Of a DNA stretch of 55,907 nucleotides, positions 1-55,907 are shown in pieces. Position numbers and translations under genes: made by a program. Under the pieces are notes generated by a model, which was not told the origin of the DNA, did no database searches, and worked only from the letters and a program-made list of their open reading frames with translations. Location of the stretch: IMG/VR virus record IMGVR_UViG_3300027976_000049, positions 1 to 55,907 of that record, one strand, 5' to 3'. How positions within the stretch are numbered: position 1 is the first letter of the stretch; each line of letters opens with the position of its first letter. The stretch is from a virus.

Positions 1-215
1 CCGAATTTTCAAAATAGATTTCATTATTGTTTTTATTAAATTTACTTTTATGCCAATAACCATCCGAATTTTCAAAATAGATTTCATTATTATTTTCATC
101 AAATTCACTTTTATGCCAAGAACCATCTGAATCTTCATGATAGATTTCATATTGTTTTCATCAAATTCTCTTTTATACCAAAAACCATTTGCATTTTCAA
201 AATACATTTCATTAC
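1..215 (-). repeat. ~66-bp tandem coding repeats
   Basis: About three imperfect copies of a 63-66 bp unit lie head to tail (roughly 1-72, 73-137, 138-205). Each contains the shared stretch 'caaaatagatttcatta' or a close variant. They encode the 22-residue repeats of the protein above. One copy is a base short, which changes frame. Confidence 0.65.
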
Positions 216-279
216 CATTTTTATCTCTAATCTCGAAAGGAAATTCTTTTACATTTAATTGTTGTGCTATTGTTTTCAT
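1..279 (-). CDS. Tandem-repeat (Y-E-N-x-x-G-x-W-x-K type) phage protein, partial and frameshifted
   Basis: The start codon is at 277-279 and the gene runs off the left edge. After an N-terminus reading MKTIAQQLNVKEFPFEIRDK the protein is made of ~22-residue repeats with the pattern NEIYxExxDGxWxKxEFDxNN, each encoded by ~66 bp of near-identical DNA. Similar 'YENSNGYW.K.EYDSNGNE' repeat proteins are common in Bacteroidota phages, and their function is unknown. The second repeat lacks one T around 149-151 compared with the third, so the frame shifts inside the array; the shifted frame stays open to the window edge. The shift could be a real slippage mutation between repeats or a sequencing error. 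The start overlaps the stop of the upstream gene (ATGA), so the two are probably translated together. Confidence 0.6.
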   Translation of the reverse strand, partial: MKTIAQQLNVKEFPFEIRDKNGNEMYFENANGFWYKREFDENNMKSIMKIQMVLGIKVNLMKIIMKSILKIRMVIGIKVNLIKTIMKSILKIR

Positions 280-842
280 AATGTTACTTTTATATTGTTT
301 GAATCTTTTGATGTAAAGTGGATGGATGAATCAACTGTTATACTACTTCGTTTTTCATCATCTTTCCAAAATTCATGTCTAATTACTTGTATTAAATCAA
401 ATGCTTCTCTACAACTTTCATCTACTTTTGGATTATGAATACCCCAATTACCATTTCTCCCTGTTGAATAATCTTGTATTAATATGTTTCTTACTTCTGT
501 TAATCTGTTATCAACTTCATCTCGGATTGAATGGAATCTTGAATAATCAGTAGATAACTTAACATCTTTTAATTTTTTCCACGCAGTTTCCTTATCCCAC
601 ATACCATTCTTTATACTACCATTAATTAATGCTTTACCATTCTTAATTTCAAGTATTTCTCCTTGTGAGGTTCTATCACCAACCTCGATATCTTTAACAG
701 GAATACATTCATTACATAAATGCCTTTCAAATGTTGGGTGATCTTTTATTACACCGAATTGACCAGCACCAACTCTTGAGTATAAATCTAATGCTCTTTG
801 GATTAATCTAAGTTGTTTGTTATTTACTTCTAGTGTTGCCAT
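276..842 (-). CDS. Uncharacterised phage protein with segment shared with the 9.9-kb gene
   Basis: 188 aa. The N-terminus (residues 8-35) reads RLIQRALDLYSRVGAGQFGV and the C-terminus ends in a stretch like VDSSIHFTSKD. From memory this resembles an uncharacterised family common in Bacteroidota phages; no function is known. Residues ~62-85 (GEILEIKNGKALINGSIKNG) are nearly identical to the C-terminal part of the truncated metallophosphoesterase at 9852-10178, and the DNA of that segment is ~84% identical, although the rest of the two proteins is unrelated. The stop codon overlaps the next gene's start (ATGA). The upstream gene ends 1 nt before, so this is one operon. Confidence 0.75.
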   Translation of the reverse strand: MATLEVNNKQLRLIQRALDLYSRVGAGQFGVIKDHPTFERHLCNECIPVKDIEVGDRTSQGEILEIKNGKALINGSIKNGMWDKETAWKKLKDVKLSTDYSRFHSIRDEVDNRLTEVRNILIQDYSTGRNGNWGIHNPKVDESCREAFDLIQVIRHEFWKDDEKRSSITVDSSIHFTSKDSNNIKVTL

Positions 843-843
843 A

Positions 844-1290
844 TTATTGTTTTAATGTTATGTTAATTGTGGATATTACTAGTGCATTATTTAAATCTAC
901 TTTTGGAACAAATCGCAACATTGGTTCTGTTAATAGTTCACATTCTATTGTAATTGTATTAATATCATCCATTTTACAGAGCCGTTCAATAAAAGATTTT
1001 GATAGAGTTGGAAATGGGTACCACCCACCTACTTCATCGCCATAACCTACTTCAGTATTAGTTGTTGCTATAATTTTATAACAGTGGTGTGGGTCGGTAT
1101 TAGTATGATATGTTTTATCTGTTGCTGATATATAATGATCTTCTGGTTCATTAGATTCTTTACATTGAAATATTTCACCTAATTCAATTGAGAAACACCA
1201 ATCATCAGCTATAATATCATCATCAGATGTAATGTAAACTTGTAATTTGTTATTCTGATTGTATTGTTTGTGTACTCTTAATGTTTTCAT
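844..1290 (-). CDS. Uncharacterised phage protein ('YITSDxxI..DW ... KIIATT' type)
   Basis: 148 aa. Contains LQVYITSDDDIIADDWCFSI near residues 16-35, YKIIATTNTEV near 71-81 and FPTLSKSFIERL near 93-104. This combination (a YITSDEEI-GDW opening, an IIATTD strand, then a short P-x-x-P-x-S-F-I helix) recurs in small proteins of Bacteroidota phages; I recall no assigned function. The product at 10330-10632 begins in the same style (YITNNDKINIGDWFY), so it is probably a distant relative. Nothing suggests a signal peptide or membrane segment. Confidence 0.7.
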   Translation of the reverse strand: MKTLRVHKQYNQNNKLQVYITSDDDIIADDWCFSIELGEIFQCKESNEPEDHYISATDKTYHTNTDPHHCYKIIATTNTEVGYGDEVGGWYPFPTLSKSFIERLCKMDDINTITIECELLTEPMLRFVPKVDLNNALVISTINITLKQ

Positions 1291-1292
1291 TA

Positions 1293-1556
1293 TTATATTT
1301 CTATTGTTTTATCTCTTAACATATAACAAAATAATTCATCTCTATCCTCATCTGCTACATAGCTGATACTATAATTGTTTTCTTGTAGTGCTGGATGTAA
1401 CCAATCCCATTAATCATAAAATTCTAATTCGGTGAAACATTTACCACCATTCCTATCATAAGCTATCTGAGGTAGTAACATTTTATTATCATACCAACCA
1501 TCATCAGTTTTAGTGAATCCTAAAAACCCAGCTATTAATTCATCTCTATTTTCCAT
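1293..1556 (-). pseudogene. Small phage gene split by an in-frame TAA
   Basis: A continuous 87-codon frame from the ATG at 1554-1556 is interrupted by one TAA (1410-1412). The first part is 48 aa, beginning MENRDELIAGFLGF and ending ELEFYD. After the stop it continues WDWLHPALQENNYSISYVADE and ends IEI at 1293. The 'MENREL-IA-F-G ... L-(5)-WDWL-P' layout matches, from memory, a frequent uncharacterised phage protein family in which ELEF..SWDWLMP is continuous, so the stop falls inside the conserved core. It is probably a nonsense-mutated gene; readthrough or a functional 48-aa product cannot be excluded. Confidence 0.55.
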
Positions 1557-1565
1557 ATACTTTAT

Positions 1566-2141
1566 TTATTTTGATATAGAGTTGTCACGCGTCAACATTA
1601 TAATTGAACACCACGTGTGTTCCATATTAGGTATAAAAAAACCATCTGTTACGGTATACCAACTTAAATAAGTATCCCATAAGTAATCGTTTAATCCCTC
1701 TTTAAATGAATCCATATCAGTTGGATTAATTTTAGTAATCTTACATTTAATAGTCTCAGGTAGGTGTATGGATGCTAAGTGATTAGTGTGTTCCGACCAA
1801 TTTTTATGAGGGCCTTTATCAAAACCATCACCACCATTAAATATGTATGAGTTTGTTAATATATTATGTAGCCTGGTATTCTCTATGAGTTCGTCTGAAC
1901 TTACTGGGATAACATTGAGAGTCTTAATCGTATCCACTTCTAATGTTGGTAGATATCTAAACTCTATAATTTCCCCTGCTAATTGACCTAAGTAATAACT
2001 TTCGCTGCATATCGATTTGATTGGCGCATCTAAATCTAATGGAATTTTAGATTCAGTGGTTCGCTTAGCCATTAAACACTTTAGCCATTTTCCAGTAAAC
2101 CAATTACCTTTGTGTTTTTTTGTAATATTTATATTGCTCAT
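1566..2141 (-). CDS. Hypothetical protein
   Basis: 191 aa, begins MSNINITKKHKGNWFTGKWL. No recognised domain, signal peptide or membrane segment. It is soluble-looking with several Trp and His residues (KNWSEHTNHLASIHLPET). It is the first sizeable gene after a ~290-bp non-coding stretch that holds a TTTAGTATATT promoter-like site about 27 bp upstream, so it is likely expressed early or middle with the small genes that follow. Confidence 0.65.
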   Translation of the reverse strand: MSNINITKKHKGNWFTGKWLKCLMAKRTTESKIPLDLDAPIKSICSESYYLGQLAGEIIEFRYLPTLEVDTIKTLNVIPVSSDELIENTRLHNILTNSYIFNGGDGFDKGPHKNWSEHTNHLASIHLPETIKCKITKINPTDMDSFKEGLNDYLWDTYLSWYTVTDGFFIPNMEHTWCSIIMLTRDNSISK

Positions 2142-2167
2142 TTATCGTGTTTTAATATGTTATACTT

Positions 2168-2178
2168 AATATACTAAA
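2168..2178 (-). promoter_or_regulatory. Candidate early/middle promoter (TTTAGTATATT)
   Basis: Minus-strand TTTAGTATATT lies 27 bp before the 1566-2141 gene. It differs at one or two positions from the TTTAGTATAAT sites found before the ligase, DUF6378 and sigma-factor operons. Inference from position and similarity only. Confidence 0.35.
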
Positions 2179-2214
2179 ATTATAGCAAATATTTAATAAT
2201 TATGATTCTACCGT

Positions 2215-2286
2215 CTATATTGTAGTTATTATTCTATTAAAATCATCATCCTTAATTATTTCTTTAATGCTTGGCAGTTGTTCCAT
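2215..2286 (-). CDS. Possible 23-aa peptide
   Basis: ATG at 2284-2286, product MEQLPSIKEIIKDDDFNRII plus TTI. It is the only codon-plausible frame in the 2142-2432 gap. It may be a remnant of a larger gene or chance. No recognised similarity. Confidence 0.25.
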   Translation of the reverse strand: MEQLPSIKEIIKDDDFNRIITTI

Positions 2287-2340
2287 GTTAATTAGTTTTT
2301 ATTTATATTATAAATATAATACTATTTCTTGAGTATTGAA

Positions 2341-2361
2341 CTATAAAATCTTGTTTTGTTT
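2341..2361 (-). repeat. 21-bp repeat, candidate early promoter element (copy 1)
   Basis: The 21 bp beginning ctataaaatcttg here are identical to those at 10221-10241. Both copies lie in intergenic DNA with minus-strand genes downstream (2286 and 10178). Read on the minus strand, A-rich DNA leads into GATTTTATAG. This is probably a shared regulatory element; its class is unknown. Confidence 0.4.
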
Positions 2362-2432
2362 AGATTGTTTATAACTTTTTTCTGTACAGTATATATTCAT
2401 TCTTTTCTTTTTTGATATTAATGTTATCATGA

Positions 2433-2843
2433 TTATATTGAGGTTAGTAATCTTTCTGTTATGTCTTCTATCATGGTTCGTCTCCATGCCCAACTTACTG
2501 GGTGTGGTAGCATTGCGAATGCTTCGAACTTCAAATCAAGTACGGCTTTCTCTGCTTGCTTACCAAAAGTAATAACAGCAAACCATTCTTTTTCATCTAA
2601 TGCACGTTGCACCCAATCTAAATCTGTATCAAATTTATCAGTCTTATTCTTTGCCAGCTTTGGAGTACATTCAGACATCGAAATCTGAAAATGTGGTTCC
2701 AAGTGAGGTATTACTCTACTGTAAGTTGCGTTCTTACGGTTTATCCAGTCAGTACCATATGTCGGAGATTTGAAACGAATGCTTCTACTTCTTGTGTTTG
2801 TGTATGCGTTCTGAAAGATTAATAAGACATGTTGTTTGATCAT
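2433..2843 (-). CDS. Hypothetical protein, possibly uracil-DNA-glycosylase-like fold
   Basis: 136 aa. It opens with a hydrophobic strand followed by N (LLIFQNAYTNTRS). The middle has WFAVITFGKQAEKAV, a strand-turn-helix typical of a Rossmann-like core, followed by MLPHPVSW near residues 111-118. A strand then 'G-xx-A' helix then 'HPS/HPV' near the C-terminus is the layout of the uracil-DNA glycosylase superfamily, but the catalytic N-terminal motif is not clear. It could equally be an unrelated nucleotide-binding protein. No signal peptide. Confidence 0.5.
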   Translation of the reverse strand: MIKQHVLLIFQNAYTNTRSRSIRFKSPTYGTDWINRKNATYSRVIPHLEPHFQISMSECTPKLAKNKTDKFDTDLDWVQRALDEKEWFAVITFGKQAEKAVLDLKFEAFAMLPHPVSWAWRRTMIEDITERLLTSI

Positions 2844-2897
2844 TTGAGTCTATATATTGTTGGTTGTTAAGTAAATGAACATTGTATAGTTGTATTT

Positions 2898-3896
2898 TCA
2901 TATATATTTGTTTAAGTTGTTATTTTTAATGTATATAAAACTGCCTGCTCCTGACTTTGCAGAATTTATATTATCTCGACTTTTTAAATAGTCTTTTGAT
3001 AGTACCCCATTATATGAATTTAAAGTTTGACTATATGACTTTAAGTCTAAGTCATAAAACATCACGTATTCAAGTCTATATTTATTAATGTAGTTTTCTA
3101 ATTCAGTTTTTAATTGATTAGCAGTTCCATAAATATAAGTTAAGTGTTTATTGTTTGGTGTAGATATTAGAATTTTCCCTCCACTAAATCTACCTAATTC
3201 GTCTCCGTTTCCTGAGCTTCCCATACCTATAGGATATGAATGTTCAGTCTTGTCTAAATTAATTAGTTTAATCGCAATCTCTCTTCCAGTTACACCTGAC
3301 CAACCTAATACTGAATTTGTGCCATCTATATTAATGCCAGTGATTTTTTTAGGATTCCATAGTTGACTAACTTTATAATTAGTATTTATAAATTCTTTTA
3401 ATCTACCTACTTTAACATTTCCGTTATCGTTTATAGCTAACATATAACTGTCTAGGGTAGGCATTGGTAGTTTACCACATCTTTTAATTTTACTTAATAC
3501 TGGCTCTCCAAATGGAGAAAATGATGATATTATAGCGGAGCCGTAAATATCATCATTGTCATATCTATTTCGATGTCCTAGATTATTATACTTATCTAAT
3601 TCTATTAACATTGGTAAATAATACATAGTAGAATTTTCAGGATTCTTAATAGTATCAGATAGAATAGTTATATTACTATAAGTTATTGGGTATTTACTAT
3701 TTACTATAATACTAGTTTCCCTAATTAAACCAACTCTATTTTTTACAAAATTAATTAGCTGAATAAAAAAATTAATAGTACCTTCTTTTTTAATAGTTTC
3801 TAATCCTTCTTCTATTAAAGTTATTTCTTTATGTTCGATACAAGAATTAAGTATGCATGGATTTAATAAAATTAGTAATAATACTATAGTTTTCAT
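2898..3896 (-). CDS. Putative secreted lipoprotein of the lysis cassette
   Basis: 332 aa. The N-terminus MKTIVLLLILLNPCILNSC is a hydrophobic signal with Cys19 in a lipobox-like context (ILNSC), so it is likely exported and lipidated. The rest is soluble with Gly-rich stretches (GMGSSGNGDELGRFSGGK) and ends AKSGAGSFIYIKNN; no catalytic motif is recognised. It overlaps the GH19 endolysin upstream by 4 bp (ATGA) and is the last gene of an operon starting at 5132. A periplasmic or outer-membrane lipoprotein placed right after an endolysin could act in outer-membrane disruption (spanin-like role), but at 332 aa it is much larger than known o-spanins, so the role is inference. Confidence 0.65.
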   Translation of the reverse strand: MKTIVLLLILLNPCILNSCIEHKEITLIEEGLETIKKEGTINFFIQLINFVKNRVGLIRETSIIVNSKYPITYSNITILSDTIKNPENSTMYYLPMLIELDKYNNLGHRNRYDNDDIYGSAIISSFSPFGEPVLSKIKRCGKLPMPTLDSYMLAINDNGNVKVGRLKEFINTNYKVSQLWNPKKITGINIDGTNSVLGWSGVTGREIAIKLINLDKTEHSYPIGMGSSGNGDELGRFSGGKILISTPNNKHLTYIYGTANQLKTELENYINKYRLEYVMFYDLDLKSYSQTLNSYNGVLSKDYLKSRDNINSAKSGAGSFIYIKNNNLNKYI

Positions 3897-4714
3897 TTAA
3901 GTAAGTTATAAAATTTATTGAAATGTTTAATACGATCATCAAGACCATTGGTTCCACCATTAACTCTTTTAGTTACTGCGGTTATTGTTGCAACATCGGA
4001 TCCTTTATCACAAATGGACCAAAGTGAGTTGCGATTAAAAAAGAAGGCCGCTGATGATAAAGGGTATTTGGTTGATACTAAATCAGGATTAGACATAATA
4101 TCATCGTTTACTGTTTTATTAAATTCTGCATAATTATCTTTTCCAGTTAATTGAATATACCCTCTACCTCTATGCTTCCACCCATCACCGCTATCTTCGT
4201 TACCGTTACCCATTCTTGATGAATATACTAGATTAGCTATTTTTTCAGGGTTACGCTCATATAACAAAGCCTTTGCATTAGTAGGAAAATATTTTTTAAA
4301 TATTGAACTCAACCCAGAAGCCCCATAATTCAAATTCTCAGTAACAGCCTTGAAATTACCCGATTCATGTCCACATTGAGATAAGAAATGAGCTAATCTT
4401 AATACTGTAGTGATATTATATGTTGTGGCTGTTTCAGGGATTTGCGATATTACAGAATAAGGAATATATCCTTTTAAATTTTCCAATTTAAAATTTGATT
4501 TAGGCATGTTTACTAATGGTAGTATTGTTGTAGATAACACCATTTTAGACCATGTAGAATCACCCACAATACCATCGGCAATAAGACTATTATTTGATTG
4601 CCATGCTTTAACTGCTGCTTCTGTTCCTTTACCAAAGCTGCCATCTGCACTCACACCCAAGAACTCTTGTAATTGTTTAACTTCCTTACCCTTTGAATTA
4701 ATTTTCAAAATCAT
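3893..4714 (-). CDS. Endolysin: peptidoglycan-binding domain plus GH19 chitinase-like lysozyme
   Basis: 273 aa. Residues 1-58 are a PG_binding_1 domain (GKEVKQLQEFLGVSADGSFG ... ADGIVGDSTW). Residues ~85-273 are a glycoside hydrolase family 19 domain, with HESGNF (Glu117) and TENLNYGASGL (Glu126) as the usual catalytic glutamates, then a GRGYIQLTGKDNY signature near 182-195. GH19 phage enzymes cut the glycan strand of peptidoglycan and act as endolysins. No signal peptide is present, so it would need a holin. Overlaps of 4 bp on both sides (4711-4714, 3893-3896) tie it to the adjacent membrane protein and lipoprotein. The binding domain is a close paralogue of that in the amidase at 23314-24243. 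Confidence 0.9.
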   Translation of the reverse strand: MILKINSKGKEVKQLQEFLGVSADGSFGKGTEAAVKAWQSNNSLIADGIVGDSTWSKMVLSTTILPLVNMPKSNFKLENLKGYIPYSVISQIPETATTYNITTVLRLAHFLSQCGHESGNFKAVTENLNYGASGLSSIFKKYFPTNAKALLYERNPEKIANLVYSSRMGNGNEDSGDGWKHRGRGYIQLTGKDNYAEFNKTVNDDIMSNPDLVSTKYPLSSAAFFFNRNSLWSICDKGSDVATITAVTKRVNGGTNGLDDRIKHFNKFYNLLK

Positions 4715-4926
4715 AATGCACTATTTATTTTTATATCTGTGATCACTTCGGAATTAATTTGATTAATTAATTCTTTAAAAAATAATATTTCTTCTCTACT
4801 AAAAGCCATACCTATAGAAAAATAAGGTCTATTACGTTTCCATATAATAAACATACTTGATGTTTTATACATTAACTTTTTTATTATTAATATTACTAAT
4901 AGTGTTATCATGAGTATTAATATCAT
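4711..4926 (-). CDS. Small single-TM protein of the lysis cassette (holin/spanin candidate)
   Basis: 71 aa. Residues 1-17 (MILILMITLLVILIIKK) form one strongly hydrophobic segment followed by a basic, soluble tail with a helix near the C-terminus. It overlaps the endolysin start by 4 bp and the upstream gene's stop by 1 bp (TAATG), so translation is coupled. A one-TM protein directly before an endolysin fits a holin, pinholin or spanin component; the sequence alone does not decide which. Confidence 0.6.
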   Translation of the reverse strand: MILILMITLLVILIIKKLMYKTSSMFIIWKRNRPYFSIGMAFSREEILFFKELINQINSEVITDIKINSAL

Positions 4927-5132
4927 TAAATATCGTCGAAGAATACAGAGTTAAATCTCTCATTGTCAAATTCAATTAGTATTACGTCAGTATACCACCC
5001 ACGCACAATTGTTTTTTTAACAGTATATACAGTGCCTACTGTTAAGTGTAAATTTGCATGTTCTTTGTGCACATCGTAACCTCCGTTTCCAGTGTACATT
5101 ACTCGAGTTCCGTGCTTTGCTATAATATTCAT
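4926..5132 (-). CDS. Small phage protein, first gene of the late lysis operon
   Basis: 68 aa, all-beta by appearance: GTRVMYTGNGGYDVHKEHAN, LTVGTVYTVKKTIV, then NERFNSVFFDDI at the end. Short SH3-like proteins with this 'YTG-GG-Y ... L-VG-VYTV ... FNSV-F' pattern are frequent in phages and uncharacterised. It is preceded by a clear late-promoter motif (5145-5155), which puts the whole downstream lysis cassette under late control. Confidence 0.7.
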   Translation of the reverse strand: MNIIAKHGTRVMYTGNGGYDVHKEHANLHLTVGTVYTVKKTIVRGWYTDVILIEFDNERFNSVFFDDI

Positions 5133-5144
5133 TTTTTTATTTTT

Positions 5145-5155
5145 TATTATTTATC
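5145..5155 (-). promoter_or_regulatory. Late promoter motif GATAAATAATA (lysis operon)
   Basis: Exact GATAAATAATA on the minus strand, 12 bp before the ATG at 5132. Resembles the T4 late -10 element TATAAATA. Same 11-mer as before the metalloprotease, baseplate and other virion genes. Confidence 0.65.
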
Positions 5156-5204
5156 TGTTTTATATAGACTAATATGTGGTGCCAAGATTTTGTCTTGTTT
5201 TATT

Positions 5205-5774
5205 TTATTTAAACAATTCGTTTTCCTCATTTTTTAATTCAATAAATTCACTTATGTTCCATTCATTTAAATAAGTAGCAAGATCTGACATTACAGAAAA
5301 ACTTAATATTAATACTTTTGGGCTGGACTTTATGTATTGGTTTTTAGAATCCTGCATTGCTGAAATATACAAAAAATAATTTGGGCTACCGTTAATAATA
5401 GAAATCATACTAGTTATTTTTGCATTAGAAAACCTCCAACCGCCATAATCAAAAAAACTTGGAAATGAAATAGTTTCAATTGCTTTTGACATAGTAGTTA
5501 CATTATTTTTTTTTGCTAAATCTGACCATTCTACATATTTAGAATATGAATCACCAATAAATTTTAGAAATTCTATTCTATCAGATTTGTTTAATATAAT
5601 ACAAATATCGTCTATGTGTAAATACATAGCACTTTGCCCAACACCTGCTTTAACTGTTATTTCTATTTTGCCATATTCATATGTTTTGTAAAGTTCTTGT
5701 GCATTTGATAAGTTAAATGCTAATGCTATTAATAATGTTATTAATGTTTTTTTCATATTTTTTATTTTTTCCAT
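5205..5774 (-). CDS. Exported hypothetical protein
   Basis: 189 aa as an open frame. The better start is Met7 (about 5756), which gives the signal peptide MKKTLITLLIALAFNLSNAQ with cleavage before the Gln-Glu, a typical flavobacterial form. The mature part has no recognised domain; it is rich in hydrophobic beta segments (FPSFFDYGGWRFSNAKIT) and probably periplasmic. It stands between the lysis cassette and a glucosaminidase and is one of several small exported proteins in this window. Role unknown. Confidence 0.65.
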   Translation of the reverse strand: MEKIKNMKKTLITLLIALAFNLSNAQELYKTYEYGKIEITVKAGVGQSAMYLHIDDICIILNKSDRIEFLKFIGDSYSKYVEWSDLAKKNNVTTMSKAIETISFPSFFDYGGWRFSNAKITSMISIINGSPNYFLYISAMQDSKNQYIKSSPKVLILSFSVMSDLATYLNEWNISEFIELKNEENELFK

Positions 5775-5804
5775 TTTATTAAATTTATTAATTATTAAAA
5801 ATTA

Positions 5805-6335
5805 CTATTTAACTATTTTTTTAAGTTTAGCAACATAATTTGAATCTTCAGCATAATTAGCAGATAAATATTGAAAATACTCACTTTCAGTTTTTACCTT
5901 TCTTAAATATGTTGCTTGATAAAATGCATAATCAAGTACCGATTGCCTCCAGTTACTATAAAAAGCATGACCGGATTCTTCGCCAAGTGCAGTAGTTGGT
6001 CTACGACTGGAAATTTTCATACCAAATAAATTATTGTTTTCAATAAATATTTTTGACTTATAATTAAAACTTTCTAATTTACTTTGGGCTAATACAATAT
6101 TAGGAAACTTTATATTTAATTCTATAAGATATTCTTTTAATTTTGTTTCAGAAAACTCATTCTGTTCTTTGATTAAAATAATCCTTGCTTCTTCTGTAAT
6201 AAAAGTTTCTTTAGTTGGTATAGCGCATGTTAAAATGCCTATTGTAAATATCATAATAGATATTATAATTAAGAATATTTTAAAATTTCCCATTTTTTCA
6301 AATTTAAGTATATTATTATTGTACGTATATATCAT
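5805..6335 (-). CDS. Membrane-anchored glucosaminidase-type peptidoglycan hydrolase
   Basis: 176 aa. The likely start is Met15 (MGNFKIFLIIISIMIF), which places a single TM segment at the very N-terminus; residues ~60-176 would be outside the membrane. The domain matches the FlgJ-like N-acetylglucosaminidase family (PF01832/GH73): FPNIVLAQSKLESFNYKS with the catalytic Glu in KLES, NNLFGMK, then HAFYSNWRQSVLDYAFYQ and a C-terminal LSANYAEDSNYVAKLKKIV. Such enzymes trim cell-wall glycan. Together with the GH19 endolysin and signal-bearing neighbours it belongs to a cell-wall degradation group. Confidence 0.8.
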   Translation of the reverse strand: MIYTYNNNILKFEKMGNFKIFLIIISIMIFTIGILTCAIPTKETFITEEARIILIKEQNEFSETKLKEYLIELNIKFPNIVLAQSKLESFNYKSKIFIENNNLFGMKISSRRPTTALGEESGHAFYSNWRQSVLDYAFYQATYLRKVKTESEYFQYLSANYAEDSNYVAKLKKIVK

Positions 6336-6384
6336 ATTTTTGGTTTTAAGTTATTATACCCATTTGGATATAATTAAAGATTTA

Positions 6385-6561
6385 TTATTTAATTTTAACT
6401 ATGTCGTAACCTTTGTCTTTTATTTTACGTAAAAAATTATGCGGATGATATCCTTCGGTGTTGCGTTTTGCTTCCATCACTAAAGCTAGTAATTGATAGT
6501 TTATTCTAGGTTTTGAGATATAATCTGAAAAAAGCAAGTTGCCTGTTGGTTTCAATTTCAT
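6385..6561 (-). CDS. 58-aa protein, paralogue of the 8937-9137 product
   Basis: ATG at 6559-6561, TAA at 6385-6387. It shares with the protein ending at 8937 the core DYIS[K/R]PRI[N/H]Yxx LAxVMEA[K/R]R. The rest ends IKDKGYDIVKIK. Function unknown. The conserved core in two copies supports it being real despite its size. It fills most of the 6336-6755 gap; 6562-6755 holds nothing recognisable. Confidence 0.55.
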   Translation of the reverse strand: MKLKPTGNLLFSDYISKPRINYQLLALVMEAKRNTEGYHPHNFLRKIKDKGYDIVKIK

Positions 6562-6755
6562 AATATTTATTTTTTAATTGGTTCATTCATTGTTTACTTT
6601 ATTGGACGGCTTGTGCAATAGTAATCATTTTCTTTTAAAGATGACTATTAAAATAGATATAATCAACACAATTATTTTCATTTGAATTACTTATCATTCA
6701 CTAAGGTACATTTTTTATTCTTATGAATGAGATATTGCGCATTATATTATTTTTT

Positions 6756-7160
6756 TCAGATGGCAAAAGATTTTAAGTATTCAAAACCTTCTTCTATCGT
6801 TTCAAATACAATATCAGATACTTGCGTTACAAATGATAAGTAAGCATCTTTAATTGTTTCGTGATTTGTCTCTAATACAGTTATTACTGTTTTTCCTAAT
6901 CCTTTTGCATATCCAGCTTCACAACATAATCCTATACAGCTTGTATTTGTTCTTTCAACATAAACAAATAGTATATCACACTGACGTATAAAGTGTAAAT
7001 CCCATTTACCATATTCGTTTACATTCATTACAACTCTTTCCCCATTTTTAAACTCTTTTTCTTTTGGGTTTATCCATTGGAAATTATCTGAACATTTCTT
7101 TACTTCATTAGCCCAGTCTGATTTGAAACCACCAGCTAAATAAATTTTTTGTTTTGCCAT
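6756..7160 (-). CDS. Nucleoside 2-deoxyribosyltransferase-like protein
   Basis: 134 aa. It opens KIYLAGGF, has DLHFIRQCDILFVYVERTN in the middle (residues ~54-72) and CCEAGYAKGLGKTVITVLE near 78-96. This is the PF05014-type layout: a strand with AG-F, an Asp-bearing 'D-xx-I-xx-CD-LFV' strand, and the catalytic-type Glu in 'EAGYA-GLGK'. Relatives cleave N-glycosidic bonds of deoxynucleosides or nucleotides and can feed salvage or modified-nucleotide pathways. Given the T4-type glucosyltransferase elsewhere in the window, a role in nucleotide remodelling is possible but unproven. Confidence 0.75.
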   Translation of the reverse strand: MAKQKIYLAGGFKSDWANEVKKCSDNFQWINPKEKEFKNGERVVMNVNEYGKWDLHFIRQCDILFVYVERTNTSCIGLCCEAGYAKGLGKTVITVLETNHETIKDAYLSFVTQVSDIVFETIEEGFEYLKSFAI

Positions 7161-7202
7161 CGCTTTTTTCTTTTTAATTCGTTTTCAATCCAAGTTTTGT
7201 GC

Positions 7203-7232
7203 TAAAAAGTCGGCACTTCTTATAACAAGTGC
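7203..7232 (-). terminator. Hairpin with T-run, possible terminator after uvsE
   Basis: On the minus strand, GCACTT - 8-nt loop - AAGTGC (7213-7232) is followed by CGAC and five T. It lies ~160 bp beyond the uvsE stop codon. Confidence 0.4.
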
Positions 7233-7392
7233 TGTACAAAAGAGGCGGTTTGGTGCATCTAATGAAGTTTTGTAATAAGTTGAAGATTTGTTTTTCATGT
7301 CAAGTTCAGTGGTTTAATTCGCCTCCTTCGTATAGCACCATCCGTTATGATGAAATTAAAAAAGCGTATATTGTTTTTTTCTTTCTTCATAT
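7233..7392. other. Non-coding stretch of higher G+C with complementary arms
   Basis: Between uvsE and the deoxyribosyltransferase gene lies ~160 bp that is visibly richer in G+C than its surroundings. It contains complementary pieces (GAGGCG near 7236 with CGCCTCC near 7320; GGTGC near 7250 with GCACC near 7335). No gene is supported. It could be a folded RNA, a terminator cluster or imported host DNA. Confidence 0.3.
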
Positions 7393-8352
7393 TTAAGAAA
7401 CCAAAATATCGTATAAAGGTTCATCGTATTCTGAAGGCATTACACCTTCATTAATGTAATACAAAATCGATTCTTCTTTTGATTTCGCTTCGACCATAAT
7501 CCAAGCACCAGTTCCATAATCATTGATTTCTTCGTAGATATAATCTGCGTGAGCTCTAGCAATTTTATCCGGCTGTTCGTGATTGATAGTTGATGAGAAA
7601 TGAAAGCAAGGAGGCGCATCTTTCCAGGTTGATGCTGCCATCAAAGCGGCTTCTTTATGAGTTAAACCAGAATGACAATATTTATGATGATGTACATCAA
7701 AGGTAATAGGAGTACCAATACGTTCATAAACTTCATATAAATCTTTAACGGAAAACATAGTAGGTTTATCATCGTTTTCTACAACTAAACGTTTTTTTGT
7801 ACTTTCGTCGAGTAATAGGAAATTTTCACAAAATCTATCGATAGCTGAAGGTTTATCGCCATACGTTGCTCCGATATGAATGTTAATTTTATTCCAATGA
7901 CTTGGTTCATAACCCATAATATCGAAAATTTCTGAATGTTGATTTAGGTCTTTTATGGCATTACGAACAACATATTTTTTATCACTAGCCAAAATGTTAT
8001 ATGGACCAGGATGAAATGTTAATCTTTGATAAGATCTATCGGCTATTTCTTTTACCGTTATTAAACAATTTACTATTTCATCATAATCTTTTAGATCCTT
8101 TAAATCGTAATGTGAACTCCACGGAAACATGCTTGAAGACATTCTATAAAAATGAATTCCTATATTTTCATTCCATTCTATTACTCTTATTAAATCTTTT
8201 ACATTTAATAAGGCCAATTCTGAAGCATAATCGATTCCTTTTTCGTTGAATGTTTTTTTAATCATTCCGCGATTAATTATAATATCCTTTGTTTCGGCTA
8301 GAGTATTATTAATACATGCATAGCCTAGTCTTTGATTTACTGATAGATCCAT
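7393..8352 (-). CDS. uvsE: UV damage endonuclease (UvsE/UVDE)
   Basis: 319 aa, the full length for the family. It opens with RLGYACINNTL, the typical UVDE start, and continues through the TIM-barrel strands FYRMSSSMFPW (~68-78), LTFHPGPYNIL, INIHIGATYGDK (metal His), LVVENDDK (metal Glu), ITFDVHHHKYCH (Asp/His ligands) and CFHFSST. The enzyme nicks DNA 5' of UV photoproducts and starts alternative excision repair. It sits next to denV, so the phage has two independent routes against UV lesions. No recognised late motif precedes it. The G+C-richer DNA downstream may point to acquisition from a host. Confidence 0.93.
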   Translation of the reverse strand: MDLSVNQRLGYACINNTLAETKDIIINRGMIKKTFNEKGIDYASELALLNVKDLIRVIEWNENIGIHFYRMSSSMFPWSSHYDLKDLKDYDEIVNCLITVKEIADRSYQRLTFHPGPYNILASDKKYVVRNAIKDLNQHSEIFDIMGYEPSHWNKINIHIGATYGDKPSAIDRFCENFLLLDESTKKRLVVENDDKPTMFSVKDLYEVYERIGTPITFDVHHHKYCHSGLTHKEAALMAASTWKDAPPCFHFSSTINHEQPDKIARAHADYIYEEINDYGTGAWIMVEAKSKEESILYYINEGVMPSEYDEPLYDILVS

Positions 8353-8400
8353 ATTTTTTATTTAGTACTAATATAATAATTTTTTGTGGAATAAAAAAAT

Positions 8401-8517
8401 TTACATTCCATCAAATGAAGATTCATTAATCAACTCAGGTCTAGGAAATCTTTCGAAAAAATCATCATCATGTTTATATTTTTCTTGTATTAATTGTTTT
8501 CTAAAATAATTAGACAT
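8401..8517 (-). CDS. 38-aa hypothetical peptide
   Basis: ATG at 8515-8517, TAA at 8401-8403, beginning MSNYFRKQLIQEKYKHDDDF and ending SSFDGM. It overlaps the end of denV by 28 bp. Its last codons and downstream DNA lie in a 23-bp sequence (8390-8412) repeated exactly at 8926-8948, where another small gene also ends in DGM. Likely a small phage gene or a duplicated gene end. Confidence 0.4.
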   Translation of the reverse strand: MSNYFRKQLIQEKYKHDDDFFERFPRPELINESSFDGM

Positions 8518-8903
8518 TCGGATAGTATTTGAATATAATCTTGTCTAGACATTTCCTTTCTGTAATATTTTCCAGATTTAGGTGTCCTTAAAATTAAACG
8601 TTCAATATTAATTATATGATCTCTTTGTTTAGGAAACCAATCCGGAGATGCATTTTCACATTCCATTGTAGGATTCATTTTACGATTTAACATTTCCTGT
8701 CGCAATAAGTTAAATCGATTTTTAATATATCCTATTTTATTGTAAAAGAATATTATATGTCCAGATCCTAACCTATACTCCTTTGGAATATCTCTTGAAG
8801 CGGATTTTTCGGATAATCCTACAACCCTTAAAATTTCTCGATATTCGGCAACTAAATGCTTATCACATAAATATTTAGGAGGAATAGTATTGACTCTGGT
8901 CAT
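8490..8903 (-). CDS. denV: Pyrimidine-dimer DNA glycosylase / endonuclease V (DenV)
   Basis: 137 aa, matching T4 endonuclease V (138 aa) along its length. MTRVN opens the protein with Thr2, whose amino group is the nucleophile after Met removal. HLVAEYREILR (16-26) places Arg22 and Glu23 at the catalytic positions of T4 DenV, and RLGSGHIIFFYNK corresponds to the T4 ILGAGHVTFFYDK region. The enzyme flips out and cleaves the 5' glycosyl bond of thymine dimers, then nicks by beta-elimination. The C-terminus is slightly extended beyond the usual KYYGK. It lies directly upstream of uvsE in the same orientation. Confidence 0.93.
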   Translation of the reverse strand: MTRVNTIPPKYLCDKHLVAEYREILRVVGLSEKSASRDIPKEYRLGSGHIIFFYNKIGYIKNRFNLLRQEMLNRKMNPTMECENASPDWFPKQRDHIINIERLILRTPKSGKYYRKEMSRQDYIQILSECLIILENN

Positions 8904-8925
8904 TATATAGATTTAGCATTACTGA

Positions 8926-8948
8926 AATAAAAAAATTTACATTCCATC
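8926..8948. repeat. 23-bp direct repeat (second copy; first at 8390-8412)
   Basis: Seven A followed by tttacattccatc, identical in both places, each forming the 3' end of a small minus-strand gene (GATGGAATG then TAA). Suggests local duplication or recombination between gene ends. Confidence 0.6.
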
Positions 8949-9137
8949 TTTTGGTAAATTTTGAAAAAATAAATTAGGGAATTCTCCTAAACTAATTCTC
9001 CTAGCTTCCATAACTTTAGCTAAATGAGAATAATGAATTCTAGGTCTAGAAATATAATCACCTGGATTTAATTCTTCCATATTGACTAATTCTTTTTTAA
9101 CTTCGTTTTTTGCTATTTTGAGCATAAATTCAATCAT
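8937..9137 (-). CDS. Small phage protein with DYIS-PRI-Y core
   Basis: Open frame up to 9176; Met at 9137 (MIEFMLKIAKNEVKKELVNM) is the better start because it overlaps the stop of the upstream truncated gene (ATGATTGA). The core GDYISRPRIHYSHLAKVMEA is shared with the 58-aa protein at 6385-6561, so the two are paralogues of an uncharacterised small phage family. The protein ends PKDGM, encoded within the 23-bp repeat. Confidence 0.55.
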   Translation of the reverse strand: MIEFMLKIAKNEVKKELVNMEELNPGDYISRPRIHYSHLAKVMEARRISLGEFPNLFFQNLPKDGM

Positions 9138-9285
9138 ATTTCTTATTTTTAGAACTATATGTAGTTTCGACATCATATCCTATTTCTGTTAATATCGTAT
9201 TAGTACTATCGTATCTAGTTACGGTAATCTGACTCATACATAATGTTGATATTAGGAGCATCACTGCTATATACAATAGTTTCAT
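9130..9285 (-). pseudogene. Truncated duplicate of the exported protein at 9306-9683
   Basis: 51 codons from ATG 9283-9285 to TGA 9130-9132. The N-terminus LISTLCMSQITVTRYDSTN is nearly the same as LILSTLCMSQITMTTYDSNN of the adjacent upstream gene, including the signal peptide ending MSQ. It stops after TYSSKNKKYD, whereas the full copy continues for 75 more residues. This is a tandem duplication with loss of the 3' part. It may still yield a short exported peptide. Confidence 0.6.
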
Positions 9286-9305
9286 TGTTTTTATTTATGC
9301 TTTGA

Positions 9306-9683
9306 TTAATATAGTAAACCTGCTCCGTCCAATACTGAGTAATTACCATTTTGATATTGTATTGTTACTATATTTTCACCATTATAGAAGAATGTATAAT
9401 CGATGTTGTGTCCGTTAGTATCTACACATTTATAATTAATCCACGTCATATTAAGAGCATCGATACCCACTTCAAGTATTTTATAATGTAGCGTGGTAGT
9501 TGTATCATTATGTGATGATATTACGGTTAATATAGACTCATCGTCGTTGGAAATATACGATGTCTCCATATTTTTTCGAGTCTCGTTTAAATACTCGTTG
9601 TTACTATCATATGTAGTCATGGTGATTTGACTCATACATAATGTAGATAATATTAGCATTAATGCTGTGCACAATCCTTTCAT
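9306..9683 (-). CDS. Small exported protein
   Basis: 125 aa. The N-terminus MKGLCTALMLILSTLCMSQ is a signal peptide with the flavobacterial ...SQ end. The mature part is Thr/Asn/Tyr-rich and beta-like (YTFFYNGENIVTIQYQNGNY). No family recognised. A truncated copy follows immediately. It is one of a group of phage-encoded exported proteins (also 5205, 15632 and 17468) that may act in the host envelope, for example in exclusion of other phages; that role is inference. Confidence 0.65.
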   Translation of the reverse strand: MKGLCTALMLILSTLCMSQITMTTYDSNNEYLNETRKNMETSYISNDDESILTVISSHNDTTTTLHYKILEVGIDALNMTWINYKCVDTNGHNIDYTFFYNGENIVTIQYQNGNYSVLDGAGLLY

Positions 9684-9694
9684 AATGTTTAATT

Positions 9695-9838
9695 TTAATT
9701 ATTTCTAATATATTTTCCTAGATCACTGTCATTAGGAAATTTACTTTTTAGTTTATCGAAGTAAATATTGAATTCACTATCAATGACGGTTTGTTTACTA
9801 TGTCCAATACTGATTAAATATTCTAATAATGCTTTCAT
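9695..9838 (-). CDS. 47-aa hypothetical protein
   Basis: ATG at 9836-9838, TAA at 9695-9697. Begins MKALLEYLISIGHSKQTVID and ends DLGKYIRNN; amphipathic helices, no membrane segment. It lies 13 bp after the metallophosphoesterase stop in a compact minus-strand run. Helical 'L-YLIS-GHSKQTV-D-EF-IYFDKLKSKFPN' proteins look familiar from phages but I cannot assign a function. Confidence 0.5.
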   Translation of the reverse strand: MKALLEYLISIGHSKQTVIDSEFNIYFDKLKSKFPNDSDLGKYIRNN

Positions 9839-9851
9839 AATTTTATTGTTC

Positions 9852-10178
9852 TTATATAAATTCTACTTCTTTTCCGCTATATATTAATCCTTTATTCCAC
9901 ATACCATTCTTTATACTCCCATCAATTAATGCTTTACCATCTTTAACTTCAAGTACTCTACCTTGTGGTGTTGAATCTAAGAAACTGTCACGGTTACCTG
10001 GAACATAAACTTTATATTCAGCTGGATAATCTAGCCACCAATCACAGAAGTAACGCCTTTCATTTGAATACTCTTCTCTATAATTAGTAGCATCTCCACA
10101 GTGAATTAATAAGTCTACTTTAGTTTGCAGTTCATCCAAATGGAATTGGTGAGTGTCACTTAGTATTTTTAGTTTCAT
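9852..10178 (-). CDS. Truncated metallophosphoesterase with foreign C-terminal segment
   Basis: 108 aa. Residues 1-65 carry the first three calcineurin-like metallophosphoesterase motifs: D-x-H in SDTHQFH, GD in HCGDATN, and GN-x-D in VPGNRDS. The rest of the usual domain (the GHxH end, another ~100 residues) is missing. After FLDSTPQ the sequence becomes GRVLEVKDGKALIDGSIKNG, a segment nearly identical to part of the unrelated protein at 276-842. The DNA match spans 9891-9972 against 591-672. The gene is therefore probably a recombination product and is unlikely to be a full enzyme. Confidence 0.7.
   Translation of the reverse strand: MKLKILSDTHQFHLDELQTKVDLLIHCGDATNYREEYSNERRYFCDWWLDYPAEYKVYVPGNRDSFLDSTPQGRVLEVKDGKALIDGSIKNGMWNKGLIYSGKEVEFI
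9891..9972 (-). repeat. ~82-bp block shared with 591-672
   Basis: About 84% identical by hand alignment (13 mismatches in 80 positions, no gaps) to 591-672, in the same reading frame and strand, while the flanks are unrelated. It includes 19 or more identical consecutive bases at the start of the block (ccacataccattctttatac). Confidence 0.75.
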
Positions 10179-10220
10179 CTTCGCTTATTTAAACTTATTG
10201 TTATATCTCTTTGTATAATA

Positions 10221-10241
10221 CTATAAAATCTTGTTTTGTTT
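10221..10241 (-). repeat. 21-bp repeat, candidate early promoter element (copy 2)
   Basis: Same 21 bp as 2341-2361, 43 bp upstream of the metallophosphoesterase start. On the minus strand it is followed by TATTATAC. See copy 1. Confidence 0.4.
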
Positions 10242-10329
10242 GGGCGTTATAAGTAATACTACATCATACGTTCCAATTAACATTTTGTTTCAAAAATTTT
10301 TTAAAAATTTACAAATTTCCTCGCACAAA

Positions 10330-10632
10330 TTACTGATTAAAAATATCTGCTCGTTTTAATTTAAAATATTTAACGCCATCCATTTTTTTTGTTGATGAAA
10401 CTATTTTATGAGAATAACACAAATTCCAATCACCATAAGAATGATTTTTAAAATCTCTGCCATACCCACCAAAAACATTTTCGTTTGATACTTGTAAATG
10501 AGTATCATCTGTTAATCCAATGCACTTGAAAATAAAAGCGTGATTTGTATTGTCGGAACAATAAAACCAATCACCAATATTTATTTTATCATTATTTGTT
10601 ATATAGTACTCGTTTTCAAGTTCAACCAACAT
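10330..10632 (-). CDS. Uncharacterised small phage protein
   Basis: 100 aa. Starts MLVELENEYYITNNDKINIG then DWFYCSDN, the same opening style as the protein at 844-1290; ends YFKLKRADIFNQ. It probably belongs to the broad 'YITxxxxIxxGDW' group of phage proteins with no known function. Soluble, no signal peptide. Confidence 0.6.
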   Translation of the reverse strand: MLVELENEYYITNNDKINIGDWFYCSDNTNHAFIFKCIGLTDDTHLQVSNENVFGGYGRDFKNHSYGDWNLCYSHKIVSSTKKMDGVKYFKLKRADIFNQ

Positions 10633-10642
10633 TTCTATTAAT

Positions 10643-11035
10643 TTAATTTTTCTGATCTACAATACTTTTTCGGTTTCTGTAAGTCGCATATTTTGCCACC
10701 CCTTCGTACATATTTCCAACCACTTTATTTAAGTTACCTAAAGATTCATTTAATGATACGATTCTGCCTTTTTGGTCAATATAACTACACCACCAAGCCG
10801 CTTTATCTTCGTTCCAGTAAACCTCCTGCAAGTCTTTTGTATCGCAATTCTCAATAATATCACCCTCAAAAACTTCTGTGCCATTTATTTCAGCATCATT
10901 TGATCCTGTATATTGCATTATAATTGCATCATCTCTTAATATCCCAAAGAAACGGCTAATTCCATAATTTGTACTAATCGGCATTGTTAACATTTTGCCG
11001 TCATCAAACGCTCTAAAATTTAATTCTCTTTTCAT
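10643..11035 (-). CDS. YopX-like protein
   Basis: 130 aa. Shows the usual YopX (PF09643) order: RELNFRAFDDGKML at the start, MQYTGSND ... INGTEVFEGDIIEN in the middle, VYWNEDKAAWWC, and VVGNMYEG near the end. YopX-like proteins are common phage accessory proteins of unknown biochemical role with a beta-barrel fold. It lies in a tight minus-strand run between a HAD protein and a small hypothetical gene. Confidence 0.8.
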   Translation of the reverse strand: MKRELNFRAFDDGKMLTMPISTNYGISRFFGILRDDAIIMQYTGSNDAEINGTEVFEGDIIENCDTKDLQEVYWNEDKAAWWCSYIDQKGRIVSLNESLGNLNKVVGNMYEGVAKYATYRNRKSIVDQKN

Positions 11036-11037
11036 TT

Positions 11038-11562
11038 TTATTTAGTGTATTTATAATATTGCTTTTTTATCTTGTCTCTTAGAATAGCAGCATATTCATA
11101 ATTCTCATCATCTAATGCATCTTCTAATAAATCTTCTAGGCTTGTATGTTTATCTTTTATAACATGTCCTAAAAATTGTTGTTTAAAAACTAATCTAAAT
11201 TCAATCAACTCTCTACACATTTCTCTCCAATCTACAGACATATGTCTAAGTATAGGTGTAGCCGGTTCACCATTTTGTATAATATTATTAATAACATACG
11301 GATCGTCATCTAAGTGGAACAAGAAAAAATCTATTGGTAAAAAATCTACTTTATTTTGTCTGCTCGTAAATATAATATTAGAATACGGAATCCCTAGTCT
11401 TTCTGTTACTTTAAGAAGATCTATATTACTTCCTTCATTATATCTTGAAGTAGTAACCCAGACATCTATACCATTTGTTAATAGTTCTTTTGCGAATTCT
11501 TCTACTGAGGGTATACTTAGTACACCATCAAAATCAAAACTTACGTTTATTTGTGTTTTCAT
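11038..11562 (-). CDS. HAD-type phosphatase with C-terminal UVR motif
   Basis: 174 aa. Residues 7-15 contain the HAD motif I (VSFDFDGVL), TTSR near 37-40 acts as motif II and HLDDDP (83-88) as the acidic motif IV, so the N-terminal ~115 residues form a phosphatase-type domain. Residues 141-168 (SLEDLLEDALDDENYEYAAI then LRDKIKK) match the UVR motif of UvrB/UvrC, a helical hairpin for protein contact. The joining of a small HAD domain to a UVR motif is unusual. Substrate unknown; nucleotide or nucleic-acid 3'-phosphate is a reasonable guess in a phage. Confidence 0.75.
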   Translation of the reverse strand: MKTQINVSFDFDGVLSIPSVEEFAKELLTNGIDVWVTTSRYNEGSNIDLLKVTERLGIPYSNIIFTSRQNKVDFLPIDFFLFHLDDDPYVINNIIQNGEPATPILRHMSVDWREMCRELIEFRLVFKQQFLGHVIKDKHTSLEDLLEDALDDENYEYAAILRDKIKKQYYKYTK

Positions 11563-11672
11563 TTTTTTTTAGTTTTTAACTATATTTCAGATATTAGTAT
11601 TATGTTTTAAGAACTCACTTCCGGATACACTGAGCATAATCTTTATCAGGATAGAATCTAGTGGTACTAGTT

Positions 11673-11867
11673 TTATAGGTCTTCTAGCCTTTTAAAATGA
11701 TCGTATGTAATTGATACTTGTACAAAATCTATTCCATGTTCGATATGTCCAGGCTGATATGTATGCCACGTATCAATCTTCGTGTTGTTATCCCATTGAA
11801 ACTTATCAGATACAATATATGCTAGCGTATCAATGTCACGTATTTTAATCCAGATGTTTATCCTCAT
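11673..11867 (-). CDS. Hypothetical protein, 64 aa
   Basis: Begins MRINIWIKIRDIDTLAYIVS, contains TWHTYQPGHIEHGIDFVQVS and ends FKRLEDL. Beta-alpha composition, no known family. It is followed by a ~110-bp gap (11563-11672) without a recognisable gene. Confidence 0.5.
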   Translation of the reverse strand: MRINIWIKIRDIDTLAYIVSDKFQWDNNTKIDTWHTYQPGHIEHGIDFVQVSITYDHFKRLEDL

Positions 11868-11878
11868 TACATATTAGT

Positions 11879-12250
11879 TTATAACGCTTCGGTTTTAGTT
11901 GATACTGTTATTGTGTAATGCAGTAGACCTGACATGGATGCAAAGCTACAATCTATTATATGCTGATTACTAGTTATAGTCTTTAAAAAAGCATTAATTT
12001 TACTTTCTAAAATCTCACTACTTTTACCTGTTATTACTGTGCATGAAATTGTAGGTTTCGTTGAAATAATAGGTGTTTCCATAATTAAATTTTCAGATTT
12101 TTGCAGGTTTAACGAATGTGGGTTAACTTTATTATTTGATACTGTTAAATCAATACCACTTTCATCACTTCCAATATTAGTAAGCGAATCCTCGTGTGTT
12201 CGCATCGCTTGTCCAATAAATCCGGGTATCATTTTATCTTTCCAACTCAT
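11879..12250 (-). CDS. Protein with Cse60-like C-terminal domain
   Basis: 123 aa. The first ~65 residues look disordered (SDESGIDLTVSNNKVNPHSL). Residues ~70-118 read CTVITGKSSEILESKINAFL ... IIDCSFASMSG ... HYTITV, the beta-alpha-beta layout of the short sporulation protein Cse60 family (PF10957), which occurs widely in phages without known function. A TATAAT-type site lies 17 bp upstream. Confidence 0.55.
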   Translation of the reverse strand: MSWKDKMIPGFIGQAMRTHEDSLTNIGSDESGIDLTVSNNKVNPHSLNLQKSENLIMETPIISTKPTISCTVITGKSSEILESKINAFLKTITSNQHIIDCSFASMSGLLHYTITVSTKTEAL

Positions 12251-12267
12251 AATTTTAAATTTTAATT

Positions 12268-12277
12268 ATTATACAAT
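12268..12277 (-). promoter_or_regulatory. Candidate early/middle promoter (ATTGTATAAT)
   Basis: TATAAT core 17 bp before the 11879-12250 gene; the preceding bases differ from the TTTAG of stronger members of this class. Confidence 0.35.
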
Positions 12278-12299
12278 GTATTAATATTCAAGTTTCGCG

Positions 12300-12536
12300 C
12301 TAGCTATCGCTTTTTTGAGGGTTAGGATTACACATTATAATTTTAAATTCTCCTCTTTCTGAATCGGTTAAAGTAAATGATATACCCTTATAGTTAAGTC
12401 CATCTTGTTCGATAATCGCTACTTCTTTTCCTGATGTAGTTACTTCTCCGTCTACATTAAATGCTTCCTTAAGGAATGATTTAACTCCATTTAATTGATC
12501 GTCCATTGCATTCTTAATCTCAGTGTGGTGTTCCAT
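12300..12536 (-). CDS. Hypothetical protein, 78 aa
   Basis: Begins MEHHTEIKNAMDDQLNGVKS, a helix, followed by beta strands (EVAIIEQDGLNYKGISFTLT) and a polar end. No family recognised. It lies 6 bp after the cupin gene, so it is probably co-expressed with it. Confidence 0.55.
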   Translation of the reverse strand: MEHHTEIKNAMDDQLNGVKSFLKEAFNVDGEVTTSGKEVAIIEQDGLNYKGISFTLTDSERGEFKIIMCNPNPQKSDS

Positions 12537-12542
12537 AATTTT

Positions 12543-12899
12543 TTATTTTTTATAGTTAGCGTCATGTCCAGATCTATCGTACCTTTCAAAGATGCATGTG
12601 AATTTACATACACTGCGTGTTGACTTGTTAATTACTCGGTGAAAACTTCCGGCTTTAATTAAGAACGTATCTCCGGGTACTGCTGCATGTGAAATGTCAT
12701 CTATTATCATTATGCTATTTCCATCAGTGAAAGTATAAACTTCCTCTTGATCTACATGAGAATGTCCCCGTGTAGATTGTCCAGGTTTTAGTATAGTCTG
12801 TGACAATGTTAAGTTATTCAAGAAGTTGTTGTCAATCAACGTATACGTTTCATTATCCTTTATAATGTCTCCTGCAATATTATCCAATTTTACCTTCAT
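12543..12899 (-). CDS. Cupin-domain protein
   Basis: The open frame extends to 12950, but Met at 12899 (MKVKLDNIAGD) avoids overlap with the upstream gene and gives a normal 118-aa protein. A single cupin_2 barrel: GQSTRGHSHVDQEEVYTFTD carries the His-x-His and Glu ligands of motif 1, and PGDTFLIKAGSFHRVIN the second-motif His. Such small cupins bind a metal and occur as sugar isomerase-like or regulatory proteins. Substrate cannot be told. A polysaccharide or nucleotide-sugar link would fit the DNA glucosyltransferase but is speculative. Confidence 0.75.
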   Translation of the reverse strand: MKVKLDNIAGDIIKDNETYTLIDNNFLNNLTLSQTILKPGQSTRGHSHVDQEEVYTFTDGNSIMIIDDISHAAVPGDTFLIKAGSFHRVINKSTRSVCKFTCIFERYDRSGHDANYKK

Positions 12900-12915
12900 T
12901 TCTATGTTTGTTATA

Positions 12916-13227
12916 TTAACTGTCAAATTCATCAATGTAATCAGAAGCACGTTGCCTAGGAATATAAGATGATTTCTCGTAATGTTTTAAATAAATTGCC
13001 TGTTGTCTAATTCCAAATTCGCGTGTTAATTTGTTGAAATTTGGATACTCGGATTTTCCAATGTCTATGCAATTATTAGCCATTTTATATGCGTTGAAAC
13101 TATTAGTTCTTCCTCTTATATTTCCATCTGAATCTGAGCTTTTTAATATTGCTTGAGATAATTGATCAAACGTCTCAGCTGAATTGACTACTTCATATAT
13201 TAATCCCATTGTATTTGTCATATTCAT
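12916..13227 (-). CDS. Hypothetical protein, 103 aa
   Basis: Begins MNMTNTMGLIYEVVNSAETF; the rest is helical and polar, ending RASDYIDEFDS. No domain recognised. It heads a minus-strand run (12300-13227) behind a TTAGTATAAT site and is divergent from the late metalloprotease gene on the plus strand. Confidence 0.55.
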   Translation of the reverse strand: MNMTNTMGLIYEVVNSAETFDQLSQAILKSSDSDGNIRGRTNSFNAYKMANNCIDIGKSEYPNFNKLTREFGIRQQAIYLKHYEKSSYIPRQRASDYIDEFDS

Positions 13228-13241
13228 ATGTTTAGATAATT

Positions 13242-13251
13242 ATTATACTAA
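13242..13251 (-). promoter_or_regulatory. Candidate early/middle promoter (TTAGTATAAT)
   Basis: Matches the TTTAGTATAAT class, 14 bp before the ATG at 13227. It faces away from the late promoter at 13273, so the intergenic region holds back-to-back promoters of the two classes. Confidence 0.5.
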
Positions 13252-13272
13252 TTATATTTGTAAGATTACACA

Positions 13273-13283
13273 GATAAATAATA
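13273..13283 (+). promoter_or_regulatory. Late promoter motif GATAAATAATA
   Basis: Exact 11-mer; only 3 bp separate its end from the ATG at 13287. With T4-like spacing transcription would begin at or next to the start codon, giving a leaderless mRNA. Confidence 0.65.
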
Positions 13284-13286
13284 CAG

Positions 13287-13943
13287 ATGAAAGCACTTAG
13301 TTTTAATAATTGGAATATGATAACAGAGGCAGTGATAGAATGGAAATCACAGGTTGGCTTATCTGAATTCTATAACGATGCGATTGAATTAATTGAGTTG
13401 AAGAGCGATAGATCAAATATTGATTATTTATTAATTAGCGAGTTAAGGACTATCGGGGATAACAATGGAATAGACGTAGTTACATATGAAGAATTTTTAG
13501 ATGAATTACCAGATGAATTAATGCATACTGCTCCACCTAAGCGTGCTGGTTTATTTGCTATGGTTAATCCAAACACAAACATGCCAATTGTAGTGGTTGC
13601 AATTTCAAAAATGCATAAAAGAGAGATTGATTATATATATCATATGCTTAAGCATGAGGCTATTCACATAGAACAATTTAGTAGACGACCAGATAACGTC
13701 AAGCATGCTGAGCTAGATCCAACAAATCAATCTGAGTACTTCTCTAATAAGGACGAGGTTATGGCATTTTCGCACTCAATTGCGGATATGATTAGAACAT
13801 CGGGTATGTATTCAAGTGTTGAAGATGCAATGCATCATCTTATTGATATTAGATTATACAACACAATTAAGAAGAGTGTTAACGCTAAGATTCTTAAGAG
13901 GTACCATAAATATATATACATGTATTTACAAAATGAATTATAA
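13287..13943 (+). CDS. HExxH zinc metallopeptidase with capsid-targeting-like N-terminus
   Basis: 218 aa. The N-terminus MKALSFNNWNMITEAVIEWK follows the F-x-x-W ... I-x-E pattern shared by many proteins here; predicted cut after ITE (Glu14). Residues 119-131 read HMLKHEAIHIEQF, with HEAIH (123-127) as the HExxH zinc site, and NKDEVMAF (155-162) offers a third ligand or structural Glu. The preceding strand (PIVVVAISKM) is typical of small zincins. Late-promoter control and the N-terminal tag suggest that it is packed in the virion and acts on head proteins or, after injection, on host proteins. The target is unknown. Confidence 0.75.
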   Translation: MKALSFNNWNMITEAVIEWKSQVGLSEFYNDAIELIELKSDRSNIDYLLISELRTIGDNNGIDVVTYEEFLDELPDELMHTAPPKRAGLFAMVNPNTNMPIVVVAISKMHKREIDYIYHMLKHEAIHIEQFSRRPDNVKHAELDPTNQSEYFSNKDEVMAFSHSIADMIRTSGMYSSVEDAMHHLIDIRLYNTIKKSVNAKILKRYHKYIYMYLQNEL

Positions 13944-13962
13944 TATTTCAATTGAAATATTA

Positions 13963-13973
13963 AATAAATAACA
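13963..13973 (+). promoter_or_regulatory. Late promoter motif (AATAAATAACA)
   Basis: Variant of the late motif 17 bp before the ATG at 13991. Confidence 0.5.
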
Positions 13974-13990
13974 AAAATGAACATTTAACT

Positions 13991-15610
13991 ATGGGGAATA
14001 TTTTAAATTACGACAAATGGTTAGCATTATTTGAGCAAGTTGAGTTACAACAAGTTACCTTTAAATCGTTAAAGGGATCGACTGTCGATAATAAGGTGAT
14101 ACATGATGCACAAATCATGGCACAAAACTCCGTTAGATATGGTAAACCAGGTAGCGTTGAAAAGCTATGGAAATATTTTCCGGAACTAGGATCAGCACTA
14201 ATAGCTAAGGCTAAAATAAAGAATCTTTATGATTATTATGATAAGGCGGGACAATATCAAGTTCATGACTCAACGTTAACAGGAGCAGGCACTAAATATC
14301 TATATAGTTTTGGAGGTAAAGTTATCCTACTTGATAGAACAGGTAAAGATGATAAACTTACATATAAAGATAAGGATACATTTATTGAGTCATATAATTC
14401 TAAGAATTTAGAATTATGGAAAGCTGGTAAAACCCCACAACAATTAGGATACATTGCAACTAATCAATGGAATAGTCACGGTATTCACATCGTAACTGGT
14501 GCTAGAGTATCAAATGATAAAAAGCCGACATATAGCGGAGCCACACCTCTGTTTACATATAAATTAAGAGGTAAAACATACGGAACATATGCATATTTTA
14601 AAGGTAGATCATTGAAGGAGTGGAACGGAGGAGACACGTTATATACAATGCTAGATGAGGTATATAAGTTTAATGATTTAAATGTGCACGGGTCTATAAA
14701 GCAGACTCACATTCCTTATATGGAAGTTATGTATCAGAGTAAAACAATGACAAATTTAAATAAGCTGCCTGGATTATATTTCGACGAAACTAAGCAGGAA
14801 ATAACTAAAAATGCATGGTTGACCGGAGATAATACAAGCGTAGAAACCGATATTAAAATTACTAAATATCCAGACAAGACTTGGAAAGAGCCCGGTGCAT
14901 TTAAAACAGGAGAATTTAAAGTTGCGGATTCTGGAACAGCACAAGCATTTATTAAGCGAGTAATTCAGGAAATTGAGGCATATAAGGAAGATAAAACTTC
15001 GGTAACTATTGGAGAGCTACAAATAGTATCGTCATCTAGTAATTTCTACGGAGGAACGGTTCCAGCTACACACAGTAATGATGGAAAGAAATTAGATAGC
15101 ACCGATAAAAAATCAGGAGATCCTTTTCCAAACACCGAATCTTATAAGGAACTAAGTGGGTCCGATGCAAATAATAAACTTGCATATTTAAGAGGTAAAG
15201 AATTTGCCGCATACTTAAATGACGAAGTATCTAAAATTGAAGGAGTTAAATTAAATGGAGACATTAAAGTATTCTGGAGAATTACAGATACTGGAGGAAA
15301 GGTTGATAGTAATAGAGACAAAACCTTGTATCCAGAGGACGGACAATATGTAAAGGTTAATATTAAAGCTGGAGGAGAATCTAGGGAAGTTATTACAACT
15401 GAAACAACAACAATTGGAGTTAAAGGGTATGTTACATTAACAAATCTTAATAGTATTGACTATAGTTATTACCGGGCACCTGGGGTACAAGCTCATCCTA
15501 ATGCTAAGTTCTCAGGAATGATTAATGCTATTTCAGCTTTATTAGGAATGAGTCACACTAAATCTACATCTACTCAATTTGCGAAGTCAAAGGGAGCAGG
15601 CAATCTTTAA
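13991..15610 (+). CDS. Virion-type protein with capsid-targeting-like N-terminus
   Basis: 539 aa. An ATG at 13978 is followed by a stop, so 13991 is the start. The N-terminus MGNILNYDKWLALFEQVELQ fits the tag pattern with a possible cut after LFE. Residues ~310-460 (GEFKVADSGTAQAF ... NNKLAYLRGKEFAAYLN ... GDIKVFWRITDTGG) are weakly reminiscent of an OmpA-like peptidoglycan-binding fold, but I cannot confirm this. No membrane segment. It is followed by a strong terminator. Most likely an internal or structural head protein made late. Confidence 0.65.
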   Translation: MGNILNYDKWLALFEQVELQQVTFKSLKGSTVDNKVIHDAQIMAQNSVRYGKPGSVEKLWKYFPELGSALIAKAKIKNLYDYYDKAGQYQVHDSTLTGAGTKYLYSFGGKVILLDRTGKDDKLTYKDKDTFIESYNSKNLELWKAGKTPQQLGYIATNQWNSHGIHIVTGARVSNDKKPTYSGATPLFTYKLRGKTYGTYAYFKGRSLKEWNGGDTLYTMLDEVYKFNDLNVHGSIKQTHIPYMEVMYQSKTMTNLNKLPGLYFDETKQEITKNAWLTGDNTSVETDIKITKYPDKTWKEPGAFKTGEFKVADSGTAQAFIKRVIQEIEAYKEDKTSVTIGELQIVSSSSNFYGGTVPATHSNDGKKLDSTDKKSGDPFPNTESYKELSGSDANNKLAYLRGKEFAAYLNDEVSKIEGVKLNGDIKVFWRITDTGGKVDSNRDKTLYPEDGQYVKVNIKAGGESREVITTETTTIGVKGYVTLTNLNSIDYSYYRAPGVQAHPNAKFSGMINAISALLGMSHTKSTSTQFAKSKGAGNL

Positions 15611-15631
15611 TATTAAAATACATTAATTAAC

Positions 15632-16324
15632 TTACCGAGACCCAGTAGTGGTCTCGGTTTTTGTATATATAATATGACCACTATCATCTGTCTCGTATAA
15701 GCTACCATGTCCCATTTTAGTGATTGTGGAAAATACTATTATTCTACATGTGAATGATCCATCGCTATTCCTCTTAGTTGCATCAGGATTGAACGATGCA
15801 CTTACTGTTTGGTAATAAATATATTCCTTAGCTCTCATTGAATATTCAATTGGTGTATTATCTAACATCGCACTATTATGTGAAGCCGATCTTGTGAATC
15901 CGCCAATTACTATTTTCCAAAAATCAGGAGAGTTAATAAATACATTAATAGTATCATTAATATTAATAGTGTCGGCAAATACAAATGGAATAGATTGAGA
16001 TATTTCATATGCTCCTCTTTCTATAAACTTATTAACACCGGAATTTGATATTAATTTTGCATTATCTGTGCATTTTAACCATGAATTATTTGGATCGTTA
16101 GTATGACCAATTGAATTCCTAGTAGTATACCAATCTGATTTATGTTGGATTATAGCACTTCCTGTTGTATCTAGTACAACTTCATCAGTTAATCCGTTCG
16201 ATGCTCTATATTCCACCATTATTTTGTGAAATTCAGCCTGACCTTTGATATTCGCATTAATGATGTTATTTTGCGATAATACTAATGTTGTGGTAAGTGT
16301 TAATATAAGAGTTAAGAGTTTCAT
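15632..16324 (-). CDS. Exported hypothetical protein
   Basis: 230 aa. MKLLTLILTLTTTLVLSQ is a signal peptide with the ...SQ end seen in flavobacteria. The mature part is Thr/Ser/Asn-rich and beta-like, for example INDTINVFINSPDFWKIVIG, and has no known domain. A GTAGTATAAT site 25 bp upstream suggests early or middle expression, unlike the surrounding late genes. Probably periplasmic; function unknown. Its 3' end doubles as the terminator of the opposite gene. Confidence 0.65.
   Translation of the reverse strand: MKLLTLILTLTTTLVLSQNNIINANIKGQAEFHKIMVEYRASNGLTDEVVLDTTGSAIIQHKSDWYTTRNSIGHTNDPNNSWLKCTDNAKLISNSGVNKFIERGAYEISQSIPFVFADTININDTINVFINSPDFWKIVIGGFTRSASHNSAMLDNTPIEYSMRAKEYIYYQTVSASFNPDATKRNSDGSFTCRIIVFSTITKMGHGSLYETDDSGHIIYTKTETTTGSR
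15635..15662 (+). terminator. Rho-independent terminator after 13991-15610
   Basis: CCGAGACC - 7-nt loop - GGTCTCGG followed by TTTTT: a perfect 8-bp stem. The same bases encode the last residues (KTETTTGSR) of the convergent gene at 15632-16324. Confidence 0.85.
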
Positions 16325-16348
16325 GGCGTGTGTTTTGGTTACATATCT

Positions 16349-16358
16349 ATTATACTAC
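16349..16358 (-). promoter_or_regulatory. Candidate early/middle promoter (GTAGTATAAT)
   Basis: TAGTATAAT core 24 bp before the ATG at 16324, shared with the sigma-factor operon (47517). Confidence 0.5.
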
Positions 16359-16430
16359 AATAAATACTACTATTAATAAAATAGGTGTATTAGAATCAAC
16401 GGGAGTGACTGTTTATATTATTATAATAAT

Positions 16431-16441
16431 GATAAATAATA
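16431..16441 (+). promoter_or_regulatory. Late promoter motif GATAAATAATA
   Basis: Exact 11-mer, 15 bp before the ATG at 16457. Confidence 0.65.
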
Positions 16442-16456
16442 AAAAATCAACATCAA

Positions 16457-16732
16457 ATGGCTAAAATAAATCCATATTTTAAGTTGGTAAATGATATTCT
16501 TAAAGAAAACGGTAAGTATTCACAGGGCAGAATATATTTAATGTTGTCAGTATTTGCATATTACATTACGCTTGGTGTGTTAATGATAGCAGGAATTAAA
16601 AATAGTGATATTGATATTGACAATTTTAAATTAATAATAGATGCATTAGAATATGCGATGACCCTATTTGGAAGTTACGTATTCGGTGGTAAATTTATAA
16701 GTGGATATACAACGATTAAAGGAAAGATTTAA
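16457..16732 (+). CDS. Two-TM small membrane protein, holin candidate
   Basis: 91 aa. Hydrophobic segments at about residues 26-47 (IYLMLSVFAYYITLGVLMIA) and 58-80 are joined by a short acidic loop (KNSDIDID), with charged ends. Size, topology and late control fit a class II holin. It is ~11 kb from the endolysin operon, however, so the assignment rests only on topology. A 33-aa single-TM frame follows 3 bp later. Confidence 0.6.
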   Translation: MAKINPYFKLVNDILKENGKYSQGRIYLMLSVFAYYITLGVLMIAGIKNSDIDIDNFKLIIDALEYAMTLFGSYVFGGKFISGYTTIKGKI

Positions 16733-16735
16733 TTA

Positions 16736-16837
16736 ATGTTAGTGTATGAAATCGGTTTTATTTTTATTAAAACTGTTTTATACATATTGTTATATGTAGG
16801 AGTGGTTAGTTTATTACTAAATTATTCGGAGAACTGA
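16736..16837 (+). CDS. 33-aa single-TM peptide
   Basis: Begins MLVYEIGFIFIKTVLYILLY and ends NYSEN; one membrane segment covers most of it. Directly downstream of the two-TM protein, so possibly a partner such as an antiholin. The small size leaves real doubt. Confidence 0.35.
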   Translation: MLVYEIGFIFIKTVLYILLYVGVVSLLLNYSEN

Positions 16838-16889
16838 GATAAATTTTAGAAAGTGTATTTTTTTACTTAATATATAAAATATTGAAAAT

Positions 16890-17420
16890 ATGAAAGAATT
16901 AAGACATATTATGTTATTTGAAAATTTCCTAAAAGGAAATTATAGATATAAATTATTAGCTAACACAGAATGGGATTTAGAGTTCATACATAAATATATG
17001 GAAAGAGATAATATAAAATGTAAAACAGTTGAACTAAATGAAACATTACAAGAAGGTGAAACTTATGGAACATCTAATGAAAAACCGCCATCTTGGACAG
17101 TATCTGGAATAACAATAAAAATTGAGGATGTACAAAAGTATCTTGATGAAAATAATATACAAGTAGTTGAAATTCCAATAAAATATATATTTAGTCTATG
17201 TGCCCATATAGATAAAACTGATAAAAGAACATTAGATAGAAGCGAAAGGTCTGATTTAAAATTCCCAATAATAGTTTTAAAAAAGAATGGAAAATATCAT
17301 ATGATTCTTGATGGACATCATAGATTGTTAAAGGCTAAAAATAATAATATTGATAAAATAAAGACAAGAGTGTTTAATTTAGAAGATGCTCCTGATGAAT
17401 ATAAAAAAGTGTTATGCTAA
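16890..17420 (+). CDS. ParB/sulfiredoxin-like domain protein with possible virion tag
   Basis: 176 aa. Residues ~124-149 (FPIIVLKKNGKYHMILDGHH then RLLKA) are the ParB-type nuclease motif, 'P-IVL..NG...LDGHHRLLKA', and are followed by a strand (IKTRVF). Such domains bind or hydrolyse NTPs or act as nucleases. The start MKELRHIMLFENFLKGNYRY resembles the aromatic part of the head-targeting pattern (FENF), but no clear I/L-x-E site follows, so packaging is uncertain. The region upstream is AT-rich with ATATAAAAT near 16870. Confidence 0.65.
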   Translation: MKELRHIMLFENFLKGNYRYKLLANTEWDLEFIHKYMERDNIKCKTVELNETLQEGETYGTSNEKPPSWTVSGITIKIEDVQKYLDENNIQVVEIPIKYIFSLCAHIDKTDKRTLDRSERSDLKFPIIVLKKNGKYHMILDGHHRLLKAKNNNIDKIKTRVFNLEDAPDEYKKVLC

Positions 17421-17467
17421 AAATTATTAAAATGTGTGGTACGAATGTAATACTTACACATAATATA

Positions 17468-17869
17468 CTAGTATATTAACCTATCTGTTCTTGGATATAT
17501 AAAACCTACAGTAGATTTAATATTATCAATTGCATAGTAGAACCCTCTAATTGTAGTTATATTGTCACTGTAACTCATGATTGAAATATCTAATTTAATT
17601 GCACCAAATTTTGATATAATATTACGAATTGATTTGCAATCATCTATATGGTTACGAATTGAATTAGCTTGATTATCATCAATATTAAATTCAATATATT
17701 CCCATTGCATTCCGCCACCCTGTTTCATATTAACAGTATCGGTCATATGATCAGGTGATATTTCAGTGAATTTTTCTCCGTTAAGATCTAAATCATGATC
17801 TCTAAATCCCTGTGATAGTACATAATTTGATATTAAAATTAATGTTAGAATACTTATTAGATTTTTCAT
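17468..17869 (-). CDS. Small exported protein
   Basis: 133 aa. MKNLISILTLILISNYVLSQ is a signal peptide ending SQ. The mature part contains GGGMQWEYIEFNIDDNQANS and ends GFIYPRTDRLIY. No family recognised; it is not clearly related in sequence to the other exported proteins beyond the signal. A TTTAGTATAAT site lies 28 bp upstream, so early or middle expression is likely. Confidence 0.65.
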   Translation of the reverse strand: MKNLISILTLILISNYVLSQGFRDHDLDLNGEKFTEISPDHMTDTVNMKQGGGMQWEYIEFNIDDNQANSIRNHIDDCKSIRNIISKFGAIKLDISIMSYSDNITTIRGFYYAIDNIKSTVGFIYPRTDRLIY

Positions 17870-17897
17870 ATTAAAGTTTTTAATTGATTATAATATT

Positions 17898-17908
17898 ATT
17901 ATACTAAA
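17898..17908 (-). promoter_or_regulatory. Candidate early/middle promoter TTTAGTATAAT
   Basis: Exact consensus of this class, 28 bp before the ATG at 17869. Confidence 0.55.
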
Positions 17909-17947
17909 CTATTATGATATTTTTCGTATATTGTAATAACTTAAATA

Positions 17948-18997
17948 TTAATAATGTCCTTGCTTATCTGTGGACTTCTCTACTGAAACGTTATTTGGTA
18001 TAGATGGAATAGGAATAGCAGGCATAGCAGGTCCCATGATCATCTTAACGTTTTTACGGCACATTGCTGTATATTCTGCTGTCTTAGTTAATTCGCTAGT
18101 TCTCCATGTTTCAATATATGTAAGTGTGGTTTTAAATAACTCCATACCTATGCCCGCCTCGTCTGCTTCTAATTTTATATACGATTTGTATCTATCAGCA
18201 ACTGTGTCTATGTGAGACTTCAAATTCATTGTAGTATAATCCTTTATAGCTGTTGTTACTTCTACAAACGTGAAGTCGGTAATAGGCACCGTCCGTTTAT
18301 GCTTTGTGACAAATTCATCTCCGTTTATTTTACTAACTTTTAGTATTTGTCCCCGCTTAGTGTTATCGTTTATTGAAGGTACTGCAAAATGGTTCAATAT
18401 ATCACCCGCGGGTGTATCATTAAAATATTCTAATTGTCCTGACTTATTGTCTTCATGTTGTTTTATTACTTTCGCTGAAAGCATTGTATACCCACAACTG
18501 GTTGCGAAACTAACCATTGAACCTTTTAAACTAGAACGAGTATTTGTGTAGAAACTGTCGAGATTGTTCTTATTAAGAACTAAGATTATTTCAGAATTAA
18601 TTGACATTTTATGTTCTTCGCTTTTTGCAATTGCTCGGCCTAATGCAAATATACCATTACCGGTTGCTTCTATTTGACGTTTATTAAGTTCCTCTTTAGT
18701 TATAACCATATGTGCAACCGTATCTTCTGATTCTTCTATTTGTTTATCTCCAATTTTAAGGTAATTGTTGCCATTTTGTTTTTTAGTACCCATATAATAA
18801 GTATCGCTATCTGCATCCTTAAACAGTGCAGAGTCTTTAGTTATGGCTCCATTAACCTTTAATTGTGTGAACTTAATAAATTTATTAGTTGCATCAATAG
18901 TAGTCGTCGGGTTCTTAGATGCACCTGTTAATAGCGCTGAGATATCACCTTGTTCAACTTGCTCGTTAATTCTATTCCAATCATTAAAATTTAATAC
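17948..18997 (-). CDS. Virion-type protein with head-targeting-like N-terminus and no normal start codon
   Basis: The first ATG in frame is at 18793, but the same frame continues upstream to ~18997 without a stop and encodes VLNFNDWNRINEQVEQGDIS. This is an almost perfect example of the N-terminal tag seen in neighbours (F-x-x-W ... I-N-E, cut expected after INE). The upstream frame holds no ATG, GTG or TTG. An ATG at 18997-18999 is one base out of frame and runs into a stop. Either one base has been lost just after the ATG, or a rare start such as ATA at 19001-19003 is used. The remaining ~280 residues show no known domain; the C-terminus is Pro/Met-rich (IMGPAMPAIPIPSIPNN). Confidence 0.65.
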   Translation of the reverse strand, partial: VLNFNDWNRINEQVEQGDISALLTGASKNPTTTIDATNKFIKFTQLKVNGAITKDSALFKDADSDTYYMGTKKQNGNNYLKIGDKQIEESEDTVAHMVITKEELNKRQIEATGNGIFALGRAIAKSEEHKMSINSEIILVLNKNNLDSFYTNTRSSLKGSMVSFATSCGYTMLSAKVIKQHEDNKSGQLEYFNDTPAGDILNHFAVPSINDNTKRGQILKVSKINGDEFVTKHKRTVPITDFTFVEVTTAIKDYTTMNLKSHIDTVADRYKSYIKLEADEAGIGMELFKTTLTYIETWRTSELTKTAEYTAMCRKNVKMIMGPAMPAIPIPSIPNNVSVEKSTDKQGHY

Positions 18998-19004
18998 ATT
19001 TATT

Positions 19005-19012
19005 TATTTATT
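19005..19012 (-). promoter_or_regulatory. Late promoter motif (AATAAATA) before the start-less gene
   Basis: Two overlapping AATAAATA copies (19001-19012) directly upstream of the out-of-frame ATG at 18999, the position where a late start would be expected. Confidence 0.45.
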
Positions 19013-19022
19013 ATTTTATCAT

Positions 19023-20189
19023 TTACATATCAAAAAGTAAATCATCGATACCTAGCTCCTTAAATGGATCATCAGTATAGAACTTCTTGTGTACTTTTCC
19101 TAGTGCTACAAATTGTAAGAACATGGAAGCAACTACCGCCATTGTGTGAATTTCAGACATATGAGATAAACTTGCTTTTTGTCTTCCTGAATATGAATCA
19201 TCTTCAGGGTTGTATTCTCCCTCAGTTGCAGCTAATTTTTGGAAAGCATCTAATTTAGGTTTTAGTGCATCTTCATCTAGTGTTACTGAACTAATTTCAT
19301 AAGACAATTTAGATAATTTGTTCTTTTTATCTATTGCGCCTTGGTTGTCTGAGTATCTATTGTTAATTTCTGCCCATTCAGCGGGTGTAATATTTCCAAC
19401 TAATTCTTTAAATTCATCAGATTTCTTATCTGATGCATCTCCTACGAACTTCTGAGCTATAGTATTAAAGTTGCTAATAAAGTACTTAATGAATTGTTTA
19501 GCAGTAACCTCTTTAATATCAACTCGAGTTTTCCTTTTATCATTAACCCTAGTTTCTTCTTCCATTATGTATAAAACTGAATCATCGTCCATATCATCCG
19601 CCATTTGACCGATTGTACCTTCCCATGCTGATATTGGATCTCCTGAATCTCCATCAAGAGTAACGACTCTCATATAAAGACCTCTTTTATTAGAAGTTCC
19701 TTGCTCTCTTGCATCTTCTGTGTTACGAATATCTGCATCTAACATTTGCGACTTAGACATTTTACCTGTTTTACGAGTTAAATAATGAATCTGATCTTGA
19801 TTTGGGTTTACTAAGATTAACCTAAGTCCAGAATCCTTTCTTGAATCCAATAATTGAGTTAGGTAATGATATATGTTTCGCTTACCTGATTTTGATCCCT
19901 TTACTTCTATATCGTGAGATAGTGGAGCATCTTCTCTTTCCGGCCACGGTCCACCCTTTGCTTTATAAGGTTCCTTACGTGTGTGAAACTTTGAAGTTTC
20001 TCTTCCTGATGTAGGATCTTTTTGTACATCTCCATTTTGAGACATCCTGTGAACTTTACCACTAAGTTTGTGAATAAACTGCATTAGGTTTTTTGGAACT
20101 CCTAATTTTGTAAGTTCCGATGCCATTTCATTTATTGCACCAGTGTTGTTAAAATTAGCAAATCCCTTGATATAATTGTTGATTTTCAT
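19023..20189 (-). CDS. Virion-type protein with head-targeting-like N-terminus
   Basis: 388 aa. MKINNYIKGFANFNNTGAIN then EM gives a possible cut after INE (Glu21). The remainder is hydrophilic and basic to acidic mixed, with GSKSGKRNIYHYLTQLLDSR near 97-116, DMDDDSVLYIMEEE and a helical C-terminus ending DDLLFDM. No known domain or membrane segment. A perfect late motif precedes it. Probably an internal head protein. Confidence 0.65.
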   Translation of the reverse strand: MKINNYIKGFANFNNTGAINEMASELTKLGVPKNLMQFIHKLSGKVHRMSQNGDVQKDPTSGRETSKFHTRKEPYKAKGGPWPEREDAPLSHDIEVKGSKSGKRNIYHYLTQLLDSRKDSGLRLILVNPNQDQIHYLTRKTGKMSKSQMLDADIRNTEDAREQGTSNKRGLYMRVVTLDGDSGDPISAWEGTIGQMADDMDDDSVLYIMEEETRVNDKRKTRVDIKEVTAKQFIKYFISNFNTIAQKFVGDASDKKSDEFKELVGNITPAEWAEINNRYSDNQGAIDKKNKLSKLSYEISSVTLDEDALKPKLDAFQKLAATEGEYNPEDDSYSGRQKASLSHMSEIHTMAVVASMFLQFVALGKVHKKFYTDDPFKELGIDDLLFDM

Positions 20190-20216
20190 AATTAATAGGT
20201 TTTTTGTCGATATTTT

Positions 20217-20227
20217 TATTATTTATC
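20217..20227 (-). promoter_or_regulatory. Late promoter motif GATAAATAATA
   Basis: Exact 11-mer on the minus strand, 27 bp before the ATG at 20189. Confidence 0.65.
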
Positions 20228-20281
20228 AGCGTTGAGTGTTATTTTTTATTCAATAATGTAAAACATATTATACATATAAAT

Positions 20282-20307
20282 AAAAAAGTCCCTCGATAGA
20301 GGGACTT
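20282..20307 (-). terminator. Terminator after 20309-20728
   Basis: AAGTCCCTC - CTAT-type loop - GAGGGACTT followed by TTTT on the minus strand; perfect 9-bp stem directly after the stop codon. A-run on the other side makes it usable in both directions. Confidence 0.85.
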
Positions 20308-20308
20308 T

Positions 20309-20728
20309 TTATCGTATTAATTCTATTTCAAGTTTAGGCCTGATTTTACGCTCAATTTTAAAGTTCATATTTAAAGAGTGGCCTCTCAGTTTAGATATGG
20401 TATCAGTACCTGGGATACCTTCCATTGTTTTTCCATGTATTGAATCACCTTTTATATATCCCATATCGTCAATCTGATCCAGTGGTTTATTATATTCAAT
20501 TATTATCATGTCAACTGTATGAAGCTTATGAGTTATATTAAATTTACCGAAGTCCCATTTCTTTTCATCTATAATATCAAATATTTCCTTTCCAAGCTGG
20601 CCTAAAAATGTAATTTTATTAGGCCACTTCCGATGTTCATATGCAAGGTTCTGTATATTCTCAGATATAATATTGAATAATAGTATTGGAAAATCATTTC
20701 CCTTTAGTATTGGAACCTTAAATTTCAC
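20309..20728 (-). CDS. Hypothetical protein, 139 aa
   Basis: Begins MKFKVPILKGNDFPILLFNI. Mixed alpha/beta, basic C-terminus (NFKIERKIRPKLEIELIR). No recognised family. Its start overlaps the upstream gene by 11 bp. Last gene of the three-gene operon starting with the DUF4494 protein; ends at a terminator. Confidence 0.6.
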   Translation of the reverse strand: MKFKVPILKGNDFPILLFNIISENIQNLAYEHRKWPNKITFLGQLGKEIFDIIDEKKWDFGKFNITHKLHTVDMIIIEYNKPLDQIDDMGYIKGDSIHGKTMEGIPGTDTISKLRGHSLNMNFKIERKIRPKLEIELIR

Positions 20729-21026
20729 GTATTTTAAAATCTTCTATGTTAGGCGTAGTATTAGTGTTCATATTAGATAGAATATTTTTAATGATGGCAT
20801 TTATTTTATATTCATCATATCCTTCTATTGAATAGTCTTTTCCATTTTTTATAAATGTTCTTATCTTTCCATCTAAACAATTAATATTGAACCTACTCGG
20901 GGGATTAGCAATTACTCCAAAACTATATATGAAACCTTCACGGTCATAGTGTTTAGGACTAGCATTTGCATATCTCTCTAATACCGCATATATATCCTCT
21001 GCTATTTTAGTAGGAATTCGTTCCAT
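20718..21026 (-). CDS. Hypothetical protein, 102 aa
   Basis: Begins MERIPTKIAEDIYAVLERYA; contains a DREGFIYSFGVIANPPSRFN stretch and ends IEDFKIREI. No family recognised. Overlaps its downstream neighbour by 11 bp and follows the DUF4494 gene by 3 bp, so it is in one transcript. Confidence 0.6.
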   Translation of the reverse strand: MERIPTKIAEDIYAVLERYANASPKHYDREGFIYSFGVIANPPSRFNINCLDGKIRTFIKNGKDYSIEGYDEYKINAIIKNILSNMNTNTTPNIEDFKIREI

Positions 21027-21029
21027 GTG

Positions 21030-21233
21030 TTATTTGATGATGCCCATTATATTAGATTCATCAACTTTAATAACTGACATTTCAGACATCGAATCCTTAA
21101 ACTCTACATTTAATTTGTCTTCTACGTCAGAAACACTTGTTCCTTCTACTATGTAATTTTCTTTAGTCTTTTGAATTTTTCCAGTCTTATCGTTAACTGT
21201 TTCAAATTGTATTCTTGCTGTGTAATATTTCAT
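21030..21233 (-). CDS. DUF4494-like protein
   Basis: 67 aa. KYYTARIQFETVNDKTGKIQ KTKENYIVEGTSVSDVEDKL in sequence, then SVIKVDESNI, matches the DUF4494 pattern (W/Y-x-A-K-x-Y ... EQYLV-A-SF-EAE ... V-SI-K-NI) found in Bacteroidota and their phages. Function unknown. It heads an early/middle operon behind TTAAGTATAAT. Confidence 0.65.
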   Translation of the reverse strand: MKYYTARIQFETVNDKTGKIQKTKENYIVEGTSVSDVEDKLNVEFKDSMSEMSVIKVDESNIMGIIK

Positions 21234-21266
21234 GTTTTTAATTTTGATTGTTAATTAATATATTGT

Positions 21267-21277
21267 ATTATACTTAA
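21267..21277 (-). promoter_or_regulatory. Candidate early/middle promoter (TTAAGTATAAT)
   Basis: One difference from TTTAGTATAAT, 33 bp before the ATG at 21233. Confidence 0.45.
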
Positions 21278-21307
21278 TAATAATAATTAGTTTAATTATT
21301 AAATCGA

Positions 21308-22741
21308 CTACTTGACTTTTAATGAATTTACCATATTATCGATGGCAATACATTCATTAAAAGTATTTGCGGTATGTTTATCATTTCTCAATTTAATGAA
21401 GACGGGGTGTAATAGTGAATAGTTTCCTTTACTGTCGTGTGATATTCCAGAGCATTTTACTTCAACAATTGTTCCCATTAATTTATCCTGATTGTTAGTT
21501 ATGTATTTCATATCAACATCTGAAATTCCAGCAGGAGATGTTTTAAGTAATCCATCTTCACATTCAACATCAATTGACGATATTAACAATTCATTCTTAG
21601 ATCCAGGAGTTCCATAATTAAAGCTTACAATCTTTAAATCATAATAGTCAACTTTTTTCATCTTGATCTGCCAGTTTGGCTTTCCGTCCTTCCATATACC
21701 ATCTATTGATTTAAGAATAGTTCCTTCTAATCCTCTATTTAAAGCATCTACAAAGTGCTCCATTGCTTCTGAGTATGACGTTACTATCTTATGTTCGACA
21801 ATATCAACATTCATGTCAGTATCTTGATTAGCAATGATCTCAATCATTAACTCATGTAATCGTTTACTATATGGTACTAGAGATTTATTAGCATCATAAT
21901 ATTCTAATTCAATCCTATCCCATACCGTATAAACAATTAGATTTAGTAATTCGTTATACGTTCGATTGTATCGTTCAAATAAGTGAGACATTTCATCACT
22001 TACGTCAATTCCGTCTCTTAATTTTGTAGTAATTCCAATTACTGAATTTACGATTCCATTAGCAGTATTCCTATCGAACCCCGGGATAGTTAATTCCCCA
22101 TTTAATACACAGTCGCCGAACTTAGATAGATCATCCATTAGTTTTGATCCAGTAAGTAATGTAGTTTCTCCAGATCTAGATTCTAAATATGCTTCGCCAT
22201 CTTCTATGATAGCATTACAATATCTGCCATCCATTTTGATTTGACTGTAAGCCATTGTTCTAGTTTCCGTTCCTTTAGTTTGCGTATTAGTTGGAGTAAA
22301 TATATCCTTCGCTAATTTTTCACTAAATGCTTTAGCTCCCATGTAAGGAGTTTTTTCAATTAATTTAGGAAATATCTTATTGATGTTAGATGTACCCATT
22401 CCAATCTTTAAATCTTTTTCAATTATTCGTTGAATAACGTAAGCATCGTCAGGAGATGATGTTCCCAATATTGATTTAAGATGTTCAATTCCTGCATGTC
22501 CAGTAACATCCCGGTTGCTTAATTGAGATAATCCTCCGTCAATCGATGATTCTAAATCTCCAACAAACGCAGATTGTTTAAAGTCAGGAAGCTTCTTAAT
22601 ATAATATTTTACCCTTGGACTTTTAGCCGCATATAATACTTTCTTTAATAGTTCATTACTATCATATTTTCTAAGGATATTCATTTTAGCGTTTGAACCT
22701 GGTTCATTTGCTATTTCGTCAAGTATTGCTTTAATATTCAT
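21308..22741 (-). CDS. lig: ATP-dependent DNA ligase, T4 gp30 type
   Basis: 477 aa, close to the T4 enzyme (487 aa). The N-terminal helical domain reads ANEPGSNAKMNILRKYDSNE, as in T4. KMDGR at 169-173 holds the adenylated Lys169. NGELTIPGF, LEGTILKSIDG and the C-terminal LRNDKHTANTFNECIAID (T4: LREDKTKANTFEDVF) follow in order. It seals nicks during replication and repair. A TTTAGTATAAT site ends 6 bp before the ATG, so the message is probably leaderless and expressed early or middle. The N-terminus lacks the virion-tag pattern of its neighbours. Confidence 0.95.
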   Translation of the reverse strand: MNIKAILDEIANEPGSNAKMNILRKYDSNELLKKVLYAAKSPRVKYYIKKLPDFKQSAFVGDLESSIDGGLSQLSNRDVTGHAGIEHLKSILGTSSPDDAYVIQRIIEKDLKIGMGTSNINKIFPKLIEKTPYMGAKAFSEKLAKDIFTPTNTQTKGTETRTMAYSQIKMDGRYCNAIIEDGEAYLESRSGETTLLTGSKLMDDLSKFGDCVLNGELTIPGFDRNTANGIVNSVIGITTKLRDGIDVSDEMSHLFERYNRTYNELLNLIVYTVWDRIELEYYDANKSLVPYSKRLHELMIEIIANQDTDMNVDIVEHKIVTSYSEAMEHFVDALNRGLEGTILKSIDGIWKDGKPNWQIKMKKVDYYDLKIVSFNYGTPGSKNELLISSIDVECEDGLLKTSPAGISDVDMKYITNNQDKLMGTIVEVKCSGISHDSKGNYSLLHPVFIKLRNDKHTANTFNECIAIDNMVNSLKVK

Positions 22742-22747
22742 AATATT

Positions 22748-22758
22748 ATTATACTAAA
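22748..22758 (-). promoter_or_regulatory. Candidate early/middle promoter TTTAGTATAAT (ligase)
   Basis: Exact consensus; TATAAT ends 6 bp before the ligase ATG, implying a leaderless transcript. DUF6378 at 35310 has the same 6-bp spacing. Confidence 0.6.
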
Positions 22759-22772
22759 TTTCCTTATAATAT

Positions 22773-22806
22773 AAAAACCCGAGAAGTAGCGATACTATCT
22801 CGGGGG
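22773..22806 (-). terminator. Terminator after the DUF192 gene
   Basis: CCCGAGA arm pairs with TCTCGGG around an inner AGTA/TACT stem; minus-strand T-run follows. It separates 22842-23276 from the ligase promoter. Confidence 0.75.
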
Positions 22807-22841
22807 TTTTTCATAGCGTAACTATGACGGGTCCTAAGCCG

Positions 22842-23276
22842 TTAAAATTTTAAAGTAGGATTCTCCATGTTTAAATGAGCATCTGCCCATCCTGATTTAA
22901 GTTCTACTGCATATTGTGCAGGTGCTTTACTTTTGTATATTTTTAAATTTTCATCTGATTCTCCATTATATGGATCCATTGTAAAGCTATCTACCATATT
23001 CATATCTGCATCAAAGAATAAGATATCAAGTGCATAATTAACGTTTTTCATCCAGAAATCTAATATACTTGGATTTTCATATATAAATATCATGCCAGTA
23101 TTGGCATGGGGCTCATCTGAGTCCATTAAACCTCTTGCCTTTGTATTATCATTTGCAGCTACTATAAGTTTAATAGGAGTGCCTGATATGCTAGCGCTTA
23201 TTTCCTTTCCATCGATGTCACTTTTTCGACAAAAACCTTCAAACATTGGAATTATTCTATGTGTAATATATTGCAT
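22842..23276 (-). CDS. DUF192 family protein
   Basis: 144 aa. The core matches PF02643: KARGLMDSDEP, GMIFIYENPSILDFWMKNVN, YALDILFFDADMNMVDSF and AQYAVELKSGWADAH near the end. DUF192 proteins are small beta-barrels of unknown activity, often exported in bacteria and also seen in phages. The leader RIIPMFEGFCRKSD resembles the aromatic part of the head-targeting pattern, without a clear I/L-x-E site. A late motif lies 4 bp upstream of the start region (23281-23291), so it is made late. Confidence 0.75.
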   Translation of the reverse strand: MQYITHRIIPMFEGFCRKSDIDGKEISASISGTPIKLIVAANDNTKARGLMDSDEPHANTGMIFIYENPSILDFWMKNVNYALDILFFDADMNMVDSFTMDPYNGESDENLKIYKSKAPAQYAVELKSGWADAHLNMENPTLKF

Positions 23277-23280
23277 ATAT

Positions 23281-23291
23281 GATTATTTATC
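23281..23291 (-). promoter_or_regulatory. Late promoter motif (GATAAATAATC)
   Basis: One difference from the 11-mer; its end lies 4 bp before the ATG at 23276, so a leaderless or near-leaderless message is expected. Confidence 0.55.
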
Positions 23292-23313
23292 TAATTAGAA
23301 GTTGATAACTATG

Positions 23314-24243
23314 TTATAACGATATTAGCATATCCATTAATTCTTGCTGAGGAAACATATCAGATTTATCTTTCCTTATATTAGAATGTGTTAGTAGACC
23401 TTTAGCTTTGCCATAATATGCATCTTTATTCCATTCGAATGCATCTGCACCTTTTGCTTTAATCCATGTTGGTAATCCTGCTATAATGTCAATATTATCT
23501 CTATCACCAATAAATAATATTAAATTTTTCAATGATTCAATTTGCATATCAGAATATTTGTGCCATGTTGAGTGACCTCTAAATGGCTTATCTAATATAA
23601 CTATTTGTGAATCATCTGCTAATACTCCAGAATATGTATAATATGAATTTGGGTTTTTAGTTATCCAAATACCGTTTTTAGTATATCCACCCTTTGTTAA
23701 ATATGCAAAGTTATTTACTTCAATACCTACTGAGTTTTTATGCATACTCTGAGAACCATTCTTTCCTAAGTGCCATCCATAATTTCCAGCAGGAAATGAT
23801 TGTACAACATCACCGTCATAACTATCATCGTCACCCTTAACACTTGGTCCGCCAATTATGAATTCAGTTGAAACTGCTCCTCTAGAATCTCTACCCCAAT
23901 GATCGATTGTTTTATATGGATTTTGCCAGCCGGCAGTATGGTGCAAAAACATATATTCTGGATTAATTGGACCTTGTTTGTATTCAGATATTGGTAAAAA
24001 ATGTTTGTTTATAATTAATCCATTTTCTGTAGAATAGTACGTCTCCGAAAGGTCAGTAGTAGCCAAACCCATACAATTCCAAGTGGCAGGGCCCACAATG
24101 CCATCAGCAACAAGACCATTATCGGCTTGCCATTCTTTAACAGATCTTTCTGTTCCTTTACCAAAGATGCCATCTATTGTAATATCCAAGAATTCCTGAA
24201 GTTCATTAACATAATTTCCGATGGTTCCAATTTTTAAAATCAT
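23314..24243 (-). CDS. N-acetylmuramoyl-L-alanine amidase with peptidoglycan-binding domain
   Basis: 309 aa. Residues 1-58 are a PG_binding_1 domain very similar to that of the GH19 endolysin (FGKGTERSVKEWQADNGLVA then DGIVGPATW). Residues ~95-300 form an Amidase_2/PGRP domain: MFLHHTAGW with the first zinc His near 101-102, STEFIIGG, YGWHLGKNG, NSVGIEVNN, and a C-terminal LLTHSNIRKDKSDMFP with His and Asp. It cleaves the sugar-peptide amide bond of peptidoglycan. It lies downstream of the acidic core-like gene and may share its late promoter (24680). No virion tag. Confidence 0.88.
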   Translation of the reverse strand: MILKIGTIGNYVNELQEFLDITIDGIFGKGTERSVKEWQADNGLVADGIVGPATWNCMGLATTDLSETYYSTENGLIINKHFLPISEYKQGPINPEYMFLHHTAGWQNPYKTIDHWGRDSRGAVSTEFIIGGPSVKGDDDSYDGDVVQSFPAGNYGWHLGKNGSQSMHKNSVGIEVNNFAYLTKGGYTKNGIWITKNPNSYYTYSGVLADDSQIVILDKPFRGHSTWHKYSDMQIESLKNLILFIGDRDNIDIIAGLPTWIKAKGADAFEWNKDAYYGKAKGLLTHSNIRKDKSDMFPQQELMDMLISL

Positions 24244-24325
24244 AATTAATTTTTAATGAGCACTAGAATATGGAGCGTCGTATATGAAGTTCCCTATTCT
24301 AGCGTTTGAGATATTGATGAATATA

Positions 24326-24664
24326 TTAAGCTTCTTCTTCTTCTTCTTCTTCTTCTTCTTCTTCGCCTTCTTCAGTTTCCTCTTCCATTCCCTCTTCGTC
24401 TTCACCTTCTTCATCTGGTTCTAACGCTTCAAGTCTTTCAGTTAAATCATCAATCATAGCCTTTAGGTCTTCTAGAGTAACTTCTTCCTCTTCCATTCCC
24501 TCTTCGTCTTCTGCAAATTCATCTGCAGCTTGGTCTTCTTCTTCTTCTTCTGGATTAGCTCCATATTGCATTCCTGCACTTAAGCCATCTTCTTCTTCGA
24601 AACCGGCTTGTTCGTTTAATGCCTTTGATTTCATGAATCCTTTAAAATCTTTTACTTTACTCAT
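24326..24664 (-). CDS. Very acidic prohead-core-like protein with head-targeting-like N-terminus
   Basis: 112 aa. MSKVKDFKGFMKSKALNEQA fits the tag, with a cut expected after LNE (Glu18). The rest is dominated by Glu (runs of 5-11) around one amphipathic helix (VTLEDLKAMIDDLTERLEAL). Small acidic proteins of this kind form or fill the prohead core in T4 (gp67, gp68, internal proteins). The C-terminal run is encoded by a GAA/GAG microsatellite. A perfect late motif precedes the gene. Confidence 0.7.
   Translation of the reverse strand: MSKVKDFKGFMKSKALNEQAGFEEEDGLSAGMQYGANPEEEEEDQAADEFAEDEEGMEEEEVTLEDLKAMIDDLTERLEALEPDEEGEDEEGMEEETEEGEEEEEEEEEEEA
24329..24363 (-). repeat. (GAA)n microsatellite encoding a poly-Glu tail
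   Basis: About eleven consecutive ttc/ctt triplets on the plus strand, read as Glu codons near the C-terminus. Prone to length change by slippage without frame loss. Confidence 0.8.
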
Positions 24665-24679
24665 TACGATATAATTTTT

Positions 24680-24690
24680 TATTATTTATC
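24680..24690 (-). promoter_or_regulatory. Late promoter motif GATAAATAATA
   Basis: Exact 11-mer, 15 bp before the ATG at 24664. Confidence 0.65.
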
Positions 24691-24739
24691 ATCAGCTATT
24701 TAACAAAATACGATTTTTATTTTTTTATCCAATGCATAA

Positions 24740-25207
24740 TTATTTTTTAGCTTCTTCTAATTGTTCGTCTAATTTGTTGATTTCTCCCATCGCTGGACGT
24801 AATAGCATACTAGCAGTAAATAACTTAGTCGCGGAATCAGATCCCTTGCCTTCAAAATTATTCATAAAGAATCCTACAGATTCAATACATGCAGAAGTTA
24901 ATTCAACCTCATATCTAGTTTCCCTATCTTGAGTTTTAAGTCCCTGTACGATACTAACTAACTCAGATTTTGCTACTAATAGTAAGTATGCTTGTTGCGG
25001 CCCTTTAAATGTGGATTTTTCCATTAAATTTCTAAAGAATACAGCATCTCCATACGCTATACCTACTGTAAATTTTCCCATTCGTTTAATCTTAAGGTCT
25101 TCATAAACCTGTTCAGCGGGACTAAGCTTTAATTCTTTAACATCCGCTTGAACGGTATCCTCAATTACAGTATCTATAATTTCTAATTCATTTTTAGTTT
25201 CTTGCAT
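24740..25207 (-). CDS. Hypothetical protein, 155 aa
   Basis: Begins MQETKNELEIIDTVIEDTVQ. Helical and soluble, with RMGKFTVGIAYGDAVFFRNL near 42-61 and a C-terminal helix (EINKLDEQLEEAKK). No virion tag and no known domain. A TTTAGTATAAT site lies 20 bp upstream, so it belongs to the early/middle class although it is set among late genes. Confidence 0.6.
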   Translation of the reverse strand: MQETKNELEIIDTVIEDTVQADVKELKLSPAEQVYEDLKIKRMGKFTVGIAYGDAVFFRNLMEKSTFKGPQQAYLLLVAKSELVSIVQGLKTQDRETRYEVELTSACIESVGFFMNNFEGKGSDSATKLFTASMLLRPAMGEINKLDEQLEEAKK

Positions 25208-25227
25208 AATATTGTAAATTTTATAAT

Positions 25228-25238
25228 ATTATACTAAA
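25228..25238 (-). promoter_or_regulatory. Candidate early/middle promoter TTTAGTATAAT
   Basis: Exact consensus, 20 bp before the ATG at 25207. Confidence 0.55.
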
Positions 25239-25258
25239 CACACAATAAGAAGTTTTAA

Positions 25259-26743
25259 TTAAGTTACAATATTAGGTGTTTTTCCTGCTTGTTTATCAAG
25301 GTCTTTGAATCCATACTTATTGATTATTGATATAAGCACATCCGCATAAGTACCACTTGTCGCATATCCAGCAGACTGTAGTGCTTTTGCCTGTTCCTCT
25401 GGTGTCGTTGCATCTCTTACGATTTGATATCTCGATAATGTTAATAGTAAGTTAGAGTGATCTAATATGCTGTCTTTCAGTGATGCATATTTTCTAAAAT
25501 CCAGCGTATATGTTCCCTCTTTTCCATCGTATACCTCGGATGTAGATGCAGATACCTTACTTCCATCCCAGTATTTAGTATGTGATCCACTTGCTTTTAT
25601 TCCAAACATGTTATTAGCGCCACTAATCGTTGATTTACCCCACCCTGTTTCTAGTGCAGCCTGTGCAAGTTTAACAGATGGAAATAGAGTAGTTCCTTCG
25701 GTTGCTGATATCATAGATGGTCCATATTTACTCATAAAGTCGGATGGACTTAATTTAATATTAGTGGATACATTATTATCTTCAATAGTAATATAGTCAT
25801 TACTGTTTGTTTTAGAAATTACTCCACTTTTTGCCGCAATAACAAATAATTTTTTAAATACTATCCCAACAGGTGTATTTGTTATATCATCGTTATTCAT
25901 TACAATTGTTTCTCCGTTTAGCAGTACTTCCCCAATTAGTTTCATATTACGGTCATATACTTTAAACATATCTCCTTTGTATTTTGCAGTAAGAAATCTT
26001 TTGTTTGCTTTATCATATACCTTATAGTAATATTTTCCTTTATTACGTGCACCGTTTTGTGCAATATTAGTACTTGATTCGACTCCAATATTTGATATAT
26101 TGTTACGACTAGTGCCACTACCATCCCATTCAGTCTTATATTTTCCTTTATATCTAAATGATGCAGTCTTAGTTGGATTTCTATTTGCGACTGAGTTCCA
26201 TCCAGAAAGTGTGTAGTTTATTTCTATTTGTCCCTTTTTATCTCCTTCAAATCCACCAGATGAATTTGATACTATTTTATTATCATCTACTACCACACCA
26301 ACGTGTCCAGGCTTAGTGCCTCTTCTAGTTAGTATGATATCACCTGGTATACTATCTGATTTCCAGTTTGATATCTTAACCCAGTCGGATGACGTATTCA
26401 TGTAGTCCCACATATTAGATGTGCTTAATTCTATTGTTTTATTGTTTATCATGGGGTATCCAGTTGCTCTATAAAAAATAAGAGATACTGCTGCTGCGCA
26501 TCCTAGTGATCCGGTTTCAGTGCCAGGAACGTTTCTAGTTGGAACGTTAATATTAGCATACGCAGATTTTACAATATCACCAAGTGGGCCGTTTATAGGG
26601 ATATCAGTAGGTTCATGAGATGATTTATCTGTTAACCCTATTTTACTTCCAAAACTATCTATATTTGAAGGAACTGAATCTTCTTCTATATGTTTAAGGC
26701 GATCGGTGTTTAGCCAATTATCAAATGTTTCTATTTCTGTCAT
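25259..26743 (-). CDS. Peptidase plus glucosaminidase cell-wall hydrolase with head-targeting-like N-terminus
   Basis: 494 aa, two catalytic domains. Residues ~55-165: a CHAP/NlpC-like papain-fold peptidase with GSLGCAAAVSLIF (Cys82) and GTKPGHVGVVV (His147) as the likely Cys-His pair. Residues ~345-485: a GH73-type glucosaminidase with LAQAALETGWGKS (catalytic Glu), NNMFGIKASG and a long SL-DSI-DHS--L helix region. A beta-rich linker lies between. The start MTEIETFDNWLNTDRLKHIE then ED fits the tag with a cut after IEE. An enzyme that cuts both peptide and sugar bonds could drill through the wall during DNA entry; packaging in the head rather than the tail would be unusual. Confidence 0.8.
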   Translation of the reverse strand: MTEIETFDNWLNTDRLKHIEEDSVPSNIDSFGSKIGLTDKSSHEPTDIPINGPLGDIVKSAYANINVPTRNVPGTETGSLGCAAAVSLIFYRATGYPMINNKTIELSTSNMWDYMNTSSDWVKISNWKSDSIPGDIILTRRGTKPGHVGVVVDDNKIVSNSSGGFEGDKKGQIEINYTLSGWNSVANRNPTKTASFRYKGKYKTEWDGSGTSRNNISNIGVESSTNIAQNGARNKGKYYYKVYDKANKRFLTAKYKGDMFKVYDRNMKLIGEVLLNGETIVMNNDDITNTPVGIVFKKLFVIAAKSGVISKTNSNDYITIEDNNVSTNIKLSPSDFMSKYGPSMISATEGTTLFPSVKLAQAALETGWGKSTISGANNMFGIKASGSHTKYWDGSKVSASTSEVYDGKEGTYTLDFRKYASLKDSILDHSNLLLTLSRYQIVRDATTPEEQAKALQSAGYATSGTYADVLISIINKYGFKDLDKQAGKTPNIVT

Positions 26744-26751
26744 ATCGTAAT

Positions 26752-26762
26752 TGTTATTTATT
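26752..26762 (-). promoter_or_regulatory. Late promoter motif (AATAAATAACA)
   Basis: Variant in a run of TTTATTTATT repeats, 8 bp before the ATG at 26743. Confidence 0.45.
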
Positions 26763-26765
26763 TAT

Positions 26766-27257
26766 TTATTTCATCCTATCTAATATAATCATTTGAGATA
26801 TATGCATTTTTGAATATACCACATCTATATCTATAAATCCGGCCCAATCTACTTCATCAAGTTGAAGTTGAGATTTCGGAACTCGGTGATCATTTAATCC
26901 AATCTGTTCAGGACTATCTATTGTCATTGTGAAATAAATTAATTGAGACTTAACCTTTCCATTTTTTCCAAAATGATTAGCTACTTGTGGAGCTAAATCA
27001 AGTTCATTAGACCTGATAATTATACCAGTTTCTTCCTTGAGTTCTCTAATAGCAGCTTCTTTTTCTGATTCTCCATGCTCAATACCACCCTTTGGAATTC
27101 CATATGCACTCTTGTTCCAACTTCCATTAGTTGGATGAACTACTAATATCTTGTTACCCCATTTAATAGCGACGCCTGCTGTATTCTTACTTATAGATGG
27201 ATCTATATCTTCATATGATTCAGTCATTATAAAATCGTTAAAGTTTTTTACCTTCAT
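26766..27257 (-). CDS. Nudix hydrolase with head-targeting-like N-terminus
   Basis: 163 aa. The Nudix box at residues 58-80 is complete: G-I-E-H-G-E-S-E then REL-K-E-E-T-G-I. N-terminal MKVKNFNDFIMTESYEDID fits the tag (cut after MTE, Glu13). Nudix enzymes hydrolyse nucleoside-diphosphate derivatives such as ADP-ribose, NAD(H), dinucleoside polyphosphates or capped RNA 5' ends; the specific substrate cannot be told. It overlaps the upstream tagged gene by 4 bp (ATGA). A Nudix enzyme carried in the virion could act on host nucleotides immediately on infection. Confidence 0.85.
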   Translation of the reverse strand: MKVKNFNDFIMTESYEDIDPSISKNTAGVAIKWGNKILVVHPTNGSWNKSAYGIPKGGIEHGESEKEAAIRELKEETGIIIRSNELDLAPQVANHFGKNGKVKSQLIYFTMTIDSPEQIGLNDHRVPKSQLQLDEVDWAGFIDIDVVYSKMHISQMIILDRMK

Positions 27258-28120
27258 TTTTGTTGTTTATAATATTTTGAATAATTCATGGTGTGTTTAG
27301 ATTTAACAAGCATTGAATCATAATGTTTTTGCTTATAATACTTACTTACACTTTCTTCAATCATTTTATTTTTAACCCAGTTTGGAATCTTAGTTGAATA
27401 ATAATCATTATATGCATATTCATATACGGTAAGTGCTTGGTGCGGATTAAGATCTAATTTTCTGTTAACTCCATTTACGTATAATCCTCCTTGTATTGAT
27501 TCATATATTTCAATATTATAAAAATCTAGGTCGTACTTTTTATGTAACGTTCTAGCTATATTTTTAACCTCGGTCATTAATGCAAATCTTCTCATATCCA
27601 CATCTAATGGAAATTTGTTGATTTTTTCAACAATACTAATAGGTTCTCCTTTAAAAGATAGAACGTTAAATTTTGTTTTAGGTACTATCTTTTCTCTAAA
27701 TCGTTCATAAACTCCTTCAGATGCTCTTAATTTACCAATTGTTTTAAATTCAGTTTCACTATTTTTACTATATGCAGTAATAGGGAACTTTAATTGTTTA
27801 GTATCTTTTATATTATACTTTTGATTTGTAATAAACTTCTCATTCTTAAAATCATCGAATACTTCTTCAATTGATGGCATCTCATTTAAATTGTACGTGA
27901 ATTCACCTGACTCGTATATTGCAGTTGATTCGCTTGTAAAATCGTCTGATACTATTATCGGAATATTCTTATGATTTTCCTTAAGATCAAACTTATTTTT
28001 AATGTAATCAAAGTACGGAAATTCAATAGTTTCATTAGTAGCAATTGCCACCCTATTAATAAATGAGGCTACATCATTTGAATATTGTCTAGTATATTGA
28101 TCGAAGTTCTTAAAATTCAC
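27254..28120 (-). CDS. Tagged protein with possible ATP-grasp-like fold
   Basis: 288 aa, GTG start at 28120. MNFKNFDQYTRQYSNDVASF keeps the aromatic part of the tag but lacks an obvious I/L-x-E site nearby. Residues ~130-255 (IGKLRASEGVYERFREKIVP ... FNVLSFKGEPISIVEKIN ... DLDFYNIEIYES ... YVNGVNRKLDLNP) resemble the latter half of an ATP-grasp domain, ending in the usual 'E-x-N-x-x' metal region. I am not sure of this. It shares an operon with the Nudix hydrolase, downstream of a late motif. Confidence 0.6.
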   Translation of the reverse strand: MNFKNFDQYTRQYSNDVASFINRVAIATNETIEFPYFDYIKNKFDLKENHKNIPIIVSDDFTSESTAIYESGEFTYNLNEMPSIEEVFDDFKNEKFITNQKYNIKDTKQLKFPITAYSKNSETEFKTIGKLRASEGVYERFREKIVPKTKFNVLSFKGEPISIVEKINKFPLDVDMRRFALMTEVKNIARTLHKKYDLDFYNIEIYESIQGGLYVNGVNRKLDLNPHQALTVYEYAYNDYYSTKIPNWVKNKMIEESVSKYYKQKHYDSMLVKSKHTMNYSKYYKQQK

Positions 28121-28136
28121 GGGTATCTACTATTTT

Positions 28137-28147
28137 TATTATTTATT
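28137..28147 (-). promoter_or_regulatory. Late promoter motif (AATAAATAATA), minus strand
   Basis: 16 bp before the GTG at 28120; back to back with the plus-strand motif at 28152. Confidence 0.55.
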
Positions 28148-28151
28148 ATGA

Positions 28152-28162
28152 GATAAATAAAA
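28152..28162 (+). promoter_or_regulatory. Late promoter motif (GATAAATAAAA), plus strand
   Basis: 15 bp before the ATG at 28178. The two divergent late motifs lie within 26 bp. Confidence 0.55.
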
Positions 28163-28177
28163 TAAAACCTACATAAA

Positions 28178-29200
28178 ATGGTTAATTCATTTAAATCCTG
28201 GGGTGAAGTAAACGAAGCTACTGGAAGTAAGCAAGTTTATATCTCACCATCCGGTCATAAATTTAAAGTAGTTATTAAAATACAAAATTCTACTAATTTC
28301 ATGGTTAAGACAATTGGCGAAATGGAACTGTTAGACGCGAATTCAAATATGACTAACAAAGGAGCATCGTCTATTAAACAGTACTTTAATAGTCAACAGG
28401 CGTTTATAAACACTGTTGGAAAATTAGATAACTCTTTTTTTACTAAGAATTTTATCATATATACTGTAGTTAGAGACACTAACCGAAAGGAAAAGATACA
28501 GTTTACTGTTGCAATAAGATCCGAGGTTGAAGGATTAGATGCGGCTGCTCAATTTGTATCAACATCCGCACTTAAATATATTCAAAATAAAACAGAAGCA
28601 CTTGATGGAATTATTACCGGAAATATAGATCAAGCAAATAACGATGAGGTACAGGGAGAATCCGAATTGGCAATAGATGGTGATGTAAAAACTGGAGAGG
28701 GAACAGATATTACAGAAGATTTGTTAGGAAATAGATTCAGATATACAATGCGGACTAATGGAGTAACTTATGTATGTACAATTGGAGGAGGAGGAGTTAT
28801 TGAAATGGAACCTTATAATAATAACAAAGCAGCAGTTGGGGCGATATCATGGGACTCTCCTAAAGTTATTTGGTATACAGATGCTGATAATAATACAAGA
28901 TTTATTAATAACGCACCACTATTTATGGATGCTGAAATAACAAATAATGCAGATAAGATATTCTTTACTAAGATGTTTACAGATAAAAAGTTTAGCGATG
29001 AAATTATTAAAGAATATGAAGACGAGTATGGTAATTCTGAAATAAATGGAGATAGCCTAAGAGGAATGTTATATTATGATGATTATACTCCAATATTTCA
29101 TTCAAGTGCGCATGATAAAGAACCAAGTGAAATTGTTGGAACATCTACAGCTAACAGTGGAGCTCTTAGAAAGTCAACAGGTAAAAATTATACTGTTTAA
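28178..29200 (+). CDS. Virion-type protein with head-targeting-like N-terminus
   Basis: 340 aa. MVNSFKSWGEVNEATGSKQV is a clean tag: F-x-x-W then V-N-E followed by Ala, the same residue that follows the cut in T4 internal proteins. The rest is beta-rich, e.g. LGNRFRYTMRTNGVTYVCTI near 180-200, with no known domain. No membrane segment. Late expression. Followed after 28 bp by another tagged gene in the same direction. Confidence 0.65.
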   Translation: MVNSFKSWGEVNEATGSKQVYISPSGHKFKVVIKIQNSTNFMVKTIGEMELLDANSNMTNKGASSIKQYFNSQQAFINTVGKLDNSFFTKNFIIYTVVRDTNRKEKIQFTVAIRSEVEGLDAAAQFVSTSALKYIQNKTEALDGIITGNIDQANNDEVQGESELAIDGDVKTGEGTDITEDLLGNRFRYTMRTNGVTYVCTIGGGGVIEMEPYNNNKAAVGAISWDSPKVIWYTDADNNTRFINNAPLFMDAEITNNADKIFFTKMFTDKKFSDEIIKEYEDEYGNSEINGDSLRGMLYYDDYTPIFHSSAHDKEPSEIVGTSTANSGALRKSTGKNYTV

Positions 29201-29201
29201 A

Positions 29202-29209
29202 CTAAATAA
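29202..29209 (+). promoter_or_regulatory. Weak late-like motif (CTAAATAA)
   Basis: Degenerate match 19 bp before the ATG at 29229; the gene may instead be read from the 28152 promoter. Confidence 0.25.
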
Positions 29210-29228
29210 TTAAAAATAATAAATTATA

Positions 29229-30872
29229 ATGTATAACATAAGTAATTATAAGAATAAATTAAATGAAAAATCATCTGCTGTTGTTGCTAGTGATTTAAAG
29301 GATAGATTAAAACAATATTTAGACAATGAGGATTTTCTAGAGGAATTAAGTGGATTTCTTATTAATTTAGAAGATGGAGAGGCTACTAATTCGATAGAGC
29401 TTAATTTAGACACACGTAGTCATGGATTTCTAGAAGATGATATTCTAAATATTAGAGTAGATAAATCAGATATTAAGTCTCCTAAATTTATAATGTGGAT
29501 AATGAATGACGCTTTTGCATTTGCTGACGTAGATATTGATATAGCTGCTGCAATTTTTAAACATTCAACGAAGGGAGGTCTTGGAACTATTGGCACAGGA
29601 TTAAATTTTTTAGGATCACTAGTGGGATTAGGAGACGCAGGAGATGATGGAACAAACGAAGAAGAGTTAATTGGGCTAGCAGGAGCAATCGGATCAATAG
29701 CAAGAGATAAACACATAGATCCTAAGATATATTTTGACAAACTAGATTTAGTTTATAAACAAAAATATGGTAAGAGTATAACTAGTGAACTAAATACTGA
29801 ATTCTCAGGAAGAGCTGAAGCAGTCGCGTTGAATACGTTTAGACGTGAAATTGAACCGTCCATAGCACGAGGAGTTAATCTTCCAAGTATATTACTTGAT
29901 ATAGCATTAGCTGCTGCTAGTTTTGGAACTGGAACCGCAGCAATTGCTGCGGTTAAGGGAACATCATCTGCAACTAGAATTGCATCAGCGGCTACAAAGG
30001 CCGGCAGTGTAGCAAAATCGACCAAAGTAGGAAGTGGAATTATTAAAGTAGGAAGTAAAACTCTTACTGGTTCAAAGGCTGTTATTAGTAGAATTCCTGG
30101 ATTTTCTAAATTAACGTCGACTGTACAAGCAACCCATCTTGAAAAGGTAGTAAAAGTCGGAGATGTTGTAAAACATCGGCGTTCAATAACGGTAGCAGGG
30201 AAAAAAGTAATGACAACGGTGGACCATACAATCGTATCTATTGGAAAACAAGGCGTAGTTTTAAAACCACCAACTGGACAAATATTTAATGTCACTGCTT
30301 CTAATTTTTTATTAACCACTACACCTGAGCTAGCTAATAATGTATTAAACGTGGCAAAAATTAGTGCTACTACAGCAGGATTAGCACTAGCGACTAAGAA
30401 AGCAGTAGATTTAGGAGATAGTGCCGGAGATAATAACTCACCTGATAGTGCAGGGATGGTTGCAACCGCAGCGGAGGTTATGGGATGGTATGATACATTA
30501 ACATCAGATCCAGCTAAGTATATAGCGGATATAATAGATATTGACGAAGAAGATAAAGGAACAACTCTTGCATCAATGCTTATGGATTTAAAGGATGGAA
30601 CTGGATTTTGGGGTAATACGACAGACCAGGAAGAATTAGCAATGGCTTTAATAATTACATCGATATCTCCAGAAGGAGCAGATTCGATTAATAGTGAATA
30701 TAGTAAATTGGATATTGAAATGAATGTAGGATCATTATTATCAGACGAACTAGGGGGAGACCTCGGAAAGTTTGCGACATATTGGTGGAATGCTATATCA
30801 GGAGATACTTTAAATGCGAGTGCAACTAGTATTAAAACAAGATTAACTACTAATAATAGTAAAAATAAGTAA
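29229..30872 (+). CDS. Tagged virion-type protein with annexin-like motif and hydrophobic segments
   Basis: 547 aa. MYNISNYKNKLNEKSSAVVA fits the tag (cut after LNE, Glu13). Residues ~171-205 (LDLVYKQKYGKSITSELNTE then FSGRAEAVALNTF) resemble one annexin-type repeat, a pattern I have seen in large phage virion proteins; a single repeat is not proof of calcium or lipid binding. Hydrophobic or Ala/Gly-rich stretches lie at ~118-135 and ~220-245, and a beta segment at ~295-340. A perfect two-way terminator follows. Possibly membrane-active after injection, like its convergent neighbour. Confidence 0.6.
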   Translation: MYNISNYKNKLNEKSSAVVASDLKDRLKQYLDNEDFLEELSGFLINLEDGEATNSIELNLDTRSHGFLEDDILNIRVDKSDIKSPKFIMWIMNDAFAFADVDIDIAAAIFKHSTKGGLGTIGTGLNFLGSLVGLGDAGDDGTNEEELIGLAGAIGSIARDKHIDPKIYFDKLDLVYKQKYGKSITSELNTEFSGRAEAVALNTFRREIEPSIARGVNLPSILLDIALAAASFGTGTAAIAAVKGTSSATRIASAATKAGSVAKSTKVGSGIIKVGSKTLTGSKAVISRIPGFSKLTSTVQATHLEKVVKVGDVVKHRRSITVAGKKVMTTVDHTIVSIGKQGVVLKPPTGQIFNVTASNFLLTTTPELANNVLNVAKISATTAGLALATKKAVDLGDSAGDNNSPDSAGMVATAAEVMGWYDTLTSDPAKYIADIIDIDEEDKGTTLASMLMDLKDGTGFWGNTTDQEELAMALIITSISPEGADSINSEYSKLDIEMNVGSLLSDELGGDLGKFATYWWNAISGDTLNASATSIKTRLTTNNSKNK

Positions 30873-30875
30873 ATT

Positions 30876-30911
30876 AAAAAGCCGATCATTATTAATAATG
30901 ATCGGCTTTTT
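30876..30911. terminator. Bidirectional terminator between convergent genes
   Basis: A perfect 36-nt inverted repeat: AAAAAGCCGATCATTATT and its complement, with T-runs on both strands. It serves 29229-30872 (plus) and 30932-32797 (minus). Confidence 0.9.
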
Positions 30912-30931
30912 AATGTTTTAATAATAGTGGT

Positions 30932-32797
30932 TTATAATTTAAACTTTCGTAAATGCTTTAATTTATTACTTTCGTAAGCTTTATCTGCACTTGTTTTTTT
31001 AAATTTCTTAGGAGATCTCATTTTTTCATAATCCTCTATAGAATAATCTTTATCTTTGTATCCAAAGTTAAAGAAGTCATTAACGTCTTTAGGAAGATCA
31101 TCTTTCTCTCTATTTGCTGCATATATAACATCACCGATATCCGCTGCTCCAAACTGCTCGGCCATTTCTTGTAGATGGTCATTCAATACTTTACGGTCAT
31201 CTGTGTCAAGTCCATCAAATATAGGCACAACATATGCTGCTTTCGGATTATTTTTTAACTCCTCTTTTATTTTTTCCTGAACTTTATTATATACTGGCAG
31301 AGACCCAATTACGTTGATAAATGGATCCGACAGATTATCTGGATCTACACCTATCATTAATTTAGCTATTTGTTTTCCAATAAATAATGTTAATGTTTTA
31401 GAAAATATAAATGCGTCGGTTGCCTTACTACCAAACTTGAAAGGTGTACCATATTTAGAGTCAACATGTTTCATACTACTAGCGAGTTGTTCATAGAATC
31501 CAATTATATTACTTTCGGTTCGAGTCGCAAATTTCTTACCAATAGAACTTGCTAGATCTGGACCATATCTAGAATTAAGGAAATCTACACGTTTTAACAT
31601 GCTACTATTTAATTCTCCTAAAACACGACCACCGCTACTTTTAATTATAAGCTTATCGCCATTTCTAACCATTTTGGTTCCTGGCCCGGCAGCTGCCATA
31701 AAGAATTTATCAATTACCCCCATTTCAACTTTACTTAATATTACCGGGACATCGTCTGCAAGCTTTGTAGATACTTTAAAGAATTTATCAAACATATCAG
31801 CAATAGATGCAAAAAACCGTTGAAGGGGTTTACCAATACCTGGTATCCATTTTACCGCTGCTCCAAGAAAGTCTTTAAAAAATGTGTCTAATACTTGCTT
31901 AGCAAGTGGAAGTGCTTTTTTTGAAGCTTTTGCAATATAAGTTAATGCGTCGGTTCCTTTTGGCCCAGCACTTGCTAATAATGATATTGCATCATCAGAT
32001 ACATGTATCGCGGTAGTACCTATAATATCCGCAGTTTTTACGCCTGCTGCACCTATTCCTCCCATATAGTCAGCTGTAAATTTAACAACTGTTTTTCCAG
32101 CGACTGTTGTTTTAAATAATCCTTTTAAAATATCTCCACCAAATGGAATAACCGCTGCTATGAATGAAATTAGAGCGAGAATATACTTACTCTTGTCTCC
32201 GTTCATCGCTCTAACCATGTATATTACTCCATTTAACACATCTGCAATAACCCCTACTGGCGGGAAAAAATCGCCAAGTAAACCTACAATATCAAGCATT
32301 AGATGAAGAACTCCTAAGAAAGAGCCTTCTTCAGTTAGACCACTAAGAATCGACTTAAACATACCAGGTAGGGATGCCATGCTAGATTCAGGTACATTAG
32401 GGTCAGCTTTAAGATTGTTCTGTATTATACTAGATGTAGACTGTTCAGTTGACGACAGTGCAGCATCGTCCTCATTTAATCGTATAGATTTTAAGTTATT
32501 AGGGATAGATTTAAATGCTTCGTTAATTCTAGCTATCTCAGATTTAGGTATATTATAATTAGATAAGCTATTAATCATAGAATTTTTACCTTTTACTAAA
32601 TTTCTATGATGATTATCAACTCCCTTTAATCCTTTTTCTATAAGAAGCTTTAACTCAAGTTCGATTAATATATCGGCAGGAATACTGGACTCTGCTCTAG
32701 CTATGATAGCAGTCTCGTTTACTATTAAATCGTAATAATTTAGAATAGATATTCCAAAACTTTGGGTGTTATCTACATATGGTAATACATGGCGCAT
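30932..32797 (-). CDS. Tagged pretoxin-like membrane-active virion protein
   Basis: 621 aa. The tag is displaced: ILNYYDLIVNETAII (18-32) with a cut after VNE (Glu28). Residues ~165-230 (LMLDIVGLLGDFFPPVGVIA, DVLNGVIYMVRAMNGDKSKY, ILALISFIAAVIPFGGDILK) look like the 'D-IP-VG--AD--N--IY---G' hydrophobic module found before toxin domains in polymorphic toxins. Further Ala/Gly/hydrophobic stretches continue to ~340. The C-terminus is charged and basic (KKFKKTSADKAYESNKLKHL). No catalytic toxin domain is recognised. May insert into or cross the inner membrane with the DNA. Confidence 0.65.
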   Translation of the reverse strand: MRHVLPYVDNTQSFGISILNYYDLIVNETAIIARAESSIPADILIELELKLLIEKGLKGVDNHHRNLVKGKNSMINSLSNYNIPKSEIARINEAFKSIPNNLKSIRLNEDDAALSSTEQSTSSIIQNNLKADPNVPESSMASLPGMFKSILSGLTEEGSFLGVLHLMLDIVGLLGDFFPPVGVIADVLNGVIYMVRAMNGDKSKYILALISFIAAVIPFGGDILKGLFKTTVAGKTVVKFTADYMGGIGAAGVKTADIIGTTAIHVSDDAISLLASAGPKGTDALTYIAKASKKALPLAKQVLDTFFKDFLGAAVKWIPGIGKPLQRFFASIADMFDKFFKVSTKLADDVPVILSKVEMGVIDKFFMAAAGPGTKMVRNGDKLIIKSSGGRVLGELNSSMLKRVDFLNSRYGPDLASSIGKKFATRTESNIIGFYEQLASSMKHVDSKYGTPFKFGSKATDAFIFSKTLTLFIGKQIAKLMIGVDPDNLSDPFINVIGSLPVYNKVQEKIKEELKNNPKAAYVVPIFDGLDTDDRKVLNDHLQEMAEQFGAADIGDVIYAANREKDDLPKDVNDFFNFGYKDKDYSIEDYEKMRSPKKFKKTSADKAYESNKLKHLRKFKL

Positions 32798-32811
32798 ATG
32801 ATATAGTTTTT

Positions 32812-32822
32812 TATTATTTATT
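32812..32822 (-). promoter_or_regulatory. Late promoter motif (AATAAATAATA)
   Basis: 14 bp before the ATG at 32797. Confidence 0.55.
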
Positions 32823-32831
32823 CATATATTT

Positions 32832-32871
32832 AAACAAAAAATGACCACATCGATGTGGTCATTTTTTGTTT
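32832..32871 (-). terminator. Terminator after 32887-33261
   Basis: Perfect 40-nt inverted repeat (stem ending ATGACCACAT/ATGTGGTCAT with A- and T-runs), directly downstream of the glucosyltransferase operon. Confidence 0.9.
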
Positions 32872-32886
32872 AAATATTATATGTTA

Positions 32887-33261
32887 CTATATTATATTAT
32901 ACTTAATATTGAATTTTGTTTCTAATTCTTCTTCAGTTATAAGTTTATACGAGCCATTACATTCGCCTAGTTCCATATCTTCATATATTGTATGAAAATG
33001 CTGAGTCATTACACTAGGATTAGAGCTTAATGATTGACTACCCGCAGGTATGACAATCAGCCATACTGGTATACCATTCCCTTTAAATGTTTTGAAATCT
33101 CGCGGACCAATATCATTTGGTCCTTTATTAAATCTACCCCTAAGGTTAACATAGTATGAGTCATTCATTTCTTCCCACTCGTGTTTATTTGTATATTTTT
33201 TATCAACTGCTGATAATTCATTCAAATATTCGTCGGGTATTATGTTTCTATGTCCACTCAT
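32887..33261 (-). CDS. Hypothetical protein, 124 aa
   Basis: Begins MSGHRNIIPDEYLNELSAVD; contains IPVWLIVIPAGSQSLSSNPS and ends EEELETKFNIKYNII. No family recognised; the central hydrophobic strand is too short for a clear TM. It follows the DNA glucosyltransferase by 5 bp and ends at a terminator, so the two are co-expressed; a link to DNA modification is only suggested by position. Confidence 0.55.
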   Translation of the reverse strand: MSGHRNIIPDEYLNELSAVDKKYTNKHEWEEMNDSYYVNLRGRFNKGPNDIGPRDFKTFKGNGIPVWLIVIPAGSQSLSSNPSVMTQHFHTIYEDMELGECNGSYKLITEEELETKFNIKYNII

Positions 33262-33266
33262 ATCTT

Positions 33267-34277
33267 TTAATTTATTTTAAATATTCTCTGTAATTCCTTT
33301 CGTTGTCTATTAATTAGATCGGGTGAATATGCATTAATTAAACGCTTTACGTCGTCTTGGTTAGATACATATAGCAGATCTTTAAGAACTGGATCCTGTA
33401 TTAATAATTTGCCAGGATCGTATTCAATTTGAATAGCGGCTAAACAATTAGATGCTAGTGTTTCGTAAAATCTATAAGTAGTGACATTATCTAGATGTTC
33501 TTCATCACCTGTTATTAACGATACTTTTACTGAGTCTAATTTGATCATTAGATCTCCATGTTTTAATTTCTTAATAAATTCACCGGGAACTTTATCAGAT
33601 TTATATCCAATTTTTAAATTATTAGTGTCTGCCGGGAAATATTTCCTAAGTTGATTTTCTCTAAATGACCCACGTTTATCTCCAAAGTAAACTAGGTCGT
33701 ATTCTTTCTCTATTGTTGCATCAGCGTCTGCAAATATATCAAATTCTCCGCTTTCTGTAAATCTATGTTTGAATATATATGTAAACCAGTCAACTTGTTT
33801 CCAATTCTTAGGTTGCCAACCTAAGAATTGTTTTATATCTTTACCTGCAAACAAGTAAGTAGCATCTTCTATGATTGTGTCCCATTTCTCTACAGAATCT
33901 GTACATAATTTAAATCTATCAGATATTATCTTTGCGTAGTTAATAGGTGGAATACGTGGATCATTAATAAGGAAAAATATACGTCCTTTATAATTGGCTA
34001 GATTATTACATATAGTTTCACAATGTTCTCCCATTACTCCTCCAAAGAAATTAGGAGTACTCAATTGAAGAATAACTGCGTTATATTCTGAAAAGTCAGT
34101 GTCCGTATAATTCTTGTAGAAGTCTAAATGTTTAGTGCTACGATTTTTATAACCAACGACATCCACCTCTGATCCTTTTTCCTCCATCATTTTCTTAAAA
34201 AACGTTGCTTCTAACCCTCGGTGGTTTTTATCGTTATACGTTATATTTGCGAATACTGATGTTATTGCTACTTTCAT
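33267..34277 (-). CDS. bgt: T4-type DNA beta-glucosyltransferase
   Basis: 336 aa (T4 BGT is 351). Homology to T4 BGT is visible along the chain: LQLSTPNFFGGVMGEH (T4 VVNSSINFFGGKPN), IFFLINDPRIPP with Asp106 at the catalytic-base position (T4 YYLFTDIRLPF), VYFGDKRGSFRENQLRKYF (T4 IYGGSFRSGQRESKM) and LITGDEEHLDNVTTYRFYET with Asp258, Arg269 and Glu272 as in T4 LIIGDKNYNDNFITLRVWET. T4 BGT moves glucose from UDP-glucose onto 5-hydroxymethylcytosine in DNA, blocking restriction. This strongly suggests glycosylated, hypermodified DNA in this phage. The hydroxymethylase is not in the window, so the base could be another hydroxymethylpyrimidine. Confidence 0.85.
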   Translation of the reverse strand: MKVAITSVFANITYNDKNHRGLEATFFKKMMEEKGSEVDVVGYKNRSTKHLDFYKNYTDTDFSEYNAVILQLSTPNFFGGVMGEHCETICNNLANYKGRIFFLINDPRIPPINYAKIISDRFKLCTDSVEKWDTIIEDATYLFAGKDIKQFLGWQPKNWKQVDWFTYIFKHRFTESGEFDIFADADATIEKEYDLVYFGDKRGSFRENQLRKYFPADTNNLKIGYKSDKVPGEFIKKLKHGDLMIKLDSVKVSLITGDEEHLDNVTTYRFYETLASNCLAAIQIEYDPGKLLIQDPVLKDLLYVSNQDDVKRLINAYSPDLINRQRKELQRIFKIN

Positions 34278-34284
34278 AATATAT

Positions 34285-34294
34285 AATATACTTT
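34285..34294 (-). promoter_or_regulatory. Candidate early/middle promoter (AAAGTATATT)
   Basis: Weak member of the TTTAGTATAAT class, 7 bp before the ATG at 34277. Confidence 0.3.
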
Positions 34295-34301
34295 AATGTT
34301 G

Positions 34302-35033
34302 TTACTTATTTAATTTTGCATAATACTTATCGAATCCTTTAAGTAGATCGTCTATACTAGAAGTTTTAGTTTTAATGACCTCATCTATTAATCCAAATTT
34401 AAGTGCTTCAGTGGAAGTGTACCACTTGTCTCTATCTACTGTACTAATATATTCATCAAATGTTTTATTACTATATTGAGCTAGCATTTTAGCTAGTATA
34501 TAATTACTCTTCTCAGCTTCTTTTTGTGTAATTCTAACATCCATAACTACACCTTTCGCTCCATATGAAACTTGATGAGTCATAACTTGTGAAAATCGTA
34601 GTGATGATCTCTTTCCTTTGGTACCTGCTGCTAATATAACAGATCCCATTGACGCACACATACCTGTGTTAATTGTTCTAATATCGGATTTAACTAATTC
34701 CATTACATCTACGATTCCTAATCCGGATTTAACAGATCCTCCTGGTGTATCAACGTGTAAGATTATGTCTTTTTTTTCAAGACTATCTAAAAATAATAGT
34801 TGTGCTTGTACAACAACACTAATTGAGTCACGAACCGGTCCAGATAACCAAATTGTTCTATCTGCCATTAACCTTGAAAATATATCAATTTGTGAATATC
34901 TCATTTCTCTTTCTTCTAATATATACGGAGTCATGCTACCTGTTATATCGAAACCAAAATGTTGCACAAGTTCATGTTCTTTAATACCCATATGTTTAGT
35001 GGCGTATTTATGAAATTCCTTATTCTCTATCAT
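34302..35033 (-). CDS. clpP: ClpP-family serine protease
   Basis: 243 aa, slightly longer than bacterial ClpP. The triad is in place: Ser128 in GMCASMGSVILAAG, His153 in VMTHQVSYG and an Asp near 200 in VDRDKWYTSTEA. LHVDTPGGSV and SGPVRDS are further ClpP signatures. It could degrade host proteins with a host Clp ATPase, or be a head-maturation protease, since some phages use ClpP-like proteases for this. It is read with DUF6378 from an early/middle-type promoter, not a late motif, which favours the first view. It starts 1 bp after the DUF6378 gene. Confidence 0.88.
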   Translation of the reverse strand: MIENKEFHKYATKHMGIKEHELVQHFGFDITGSMTPYILEEREMRYSQIDIFSRLMADRTIWLSGPVRDSISVVVQAQLLFLDSLEKKDIILHVDTPGGSVKSGLGIVDVMELVKSDIRTINTGMCASMGSVILAAGTKGKRSSLRFSQVMTHQVSYGAKGVVMDVRITQKEAEKSNYILAKMLAQYSNKTFDEYISTVDRDKWYTSTEALKFGLIDEVIKTKTSSIDDLLKGFDKYYAKLNK

Positions 35034-35034
35034 A

Positions 35035-35310
35035 TTATTTATTGTTTTCGTAGTTTTCTAGTCCTTGAATATAAGCAACCGCATCTAATAAGTTATCCTT
35101 TTTATGATTATACGACTCACGAGAGAACTTCAATGCTATTAATGCTTTGAACATATCACCGCCAGATACGGTGTGACCTGTCATACCGTTGAATATCATA
35201 GCGGCTCTCTCCATTCCCTCAGTGAATGGTCCATAGTTTCTGTCCGCTTCATCTGATCTTTCGTTTACTATGTTATGCGCTTCTTCTAGTATTGATTTGT
35301 GTTTTGCCAT
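35035..35310 (-). CDS. DUF6378-like phage protein
   Basis: 91 aa. SILEEAHNIVNERSDEADRN YGPFTEGMERAAMIFNGMTG, then FKALIALKFSRESYNHKKDN LLDAVAYIQGLE, is the DUF6378 pattern ('L-EA--I---R-D-YG---EN--RIA-IW--I-G ... L--KLARE--NHK-DN--D--GY'). It is common in phages; a helical fold like MazG-type pyrophosphatases has been suggested for such proteins, but no activity is certain. The start codon lies 6 bp after a TATAAT element. Confidence 0.8.
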   Translation of the reverse strand: MAKHKSILEEAHNIVNERSDEADRNYGPFTEGMERAAMIFNGMTGHTVSGGDMFKALIALKFSRESYNHKKDNLLDAVAYIQGLENYENNK

Positions 35311-35316
35311 GTTTAT

Positions 35317-35326
35317 ATTATACTAT
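35317..35326 (-). promoter_or_regulatory. Candidate early/middle promoter (ATAGTATAAT)
   Basis: 6 bp before the ATG at 35310, the same spacing as at the ligase; likely leaderless. Confidence 0.5.
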
Positions 35327-35347
35327 GAATGTATATCATGTTTCATT

Positions 35348-35392
35348 ACACATAAAAAAAGCGAACAATGAATGTTCGCTTTTTTTATGTGT
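35348..35392 (-). terminator. Terminator after 35408-37462
   Basis: Perfect 20-bp stem (ends ACACAT/ATGTGT, core GCGAACA/TGTTCGC) with a 4-nt loop and long A/T runs. Works in both directions. Confidence 0.9.
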
Positions 35393-35407
35393 TAGTATGT
35401 AAAATAT

Positions 35408-37462
35408 TTAAGAATTAACTCTGCCATATTTAGTCATAAGTGCTTCTAATTTACTTTCATCTATTTTACCATTTTCGTCGCTATCTTCAGATGTTTCATC
35501 GTCTGATTTGGAATCTTTCTTAGATTTCTTAGATGTTTTAGCATCCTTCTTAGCTTTCTTCTTATCGTGATAAGCTTTAAGCCCGGCTGGCATTTCACCT
35601 TCATCTACTTTAGCGGTACTTACTTTAGATTTAGATAAATCAACATTAATGTAATCTTCTTTTAATTTAGAAATAGATTCATTAATAGAAGTTTTAAGTT
35701 TCTCAAGTTCAGCAACCTTACTCGCATCAACATCATCAGATTTGATTGTGGTATTTAGTTTAGCAACAGAACCTTCAAGCTTATTAATATTCTCCAATAT
35801 TCCAGCTTTAGCAGTTTCAATACGTCTTTTAAGTTCTATAGTTTCGTCTATTTTAGTAGCAAATATTGAACTTATATCATATTGAAAGTTCTCATTAAAG
35901 AATTCAGACATTTGAAGTTCATCAACTTTATTCCAAATTCTATCTGCAGTATTAGGTTTATTACACAATATGTAGTTTCCTCCTAATTCAAAAACTGTAG
36001 CTTCTGATAATAATCTGTCGTTTGAAATATTCTTAATAAATTCAAATGCGAATATACTAGATACATTTTCAAAAACAAATTCTACTCTACTTTTAACTTC
36101 TGGGGTTTCCATTAATAATGCTTCAGTTAAATTAATAGATTTTAATCCGTCAATCTTGTTGTCGTTTAAGTAAATATCTAATCCTCTGGCTTCATTTGTA
36201 TTTAAACCCATTTTAAAGTTTCTAATAGAATTGCTCTCTACTCCTTCTCTATTAGAAGATGGAACGAATCCTAACGAAGCAAATGCTTCAGATAGTTTAT
36301 AGAATTTAGGAAATTTAGCTTTAACAAATTCAGGATTCATTGTTGCTATTGTAAAACCTTCATTAGTATTAGACGACGTGTCATTTTTCCACCAATTTAA
36401 TGGATTAGCAACAGATTTTTCAATATAGCTAACAACATCCTTTGCTGCGGCTACTCCAGTGTTTATTTTTTTTAATTGTGTTTTAACTAATGATTTAGTT
36501 ACTTTTGTACCTGTATCTTCTACTTCTTTAACTGCCTGCTTTATAGCTTTCTTGTTGCTAGGACTTAATGATGTCCATATTGCTGTTGCTGTTGCTATTT
36601 GCTCATTGATATGAACTTCAGTTTCATTTCCAGTTAATTTAGTAGATTCTGAAATTTTCATGAATCTATTATCTACATAAGTAATAATTCCATTCTTAAT
36701 TTTAATAGATGGAGCAATAACATTTTGAATTTTAGTATCTATATTACCTGCTCCTAGTGTAAATGATCCGTCTTTACTAGCTTCTATAATTCTTAAGTTA
36801 TTAACTAATTGAGTAACTAATGGTAAGTTAGACTCTCCATGCATTAAATTAATTATATCGGCGCTATACTTATTTTCAGCGAGTGATTTTTTCAATGATT
36901 CTGCAATAGATTCATAGATGGGAGTTTGAGAATTAGCACTAGTCATAATGTGAATAGTATTTAATAACTCAAAATCAGTTGCTTTATTTTTAACGATGTT
37001 GATTACTTGATCAACTACAGTTTTAACCGATTTTTCGTGAATATGTTGAGTCATTTCATTAATGAAAGACGGATATAATCTAAACTCTGGATATCCGCTG
37101 TTAATTGAATCACAGTAGCTATCTACTTTAGATTTAATAATAGGATTAGAATAAGCATTAGATTCTTTAATTAATTCAAGCTTACTAGATAAGTTTGCAA
37201 CTTTACTCATTTCGTGTAGAATTGAATATGTTGTTTTTTCCTGTTTATTAAATTGAGATAATAATACACTAATTTTTTTATTTTTAAGATGTTCATTGAC
37301 TCCTTTAAGAGAATCTTTTAGTTGAACATATATGTTATCGTAGTTATCTTGATTAACAATTGATTTATTTGTTGATTCTATAACTAATTTCACTAATGAG
37401 TTCTTATTTAGTGTTAAGTCACTCTTTAGTTCTGTTAATACGCGGTTTACGAAATCCTTCAT
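35408..37462 (-). CDS. Large virion-type protein, possible head-targeting N-terminus
   Basis: 684 aa. Begins MKDFVNRVLTELKSDLTLNK; LTE at 9-11 could be a cut site, but the aromatic part of the tag is reduced to one Phe. Mostly helical and polar, with coiled-coil character at ~565-620 (LEGSVAKLNTTIKSDDVDAS), then a Lys/Asp/Ser-rich tail (KKKAKKDAKTSKKSKKDSKS) and an acidic end. Many internal I/L-x-E sites. No domain recognised. Late motif upstream and a strong terminator downstream, so it is a single-gene late unit. Scaffold, core or internal protein are all possible. Confidence 0.6.
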   Translation of the reverse strand: MKDFVNRVLTELKSDLTLNKNSLVKLVIESTNKSIVNQDNYDNIYVQLKDSLKGVNEHLKNKKISVLLSQFNKQEKTTYSILHEMSKVANLSSKLELIKESNAYSNPIIKSKVDSYCDSINSGYPEFRLYPSFINEMTQHIHEKSVKTVVDQVINIVKNKATDFELLNTIHIMTSANSQTPIYESIAESLKKSLAENKYSADIINLMHGESNLPLVTQLVNNLRIIEASKDGSFTLGAGNIDTKIQNVIAPSIKIKNGIITYVDNRFMKISESTKLTGNETEVHINEQIATATAIWTSLSPSNKKAIKQAVKEVEDTGTKVTKSLVKTQLKKINTGVAAAKDVVSYIEKSVANPLNWWKNDTSSNTNEGFTIATMNPEFVKAKFPKFYKLSEAFASLGFVPSSNREGVESNSIRNFKMGLNTNEARGLDIYLNDNKIDGLKSINLTEALLMETPEVKSRVEFVFENVSSIFAFEFIKNISNDRLLSEATVFELGGNYILCNKPNTADRIWNKVDELQMSEFFNENFQYDISSIFATKIDETIELKRRIETAKAGILENINKLEGSVAKLNTTIKSDDVDASKVAELEKLKTSINESISKLKEDYINVDLSKSKVSTAKVDEGEMPAGLKAYHDKKKAKKDAKTSKKSKKDSKSDDETSEDSDENGKIDESKLEALMTKYGRVNS

Positions 37463-37481
37463 TTAAATACAAATTATTTTA

Positions 37482-37492
37482 TTTTATTTATC
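37482..37492 (-). promoter_or_regulatory. Late promoter motif (GATAAATAAAA)
   Basis: 19 bp before the ATG at 37462. Confidence 0.55.
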
Positions 37493-37550
37493 ATCATTAT
37501 TTAATATTTTTAGACGATTTGCGTCTTATTAATATGTATCTAATGTTTAA

Positions 37551-39563
37551 TTAGTTAGATTTAAGGAACGTTACTGATGTGCCTGATTTTTTACCGGCAT
37601 TAGATACGTTTGTTATAATTTTTTTAGGTTGCGCCATTTTATACCTATTAACAATAGACGGCGGAGCTTTTTTTAATATCTGATTGTTTCTAGATATAAT
37701 AAATTTTTTCTTATTCTGATCTTCAATTAGTTTTGATATTTTAGTTTCTAGACCTGATATTTTAGATTCTCTGTTATCTATTTCATTAAATTTATCTCTT
37801 GCTTCTTTTTCAGCGGCATCAACATCATATTGTTGGCTAGGTCTTCTCCATTCTCCTGAGTACATTAACGTTTCAACGTTATCCTGTGAAACCGACGTAA
37901 TATAAATGGTTTGTTTAGACGATTTTAGTATATTTTCACTATCAGATTGTGATATTCTAAACGAAATCTCTCCGTTTGCTAAGTTCTCAGACTTTGCGCT
38001 TTTCTCATTGTTTATTTTTATCTTTCCAGCTGATGTTTCAAATACAAGTCGATAAATTGCGCCATTTAGATTAAGATCTAGTGGAATAGATTTATTATTA
38101 ACTATATTAAATAATTTTAGTTTTACTGCGTTATCAAACGGAGATATAATAAGCCTTAATTTTCCAGGTCCAAATATAATGTCATCTCCAATATCTTTAA
38201 GTTTAACAATTCCACTATTTTTAGATACTGATATATTATTATTACTAAAAAACACGGGTACATACTCAATAGATTTAACAGGGGCAACATGTGTAGCCTC
38301 ATCTCCAATAAATCCTGGAGCAAATGTAGGTTCTATGAACAGTTTGGTTGCTTCAAAATTCTTTTTAATTATCTTATTATATACCTTTTGAGATTGTGGC
38401 TCATCTGATAATGGAATAACATTTAACTTTCTGCCATATTTCTTAGGAGATATCATTGAAAACGAAGCTTCTCTAATGATTTGTTCTCCATTTCTTCGGT
38501 TTGTTAATCTTGCTAATAAGTCAATTGACATACTAACAGCTGTCCCCGCATTCTTAAGAATAGGTCTAAATACTAAAGGTTCATCCCAATCATCTTCTTG
38601 AAATATAACCTGACGTGATGTATTTATAAATGCGCTTCCGATTTGTTCAAAAATACTAAGCTGATGTATGATTACCCAATCGTCGCTAGGATGTTTCTTA
38701 TTTAATATTGAAATAAGTTCTTCGGGGAATCCTCCATTCCAAGTAAGATAATATTCTATAAAGTCACCGTTTGCCGATTCCGTAACAGCAGCACCAACAT
38801 TATTGAACTCATTTGATTGAGATACAGATGCGCTGTAATTTTCTGATATCTCAAAGGCATCATATTTAACATTTAAATCAGTATGAATTATTGAACGTTT
38901 ACCACATTCAGATAATGTAACATTAATTGGTGCGTTTGTAGTAAATCCTGAATATCCACCAGTTGAAGTAGGAGTAATTGCGGCAGCTAATGTATTTGAT
39001 TTAACTGCTGCATTTATAAAATCTTGATTTATATTTTTAATAGATGGAACTAAAATGTCAATATATCTATCAAATTGAGAATCGGATAAGAATAAAGGTT
39101 TAGGATTAAATGTTATTAATTCGCCGATAGTATCCGGTGAAAGCATTATGTTAGCAAATATATGATTTTCTCCATTATTTTGTCTATTTATTACTGCTAG
39201 GATAATTGCTTTAAATCCTTCGAAATCAAATCCGGATACAAAATGAAATCGTACCCTGTCATATACTACATTCCAACCTGATAATGATGTCTCTGTCATA
39301 TCGTTATCATAATCTATATAGTTAGGGATTTTTTCTGAATCTATATAAACCATTTTATTATTACCAATAGAGACAGCTGTTAAATCTTTAATATTTCTAG
39401 TTGATGAAAATGAACTATCTTCGTTGTATATCTGATACACTCCGGCTTTGTCGTTATGTAACAATGTAATATTGTCAGAAATAAAATTAGTTGACCCCAT
39501 CGGTTCAAACATGTACTCAACTAAACAATATGATGTTAAACTTATGAATCTACTTTCCGTCAT
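37551..39563 (-). CDS. Probable tail/baseplate structural protein
   Basis: 670 aa. Begins MTESRFISLTSYCLVEYMFE. Largely beta-rich with repeated sandwich-like stretches, then a coiled-coil-like helix near 600-635 (RESKISGLETKISKLIEDQN) and a basic C-terminus. No named family recognised. It is the last gene of the long late block that runs down from 42347 and contains other tail-type proteins, so a role in tail, baseplate or neck is the best guess. Confidence 0.55.
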   Translation of the reverse strand: MTESRFISLTSYCLVEYMFEPMGSTNFISDNITLLHNDKAGVYQIYNEDSSFSSTRNIKDLTAVSIGNNKMVYIDSEKIPNYIDYDNDMTETSLSGWNVVYDRVRFHFVSGFDFEGFKAIILAVINRQNNGENHIFANIMLSPDTIGELITFNPKPLFLSDSQFDRYIDILVPSIKNINQDFINAAVKSNTLAAAITPTSTGGYSGFTTNAPINVTLSECGKRSIIHTDLNVKYDAFEISENYSASVSQSNEFNNVGAAVTESANGDFIEYYLTWNGGFPEELISILNKKHPSDDWVIIHQLSIFEQIGSAFINTSRQVIFQEDDWDEPLVFRPILKNAGTAVSMSIDLLARLTNRRNGEQIIREASFSMISPKKYGRKLNVIPLSDEPQSQKVYNKIIKKNFEATKLFIEPTFAPGFIGDEATHVAPVKSIEYVPVFFSNNNISVSKNSGIVKLKDIGDDIIFGPGKLRLIISPFDNAVKLKLFNIVNNKSIPLDLNLNGAIYRLVFETSAGKIKINNEKSAKSENLANGEISFRISQSDSENILKSSKQTIYITSVSQDNVETLMYSGEWRRPSQQYDVDAAEKEARDKFNEIDNRESKISGLETKISKLIEDQNKKKFIISRNNQILKKAPPSIVNRYKMAQPKKIITNVSNAGKKSGTSVTFLKSN

Positions 39564-39577
39564 TGTATTTTACTTTT

Positions 39578-40360
39578 TTATAGACCAAACGGTCTAAATA
39601 ATTTTTTAAAATGTTTATTTAGGTTGTATGTTGCAGTTACTCCTACAAATACGCCATGGTTTACTGAACTTGTATTAAATACTAACCCATATCCGACTGA
39701 TGGACCAAATACAACAGCGCTTTCGTTTGATGTTATCATCTTTTTATCAATAATAGATCCCGTTATATCTGTTACTATAAACCCTGGATAATCTGATTTT
39801 ATAAATATTTTATACGAATCCTTTCCTTCTGATAATCCAGTAGTAAATGACATTCCTATTTCGTTTACATTGATTGACGTAGTACCCGGTTGAATTGAAT
39901 CGCCGATATGTGTAAATCTACTTTCTCCTGATAGTTTTTGATAATTACCAACACTAAATGTTTTATCGTAGTTCCAAGATATTCCAGTGCTTCCATCTTT
40001 GTATTTAAATACGACGTTATCAACATTAAGTGTATCATGTTTAATAACAATAGTTTCAACAAATACAACTTTAGGGTTATTCTTAAGATGTTTTATTTTA
40101 TCGTATAAATCTTTATTAATAGATTTTAATTCTTCCTTAGATGCAACTAAAATGCCCTTCTCGAATGTTAGATCTCCAGCTTTATCAGTGTATGTTGTTA
40201 TGCTATCAGCAAGTGCTATCCTATTCATATTAGCAATAGTTACCTCATCTTTTAGATTAGACGAACGATTACATTGTTTTAAATATAACATAGTAACGAT
40301 AGCTATGACTATGATAAGTATAGTGTTTGTGTTAATGTTTTTAAGTTTTCCTAGTTTCAT
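39578..40360 (-). CDS. TM-anchored coiled-coil protein (DUF6808-like; i-spanin or tail-associated)
   Basis: 260 aa. A single N-terminal TM (ILIIVIAIVTMLYLK, ~13-28) is followed directly by Cys30 and a coiled coil to ~95. A beta-rich region follows that contains VVFVETIVIKHDTLNVDNVV and WNYDKTFSVGNYQKLSGESR. The layout (TM, 'LRQC', coiled coil, then 'V-HDT-Y') is that of small Bacteroidota phage proteins I recall as DUF6808. The C-terminal ~60 residues (FGPSVGYGLVFNTSS ... GVFVGVTATYNL) look like an outer-membrane hairpin. It could span the periplasm like a spanin. Overlaps 40357-40596 by 4 bp. Confidence 0.55.
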   Translation of the reverse strand: MKLGKLKNINTNTILIIVIAIVTMLYLKQCNRSSNLKDEVTIANMNRIALADSITTYTDKAGDLTFEKGILVASKEELKSINKDLYDKIKHLKNNPKVVFVETIVIKHDTLNVDNVVFKYKDGSTGISWNYDKTFSVGNYQKLSGESRFTHIGDSIQPGTTSINVNEIGMSFTTGLSEGKDSYKIFIKSDYPGFIVTDITGSIIDKKMITSNESAVVFGPSVGYGLVFNTSSVNHGVFVGVTATYNLNKHFKKLFRPFGL

Positions 40361-40596
40361 GTGTTTATAAGTTTAGTTAGATTTTCCTGGTTTAATATTA
40401 AACCTGTTTCCTCTTCTATTTTATTTATCAACATAATTTCTGACTCTCTTAAGTTAGTAAGTTCATTACTTATTATGTTCTTATTATCAATAATAGACAA
40501 CATCGCTTTCTCTAAATTAGATATTTCAATATGAATATCTGCATATCTATTTACGATTGACTTAAGTTCTTGTATATCCGTCTCTTTAATATTCAT
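40357..40596 (-). CDS. Small coiled-coil protein, 79 aa
   Basis: Begins MNIKETDIQELKSIVNRYAD. Nearly all helical with heptad-like leucines and isoleucines (IEISNLEKAMLSIIDNKNII). No family recognised; resembles small coiled-coil chaperones or adaptor proteins in tail operons. It overlaps its downstream neighbour by 4 bp and its upstream neighbour by 1 bp. Confidence 0.55.
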   Translation of the reverse strand: MNIKETDIQELKSIVNRYADIHIEISNLEKAMLSIIDNKNIISNELTNLRESEIMLINKIEEETGLILNQENLTKLINT

Positions 40597-42347
40597 TATT
40601 CTATAATTTTAACATCTAACGTACCGGATAATAGATTCTCTATTTTTCTAAGTCGTGATTCTACAGCTGACATATCAGTAGGAGATGACATTGATTGATT
40701 TGACGAACTTGATTGAGTTGATGAAGTATCTGAGCTAGTCGAGTTATCAATAGTACTTGCAGTAGAGGGCGGTTCTGAATTAGTTTTTACTACTTCCGTC
40801 ATAGATACACCACTATCTGTTGGAGCAATATCAGGTTTATCAATAACGGGAGGAGTATTAATAGGAGCAACTCCTCTGTCCAACCCAATTTTTGATTTAG
40901 TAACATCAGTTGTATTAGATATATTATCAGTTACTGAATCTTTAATGTTTTTAATTTTAGATTCTGATGTATTAACTGTGTTAGATATATTAGTCTCATT
41001 TAATATATCATCTGTGTTAACAGAGTCGTCAGTCTCATTTAATATATCATCTGTGTTAACAGAGTCGTCCTCCATTCCAAAACGTTCCTTAACTGCTTCA
41101 ATATCAGCAAGTGTAATTGTTTCATCTTCATCTTCTGTATCTTTAGGGTTCACAGATGTGATGTCTGAATTTATAGCAGTGTTAGTCGTGTTAATACTAG
41201 TATCTCCGATACTTTCAGTATTTGAATCTTCTATGGATGTATCGTTTATCACAGACGATACACTTGATACATTTACTATATCATCTGTGTTAACAGAGTC
41301 GTCAGTTTCATTTAATATATCATCAGTGTTAATAGAGTCGTCCGTACTAACAGAGTCGTCCTCCATTCCAAAACGTTCCTTAACTGCTTCAATATCAGCA
41401 AGTGTAATTGTATCATCTTCATCTTCATCTTCTGTATCTTTAGTTATAGAAGAAGAATTGTTATTAATAACACTTTTAGATATATTATTAGTAATACTTT
41501 CATCAACATCGTTTATAACAGATGATGAAACATTATCAGATACATCAGACTTAACTACTTGTTTATCTTCTAATTCTAAAATTGGAGTTACATTGGATTC
41601 AACAACAGGGGCAATTGATTCAACAGAGTTGCTAGATTCAGTTTCAACATCATCTTCCTCTATTTCGTCTATTACTTCTTCTGGGTTTATAGAATCAGCT
41701 TCGTTGTAATCGGTATCATCTTTTGAATCTATATCATCAGATTCATTAATTGTGTTACTTTTAGTGTTATTTAATAGTGGATACCCATCCTCTCGTAAAG
41801 CCGCGATTAACTCAGGACTAGATAATAATCCACTAGGACCATCTAACTCAGGTTCAAATTGATGTGCGATGCTTTCAATATCTTCGCCCCCCATGATTTT
41901 ATCCCACATGTCCTCGGGTTTTGGTACCTTAAGGATAACACTAGATATTGCCTGCTTTACTTTAAGAAAATATGCATCAGGACCGTCCGCTTTATACTTG
42001 GTTACCTGTTCTAAATATTTCTTAGCTTTTTCTAGTCTACGGTTAGAATCAGATATCTTGTAAAGCTCCTTTACCATTGATTTAAATGGATCACCGTATT
42101 CTAAAAGGTTAATATAATTAATACTTAACCCTGAAGATGGATCGCCTCCATTAAATCCACCTTTTTCTGGGAAAATATTAGCAAATATCTCTCCTGCACC
42201 GAGATTAGCTGCTTCCAACGTCGCCTCTGGATGTAGTTCATTGAACCTGGCCACTAGAGTTTCATACTTCGCGACATTACTATTAACTTTTGCTATTTGT
42301 AAATCCGCCTTATTGAAAAATATACTATTGAATGCGTCTAATGACAT
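40596..42347 (-). CDS. Structural protein with long acidic disordered region and internal repeats
   Basis: 583 aa. Residues 1-190 are folded and helical (LEAANLGAGEIFANIFPEKG, KISDSNRRLEKAKKYLEQVT). Residues ~195-560 are a Ser/Thr/Asn/Asp/Glu-rich disordered stretch. This contains two nearly identical copies of an amphipathic motif (TITLADIEAVKERFGMEDDS) and several 'NTDDILNETDDSV' units, encoded by exact DNA repeats. The last ~25 residues form a coiled-coil-like helix (AVESRLRKIENLLSGTLDVK). Late motif upstream. Likely a tail or baseplate component with binding motifs for a repeated partner. Confidence 0.65.
   Translation of the reverse strand: MSLDAFNSIFFNKADLQIAKVNSNVAKYETLVARFNELHPEATLEAANLGAGEIFANIFPEKGGFNGGDPSSGLSINYINLLEYGDPFKSMVKELYKISDSNRRLEKAKKYLEQVTKYKADGPDAYFLKVKQAISSVILKVPKPEDMWDKIMGGEDIESIAHQFEPELDGPSGLLSSPELIAALREDGYPLLNNTKSNTINESDDIDSKDDTDYNEADSINPEEVIDEIEEDDVETESSNSVESIAPVVESNVTPILELEDKQVVKSDVSDNVSSSVINDVDESITNNISKSVINNNSSSITKDTEDEDEDDTITLADIEAVKERFGMEDDSVSTDDSINTDDILNETDDSVNTDDIVNVSSVSSVINDTSIEDSNTESIGDTSINTTNTAINSDITSVNPKDTEDEDETITLADIEAVKERFGMEDDSVNTDDILNETDDSVNTDDILNETNISNTVNTSESKIKNIKDSVTDNISNTTDVTKSKIGLDRGVAPINTPPVIDKPDIAPTDSGVSMTEVVKTNSEPPSTASTIDNSTSSDTSSTQSSSSNQSMSSPTDMSAVESRLRKIENLLSGTLDVKIIE
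41057..41120 (-). repeat. 64-bp exact direct repeat (copy 1; copy 2 at 41348-41411)
   Basis: Identical over 64 bp by reading, encoding the LADIEAVKERFGMEDDS segment. A shorter ~33-bp unit (encoding NTDDILNETDD) is repeated beside both. Recent internal duplication; in-frame copy-number change is likely. Confidence 0.85.
41348..41411 (-). repeat. 64-bp exact direct repeat (copy 2)
   Basis: Second copy of the 41057-41120 repeat within the same gene, 291 bp away. Confidence 0.85.
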
Positions 42348-42363
42348 TTACTGTAATTATTTT

Positions 42364-42374
42364 TATTATTTATT
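42364..42374 (-). promoter_or_regulatory. Late promoter motif (AATAAATAATA)
   Basis: 16 bp before the ATG at 42347; overlaps the stop-codon region of the upstream gene, so it lies inside the structural block. Confidence 0.5.
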
Positions 42375-42588
42375 AGTGTTTCAAGTTAGAAGGTAAGTTT
42401 ACTTTAATTGGACTAGTATCTTTTAGTTTTAGTTTATCAATATCCGTTACACGTTCATTGTCATCTTCAATATCTTTATTAATAATATTAAGGAGTAATG
42501 AATATTCCATATATTCTAAATTGTATAATGTATCAAAGCTCTGGTTAAGCTTCACTGCTAATCGAGCGTTAAGCTCAAATAAGTTCAT
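42373..42588 (-). CDS. Small helical protein, probable tail/baseplate assembly factor
   Basis: An open frame reaches 42693, but Met at 42588 (MNLFELNARLAVKLNQSFDT) gives a 71-aa protein with only 14 bp overlap with the upstream gene (GATGAACTT...TGA). Helical, with LEYMEYSLLLNIINKDIEDD near 24-43. It follows the gp26-like gene just as gp51 follows gp26 in T4, but it is much shorter than T4 gp51 and shows no clear similarity. A +1 frameshift fusion with the upstream frame was considered less likely. Confidence 0.5.
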   Translation of the reverse strand: MNLFELNARLAVKLNQSFDTLYNLEYMEYSLLLNIINKDIEDDNERVTDIDKLKLKDTSPIKVNLPSNLKH

Positions 42589-43579
42589 CAAGTCTAGTTG
42601 AAACAATGAAAATATCTTTGACAGTGAAGCTTCCTCCCAAAAAAATCGACGTCTCCAATCCAGTTTTACATTTTTCGCATACACCAGATGCACGATTAGT
42701 TGCAGCTAATTTTAATGATTCAGTGATCTTATGAATAATCGTAAACTTCTTATCGCTCCATCTTAGAGATTCTTGTTTTAAGTGTGATAGGTTATCCATC
42801 GTAAGTTGTCTCCAGTCATATACTAAATATGGTCCAAAGCTATAGAATGCCTCATCTATATCAAATCCAGCTTTAATTTCAGTTTTCTTTTTTTGTTTAA
42901 ACTTATCAATTACCCCAGATGATGGAATATATATCTTAATTGTTTCACCTAATTTTTCAGATTTAATAGTAAAGCACTTATCCGTTTCATCATAATACTT
43001 TAATAATTCATCAGGAATTTGGAATCCTAGTAAATTTTTACTTGTTACTTGAATCCTATTAACATGTTTACATTTTACACTTTTACACTTTATATTAGCC
43101 ATTAATTTATTCTCCTGATTAGGGAAAGTTAGTTCATATATTCTAAATAGAATATGATATCTATCAGTATCACTGTAATCTTTAAAATTAAATGGCTGCG
43201 GGTTTCCTTTAACTTTGAATTTAGTACATGCGTTTAATATAAAATTTATCTTTTCCTTTATATCAATTGGATCATGACTATCCATAGTTGACCAGTGTCT
43301 AATCTCTTTAGTTTTAGCTGATCTAATTAATAATTCAACGTCATCAACGTAAAACATTCCACCTGATGGTAGTAAGTCTAATTTAAGTAATTTCCAAGGG
43401 GAATCCTCGACAGCGGATAACTGGGATTCATTTCCTTCATAGCTTCTTGCTTTACCAAGACTTGTTATTGGTTCGTGTTTTGCAACGACTTCAGTAGGTT
43501 CTTGAACATGTTGGTTTACACCATGTTCCATGTCGATTGCATCTAACCTGCTAATATCATCTTCATGTTTATTATCCAT
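42575..43579 (-). CDS. Baseplate protein of the T4 gp26 type (probable)
   Basis: 334 aa. After a disordered N-terminus, LDLLPSGGMFYVDDVELLIR (~68-87) followed by KTKEIRHW and INFILNACTKFK matches the 'LPS-G--Y---I-IR----E' then '---LL--C' arrangement of the T4 baseplate family PF12322. Two cysteine pairs (CKSVKCKHVN near 155 and CEKCKTG near 305) may hold a metal. In T4-type phages this protein takes part in hub/baseplate assembly. Its position between tail proteins agrees. The identification is from pattern memory, not a search. Confidence 0.6.
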   Translation of the reverse strand: MDNKHEDDISRLDAIDMEHGVNQHVQEPTEVVAKHEPITSLGKARSYEGNESQLSAVEDSPWKLLKLDLLPSGGMFYVDDVELLIRSAKTKEIRHWSTMDSHDPIDIKEKINFILNACTKFKVKGNPQPFNFKDYSDTDRYHILFRIYELTFPNQENKLMANIKCKSVKCKHVNRIQVTSKNLLGFQIPDELLKYYDETDKCFTIKSEKLGETIKIYIPSSGVIDKFKQKKKTEIKAGFDIDEAFYSFGPYLVYDWRQLTMDNLSHLKQESLRWSDKKFTIIHKITESLKLAATNRASGVCEKCKTGLETSIFLGGSFTVKDIFIVSTRLDELI

Positions 43580-43664
43580 ATATTTAATGTGTTTTTTATA
43601 TTATATACAAAAATAGGCGTCTAGTTTTAAAAACAGATGCCTTCTATTAAATTTATTTATTGGA

Positions 43665-44129
43665 CTATGAGTTGATAAACTCTGAGAAATTAAATGCTCG
43701 GTATTTGGACTCATATATACGTTCCATTGAATCGACATATATTTCCTGAGTTTTTAATGTCTCAGGATCTTTGATGTATACCTTGATAGTGTTATCACGT
43801 CGGTTGATATCTATTTTATATAACTTGCCAATTACAGTTCTACCATTTTTTGAATTAAGTTGAGAGTTAACAAGCATTCCACGTACCCTCATTCCAGGTC
43901 TGTAATAATGATCTATTATGTTTATAGTAGAATCAAATTCAGATATACCAGGATCTCCGTCCCTAGACATATCACTTAATGGTAATTGCTTTATTGAAAT
44001 ACCAGGAGTAAATTGACTCCTTCCCATTACGAAGCTAAAGTCTCCACTTTGACCAGTGAAAGGAAGTCCTCTCATTTTATCTCTCTGTTGAAAGCCGGTA
44101 AATCCGTTATTTTCATTTACGTTATTCAT
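43665..44129 (-). CDS. Structural-block protein, 154 aa
   Basis: Begins MNNVNENNGFTGFQQRDKMR. Contains PGMRVRGMLVNSQLNSKNGR and a short beta-barrel-like stretch, GKLYKIDINRRDNTIKVYIK. The C-terminus ends YRAFNFSEFINS, oddly similar to the aromatic part of the N-terminal tag of the virion proteins in this window but at the other end. No known family. Starts within the stop codon of its upstream neighbour. Confidence 0.55.
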   Translation of the reverse strand: MNNVNENNGFTGFQQRDKMRGLPFTGQSGDFSFVMGRSQFTPGISIKQLPLSDMSRDGDPGISEFDSTINIIDHYYRPGMRVRGMLVNSQLNSKNGRTVIGKLYKIDINRRDNTIKVYIKDPETLKTQEIYVDSMERIYESKYRAFNFSEFINS

Positions 44130-44548
44130 TAAATAAACGGGGTAGTGTTTGTTCGATGTCCATATATTACATAGGCAGACTCGACTTCAGCTACTATTGT
44201 TCCACCAATGTCACTAGCAAATTCAAATTTACTTAATATAAGATTTAGTATAGGATTTGATGTTAAATATGATACTGGATATACAACAGCGGTATCATCG
44301 GTGTTATGAACTCCCCATATTTTAATGTGGGTTGTTGCGGAGTCTAAATTAGTTAGATCCACAAACTCAACCTTTGTAATAGCACCTAGTGCATTACCTA
44401 TTTTATTAGCAGCAAGCGGTCCGCCTACCTGTAGATATTTAATAGTAGTTTTATCAATATCGGGTTGTCTCTTGTCTGCATTAATATAAACAGGTTTATA
44501 TGACACCGATTCACTAAGTTTAATTATTTCTGTTGCGAAGTTATTCAT
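44129..44548 (-). CDS. Structural-block protein, 139 aa
   Basis: Begins MNNFATEIIKLSESVSYKPV. Beta-rich after residue 30 (NALGAITKVEFVDLTNLDSA), ending EVESAYVIYGHRTNTTPFI. It may be a distant paralogue of the next gene (44559-45098), which ends KISALIVYGKVK in the same way. No known family. Confidence 0.55.
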   Translation of the reverse strand: MNNFATEIIKLSESVSYKPVYINADKRQPDIDKTTIKYLQVGGPLAANKIGNALGAITKVEFVDLTNLDSATTHIKIWGVHNTDDTAVVYPVSYLTSNPILNLILSKFEFASDIGGTIVAEVESAYVIYGHRTNTTPFI

Positions 44549-44558
44549 ATTATTATTA

Positions 44559-45098
44559 TTATTTTACTTTACCATAAACAATTAATGCTGAAATTTTAAC
44601 AGCATATAAAAGATTTGGGTTAACTATCTTTATTCTATTTATCAAATGTATTGGGTTATTTGAGGTAGGATTTGTGAACATTGTAAAAAGATTATATAGA
44701 GGATGTCCCTTATATGTTAATGATGCGGCATCCTCTATCCATAGCTCTACATTCTTGTCAGATATATCAATTTCTTCTCCATTACTATCATTAGTTGGAT
44801 ATGTCACCTTTAATATAATCCCTCTCGCATAAACTACTCCGGTGCTTAAATCTAACATAGGTGAACCTGATGTTAGTATGTGGTTATCAAACAGTATAAT
44901 TTCTCCATTATCTACATCTGCATCTAAATGAATGCATGAATATCCATCTACTGGAAATGCAAAATCACCAATACAAAAATCTCCAGCAGTTTCAGTTTTC
45001 TGTACTATCTTAAAGCACTTATCATTGAATAATTGAAGTATCGCTTGGTTATTTGATGCAGCATTCTCGCAAAACGCTTCTATTTTATTAATTGCCAT
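44559..45098 (-). CDS. Structural-block protein, 179 aa
   Basis: Begins MAINKIEAFCENAASNNQAI. Beta-rich, with GGIILKVTYP-type strands and a conserved-looking 'IHLINRIKIVNPNLLYAVKI then SALIVYGKVK' end. The final strand order (I-L-R-x-V ... V-x-x-A-x-V-YG) parallels 44129-44548. Possibly a small tail or neck ring protein. No family recognised. Confidence 0.55.
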   Translation of the reverse strand: MAINKIEAFCENAASNNQAILQLFNDKCFKIVQKTETAGDFCIGDFAFPVDGYSCIHLDADVDNGEIILFDNHILTSGSPMLDLSTGVVYARGIILKVTYPTNDSNGEEIDISDKNVELWIEDAASLTYKGHPLYNLFTMFTNPTSNNPIHLINRIKIVNPNLLYAVKISALIVYGKVK

Positions 45099-45103
45099 TG
45101 TTA

Positions 45104-45724
45104 TTACATTATTTTGTATTTTCCTGTTCTAGGGTCTATTTCTTTACTTAGAGTTTTAGTGGCACGATGTTTATTTTCTATAATAATTGGATTAATAGGA
45201 GATTCGTGCACTTGCTTAGGTTGATTATTAACATCAGATTCTGACGTATCAATATCTATAATTTTGTCGTGTTTAATGTCTGAAAATTTAATGTAAAAAT
45301 GTAAAGCAGTAAGTGACATTATTGGTAAGGTACCACCTTGGAATGCTGCTAGTAATCTACGATGATCAATTATTGTAAAATCTTCAAATACAGGTTGAAT
45401 AAGTTCTACCCATGATAGAAAACCCTCATCTAGTACATTTATATATCTATATTCAAAGAATATGTTACCTATTACTTGAATCATTGTAACTAACCCGAAT
45501 AAAAACCAAATAGATACTCTGCTTATTTTAATAGATGATGCTGAAACGGATGATAGTGCAAATACCTCAATCGCGATTGATAGGTATATTGCCCAGCTAT
45601 ATGGGTTTCCAAGACCATACCAACTAACAACGTGACTAATTGACATGATTACCACTAGTAATATTGGAAGTAGAAATGAATTACGTATAATTAATTCTTT
45701 ATTTAAGTTAATCCACTTAATCAT
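45104..45724 (-). CDS. Polytopic (four-TM) membrane protein
   Basis: 206 aa. Hydrophobic segments at about 14-34, 42-62, 68-90 and 128-146, with a short helical loop between the third and fourth (WVELIQPVFEDFTIIDHRRL) and a soluble ~55-residue tail. It overlaps the upstream TM/coiled-coil gene by 8 bp, so the two are expressed together and may form a complex. Known functions of such proteins are lacking; holin or superinfection-exclusion roles are possible. Confidence 0.6.
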   Translation of the reverse strand: MIKWINLNKELIIRNSFLLPILLVVIMSISHVVSWYGLGNPYSWAIYLSIAIEVFALSSVSASSIKISRVSIWFLFGLVTMIQVIGNIFFEYRYINVLDEGFLSWVELIQPVFEDFTIIDHRRLLAAFQGGTLPIMSLTALHFYIKFSDIKHDKIIDIDTSESDVNNQPKQVHESPINPIIIENKHRATKTLSKEIDPRTGKYKIM

Positions 45725-46034
45725 TTGACTCTACTCTATCCTTAATTTGGGATAAACTTATTTTTCCTCTATCTAAATCATCTTCATATATTAAAAAATC
45801 TAACATAACACGCTCCATTATATTCATAGCTTCGTCAGATTTTAGTGTAACATGTTTAAGTGATATAATCTCTAATGTTAACGAATCAAGCTTATTAACT
45901 AATGTTGTATTGTTTTCAGTTAGATGCTTGTTAGTTTTACTAATCTTAGAACCATTACATCCTTTTCCAAGAAATAATACTAAGAATAATAACGTTAATA
46001 TTTGCCATGCTTGTGTTTTTATGAAATCTACCAT
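45717..46034 (-). CDS. TM-anchored coiled-coil protein, i-spanin candidate
   Basis: 105 aa. One TM near the N-terminus (AWQILTLLFLVLFLGKGC, ~9-26) followed by a coiled coil (KTNKHLTENNTTLVNKLDSL) and a helical C-terminus. The layout resembles i-spanins (Rz) and the larger protein at 39578-40360. First gene of a late unit (promoter at 46051). Confidence 0.55.
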   Translation of the reverse strand: MVDFIKTQAWQILTLLFLVLFLGKGCNGSKISKTNKHLTENNTTLVNKLDSLTLEIISLKHVTLKSDEAMNIMERVMLDFLIYEDDLDRGKISLSQIKDRVESND

Positions 46035-46050
46035 GTATGATGTATATTTT

Positions 46051-46061
46051 TATTATTTATC
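46051..46061 (-). promoter_or_regulatory. Late promoter motif GATAAATAATA
   Basis: Exact 11-mer, 16 bp before the ATG at 46034 and just past the end of the sigma-factor operon. Confidence 0.65.
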
Positions 46062-46071
46062 ATACTTTAGA

Positions 46072-46545
46072 TTATAATAAGTATGAGATTGCTATTAATA
46101 AACCCGTTAATAGCATAGATGACGAAACTACGACATATCCGATATCATATTTAAATTTGTCTTTATTATAACTTCTATATTTATAGCTAATTTGAACTAC
46201 GTATCCATAAAAATCATCACTAAATACACGCTCGTATTCGGCCTTTATTGAATCTAATATACCCTCTTTACCTAAAAAGTCTGTGTATTTCTTCATCGCA
46301 TCGGATACGAACTTAAGTTCAACAGATTCCTGTGAATCTTCGGTGTACATTAATAATTCAGGGTTAAGATTAACTCCGATGAACATTTTGTCTTTTTCCT
46401 TTCTAATTCCGAGTTTTGCAAGTTTATCATCTTCTTCGAGTTCGTTTAGGATTGATTTGTATCTACTAAAATATCTCAAATCCTCAAACGCGTCTCTAAG
46501 AGAATTAAATATTAACTGCGGATAAATGTAGTTTTTAGTTTTCAT
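46072..46545 (-). CDS. Tail-anchored membrane protein
   Basis: 157 aa. Soluble helical N-terminus (LRDAFEDLRYFSRYKSILNE) and a single C-terminal TM (YVVVSSSMLLTGLLIAISYL, ~137-156). It overlaps the sigma-factor gene by 4 bp (ATGA), so the two are translationally coupled. That a membrane protein is coupled to a sigma factor recalls sigma/anti-sigma pairs, but its orientation (C-terminal anchor) and lack of known anti-sigma motifs leave this open. Confidence 0.6.
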   Translation of the reverse strand: MKTKNYIYPQLIFNSLRDAFEDLRYFSRYKSILNELEEDDKLAKLGIRKEKDKMFIGVNLNPELLMYTEDSQESVELKFVSDAMKKYTDFLGKEGILDSIKAEYERVFSDDFYGYVVQISYKYRSYNKDKFKYDIGYVVVSSSMLLTGLLIAISYLL

Positions 46546-47171
46546 AAGTCAAAAATGTGATTTAATGTTTCCCTAAATGCAGGGTTTTTTTGTAATACTT
46601 TAGTCTTAATATCGCTTCGTATTTTTCGAAGCTTGGTTTTTACTGTGTTTTCATTTATTGAATATCGATATGCTATACATCTAACCTTCTCTCTATTAAT
46701 CATTTTATCGATAGCGATACTTTGTAATAATGTATCTTCTATTCCATATATTTCAGAGATAGTCATATCATATAAACTTTGGTATTCATCTTCAAATTTA
46801 ATAAATATTTCACCCTCATTGCATTCTCCACGTTCATGTCCGAGTTCAACATTTGTTGTTCTATTTTTCTTTTTTATATGTAGATAATATAATGTTTCAT
46901 TTCTAGCGATTGTATAAACCCATGTAGTAAATCTACCTTTATTAACATCAAATTTATGTATGTTGTTAAATATCTTCTTTAATGTAAACTGTAGTGCCTC
47001 ATCCGTATCATCACTATTTTGACATAATTTACTAATGTGATATCTAAGTTTTGGGTAAACTAGGGATGCTATTTCGTTTATTTCTCGCTCGGTTATTGAA
47101 CTATCGTTAAATTTTATTGATATTTGGTGAATTCTCTCATTAATAGTCTTGTTAGTTTTTTCAAATCCCAT
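46542..47171 (-). CDS. ECF-like sigma factor, probable late sigma (gp55 role)
   Basis: 209 aa. Region 2: DDTDEALQFTLKKIFNNIHK then FDVNKGRFTTWVYTIARNET (~54-92), the 'F..W...IARN' form of regions 2.2-2.4. Region 4: IDKMINREKVRCIAYRYSIN then ENTVKTKLRKIRSDI (~153-188), a helix-turn-helix. Regions 1 and 3 are absent, as in ECF factors and T4 gp55. It would bind host RNA polymerase core. Its own operon starts with a TAGTATAAT-type promoter, whereas virion genes have the GATAAATAATA motif, which is the arrangement expected for a late sigma factor. Confidence 0.85.
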   Translation of the reverse strand: MGFEKTNKTINERIHQISIKFNDSSITEREINEIASLVYPKLRYHISKLCQNSDDTDEALQFTLKKIFNNIHKFDVNKGRFTTWVYTIARNETLYYLHIKKKNRTTNVELGHERGECNEGEIFIKFEDEYQSLYDMTISEIYGIEDTLLQSIAIDKMINREKVRCIAYRYSINENTVKTKLRKIRSDIKTKVLQKNPAFRETLNHIFDL

Positions 47172-47176
47172 TTATG

Positions 47177-47479
47177 CTATTTTTTTAGTTCATTGTTTAT
47201 ATTATTAATAATGTCTACACAATCTTTACATTTTTCATATTCTTCAATATCTTTAAAGAATAGAATACATCTGTTTAAACTTGCTATGAACTTATCCCTA
47301 GTGAGATTAATAGAATAATTTTTAGATTGTATTGTTATTTTTACCACGTTTATTTCGTGAATTTCACGTTTATGATAGTTTTCTTTAATAGCCCGTATAA
47401 CGCTATTATATATCTCACGTTTATTGTCTTCTAATATTTGGTCAAGTGTTTCATCTCCCGTAAATTGTAGGTTTTTCAT
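47177..47479 (-). CDS. Hypothetical protein upstream of the sigma factor
   Basis: 100 aa. Begins MKNLQFTGDETLDQILEDNK, ends with a helix holding ECKDC-like cysteines (YEKCKDCVDIINNINNELKK). The end resembles a helical tail seen in many small phage proteins. By size and position (5 bp before the sigma gene) it could be a late-transcription helper as gp33 is for T4 gp55, but there is no sequence similarity that I can see. Confidence 0.6.
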   Translation of the reverse strand: MKNLQFTGDETLDQILEDNKREIYNSVIRAIKENYHKREIHEINVVKITIQSKNYSINLTRDKFIASLNRCILFFKDIEEYEKCKDCVDIINNINNELKK

Positions 47480-47516
47480 ATACTGATATTTAGTAGCATG
47501 TAAATGCTTTTAGTAT

Positions 47517-47526
47517 ATTATACTAC
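47517..47526 (-). promoter_or_regulatory. Candidate early/middle promoter (GTAGTATAAT), sigma operon
   Basis: TAGTATAAT core inside a 15-bp palindrome-like stretch (47511-47525), 37 bp before the ATG at 47479. Drives 47177-47479, the sigma factor and the tail-anchored protein. Confidence 0.5.
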
Positions 47527-47534
47527 TATTGTAT

Positions 47535-49508
47535 TTAAGATTTAAAGAATTTACTTTTTAAATCTGTAATGTGATTTATTGTTTCTATATTAAATATACC
47601 CCTGTCAATGTTTGATGGTTCTCCTCTATTTCCTGACTGGGCGTCATTCATTTTACGTATTTCATCAAAGTTGTATTGAGACTTTCCTCCGCCTTCTCTG
47701 TGAATACTAAATATTTCCTCTTCTAACTGTTTTACATATTCTGGAGATTGACTTTCGAATGTTTCAACTGCTATATCCCAGAACTGTGATGACTCAAATA
47801 ATGAAGACATATTAACAGAAGTCATAGCTAAATCATCATTTCCATTTTGACCTCGATATACACCACCTTTAGATCTTCCAAATGATTGAAGTTCAGTTAT
47901 AGTAGATTCGTCATTTGGTATAATACGATTTATAGTAATTAAGTATTTAAATTTCTCACAATATTTAATTTTATTAGATGGTCCTAATCTGAGCCCAGGT
48001 TTTAATTTAACCGCTGCTTGTGTATGTTTAGTGTGAACCATTTGACCTTGCCAAAAATTATCATTTTCTTTTAGTCGATCCATTATGATATCTCCCTTGT
48101 GATTAAGTTCGAGCACGATACGTGTTTGTTCAGAATTAAATATATTATATATTATATGTTCGCAGGCAGTTGCGAATTCTCCAATATCTAACTCATTAGA
48201 TCTAAGGTATCCTATTTGAACTATTGAAATTGCATCCATTTCATTCTTAACTATCTCCTTTTTCTTTAATAATTCTCTAATCGGCATGCTTACTACCTTA
48301 TATATGTTTAGCACTGAATAATCAGCACCTATTCCATCTGCTGTATCTATACTAAAAACATAATTGCTCATATCTTCTCTAAAATCATTAGCCGTCTTAT
48401 TGGCATATTTTTTATGGAAGAATAGGTAATTATTAATATGTGATAATTCTTCTTGTAATATTAAATTAACTTGTTGGTATTTGGATTTAACAACGTCAAG
48501 TCTCTTAAGATCCCTTGAGTTTAATAATAATTTATCAGATGAGAAAAATTGAAGTCCGTATTCTTGATTGAAATCTTCAATAGATCCTAGATCTGCAATA
48601 ACTGCATTTTTCCAAGTGTCTCCCCTTCCTGGCACTTGCCACCAATCTACTCGTAATGGAACATAACTTGATTTTCCATCTACTGCGGATTTCCATATTT
48701 CCCAGAATTTATTTTTACCGTTTGGAGTAGATGTTAAGATAATCTTTCCATTTGGATCTGCAGTTACAGTAGGAAAAATTGCTCTATAAAATTCATCTAA
48801 ATTAGAATCATTAATGTGGGCAAATTCATCTACATATAATAAGTTAACAGTTAAACCGATACCCGATTTCTTAGTTGTTGTTCTACCGACTAGTCTAGAG
48901 TTTGAATCAAATTTAACATTACTTGCATTTATAACGCTTATGCCCGGTTTCATAAAGAACGGAAGTCCCTCTAATGATATTTTAAATTTATCTATAAGTT
49001 CTCGAGTTGTTGTAAAATTATCGGCTACGCATAGTGCTGTTTTTTCAGGATTAAATATTAGGAACCATAACATATATAATGCAGAAGTAACAGTCTTACC
49101 TGTCTGTCTACTTGCCATCAGTATATTTAAGTTGTTATTATCAAATGTATGAAGTATTTGTTCTTGAAAATCCCTAAGTCCTCCTATTGTTTTAACAAGC
49201 ATTCTCCCACTATGTGTTTGAATAATACAATAGTTTGTAATAAAGTATAAAGGATCCATTTTACACTTCTTTAGCTCTTTTAATTCAGTATGTGTGTATT
49301 CAAACGGTAGTTTTTCACGTTTAAGATTTATATCGTTGTCCTTAAATGGCGAGTTCCTTAATTTTCTAATATCTTCTATACCATTATTAATATCACTTAT
49401 TAACTTGTCTATTTTTTCAGTAGTCCATATATAATTAGAGTTATCTCCTCCTATACCGGATACTTTAATTGACGAGAAACTGCCAGTTGCTGACATTATA
49501 TCTTTCAT
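47535..49508 (-). CDS. terL: Terminase large subunit, T4 gp17 type
   Basis: 657 aa (T4 gp17 is 610). ATPase: Walker A MASRQTGKT (131-139), Walker B LLYVDE (223-228), coupling motif ILTSTPNGKNKFW (257-269). Nuclease: FSIDTADGIGADYS with Asp388 (386-399), then IVLELNHKGD and NDDLAMTSVNM with the later acidic residues. It packages DNA into the prohead and cuts concatemers. Downstream of gp6-like, small and possible TerS genes in the late unit starting at 52189. Confidence 0.96.
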   Translation of the reverse strand: MKDIMSATGSFSSIKVSGIGGDNSNYIWTTEKIDKLISDINNGIEDIRKLRNSPFKDNDINLKREKLPFEYTHTELKELKKCKMDPLYFITNYCIIQTHSGRMLVKTIGGLRDFQEQILHTFDNNNLNILMASRQTGKTVTSALYMLWFLIFNPEKTALCVADNFTTTRELIDKFKISLEGLPFFMKPGISVINASNVKFDSNSRLVGRTTTKKSGIGLTVNLLYVDEFAHINDSNLDEFYRAIFPTVTADPNGKIILTSTPNGKNKFWEIWKSAVDGKSSYVPLRVDWWQVPGRGDTWKNAVIADLGSIEDFNQEYGLQFFSSDKLLLNSRDLKRLDVVKSKYQQVNLILQEELSHINNYLFFHKKYANKTANDFREDMSNYVFSIDTADGIGADYSVLNIYKVVSMPIRELLKKKEIVKNEMDAISIVQIGYLRSNELDIGEFATACEHIIYNIFNSEQTRIVLELNHKGDIIMDRLKENDNFWQGQMVHTKHTQAAVKLKPGLRLGPSNKIKYCEKFKYLITINRIIPNDESTITELQSFGRSKGGVYRGQNGNDDLAMTSVNMSSLFESSQFWDIAVETFESQSPEYVKQLEEEIFSIHREGGGKSQYNFDEIRKMNDAQSGNRGEPSNIDRGIFNIETINHITDLKSKFFKS

Positions 49509-49512
49509 ATGA

Positions 49513-50268
49513 TTATATTATTTCCTCAAGATCAATAAAGTCATCATTTATGTCCTCATTGATTGTGATGTCTTCGTCAATATTCCTAAGTAATGTTTGT
49601 TTATTAGTTGGATCTATTAGATCACTATGTTTAGCATGCAAGTTTTTATCATATTCACTAAAATCAGATTCACTAATTTCTATTTCATCTAAACTATCTA
49701 TCATATTTTTAGTTCCGACAGATAAAAAGAATTGACCTTCTTCCTGTTTAGATTTGATAACAGCTGAATCTGGGTTGACTGGAGCTTCACTATTTAACTT
49801 TTTATATGTATCTTCAAGGAAAAGTACATAATTTGCTTGCATTTTAGTAATATTAGCCATTTTATCCTGAAGTTGCCCCATTACTTCTAATAAACGAGGA
49901 TGAGTATTACCAGATGATATTTCTTCCATAACCTTCATTATAGTAATCTTTAATGTTCGTAGTTGAAAGAAAAGATTAGATATGTTTATTGTATCTAACT
50001 CTTTTTTATGTCGAGCATAATCATTGTTCTCGAATATTCCAATATCTACAAAGTTTTTAAATAGTGAATCTGTGATTTGTCTAGCTTTTACTGTATATTC
50101 GTCACTCATTTTCTCAAAGTCGTATGGACTAGGTGCACGAGTTTCCATTGCTAATTCGTTATCAACAAGTAAGTCCTCATTTGGTTGAGAGCTAATAGTA
50201 CTCAACAATGATTCTATCTCATTTTTTAGAATGTTCCGGTTTTCCTTTCTAATTTTTCCGTCTGACAT
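49513..50268 (-). CDS. Possible small terminase subunit
   Basis: 251 aa. Acidic ends with a central coiled coil (~95-165: LFFQLRTLKITIMKVMEEIS ... EVMGQLQDKMANITKMQANY). It lies 4 bp upstream of terL, the usual place of the small subunit (T4 gp16, 164 aa), and central coiled coils are typical of TerS. No DNA-binding HTH is visible, so the call rests on position and coiled coil. Confidence 0.55.
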   Translation of the reverse strand: MSDGKIRKENRNILKNEIESLLSTISSQPNEDLLVDNELAMETRAPSPYDFEKMSDEYTVKARQITDSLFKNFVDIGIFENNDYARHKKELDTINISNLFFQLRTLKITIMKVMEEISSGNTHPRLLEVMGQLQDKMANITKMQANYVLFLEDTYKKLNSEAPVNPDSAVIKSKQEEGQFFLSVGTKNMIDSLDEIEISESDFSEYDKNLHAKHSDLIDPTNKQTLLRNIDEDITINEDINDDFIDLEEII

Positions 50269-50529
50269 TTAGTTAATTTTATTTTCATACTTATCAACTG
50301 CCGGATTTGCGAATATTTTAATCTGCTTTACGGATTCAATCCAGTTATAGACGATATCATTAATACGTTTAATGAATATATCTAAATCTTCATTTACTCC
50401 AAACATTTGATTAGACAAGGTATTTTTCATTATATTATCCTTGTAATCATATCCAATATGCATTCTCTTTTCCCTTCTCTCGTAAATGGGTCTGTATATA
50501 CTATCTTTTACCATATTATTATATATCAA
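50269..50529 (-). CDS. Small structural-block protein
   Basis: 86 aa; a start at Met6 (MVKDSIYRPIYERREKRMHI) is also possible. Helical with a NEDLDIFIKRINDIVYNWIE stretch, basic near the N-terminus. It overlaps the gp6-like gene by 11 bp and touches the next gene, so it is co-translated with them. Function unknown; a small baseplate or neck component is plausible. Confidence 0.55.
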   Translation of the reverse strand: MIYNNMVKDSIYRPIYERREKRMHIGYDYKDNIMKNTLSNQMFGVNEDLDIFIKRINDIVYNWIESVKQIKIFANPAVDKYENKIN

Positions 50530-52189
50530 CAGCTGGCCTAGCTACGATATCATTTATTTTAATGTTAACTGCTCCTAGTGAATCTTCTGGAATTCCTTCA
50601 CTATATTCATTTCCATGTCGGTCTATAAATCCTCCTCTAACGAGAGGAAGTTCATTTCCACTAATTATTATATCATTAAATTCATCAAGTCCTATTAGTT
50701 TAGCGTTTGCATTTAATTTTTTAGCGTCTTCGTTTATTTGTGAAACTATTGTTATTGCAACTGAATCAATTCCGTTGATTTCTTCTATAATCTTAATTAA
50801 GTCACTCTTTGGAATTCTATGTCTACGTGTATTCTGTACAAAATAGCTACCAAGTTTAGTATATATATCATTTTTAATAATTTCGGGTGGTATATCATCG
50901 AACACAATTACTGATAAATTAACAACATATCTAACTACTATTGGATCAACTAGTTTTATATCAGATCCAATAAGTTTAGTTCCTGATTTTTCTAGATATT
51001 TCAGAAGTTCAGATTTCTGATATTCACTCAATTTAAATCTATCTAAATCTGCTGAATAATATTCTTGCGAATTATCAAATGTCTTTCTAATATCAGGTAC
51101 TAGAAATAAGTTTAACATCCTACTATCAAGTTTATCTAAATAAACAGAAATAAGTGAGAATATATTAAGTTTTCGTAAGTGTACAATATAATGTTCCTCA
51201 TTAATTAATGCAAAACTTTTAGATTGATGAGGAGCAATAAGCTTAGTTAATTCTGAATTTTCAGGATTAGCTCCAAAGAATGGAGGTTGAGTAGTGTTAA
51301 TTATAATATAATCATTTAATTCAACTTCATCTCCTAATATTGTAAATCCTGTATCCTCGAATATATATTTAACATTAGATGGATCATTAGTTCTAATATT
51401 ACCACGAGGTCCCTCGTTAACTAAATACTCTACAATAATTTCAGATCCTCTACTTGGAATTAAACCCATTGAATTATTTCCAAAGTAAATATCAAGTCCG
51501 TTAGTTATTCCAGTTTTAGATATGTAACCTTTTGCTCCTCTTGGTATATCAAGAAGAGATCTATAATGTTTCCATTTTTCTCCATTAACATATACATTCA
51601 CAAAAAAGTTATCGATGAAGAAATTTTGAGGGCTTCCAATTGAGAAACTGTCAAGTGGTAATCCCTTTGCTACTACTGTTTGTGTTTCAAGAATACCTTG
51701 CCTAACATTTAATTTTAATCCATCATCTTTTCCATTTAATGAAAATCTAACTTCATCTTGTGGTAAATCTAAAATATAAGAAAGTCCATTATTCTCACAT
51801 GTTATCTTAGATAAATTTGGTAAAATTACATAGTCTACTGGAAAATCTTCAGCATCAGTATTAATGAATAATGATATTTCTCCTGATGCAGATATTGCCC
51901 GGCTTGGATTATGCCCAGATAGTGATGCTAACGAATAAATCGAGGTAAGCCTAGATGCTTCATTAATATTAAGTTCAGTTATTGCATCTTCTATGTAGTA
52001 AAATATTAACTGTGTTAAATTTTCAACAACTATTAATATCTGACCAAACGGAGATGCCGCAGTGAATACTGATTTACTTTGATTAAATCTACCTGATAGG
52101 TATTGTACGGTATCTACTATAATATCTTCAATTGTCGCTCTAAGCGTTTTAAATATTTTATAGCTTCCTAATTGAGTGTTACTTGCCAT
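50519..52189 (-). CDS. Baseplate wedge protein, gp6/J-like
   Basis: 556 aa. N-terminal helices (SKSVFTAASPFGQILIVVEN) and EASRLTSIYSLASLSGHNPS, then the repeated beta domains of baseplate J (PF04865): ISASGEISLFINTDAEDFPV, YVNGEKWKHYRSLLDIPRGA and YFGNNSMGLIPSRGSEIIVE YLVNEGPRGNI. The 'FGN---G--P--G--I-V-Y---EG--GN' sequence is the best marker. It forms the ring-building wedge of contractile-tail baseplates. First gene of the late unit leading to terL. Confidence 0.88.
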   Translation of the reverse strand: MASNTQLGSYKIFKTLRATIEDIIVDTVQYLSGRFNQSKSVFTAASPFGQILIVVENLTQLIFYYIEDAITELNINEASRLTSIYSLASLSGHNPSRAISASGEISLFINTDAEDFPVDYVILPNLSKITCENNGLSYILDLPQDEVRFSLNGKDDGLKLNVRQGILETQTVVAKGLPLDSFSIGSPQNFFIDNFFVNVYVNGEKWKHYRSLLDIPRGAKGYISKTGITNGLDIYFGNNSMGLIPSRGSEIIVEYLVNEGPRGNIRTNDPSNVKYIFEDTGFTILGDEVELNDYIIINTTQPPFFGANPENSELTKLIAPHQSKSFALINEEHYIVHLRKLNIFSLISVYLDKLDSRMLNLFLVPDIRKTFDNSQEYYSADLDRFKLSEYQKSELLKYLEKSGTKLIGSDIKLVDPIVVRYVVNLSVIVFDDIPPEIIKNDIYTKLGSYFVQNTRRHRIPKSDLIKIIEEINGIDSVAITIVSQINEDAKKLNANAKLIGLDEFNDIIISGNELPLVRGGFIDRHGNEYSEGIPEDSLGAVNIKINDIVARPAVDI

Positions 52190-52207
52190 TCAGATTACTT
52201 CTATTTT

Positions 52208-52218
52208 TATTATTTATC
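52208..52218 (-). promoter_or_regulatory. Late promoter motif GATAAATAATA
   Basis: Exact 11-mer, 18 bp before the ATG at 52189. Leads the unit gp6-like, 50269, 49513, terL. Confidence 0.65.
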
Positions 52219-52270
52219 TGCGAATTAACGATTCTAATGATAACATATTTATTTAACCGAGGTTACGACA

Positions 52271-52281
52271 AATAAATAAAT
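52271..52281 (+). promoter_or_regulatory. Late promoter motif (AATAAATAAAT)
   Basis: 18 bp before the ATG at 52300; divergent from the 52208 promoter. Confidence 0.45.
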
Positions 52282-52299
52282 AAAAGATTGTGTATTCGC

Positions 52300-53616
52300 A
52301 TGTATAAAGAGCTAGATAAAAGTAAAATCTATGAGAATTCGATATTATCGTTTTCATTCGAGTTTAAATCCCCGATTAGGCGTAGAGACCTAGCTTCAAA
52401 ATTATCTAATAACTTAGGAAAAAAAGTTAATTGGTTCAAGGGAGTAGACGAGAGTTTTAAAGCAACTAAAGATATTTTTAAACTTTCTAACAAATTTAAT
52501 GCTAATACTAAGACATTTATTTTTGAGACAGGATTTCAGCCGTATCAAGAATCAATGCATACAATGTTGAAGGTTATGAACATCGTAGATCACTTCGGGC
52601 ACACTGACGATCGTTGCGAGGTTAAGGTGAATATATCAATAAACGAAAGACATATTGAGTCCGGCGTTAATATTTCAAAATTGAATAAATTCAAGTATTT
52701 AATTGGACTAAACGAAGAAAGCATTTTAAAAGACTGGAATACTGATTCTACTGAGCGACATAAGATTAATAGAAATCAATATTTTCATGTCCATGCAAAG
52801 GATCCTTATAATACTATTATGACATCGTCATTAGTTGAGCGAATGGATCCGCACAGATTCAATTTTCCTCACTCTGATTTTTTTGGACATGATTTTTCTA
52901 AGCTAAATGAAGGATTTCTTACAATAAGCTATATTGGAGGAAAAGATTACCAGAAGAGAAAACAAGAGGCAACTAATACTATTAATACGATAATTCATCG
53001 ATTATATGAGACATTGTCAACAAATTATCAATATGGAATTGATGAAAAACGAAAAATAGAGAAAATTGTTGAAGAATATACAAATACAGTTAAGTCTACT
53101 AAGAACCCATGGGATCTTAAAGCTAATTATCCTAAAATAAACTTATATTACGGATTGAGCCCGAGTTCATATCTAGTAGAAGCAAACTATCACTACTTTA
53201 GAGATAAAATATTTGAACTTTTAGTGTTTGGTGGAGTTACCGAAGCTAGTATAAATTACGATGACGAACGAAAGGTAATTCAGGTTAAAGATGCTAAGAT
53301 TGATAAAAATATTATTATAGAAAATTTTGAATTCTATAATTGTATAATTGAAGCGGACGCAAAAAAATGTTTATTTAGCGATTGTACTATTAATAACTCG
53401 AAATTAGAAGAGTGTGACATCATGACAAATAATTATATTAAAAATTCCAAGGTGATTGAATGTAAATATCATGGAGGTGGTAATGAAATTACAAATAGTC
53501 ATATATCAAATAACCCTAAGGATATGATAGACGGAGAGCTTAAAAATTGCTTAGTAAGTAAGGGTAATTTCAAATCTTCGGCATCAGTTGATAAGAATAC
53601 TATTGTATTAAACTGA
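52300..53616 (+). CDS. Amidoligase-like protein with C-terminal beta-helix repeats (probable)
   Basis: 438 aa from ATG 52300; an in-frame TTG at 52288 is less likely. Residues ~15-170: FSFEFKSPIRRRDLASKLSN, ETGFQPYQESMHTMLKVMNI, TDDRCEVKVNISIN and FKYLIGLNEESILKDWNTDS. This resembles amidoligase (PF12224-like) enzymes with their 'E-ETGP-Y-EA ... CG-HVN-S' course, although the canonical C-G-x-H is C-E-V-K here, so activity is doubtful. Residues ~325-425 are short repeats of the type N-x-x-I-x-x-C-x-I/F (FYNCIIEADAKKCLFSDCTI), a right-handed beta-helix pattern. Late; next to tail-fibre genes. Confidence 0.55.
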   Translation: MYKELDKSKIYENSILSFSFEFKSPIRRRDLASKLSNNLGKKVNWFKGVDESFKATKDIFKLSNKFNANTKTFIFETGFQPYQESMHTMLKVMNIVDHFGHTDDRCEVKVNISINERHIESGVNISKLNKFKYLIGLNEESILKDWNTDSTERHKINRNQYFHVHAKDPYNTIMTSSLVERMDPHRFNFPHSDFFGHDFSKLNEGFLTISYIGGKDYQKRKQEATNTINTIIHRLYETLSTNYQYGIDEKRKIEKIVEEYTNTVKSTKNPWDLKANYPKINLYYGLSPSSYLVEANYHYFRDKIFELLVFGGVTEASINYDDERKVIQVKDAKIDKNIIIENFEFYNCIIEADAKKCLFSDCTINNSKLEECDIMTNNYIKNSKVIECKYHGGGNEITNSHISNNPKDMIDGELKNCLVSKGNFKSSASVDKNTIVLN

Positions 53617-53628
53617 TGATTAAGTGTT

Positions 53629-53639
53629 AATAAATAAAA
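53629..53639 (+). promoter_or_regulatory. Late promoter motif (AATAAATAAAA)
   Basis: 18 bp before the ATG at 53658. Confidence 0.45.
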
Positions 53640-53657
53640 AAAATATAGGATAACTGG

Positions 53658-55052
53658 ATGTCAATATATAGTAAATTAGGGGGAATTAGAAAACTAAGTA
53701 ATTCTAGTTTAACCTCAATCGTAGATGTTACAAATTTAAATTTTAGAAGTTTATCGGACGCGACATTAGGGTTCTTAAATAATATAAAATATAATGAAAG
53801 TACTAATTCATTATCATCATTCAAGGGATCATTTGATCACGTTGATATATCAAATACATTATCTCTAAAAGTAGATGGAATTCCTACGTTTACTATAAAC
53901 ACACATGGTAAAGCAACAGGACGGGAATTACTTGTAGTAGTTTCAGAATCAAAACGACATAGATTTACGGATTTTAATGATTGGCCAGAAACAGGAGTTC
54001 CAGGAGAAGTAATTTACACTGGTGTTCAAAACCAACAACCTGGATTCGGAGAAGATTTCATAGGATATTTAAGTGGTAGAGGATGGGTAAGTTTAACTAA
54101 TTTAACTGCGCCAGTTGACGGCTTATATTTATTACCTGAAGTAGGAAGCCCTATTGTTATACCAACTGTTCCAAATGGACAGGGATTAGTGTGGATAGGA
54201 CCTCCTGGATCTGAACTTAATTATAATCCCGTTAATACAACAGTTTATTTTACAGATGATGACGGTAATACATTTGATATATTACAAGATTTTGCATGGG
54301 ATGTAATTGGAGCTAACGCAAAATTTAAACTACAAGGAAAAGCTGTAATTGGAGATAGTTCAAATATTGGAAAGTTTCAATATGTAGACGGGAACGAGAC
54401 ACCTGGATATATTCTTACATCAGATGGAGCAGGTAATGCAAACTGGGCACCTAATTCTGGAGCAAACACAATTGGAGCAACTAACCTGGCATACTGGGAA
54501 ACTACTTCATTTACATCCAATATAGCAGAGACAATTATACATGATTTAGGAACATTAAACGTAGTGCTAAATGTAGTAGATGTTACTACTAACGAAAGTG
54601 TTGAAGCTCATATAGATAATTATCAAATTAATTCATTTGATGTTACGCTATCAGATACTAATCCTAATATTAAAATCGTTGTGATGGGAGCGGGAGCTAG
54701 CTTATCGTCGACATCATCAATGATAATGTCGCCTGACGATAAATTTTTAGTTGCACTAGATACAACGACGGATGGAGATCTTGCATCTAATAATGGTATC
54801 ACTAACACTCCGATTGATGGGTGTTATGTAGTATTATATATAAACGGTCAAGAAATTGAAGTAGGAAACGGTATAGCTACAAAGTCATGCTTTTTAGCAA
54901 ACTCTGCCACTCCAACTATACCTAAAGGATTTAGCTCAGGTCATGTAAATGGTCAAGTAACATCAGGAGATAAAATATATTGGAATGGAAGTATTGCTGG
55001 TTTTGAATTAAATACAACTGACCGAATCTCTTTACATTACTTAACTGTTTAA
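53658..55052 (+). CDS. Tail-fibre-like structural protein
   Basis: 464 aa. Begins MSIYSKLGGIRKLSNSSLTS. Beta- and Gly/Asn-rich; contains GYILTSDGAGNANWAPNSGA near 254-273, the 'G-(Y/Q)-L-TSDG-GNA-W' motif of phage fibres and appendages, and FIGYLSGRGWVSLTN earlier. The last ~160 residues form a beta-sandwich-like domain that may be the binding tip. Late promoter. Followed by a second gene of similar style. Confidence 0.7.
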   Translation: MSIYSKLGGIRKLSNSSLTSIVDVTNLNFRSLSDATLGFLNNIKYNESTNSLSSFKGSFDHVDISNTLSLKVDGIPTFTINTHGKATGRELLVVVSESKRHRFTDFNDWPETGVPGEVIYTGVQNQQPGFGEDFIGYLSGRGWVSLTNLTAPVDGLYLLPEVGSPIVIPTVPNGQGLVWIGPPGSELNYNPVNTTVYFTDDDGNTFDILQDFAWDVIGANAKFKLQGKAVIGDSSNIGKFQYVDGNETPGYILTSDGAGNANWAPNSGANTIGATNLAYWETTSFTSNIAETIIHDLGTLNVVLNVVDVTTNESVEAHIDNYQINSFDVTLSDTNPNIKIVVMGAGASLSSTSSMIMSPDDKFLVALDTTTDGDLASNNGITNTPIDGCYVVLYINGQEIEVGNGIATKSCFLANSATPTIPKGFSSGHVNGQVTSGDKIYWNGSIAGFELNTTDRISLHYLTV

Positions 55053-55066
55053 TAATGCAGTTATTA

Positions 55067-55077
55067 AATAAATAATA
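55067..55077 (+). promoter_or_regulatory. Late promoter motif (AATAAATAATA)
   Basis: 16 bp before the ATG at 55094. Confidence 0.5.
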
Positions 55078-55093
55078 AAAAAATAACAAGTAG

Positions 55094-55907
55094 ATGTCTA
55101 GATTACCTTTTAAACAATTACAAGACGGAGCACAGAGTATATCCGGCACAGGTATAATAATATTAGAACCAAGTTCTATTGTTAGAATCGACACGGCTAC
55201 TATTGTAAATTTAGCGGATATCGTTAATAAAGAATATGTCGATATTAACATATTAGCACTAACTGCAAGTAACGGCCTTACTAAGACTGGAGTAGATACT
55301 AAATTAGGTGGAACTTTAACTGTAGATACTAATTTAGCTTTAGACTCTTTTACTCTAGGAATAACTGGAGAAGGTAACCTTAATACTGAAATTACTTTTC
55401 CCACCTCTATTGATTCTATTTTTGACCAAACTGGTGCAGATCTATTTGGATTAAAAGCTTTGGTTCCCCTTCCCAATGGAGTAAATGGAAAGGGTATAAT
55501 GTATGTTGAGGACGCATCTAATTTTATTGATAGTAATGCTGCTAGAATACTAGCAGGAAACCTTAGTGATTTTGGGTTGCCTGGAACAGGAACGGCTATT
55601 AGCATAGGAGTAGGCGATTTTAGTGGAAATATTGCAGATAACATTCTCGCTATGTTTACTGACTATGCTGCTGGTGAATCTACAATTTATGCTGGCACTA
55701 CAGGATATGATAGTGGAAATAGTATGATTGTGTTATCAGCCGATCACAATGACGATATAATATACTCAGGATTGCAATTACGAATTGGCGGTCCTACAGG
55801 TAATAAAGCAGTGATTTTACATAATGACAATTGGAGTGTACAAGATGATGTAAATAGTACAGGATATAGATTTCCTTGGGCAAATGGTACAGCAGGGCAG
55901 GTACTAG
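55094..55907 (+). CDS. Tail-fibre-like structural protein, partial at the window end
   Basis: At least 271 codons with no stop, running off the right edge. Begins MSRLPFKQLQDGAQSISGTG. The N-terminal ~60 residues (SSIVRIDTATIVNLADIVNK then EYVDINIL) resemble the attachment end of phage fibre proteins. It ends GYRFPWANGTAGQVL, the beginning of a 'W-NGTAGQVL-TDG' unit like that in the gene before, so the fibre shaft continues beyond the window. Confidence 0.75.
   Translation, partial: MSRLPFKQLQDGAQSISGTGIIILEPSSIVRIDTATIVNLADIVNKEYVDINILALTASNGLTKTGVDTKLGGTLTVDTNLALDSFTLGITGEGNLNTEITFPTSIDSIFDQTGADLFGLKALVPLPNGVNGKGIMYVEDASNFIDSNAARILAGNLSDFGLPGTGTAISIGVGDFSGNIADNILAMFTDYAAGESTIYAGTTGYDSGNSMIVLSADHNDDIIYSGLQLRIGGPTGNKAVILHNDNWSVQDDVNSTGYRFPWANGTAGQVL

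Follow-up and report, generated by a model that had tools for sequence, protein, structure and literature searches.

The block at 591-672 raises the question of how a short piece of coding DNA can come to stand, in the same frame, in two otherwise unrelated genes of one phage. The window, by which we mean the whole stretch of DNA that was analyzed, is an IMG/VR virus contig of 55,907 bases that encodes a T4-type terminase, a DNA ligase and endolysins. The initial annotation of this DNA had reported an in-frame match of ~84% between 591-672 and 9891-9972 with flanks that do not match, and both parts of that description hold. The two stretches agree at 69 of 82 bases (84%) in the same register and frame, blastn gives an E of 2.6e-19, and the full shared stretch extends to 29 codons or 87 nt (591-677 and 9891-9977, 72/87 identical), outside of which a codon-by-codon comparison shows identity falling to background at once on both the left and the right. 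Chance is excluded for the 82-base match, since the second-best ungapped site for the same 82 bases within the window reaches only 42/82 on the plus strand, and the best ungapped site on the reverse complement of the window is also 42/82. The 55,907-base window contains no third copy of the block. The two genes that host it, hereafter referred to as gene A and gene B, both lie on the minus strand, a detail absent from the initial annotation, and their parts are collected in Table 1.

Table 1. Features of the two genes that carry the shared block (window coordinates).
Feature	Position	Strand	Description
Gene A	276..842	-	188 aa; unnamed phage family; predicted helical core with optional beta cassette
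Cassette of gene A	546..707	-	About residues 46-99; missing in 10/38 distinct homologues; edges approximate
Shared block, copy A	591..677	-	Residues 56-84 of gene A; native; in 12/12 type-1 homologues
Gene B	9852..10178	-	108-aa chimera: truncated metallophosphoesterase and cassette fragment
Phosphoesterase part of gene B	9978..10178	-	Residues 1-67; DxH and GD kept, GNHD changed to GNRD, rest missing
Shared block, copy B	9891..9977	-	Residues 68-96 of gene B; foreign; found in 0/80 phosphoesterase relatives
Tail of gene B	9855..9890	-	12 residues, GLIYSGKEVEFI; stop codon next at 9852-9854

Other repeats are also present in the window. Two distinct endolysin-like genes on the minus strand (3893-4714 and 23314-24243) have an N-terminal block in common that, at ~200 nt, is longer than the 29-codon one (4527-4728 and 24056-24257, 71% identical). 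The adjacent small minus-strand ORFs 9130-9285 and 9306-9683 have a stretch of 93 nt in common (9204-9296 and 9602-9694, 77% identical), which suggests a local duplication close to gene B. Three tandem copies of a ~63-nt coding repeat with units like FENSDGYWHKSEFDENNNEIY (minus strand) lie at the contig edge (1-225), and the large minus-strand ORF 40596-42347 contains arrays of a 39-nt repeat nested in larger repeats (89 nt, 94% identical) at 40945-41443. Self-complementary stretches between large genes, two of them perfect (32826-32877, 52 nt, and 30873-30914, 42 nt) and a third of 45 nt at 35348-35392, are probably terminator hairpins.

Gene A belongs to a phage family without a name. In IMG/VR, 62 homologous loci came up when gene A and the relatives found first were used as queries, while no Pfam, PHROGs or NCBIfam family matched above chance, and the family is absent from the annotated phage records and from the bacterial and archaeal genomes searched. 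The conserved core reads LTEEQLRLIQQALDFYSRIGIGQF..IKDHPTF ... STDY..YH..RD ... NGSWGI.NP.VDESCREAFDIIQVIRHEFWK in the alignment, and between its two halves sits a cassette of ~50 residues. This cassette comes in two related types, with the consensus VGDRTPQGEILEIKdGKALInGSV...W for type 1, to which the block belongs, and VGDrTeRGEvVEI..IKTKGSWGNGEEI..W for type 2. The block makes up most, not all, of the cassette, since it covers residues 56-84.

The AlphaFold2 model of gene A, built from 38 sequences in place of an earlier 9-sequence model with a pLDDT of 65, reached a pLDDT of 88.4 and a pTM of 0.75. It has helices at residues 8-25, 29-34 and 36-45, strands at 62-67, 70-78 and 81-90, and then helices again at 100-122 and 142-161, so that the cassette is predicted to form a small insert, resembling a beta barrel, within a protein that is otherwise helical. 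Its three long strands and short helix, as predicted, recall the small beta barrels of SH3-like or KOW type. A Foldseek comparison of the gene A cassette to the PDB gave weak matches (best E 0.098), and among the best of these a single chain of eukaryotic large ribosomal subunits recurs and predominates. We take this chain to be eL21, with its SH3-like barrel. Pfam SH3_2 matched 1 of 11 cassettes (E 0.0047). Membership in the SH3-like barrels is not claimed here because the matches are weak. By sequence, the cassette returned nothing significant from Pfam, PHROGs or NCBIfam, and neither it nor family A has a significant match among the PDB sequences, i.e., no solved relative.

The distribution of the cassette within family A bears directly on how such a segment can move. 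Among 38 distinct homologues, 12 carry type 1, 16 carry type 2 and 10 have none. When these three states are placed on a maximum likelihood tree of the core, from which the cassette columns were taken out, 10 changes are required against a minimum of 2, and supported clades contain mixed states. Trees that force each state into one clade are rejected, with p-AU values of 8.6e-5 for type 1, 7.1e-5 for type 2 and 0.0011 for "none", the groups in these tests being defined by cassette and not by tree. The number of state changes and the rejection of one origin mean that the cassette has been exchanged between phages. Type 1 is found both in the window's own clade and in a distant core clade, and between these two clades the cassette is 67% identical vs. 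56% for the core; between type-1 members and their near-core type-2 neighbors the relation is reversed, with cassettes at 29-42% and cores at 68-69%. Repeated swapping, loss and gain among homologues is thus what the sequences indicate for the cassette, whose position is constant throughout the family. Homologous recombination through the conserved core that flanks the cassette would suffice for this pattern and is the most likely route. Repeated exchange of this kind in a small beta domain is a pattern often tied to contact with a varying partner, and we regard the unnamed family with its swapped cassette as the most interesting by-product of the analysis. Of the two parts of the proposal that the block is a "selectively exchanged beta-hairpin," these results support one, the exchange, in that the block lies in a small beta domain that is swapped, lost and gained among gene A homologues.

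The frequent state changes inside family A, together with the presence of two unrelated host genes in one genome, could also be expected of a mobile coding micro-element that enters unrelated genes in frame by its own action; such an element was among the possibilities listed in the initial annotation. The search for further copies speaks strongly against this. The pattern E-[IV]-K-x-G-K-A-L-I-x-G occurs at 10 places in IMG/VR, all 10 in known family A records, and a profile of both cassette types finds 36 loci, again all in family A, in scans that rely on short conserved stretches, that may not cover the very nearest relatives of the window and from which distant copies may escape. A profile scan of 84,980 bacterial and archaeal species genomes gave no confirmed relative of the cassette. 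At the block we saw neither terminal repeats nor a target duplication nor the signature of a recombinase, and the fixed position of the cassette within family A is not what a self-inserting element would produce. We consider such an element highly improbable.

Gene B presents a different picture. Its N-terminal ~68 residues match calcineurin-like phosphoesterases (PF12850, E 1.3e-4; PF00149, E 2.5e-4), a group also represented in Flavobacterium phages of Elemovirus, and alignments to the phosphoesterases of related phages stop at residue 68, which is where the block starts, just as had been noted when the likeness to metallophosphoesterases was said to end exactly there. Within this part the metal motifs DxH and GD are present (D8, H10, G28 and D29). 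Gene B differs from the calcineurin-like enzymes in that the histidine of GNHD, kept in nearly all of 80 relatives, is replaced by arginine (H63 to R, giving GNRD), and in that the C-terminal metal ligands of HG(P/A)P (e.g., HGPP) and GHxH are missing, with a foreign block in their place. By a simple motif scan, 75 of the 80 IMG/VR relatives have both C-terminal motifs. A search of the window revealed no remains of a phosphoesterase C-terminal half. Gene B is also the most divergent member of the phosphoesterase set, with a best identity of 48% vs. a median of 90% for the others, and deviates at 6 of 24 strongly conserved positions. Members of the superfamily without these metal ligands should be inactive, and on sequence grounds the product of gene B is probably an inactive remnant. 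One point against a remnant is that the 108-codon frame is intact and runs in frame across both joins, since a dead gene is under no need to stay open.

Neither the block nor the cassette occurs in any of the 80 IMG/VR phosphoesterase relatives (0/80); weak matches to the cassette profile in 2 of them lie at the C-terminal end and are chance-like. The comparison of homologues that had been called for thus gives an unequal answer, in that family A has the block as a normal, if optional, component while to the phosphoesterases it is foreign, and the expectation that would have made it unremarkable, an ordinary conserved place in both families, is borne out for family A only. For gene B the suggestion of a recombination scar is well supported: the block it carries is a real in-frame scar, with foreign sequence set into a truncated phosphoesterase. 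Searching with a pattern of gene B's left junction gave 0 matches, and neither an intermediate nor a second chimera was found.

As for the donor, the block of gene B is identical at 76/87 nt to the A gene of phage contig IMGVR_UViG_3300027976_002493 (L014 = L054), compared with 72/87 for the window's own gene A, and in a DNA tree it groups with L014/L054 with a support of 98/94. It also shares derived codons with them, namely TCA for AGA, ACA for ACC, GGT for GGA and GTA for ATA (relative to L052). These codons and the grouping argue against a copy from the window's own gene A by intragenomic duplication or gene conversion, which would agree with the location of both genes in one record and on one strand and with their close identity; the topology test stops short of formally rejecting a grouping of gene B's block and gene A of this contig (p-AU 0.10). 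We consider an intragenomic copy unlikely. Since the block is closer to L014/L054 than to its own A, the A gene of another phage, or a lost paralogue, appears more likely as the source than gene A at 276-842.

The gene neighborhood may have contributed. In 9 distinct related loci a full-length phosphoesterase gene lies less than ~1 kb from gene A, with a position that varies between upstream, downstream and both sides (L052). Since the donor and recipient families often adjoin, an illegitimate event at close range is plausible, as is a crossover between two phages that are out of register by one gene. Some of these neighborhoods have features of their own. At L052 (2244-4606) the A gene, which is among those closest to gene A, is flanked by two full-length phosphoesterase genes of one family. 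At L067 (3964-5453) an intact phosphoesterase lies downstream of gene A, and beyond it only residues 165-225 of a second one are matched, perhaps a further sign of decay in the A/phosphoesterase gene pair. At L049 (7848-7890) a stop codon right after SDT interrupts the DTH motif of the phosphoesterase next to gene A (tcggatacgtaac); the start of this gene may be broken, since the frame opens again further on. A resemblance between the start of the cassette (VGDRTPQGEILEI) and the C-terminal end of the phosphoesterase (KFGRLSSNGNILEI) was considered as a guide for recombination and rejected (profile comparison E 0.057, probability 0.9%).

The open frame of gene B leads to a more generous reading, in which the gene encodes a functional new protein. 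The phosphoesterase half would then serve as a scaffold or as a regulatory decoy, and the binding part, acquired from family A, would be the cassette fragment with the tail as its last strand. The differences between its block and that of L054, 7 synonymous and 4 nonsynonymous (dN/dS about 0.11), seem at first to agree with such a protein. However, with the window's A to polarize the sites, most of the synonymous changes are placed on the side of L054, and the own branch of gene B, with ~2 synonymous and ~2 nonsynonymous changes, is uninformative. The tail can indeed be placed on the last cassette strand (GKEVEFI on LKDVKLS), but 379 of 3000 shuffles fit as well, which is no better than chance, and profile matches stop at residue 96-97. 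Taking the tail as a resumed phosphoesterase strand was likewise no better than chance, with 514 of 3000 shuffles as good. Together with the unusual divergence of the phosphoesterase part and the loss of one catalytic residue, this makes a functional gene B quite improbable in our judgment.

It is also important to consider whether gene B could be an artefact of assembly, given that the IMG/VR sequence was assembled from a metagenome and that gene B has no close relative among the sequences searched. A metagenomic misjoin would take two independent in-frame misjoins 87 bases apart, and a collapsed repeat bridging the copies is not at issue since 15 of the 87 sites differ, so we give this explanation almost no weight. 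What we consider probable is that the block is part of an optional, exchangeable cassette of family A and that illegitimate recombination produced the truncated phosphoesterase chimera, gene B. We infer that an illegitimate event, either non-homologous or guided by very short homology, joined 29 cassette codons in frame to phosphoesterase codon 67. The donor would have been an A gene close to that of IMGVR_UViG_3300027976_002493, and the recipient would have lost its catalytic C-terminal half in the process.

The significance of the case lies in its size, as it documents the passage of a very short piece, in frame, from one phage gene to an unrelated one, together with the two edges and a likely donor lineage. 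A survey of domain mosaicism in phage proteins counted only fragments of at least 50 aa (Smug et al. 2023, PMC10684548, doi 10.1038/s41467-023-43236-9), a minimum that is a cut-off of the survey method and not a biological definition (PMC10684548), and the 29 codons transferred here fall below what that survey counts. Should the 29-codon sub-domain fragment pass between unrelated phage genes as a working binding module, with gene B a live new protein, phage proteins would be shuffled below the fragment size that current surveys examine, a prospect to which we assign only a slim chance. The case differs from those of the survey in that the shared fragment, at 29 aa, is shorter than its minimum, the donor family is uncharacterized and the recipient is truncated (PMC10684548). 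The two are alike in that a homologous fragment is common to two otherwise unrelated phage proteins and that domain swapping among homologues is ongoing (PMC10684548), and the pair of gene A and gene B is a short, clear example of the domain shuffling and protein mosaicism already known in phages.
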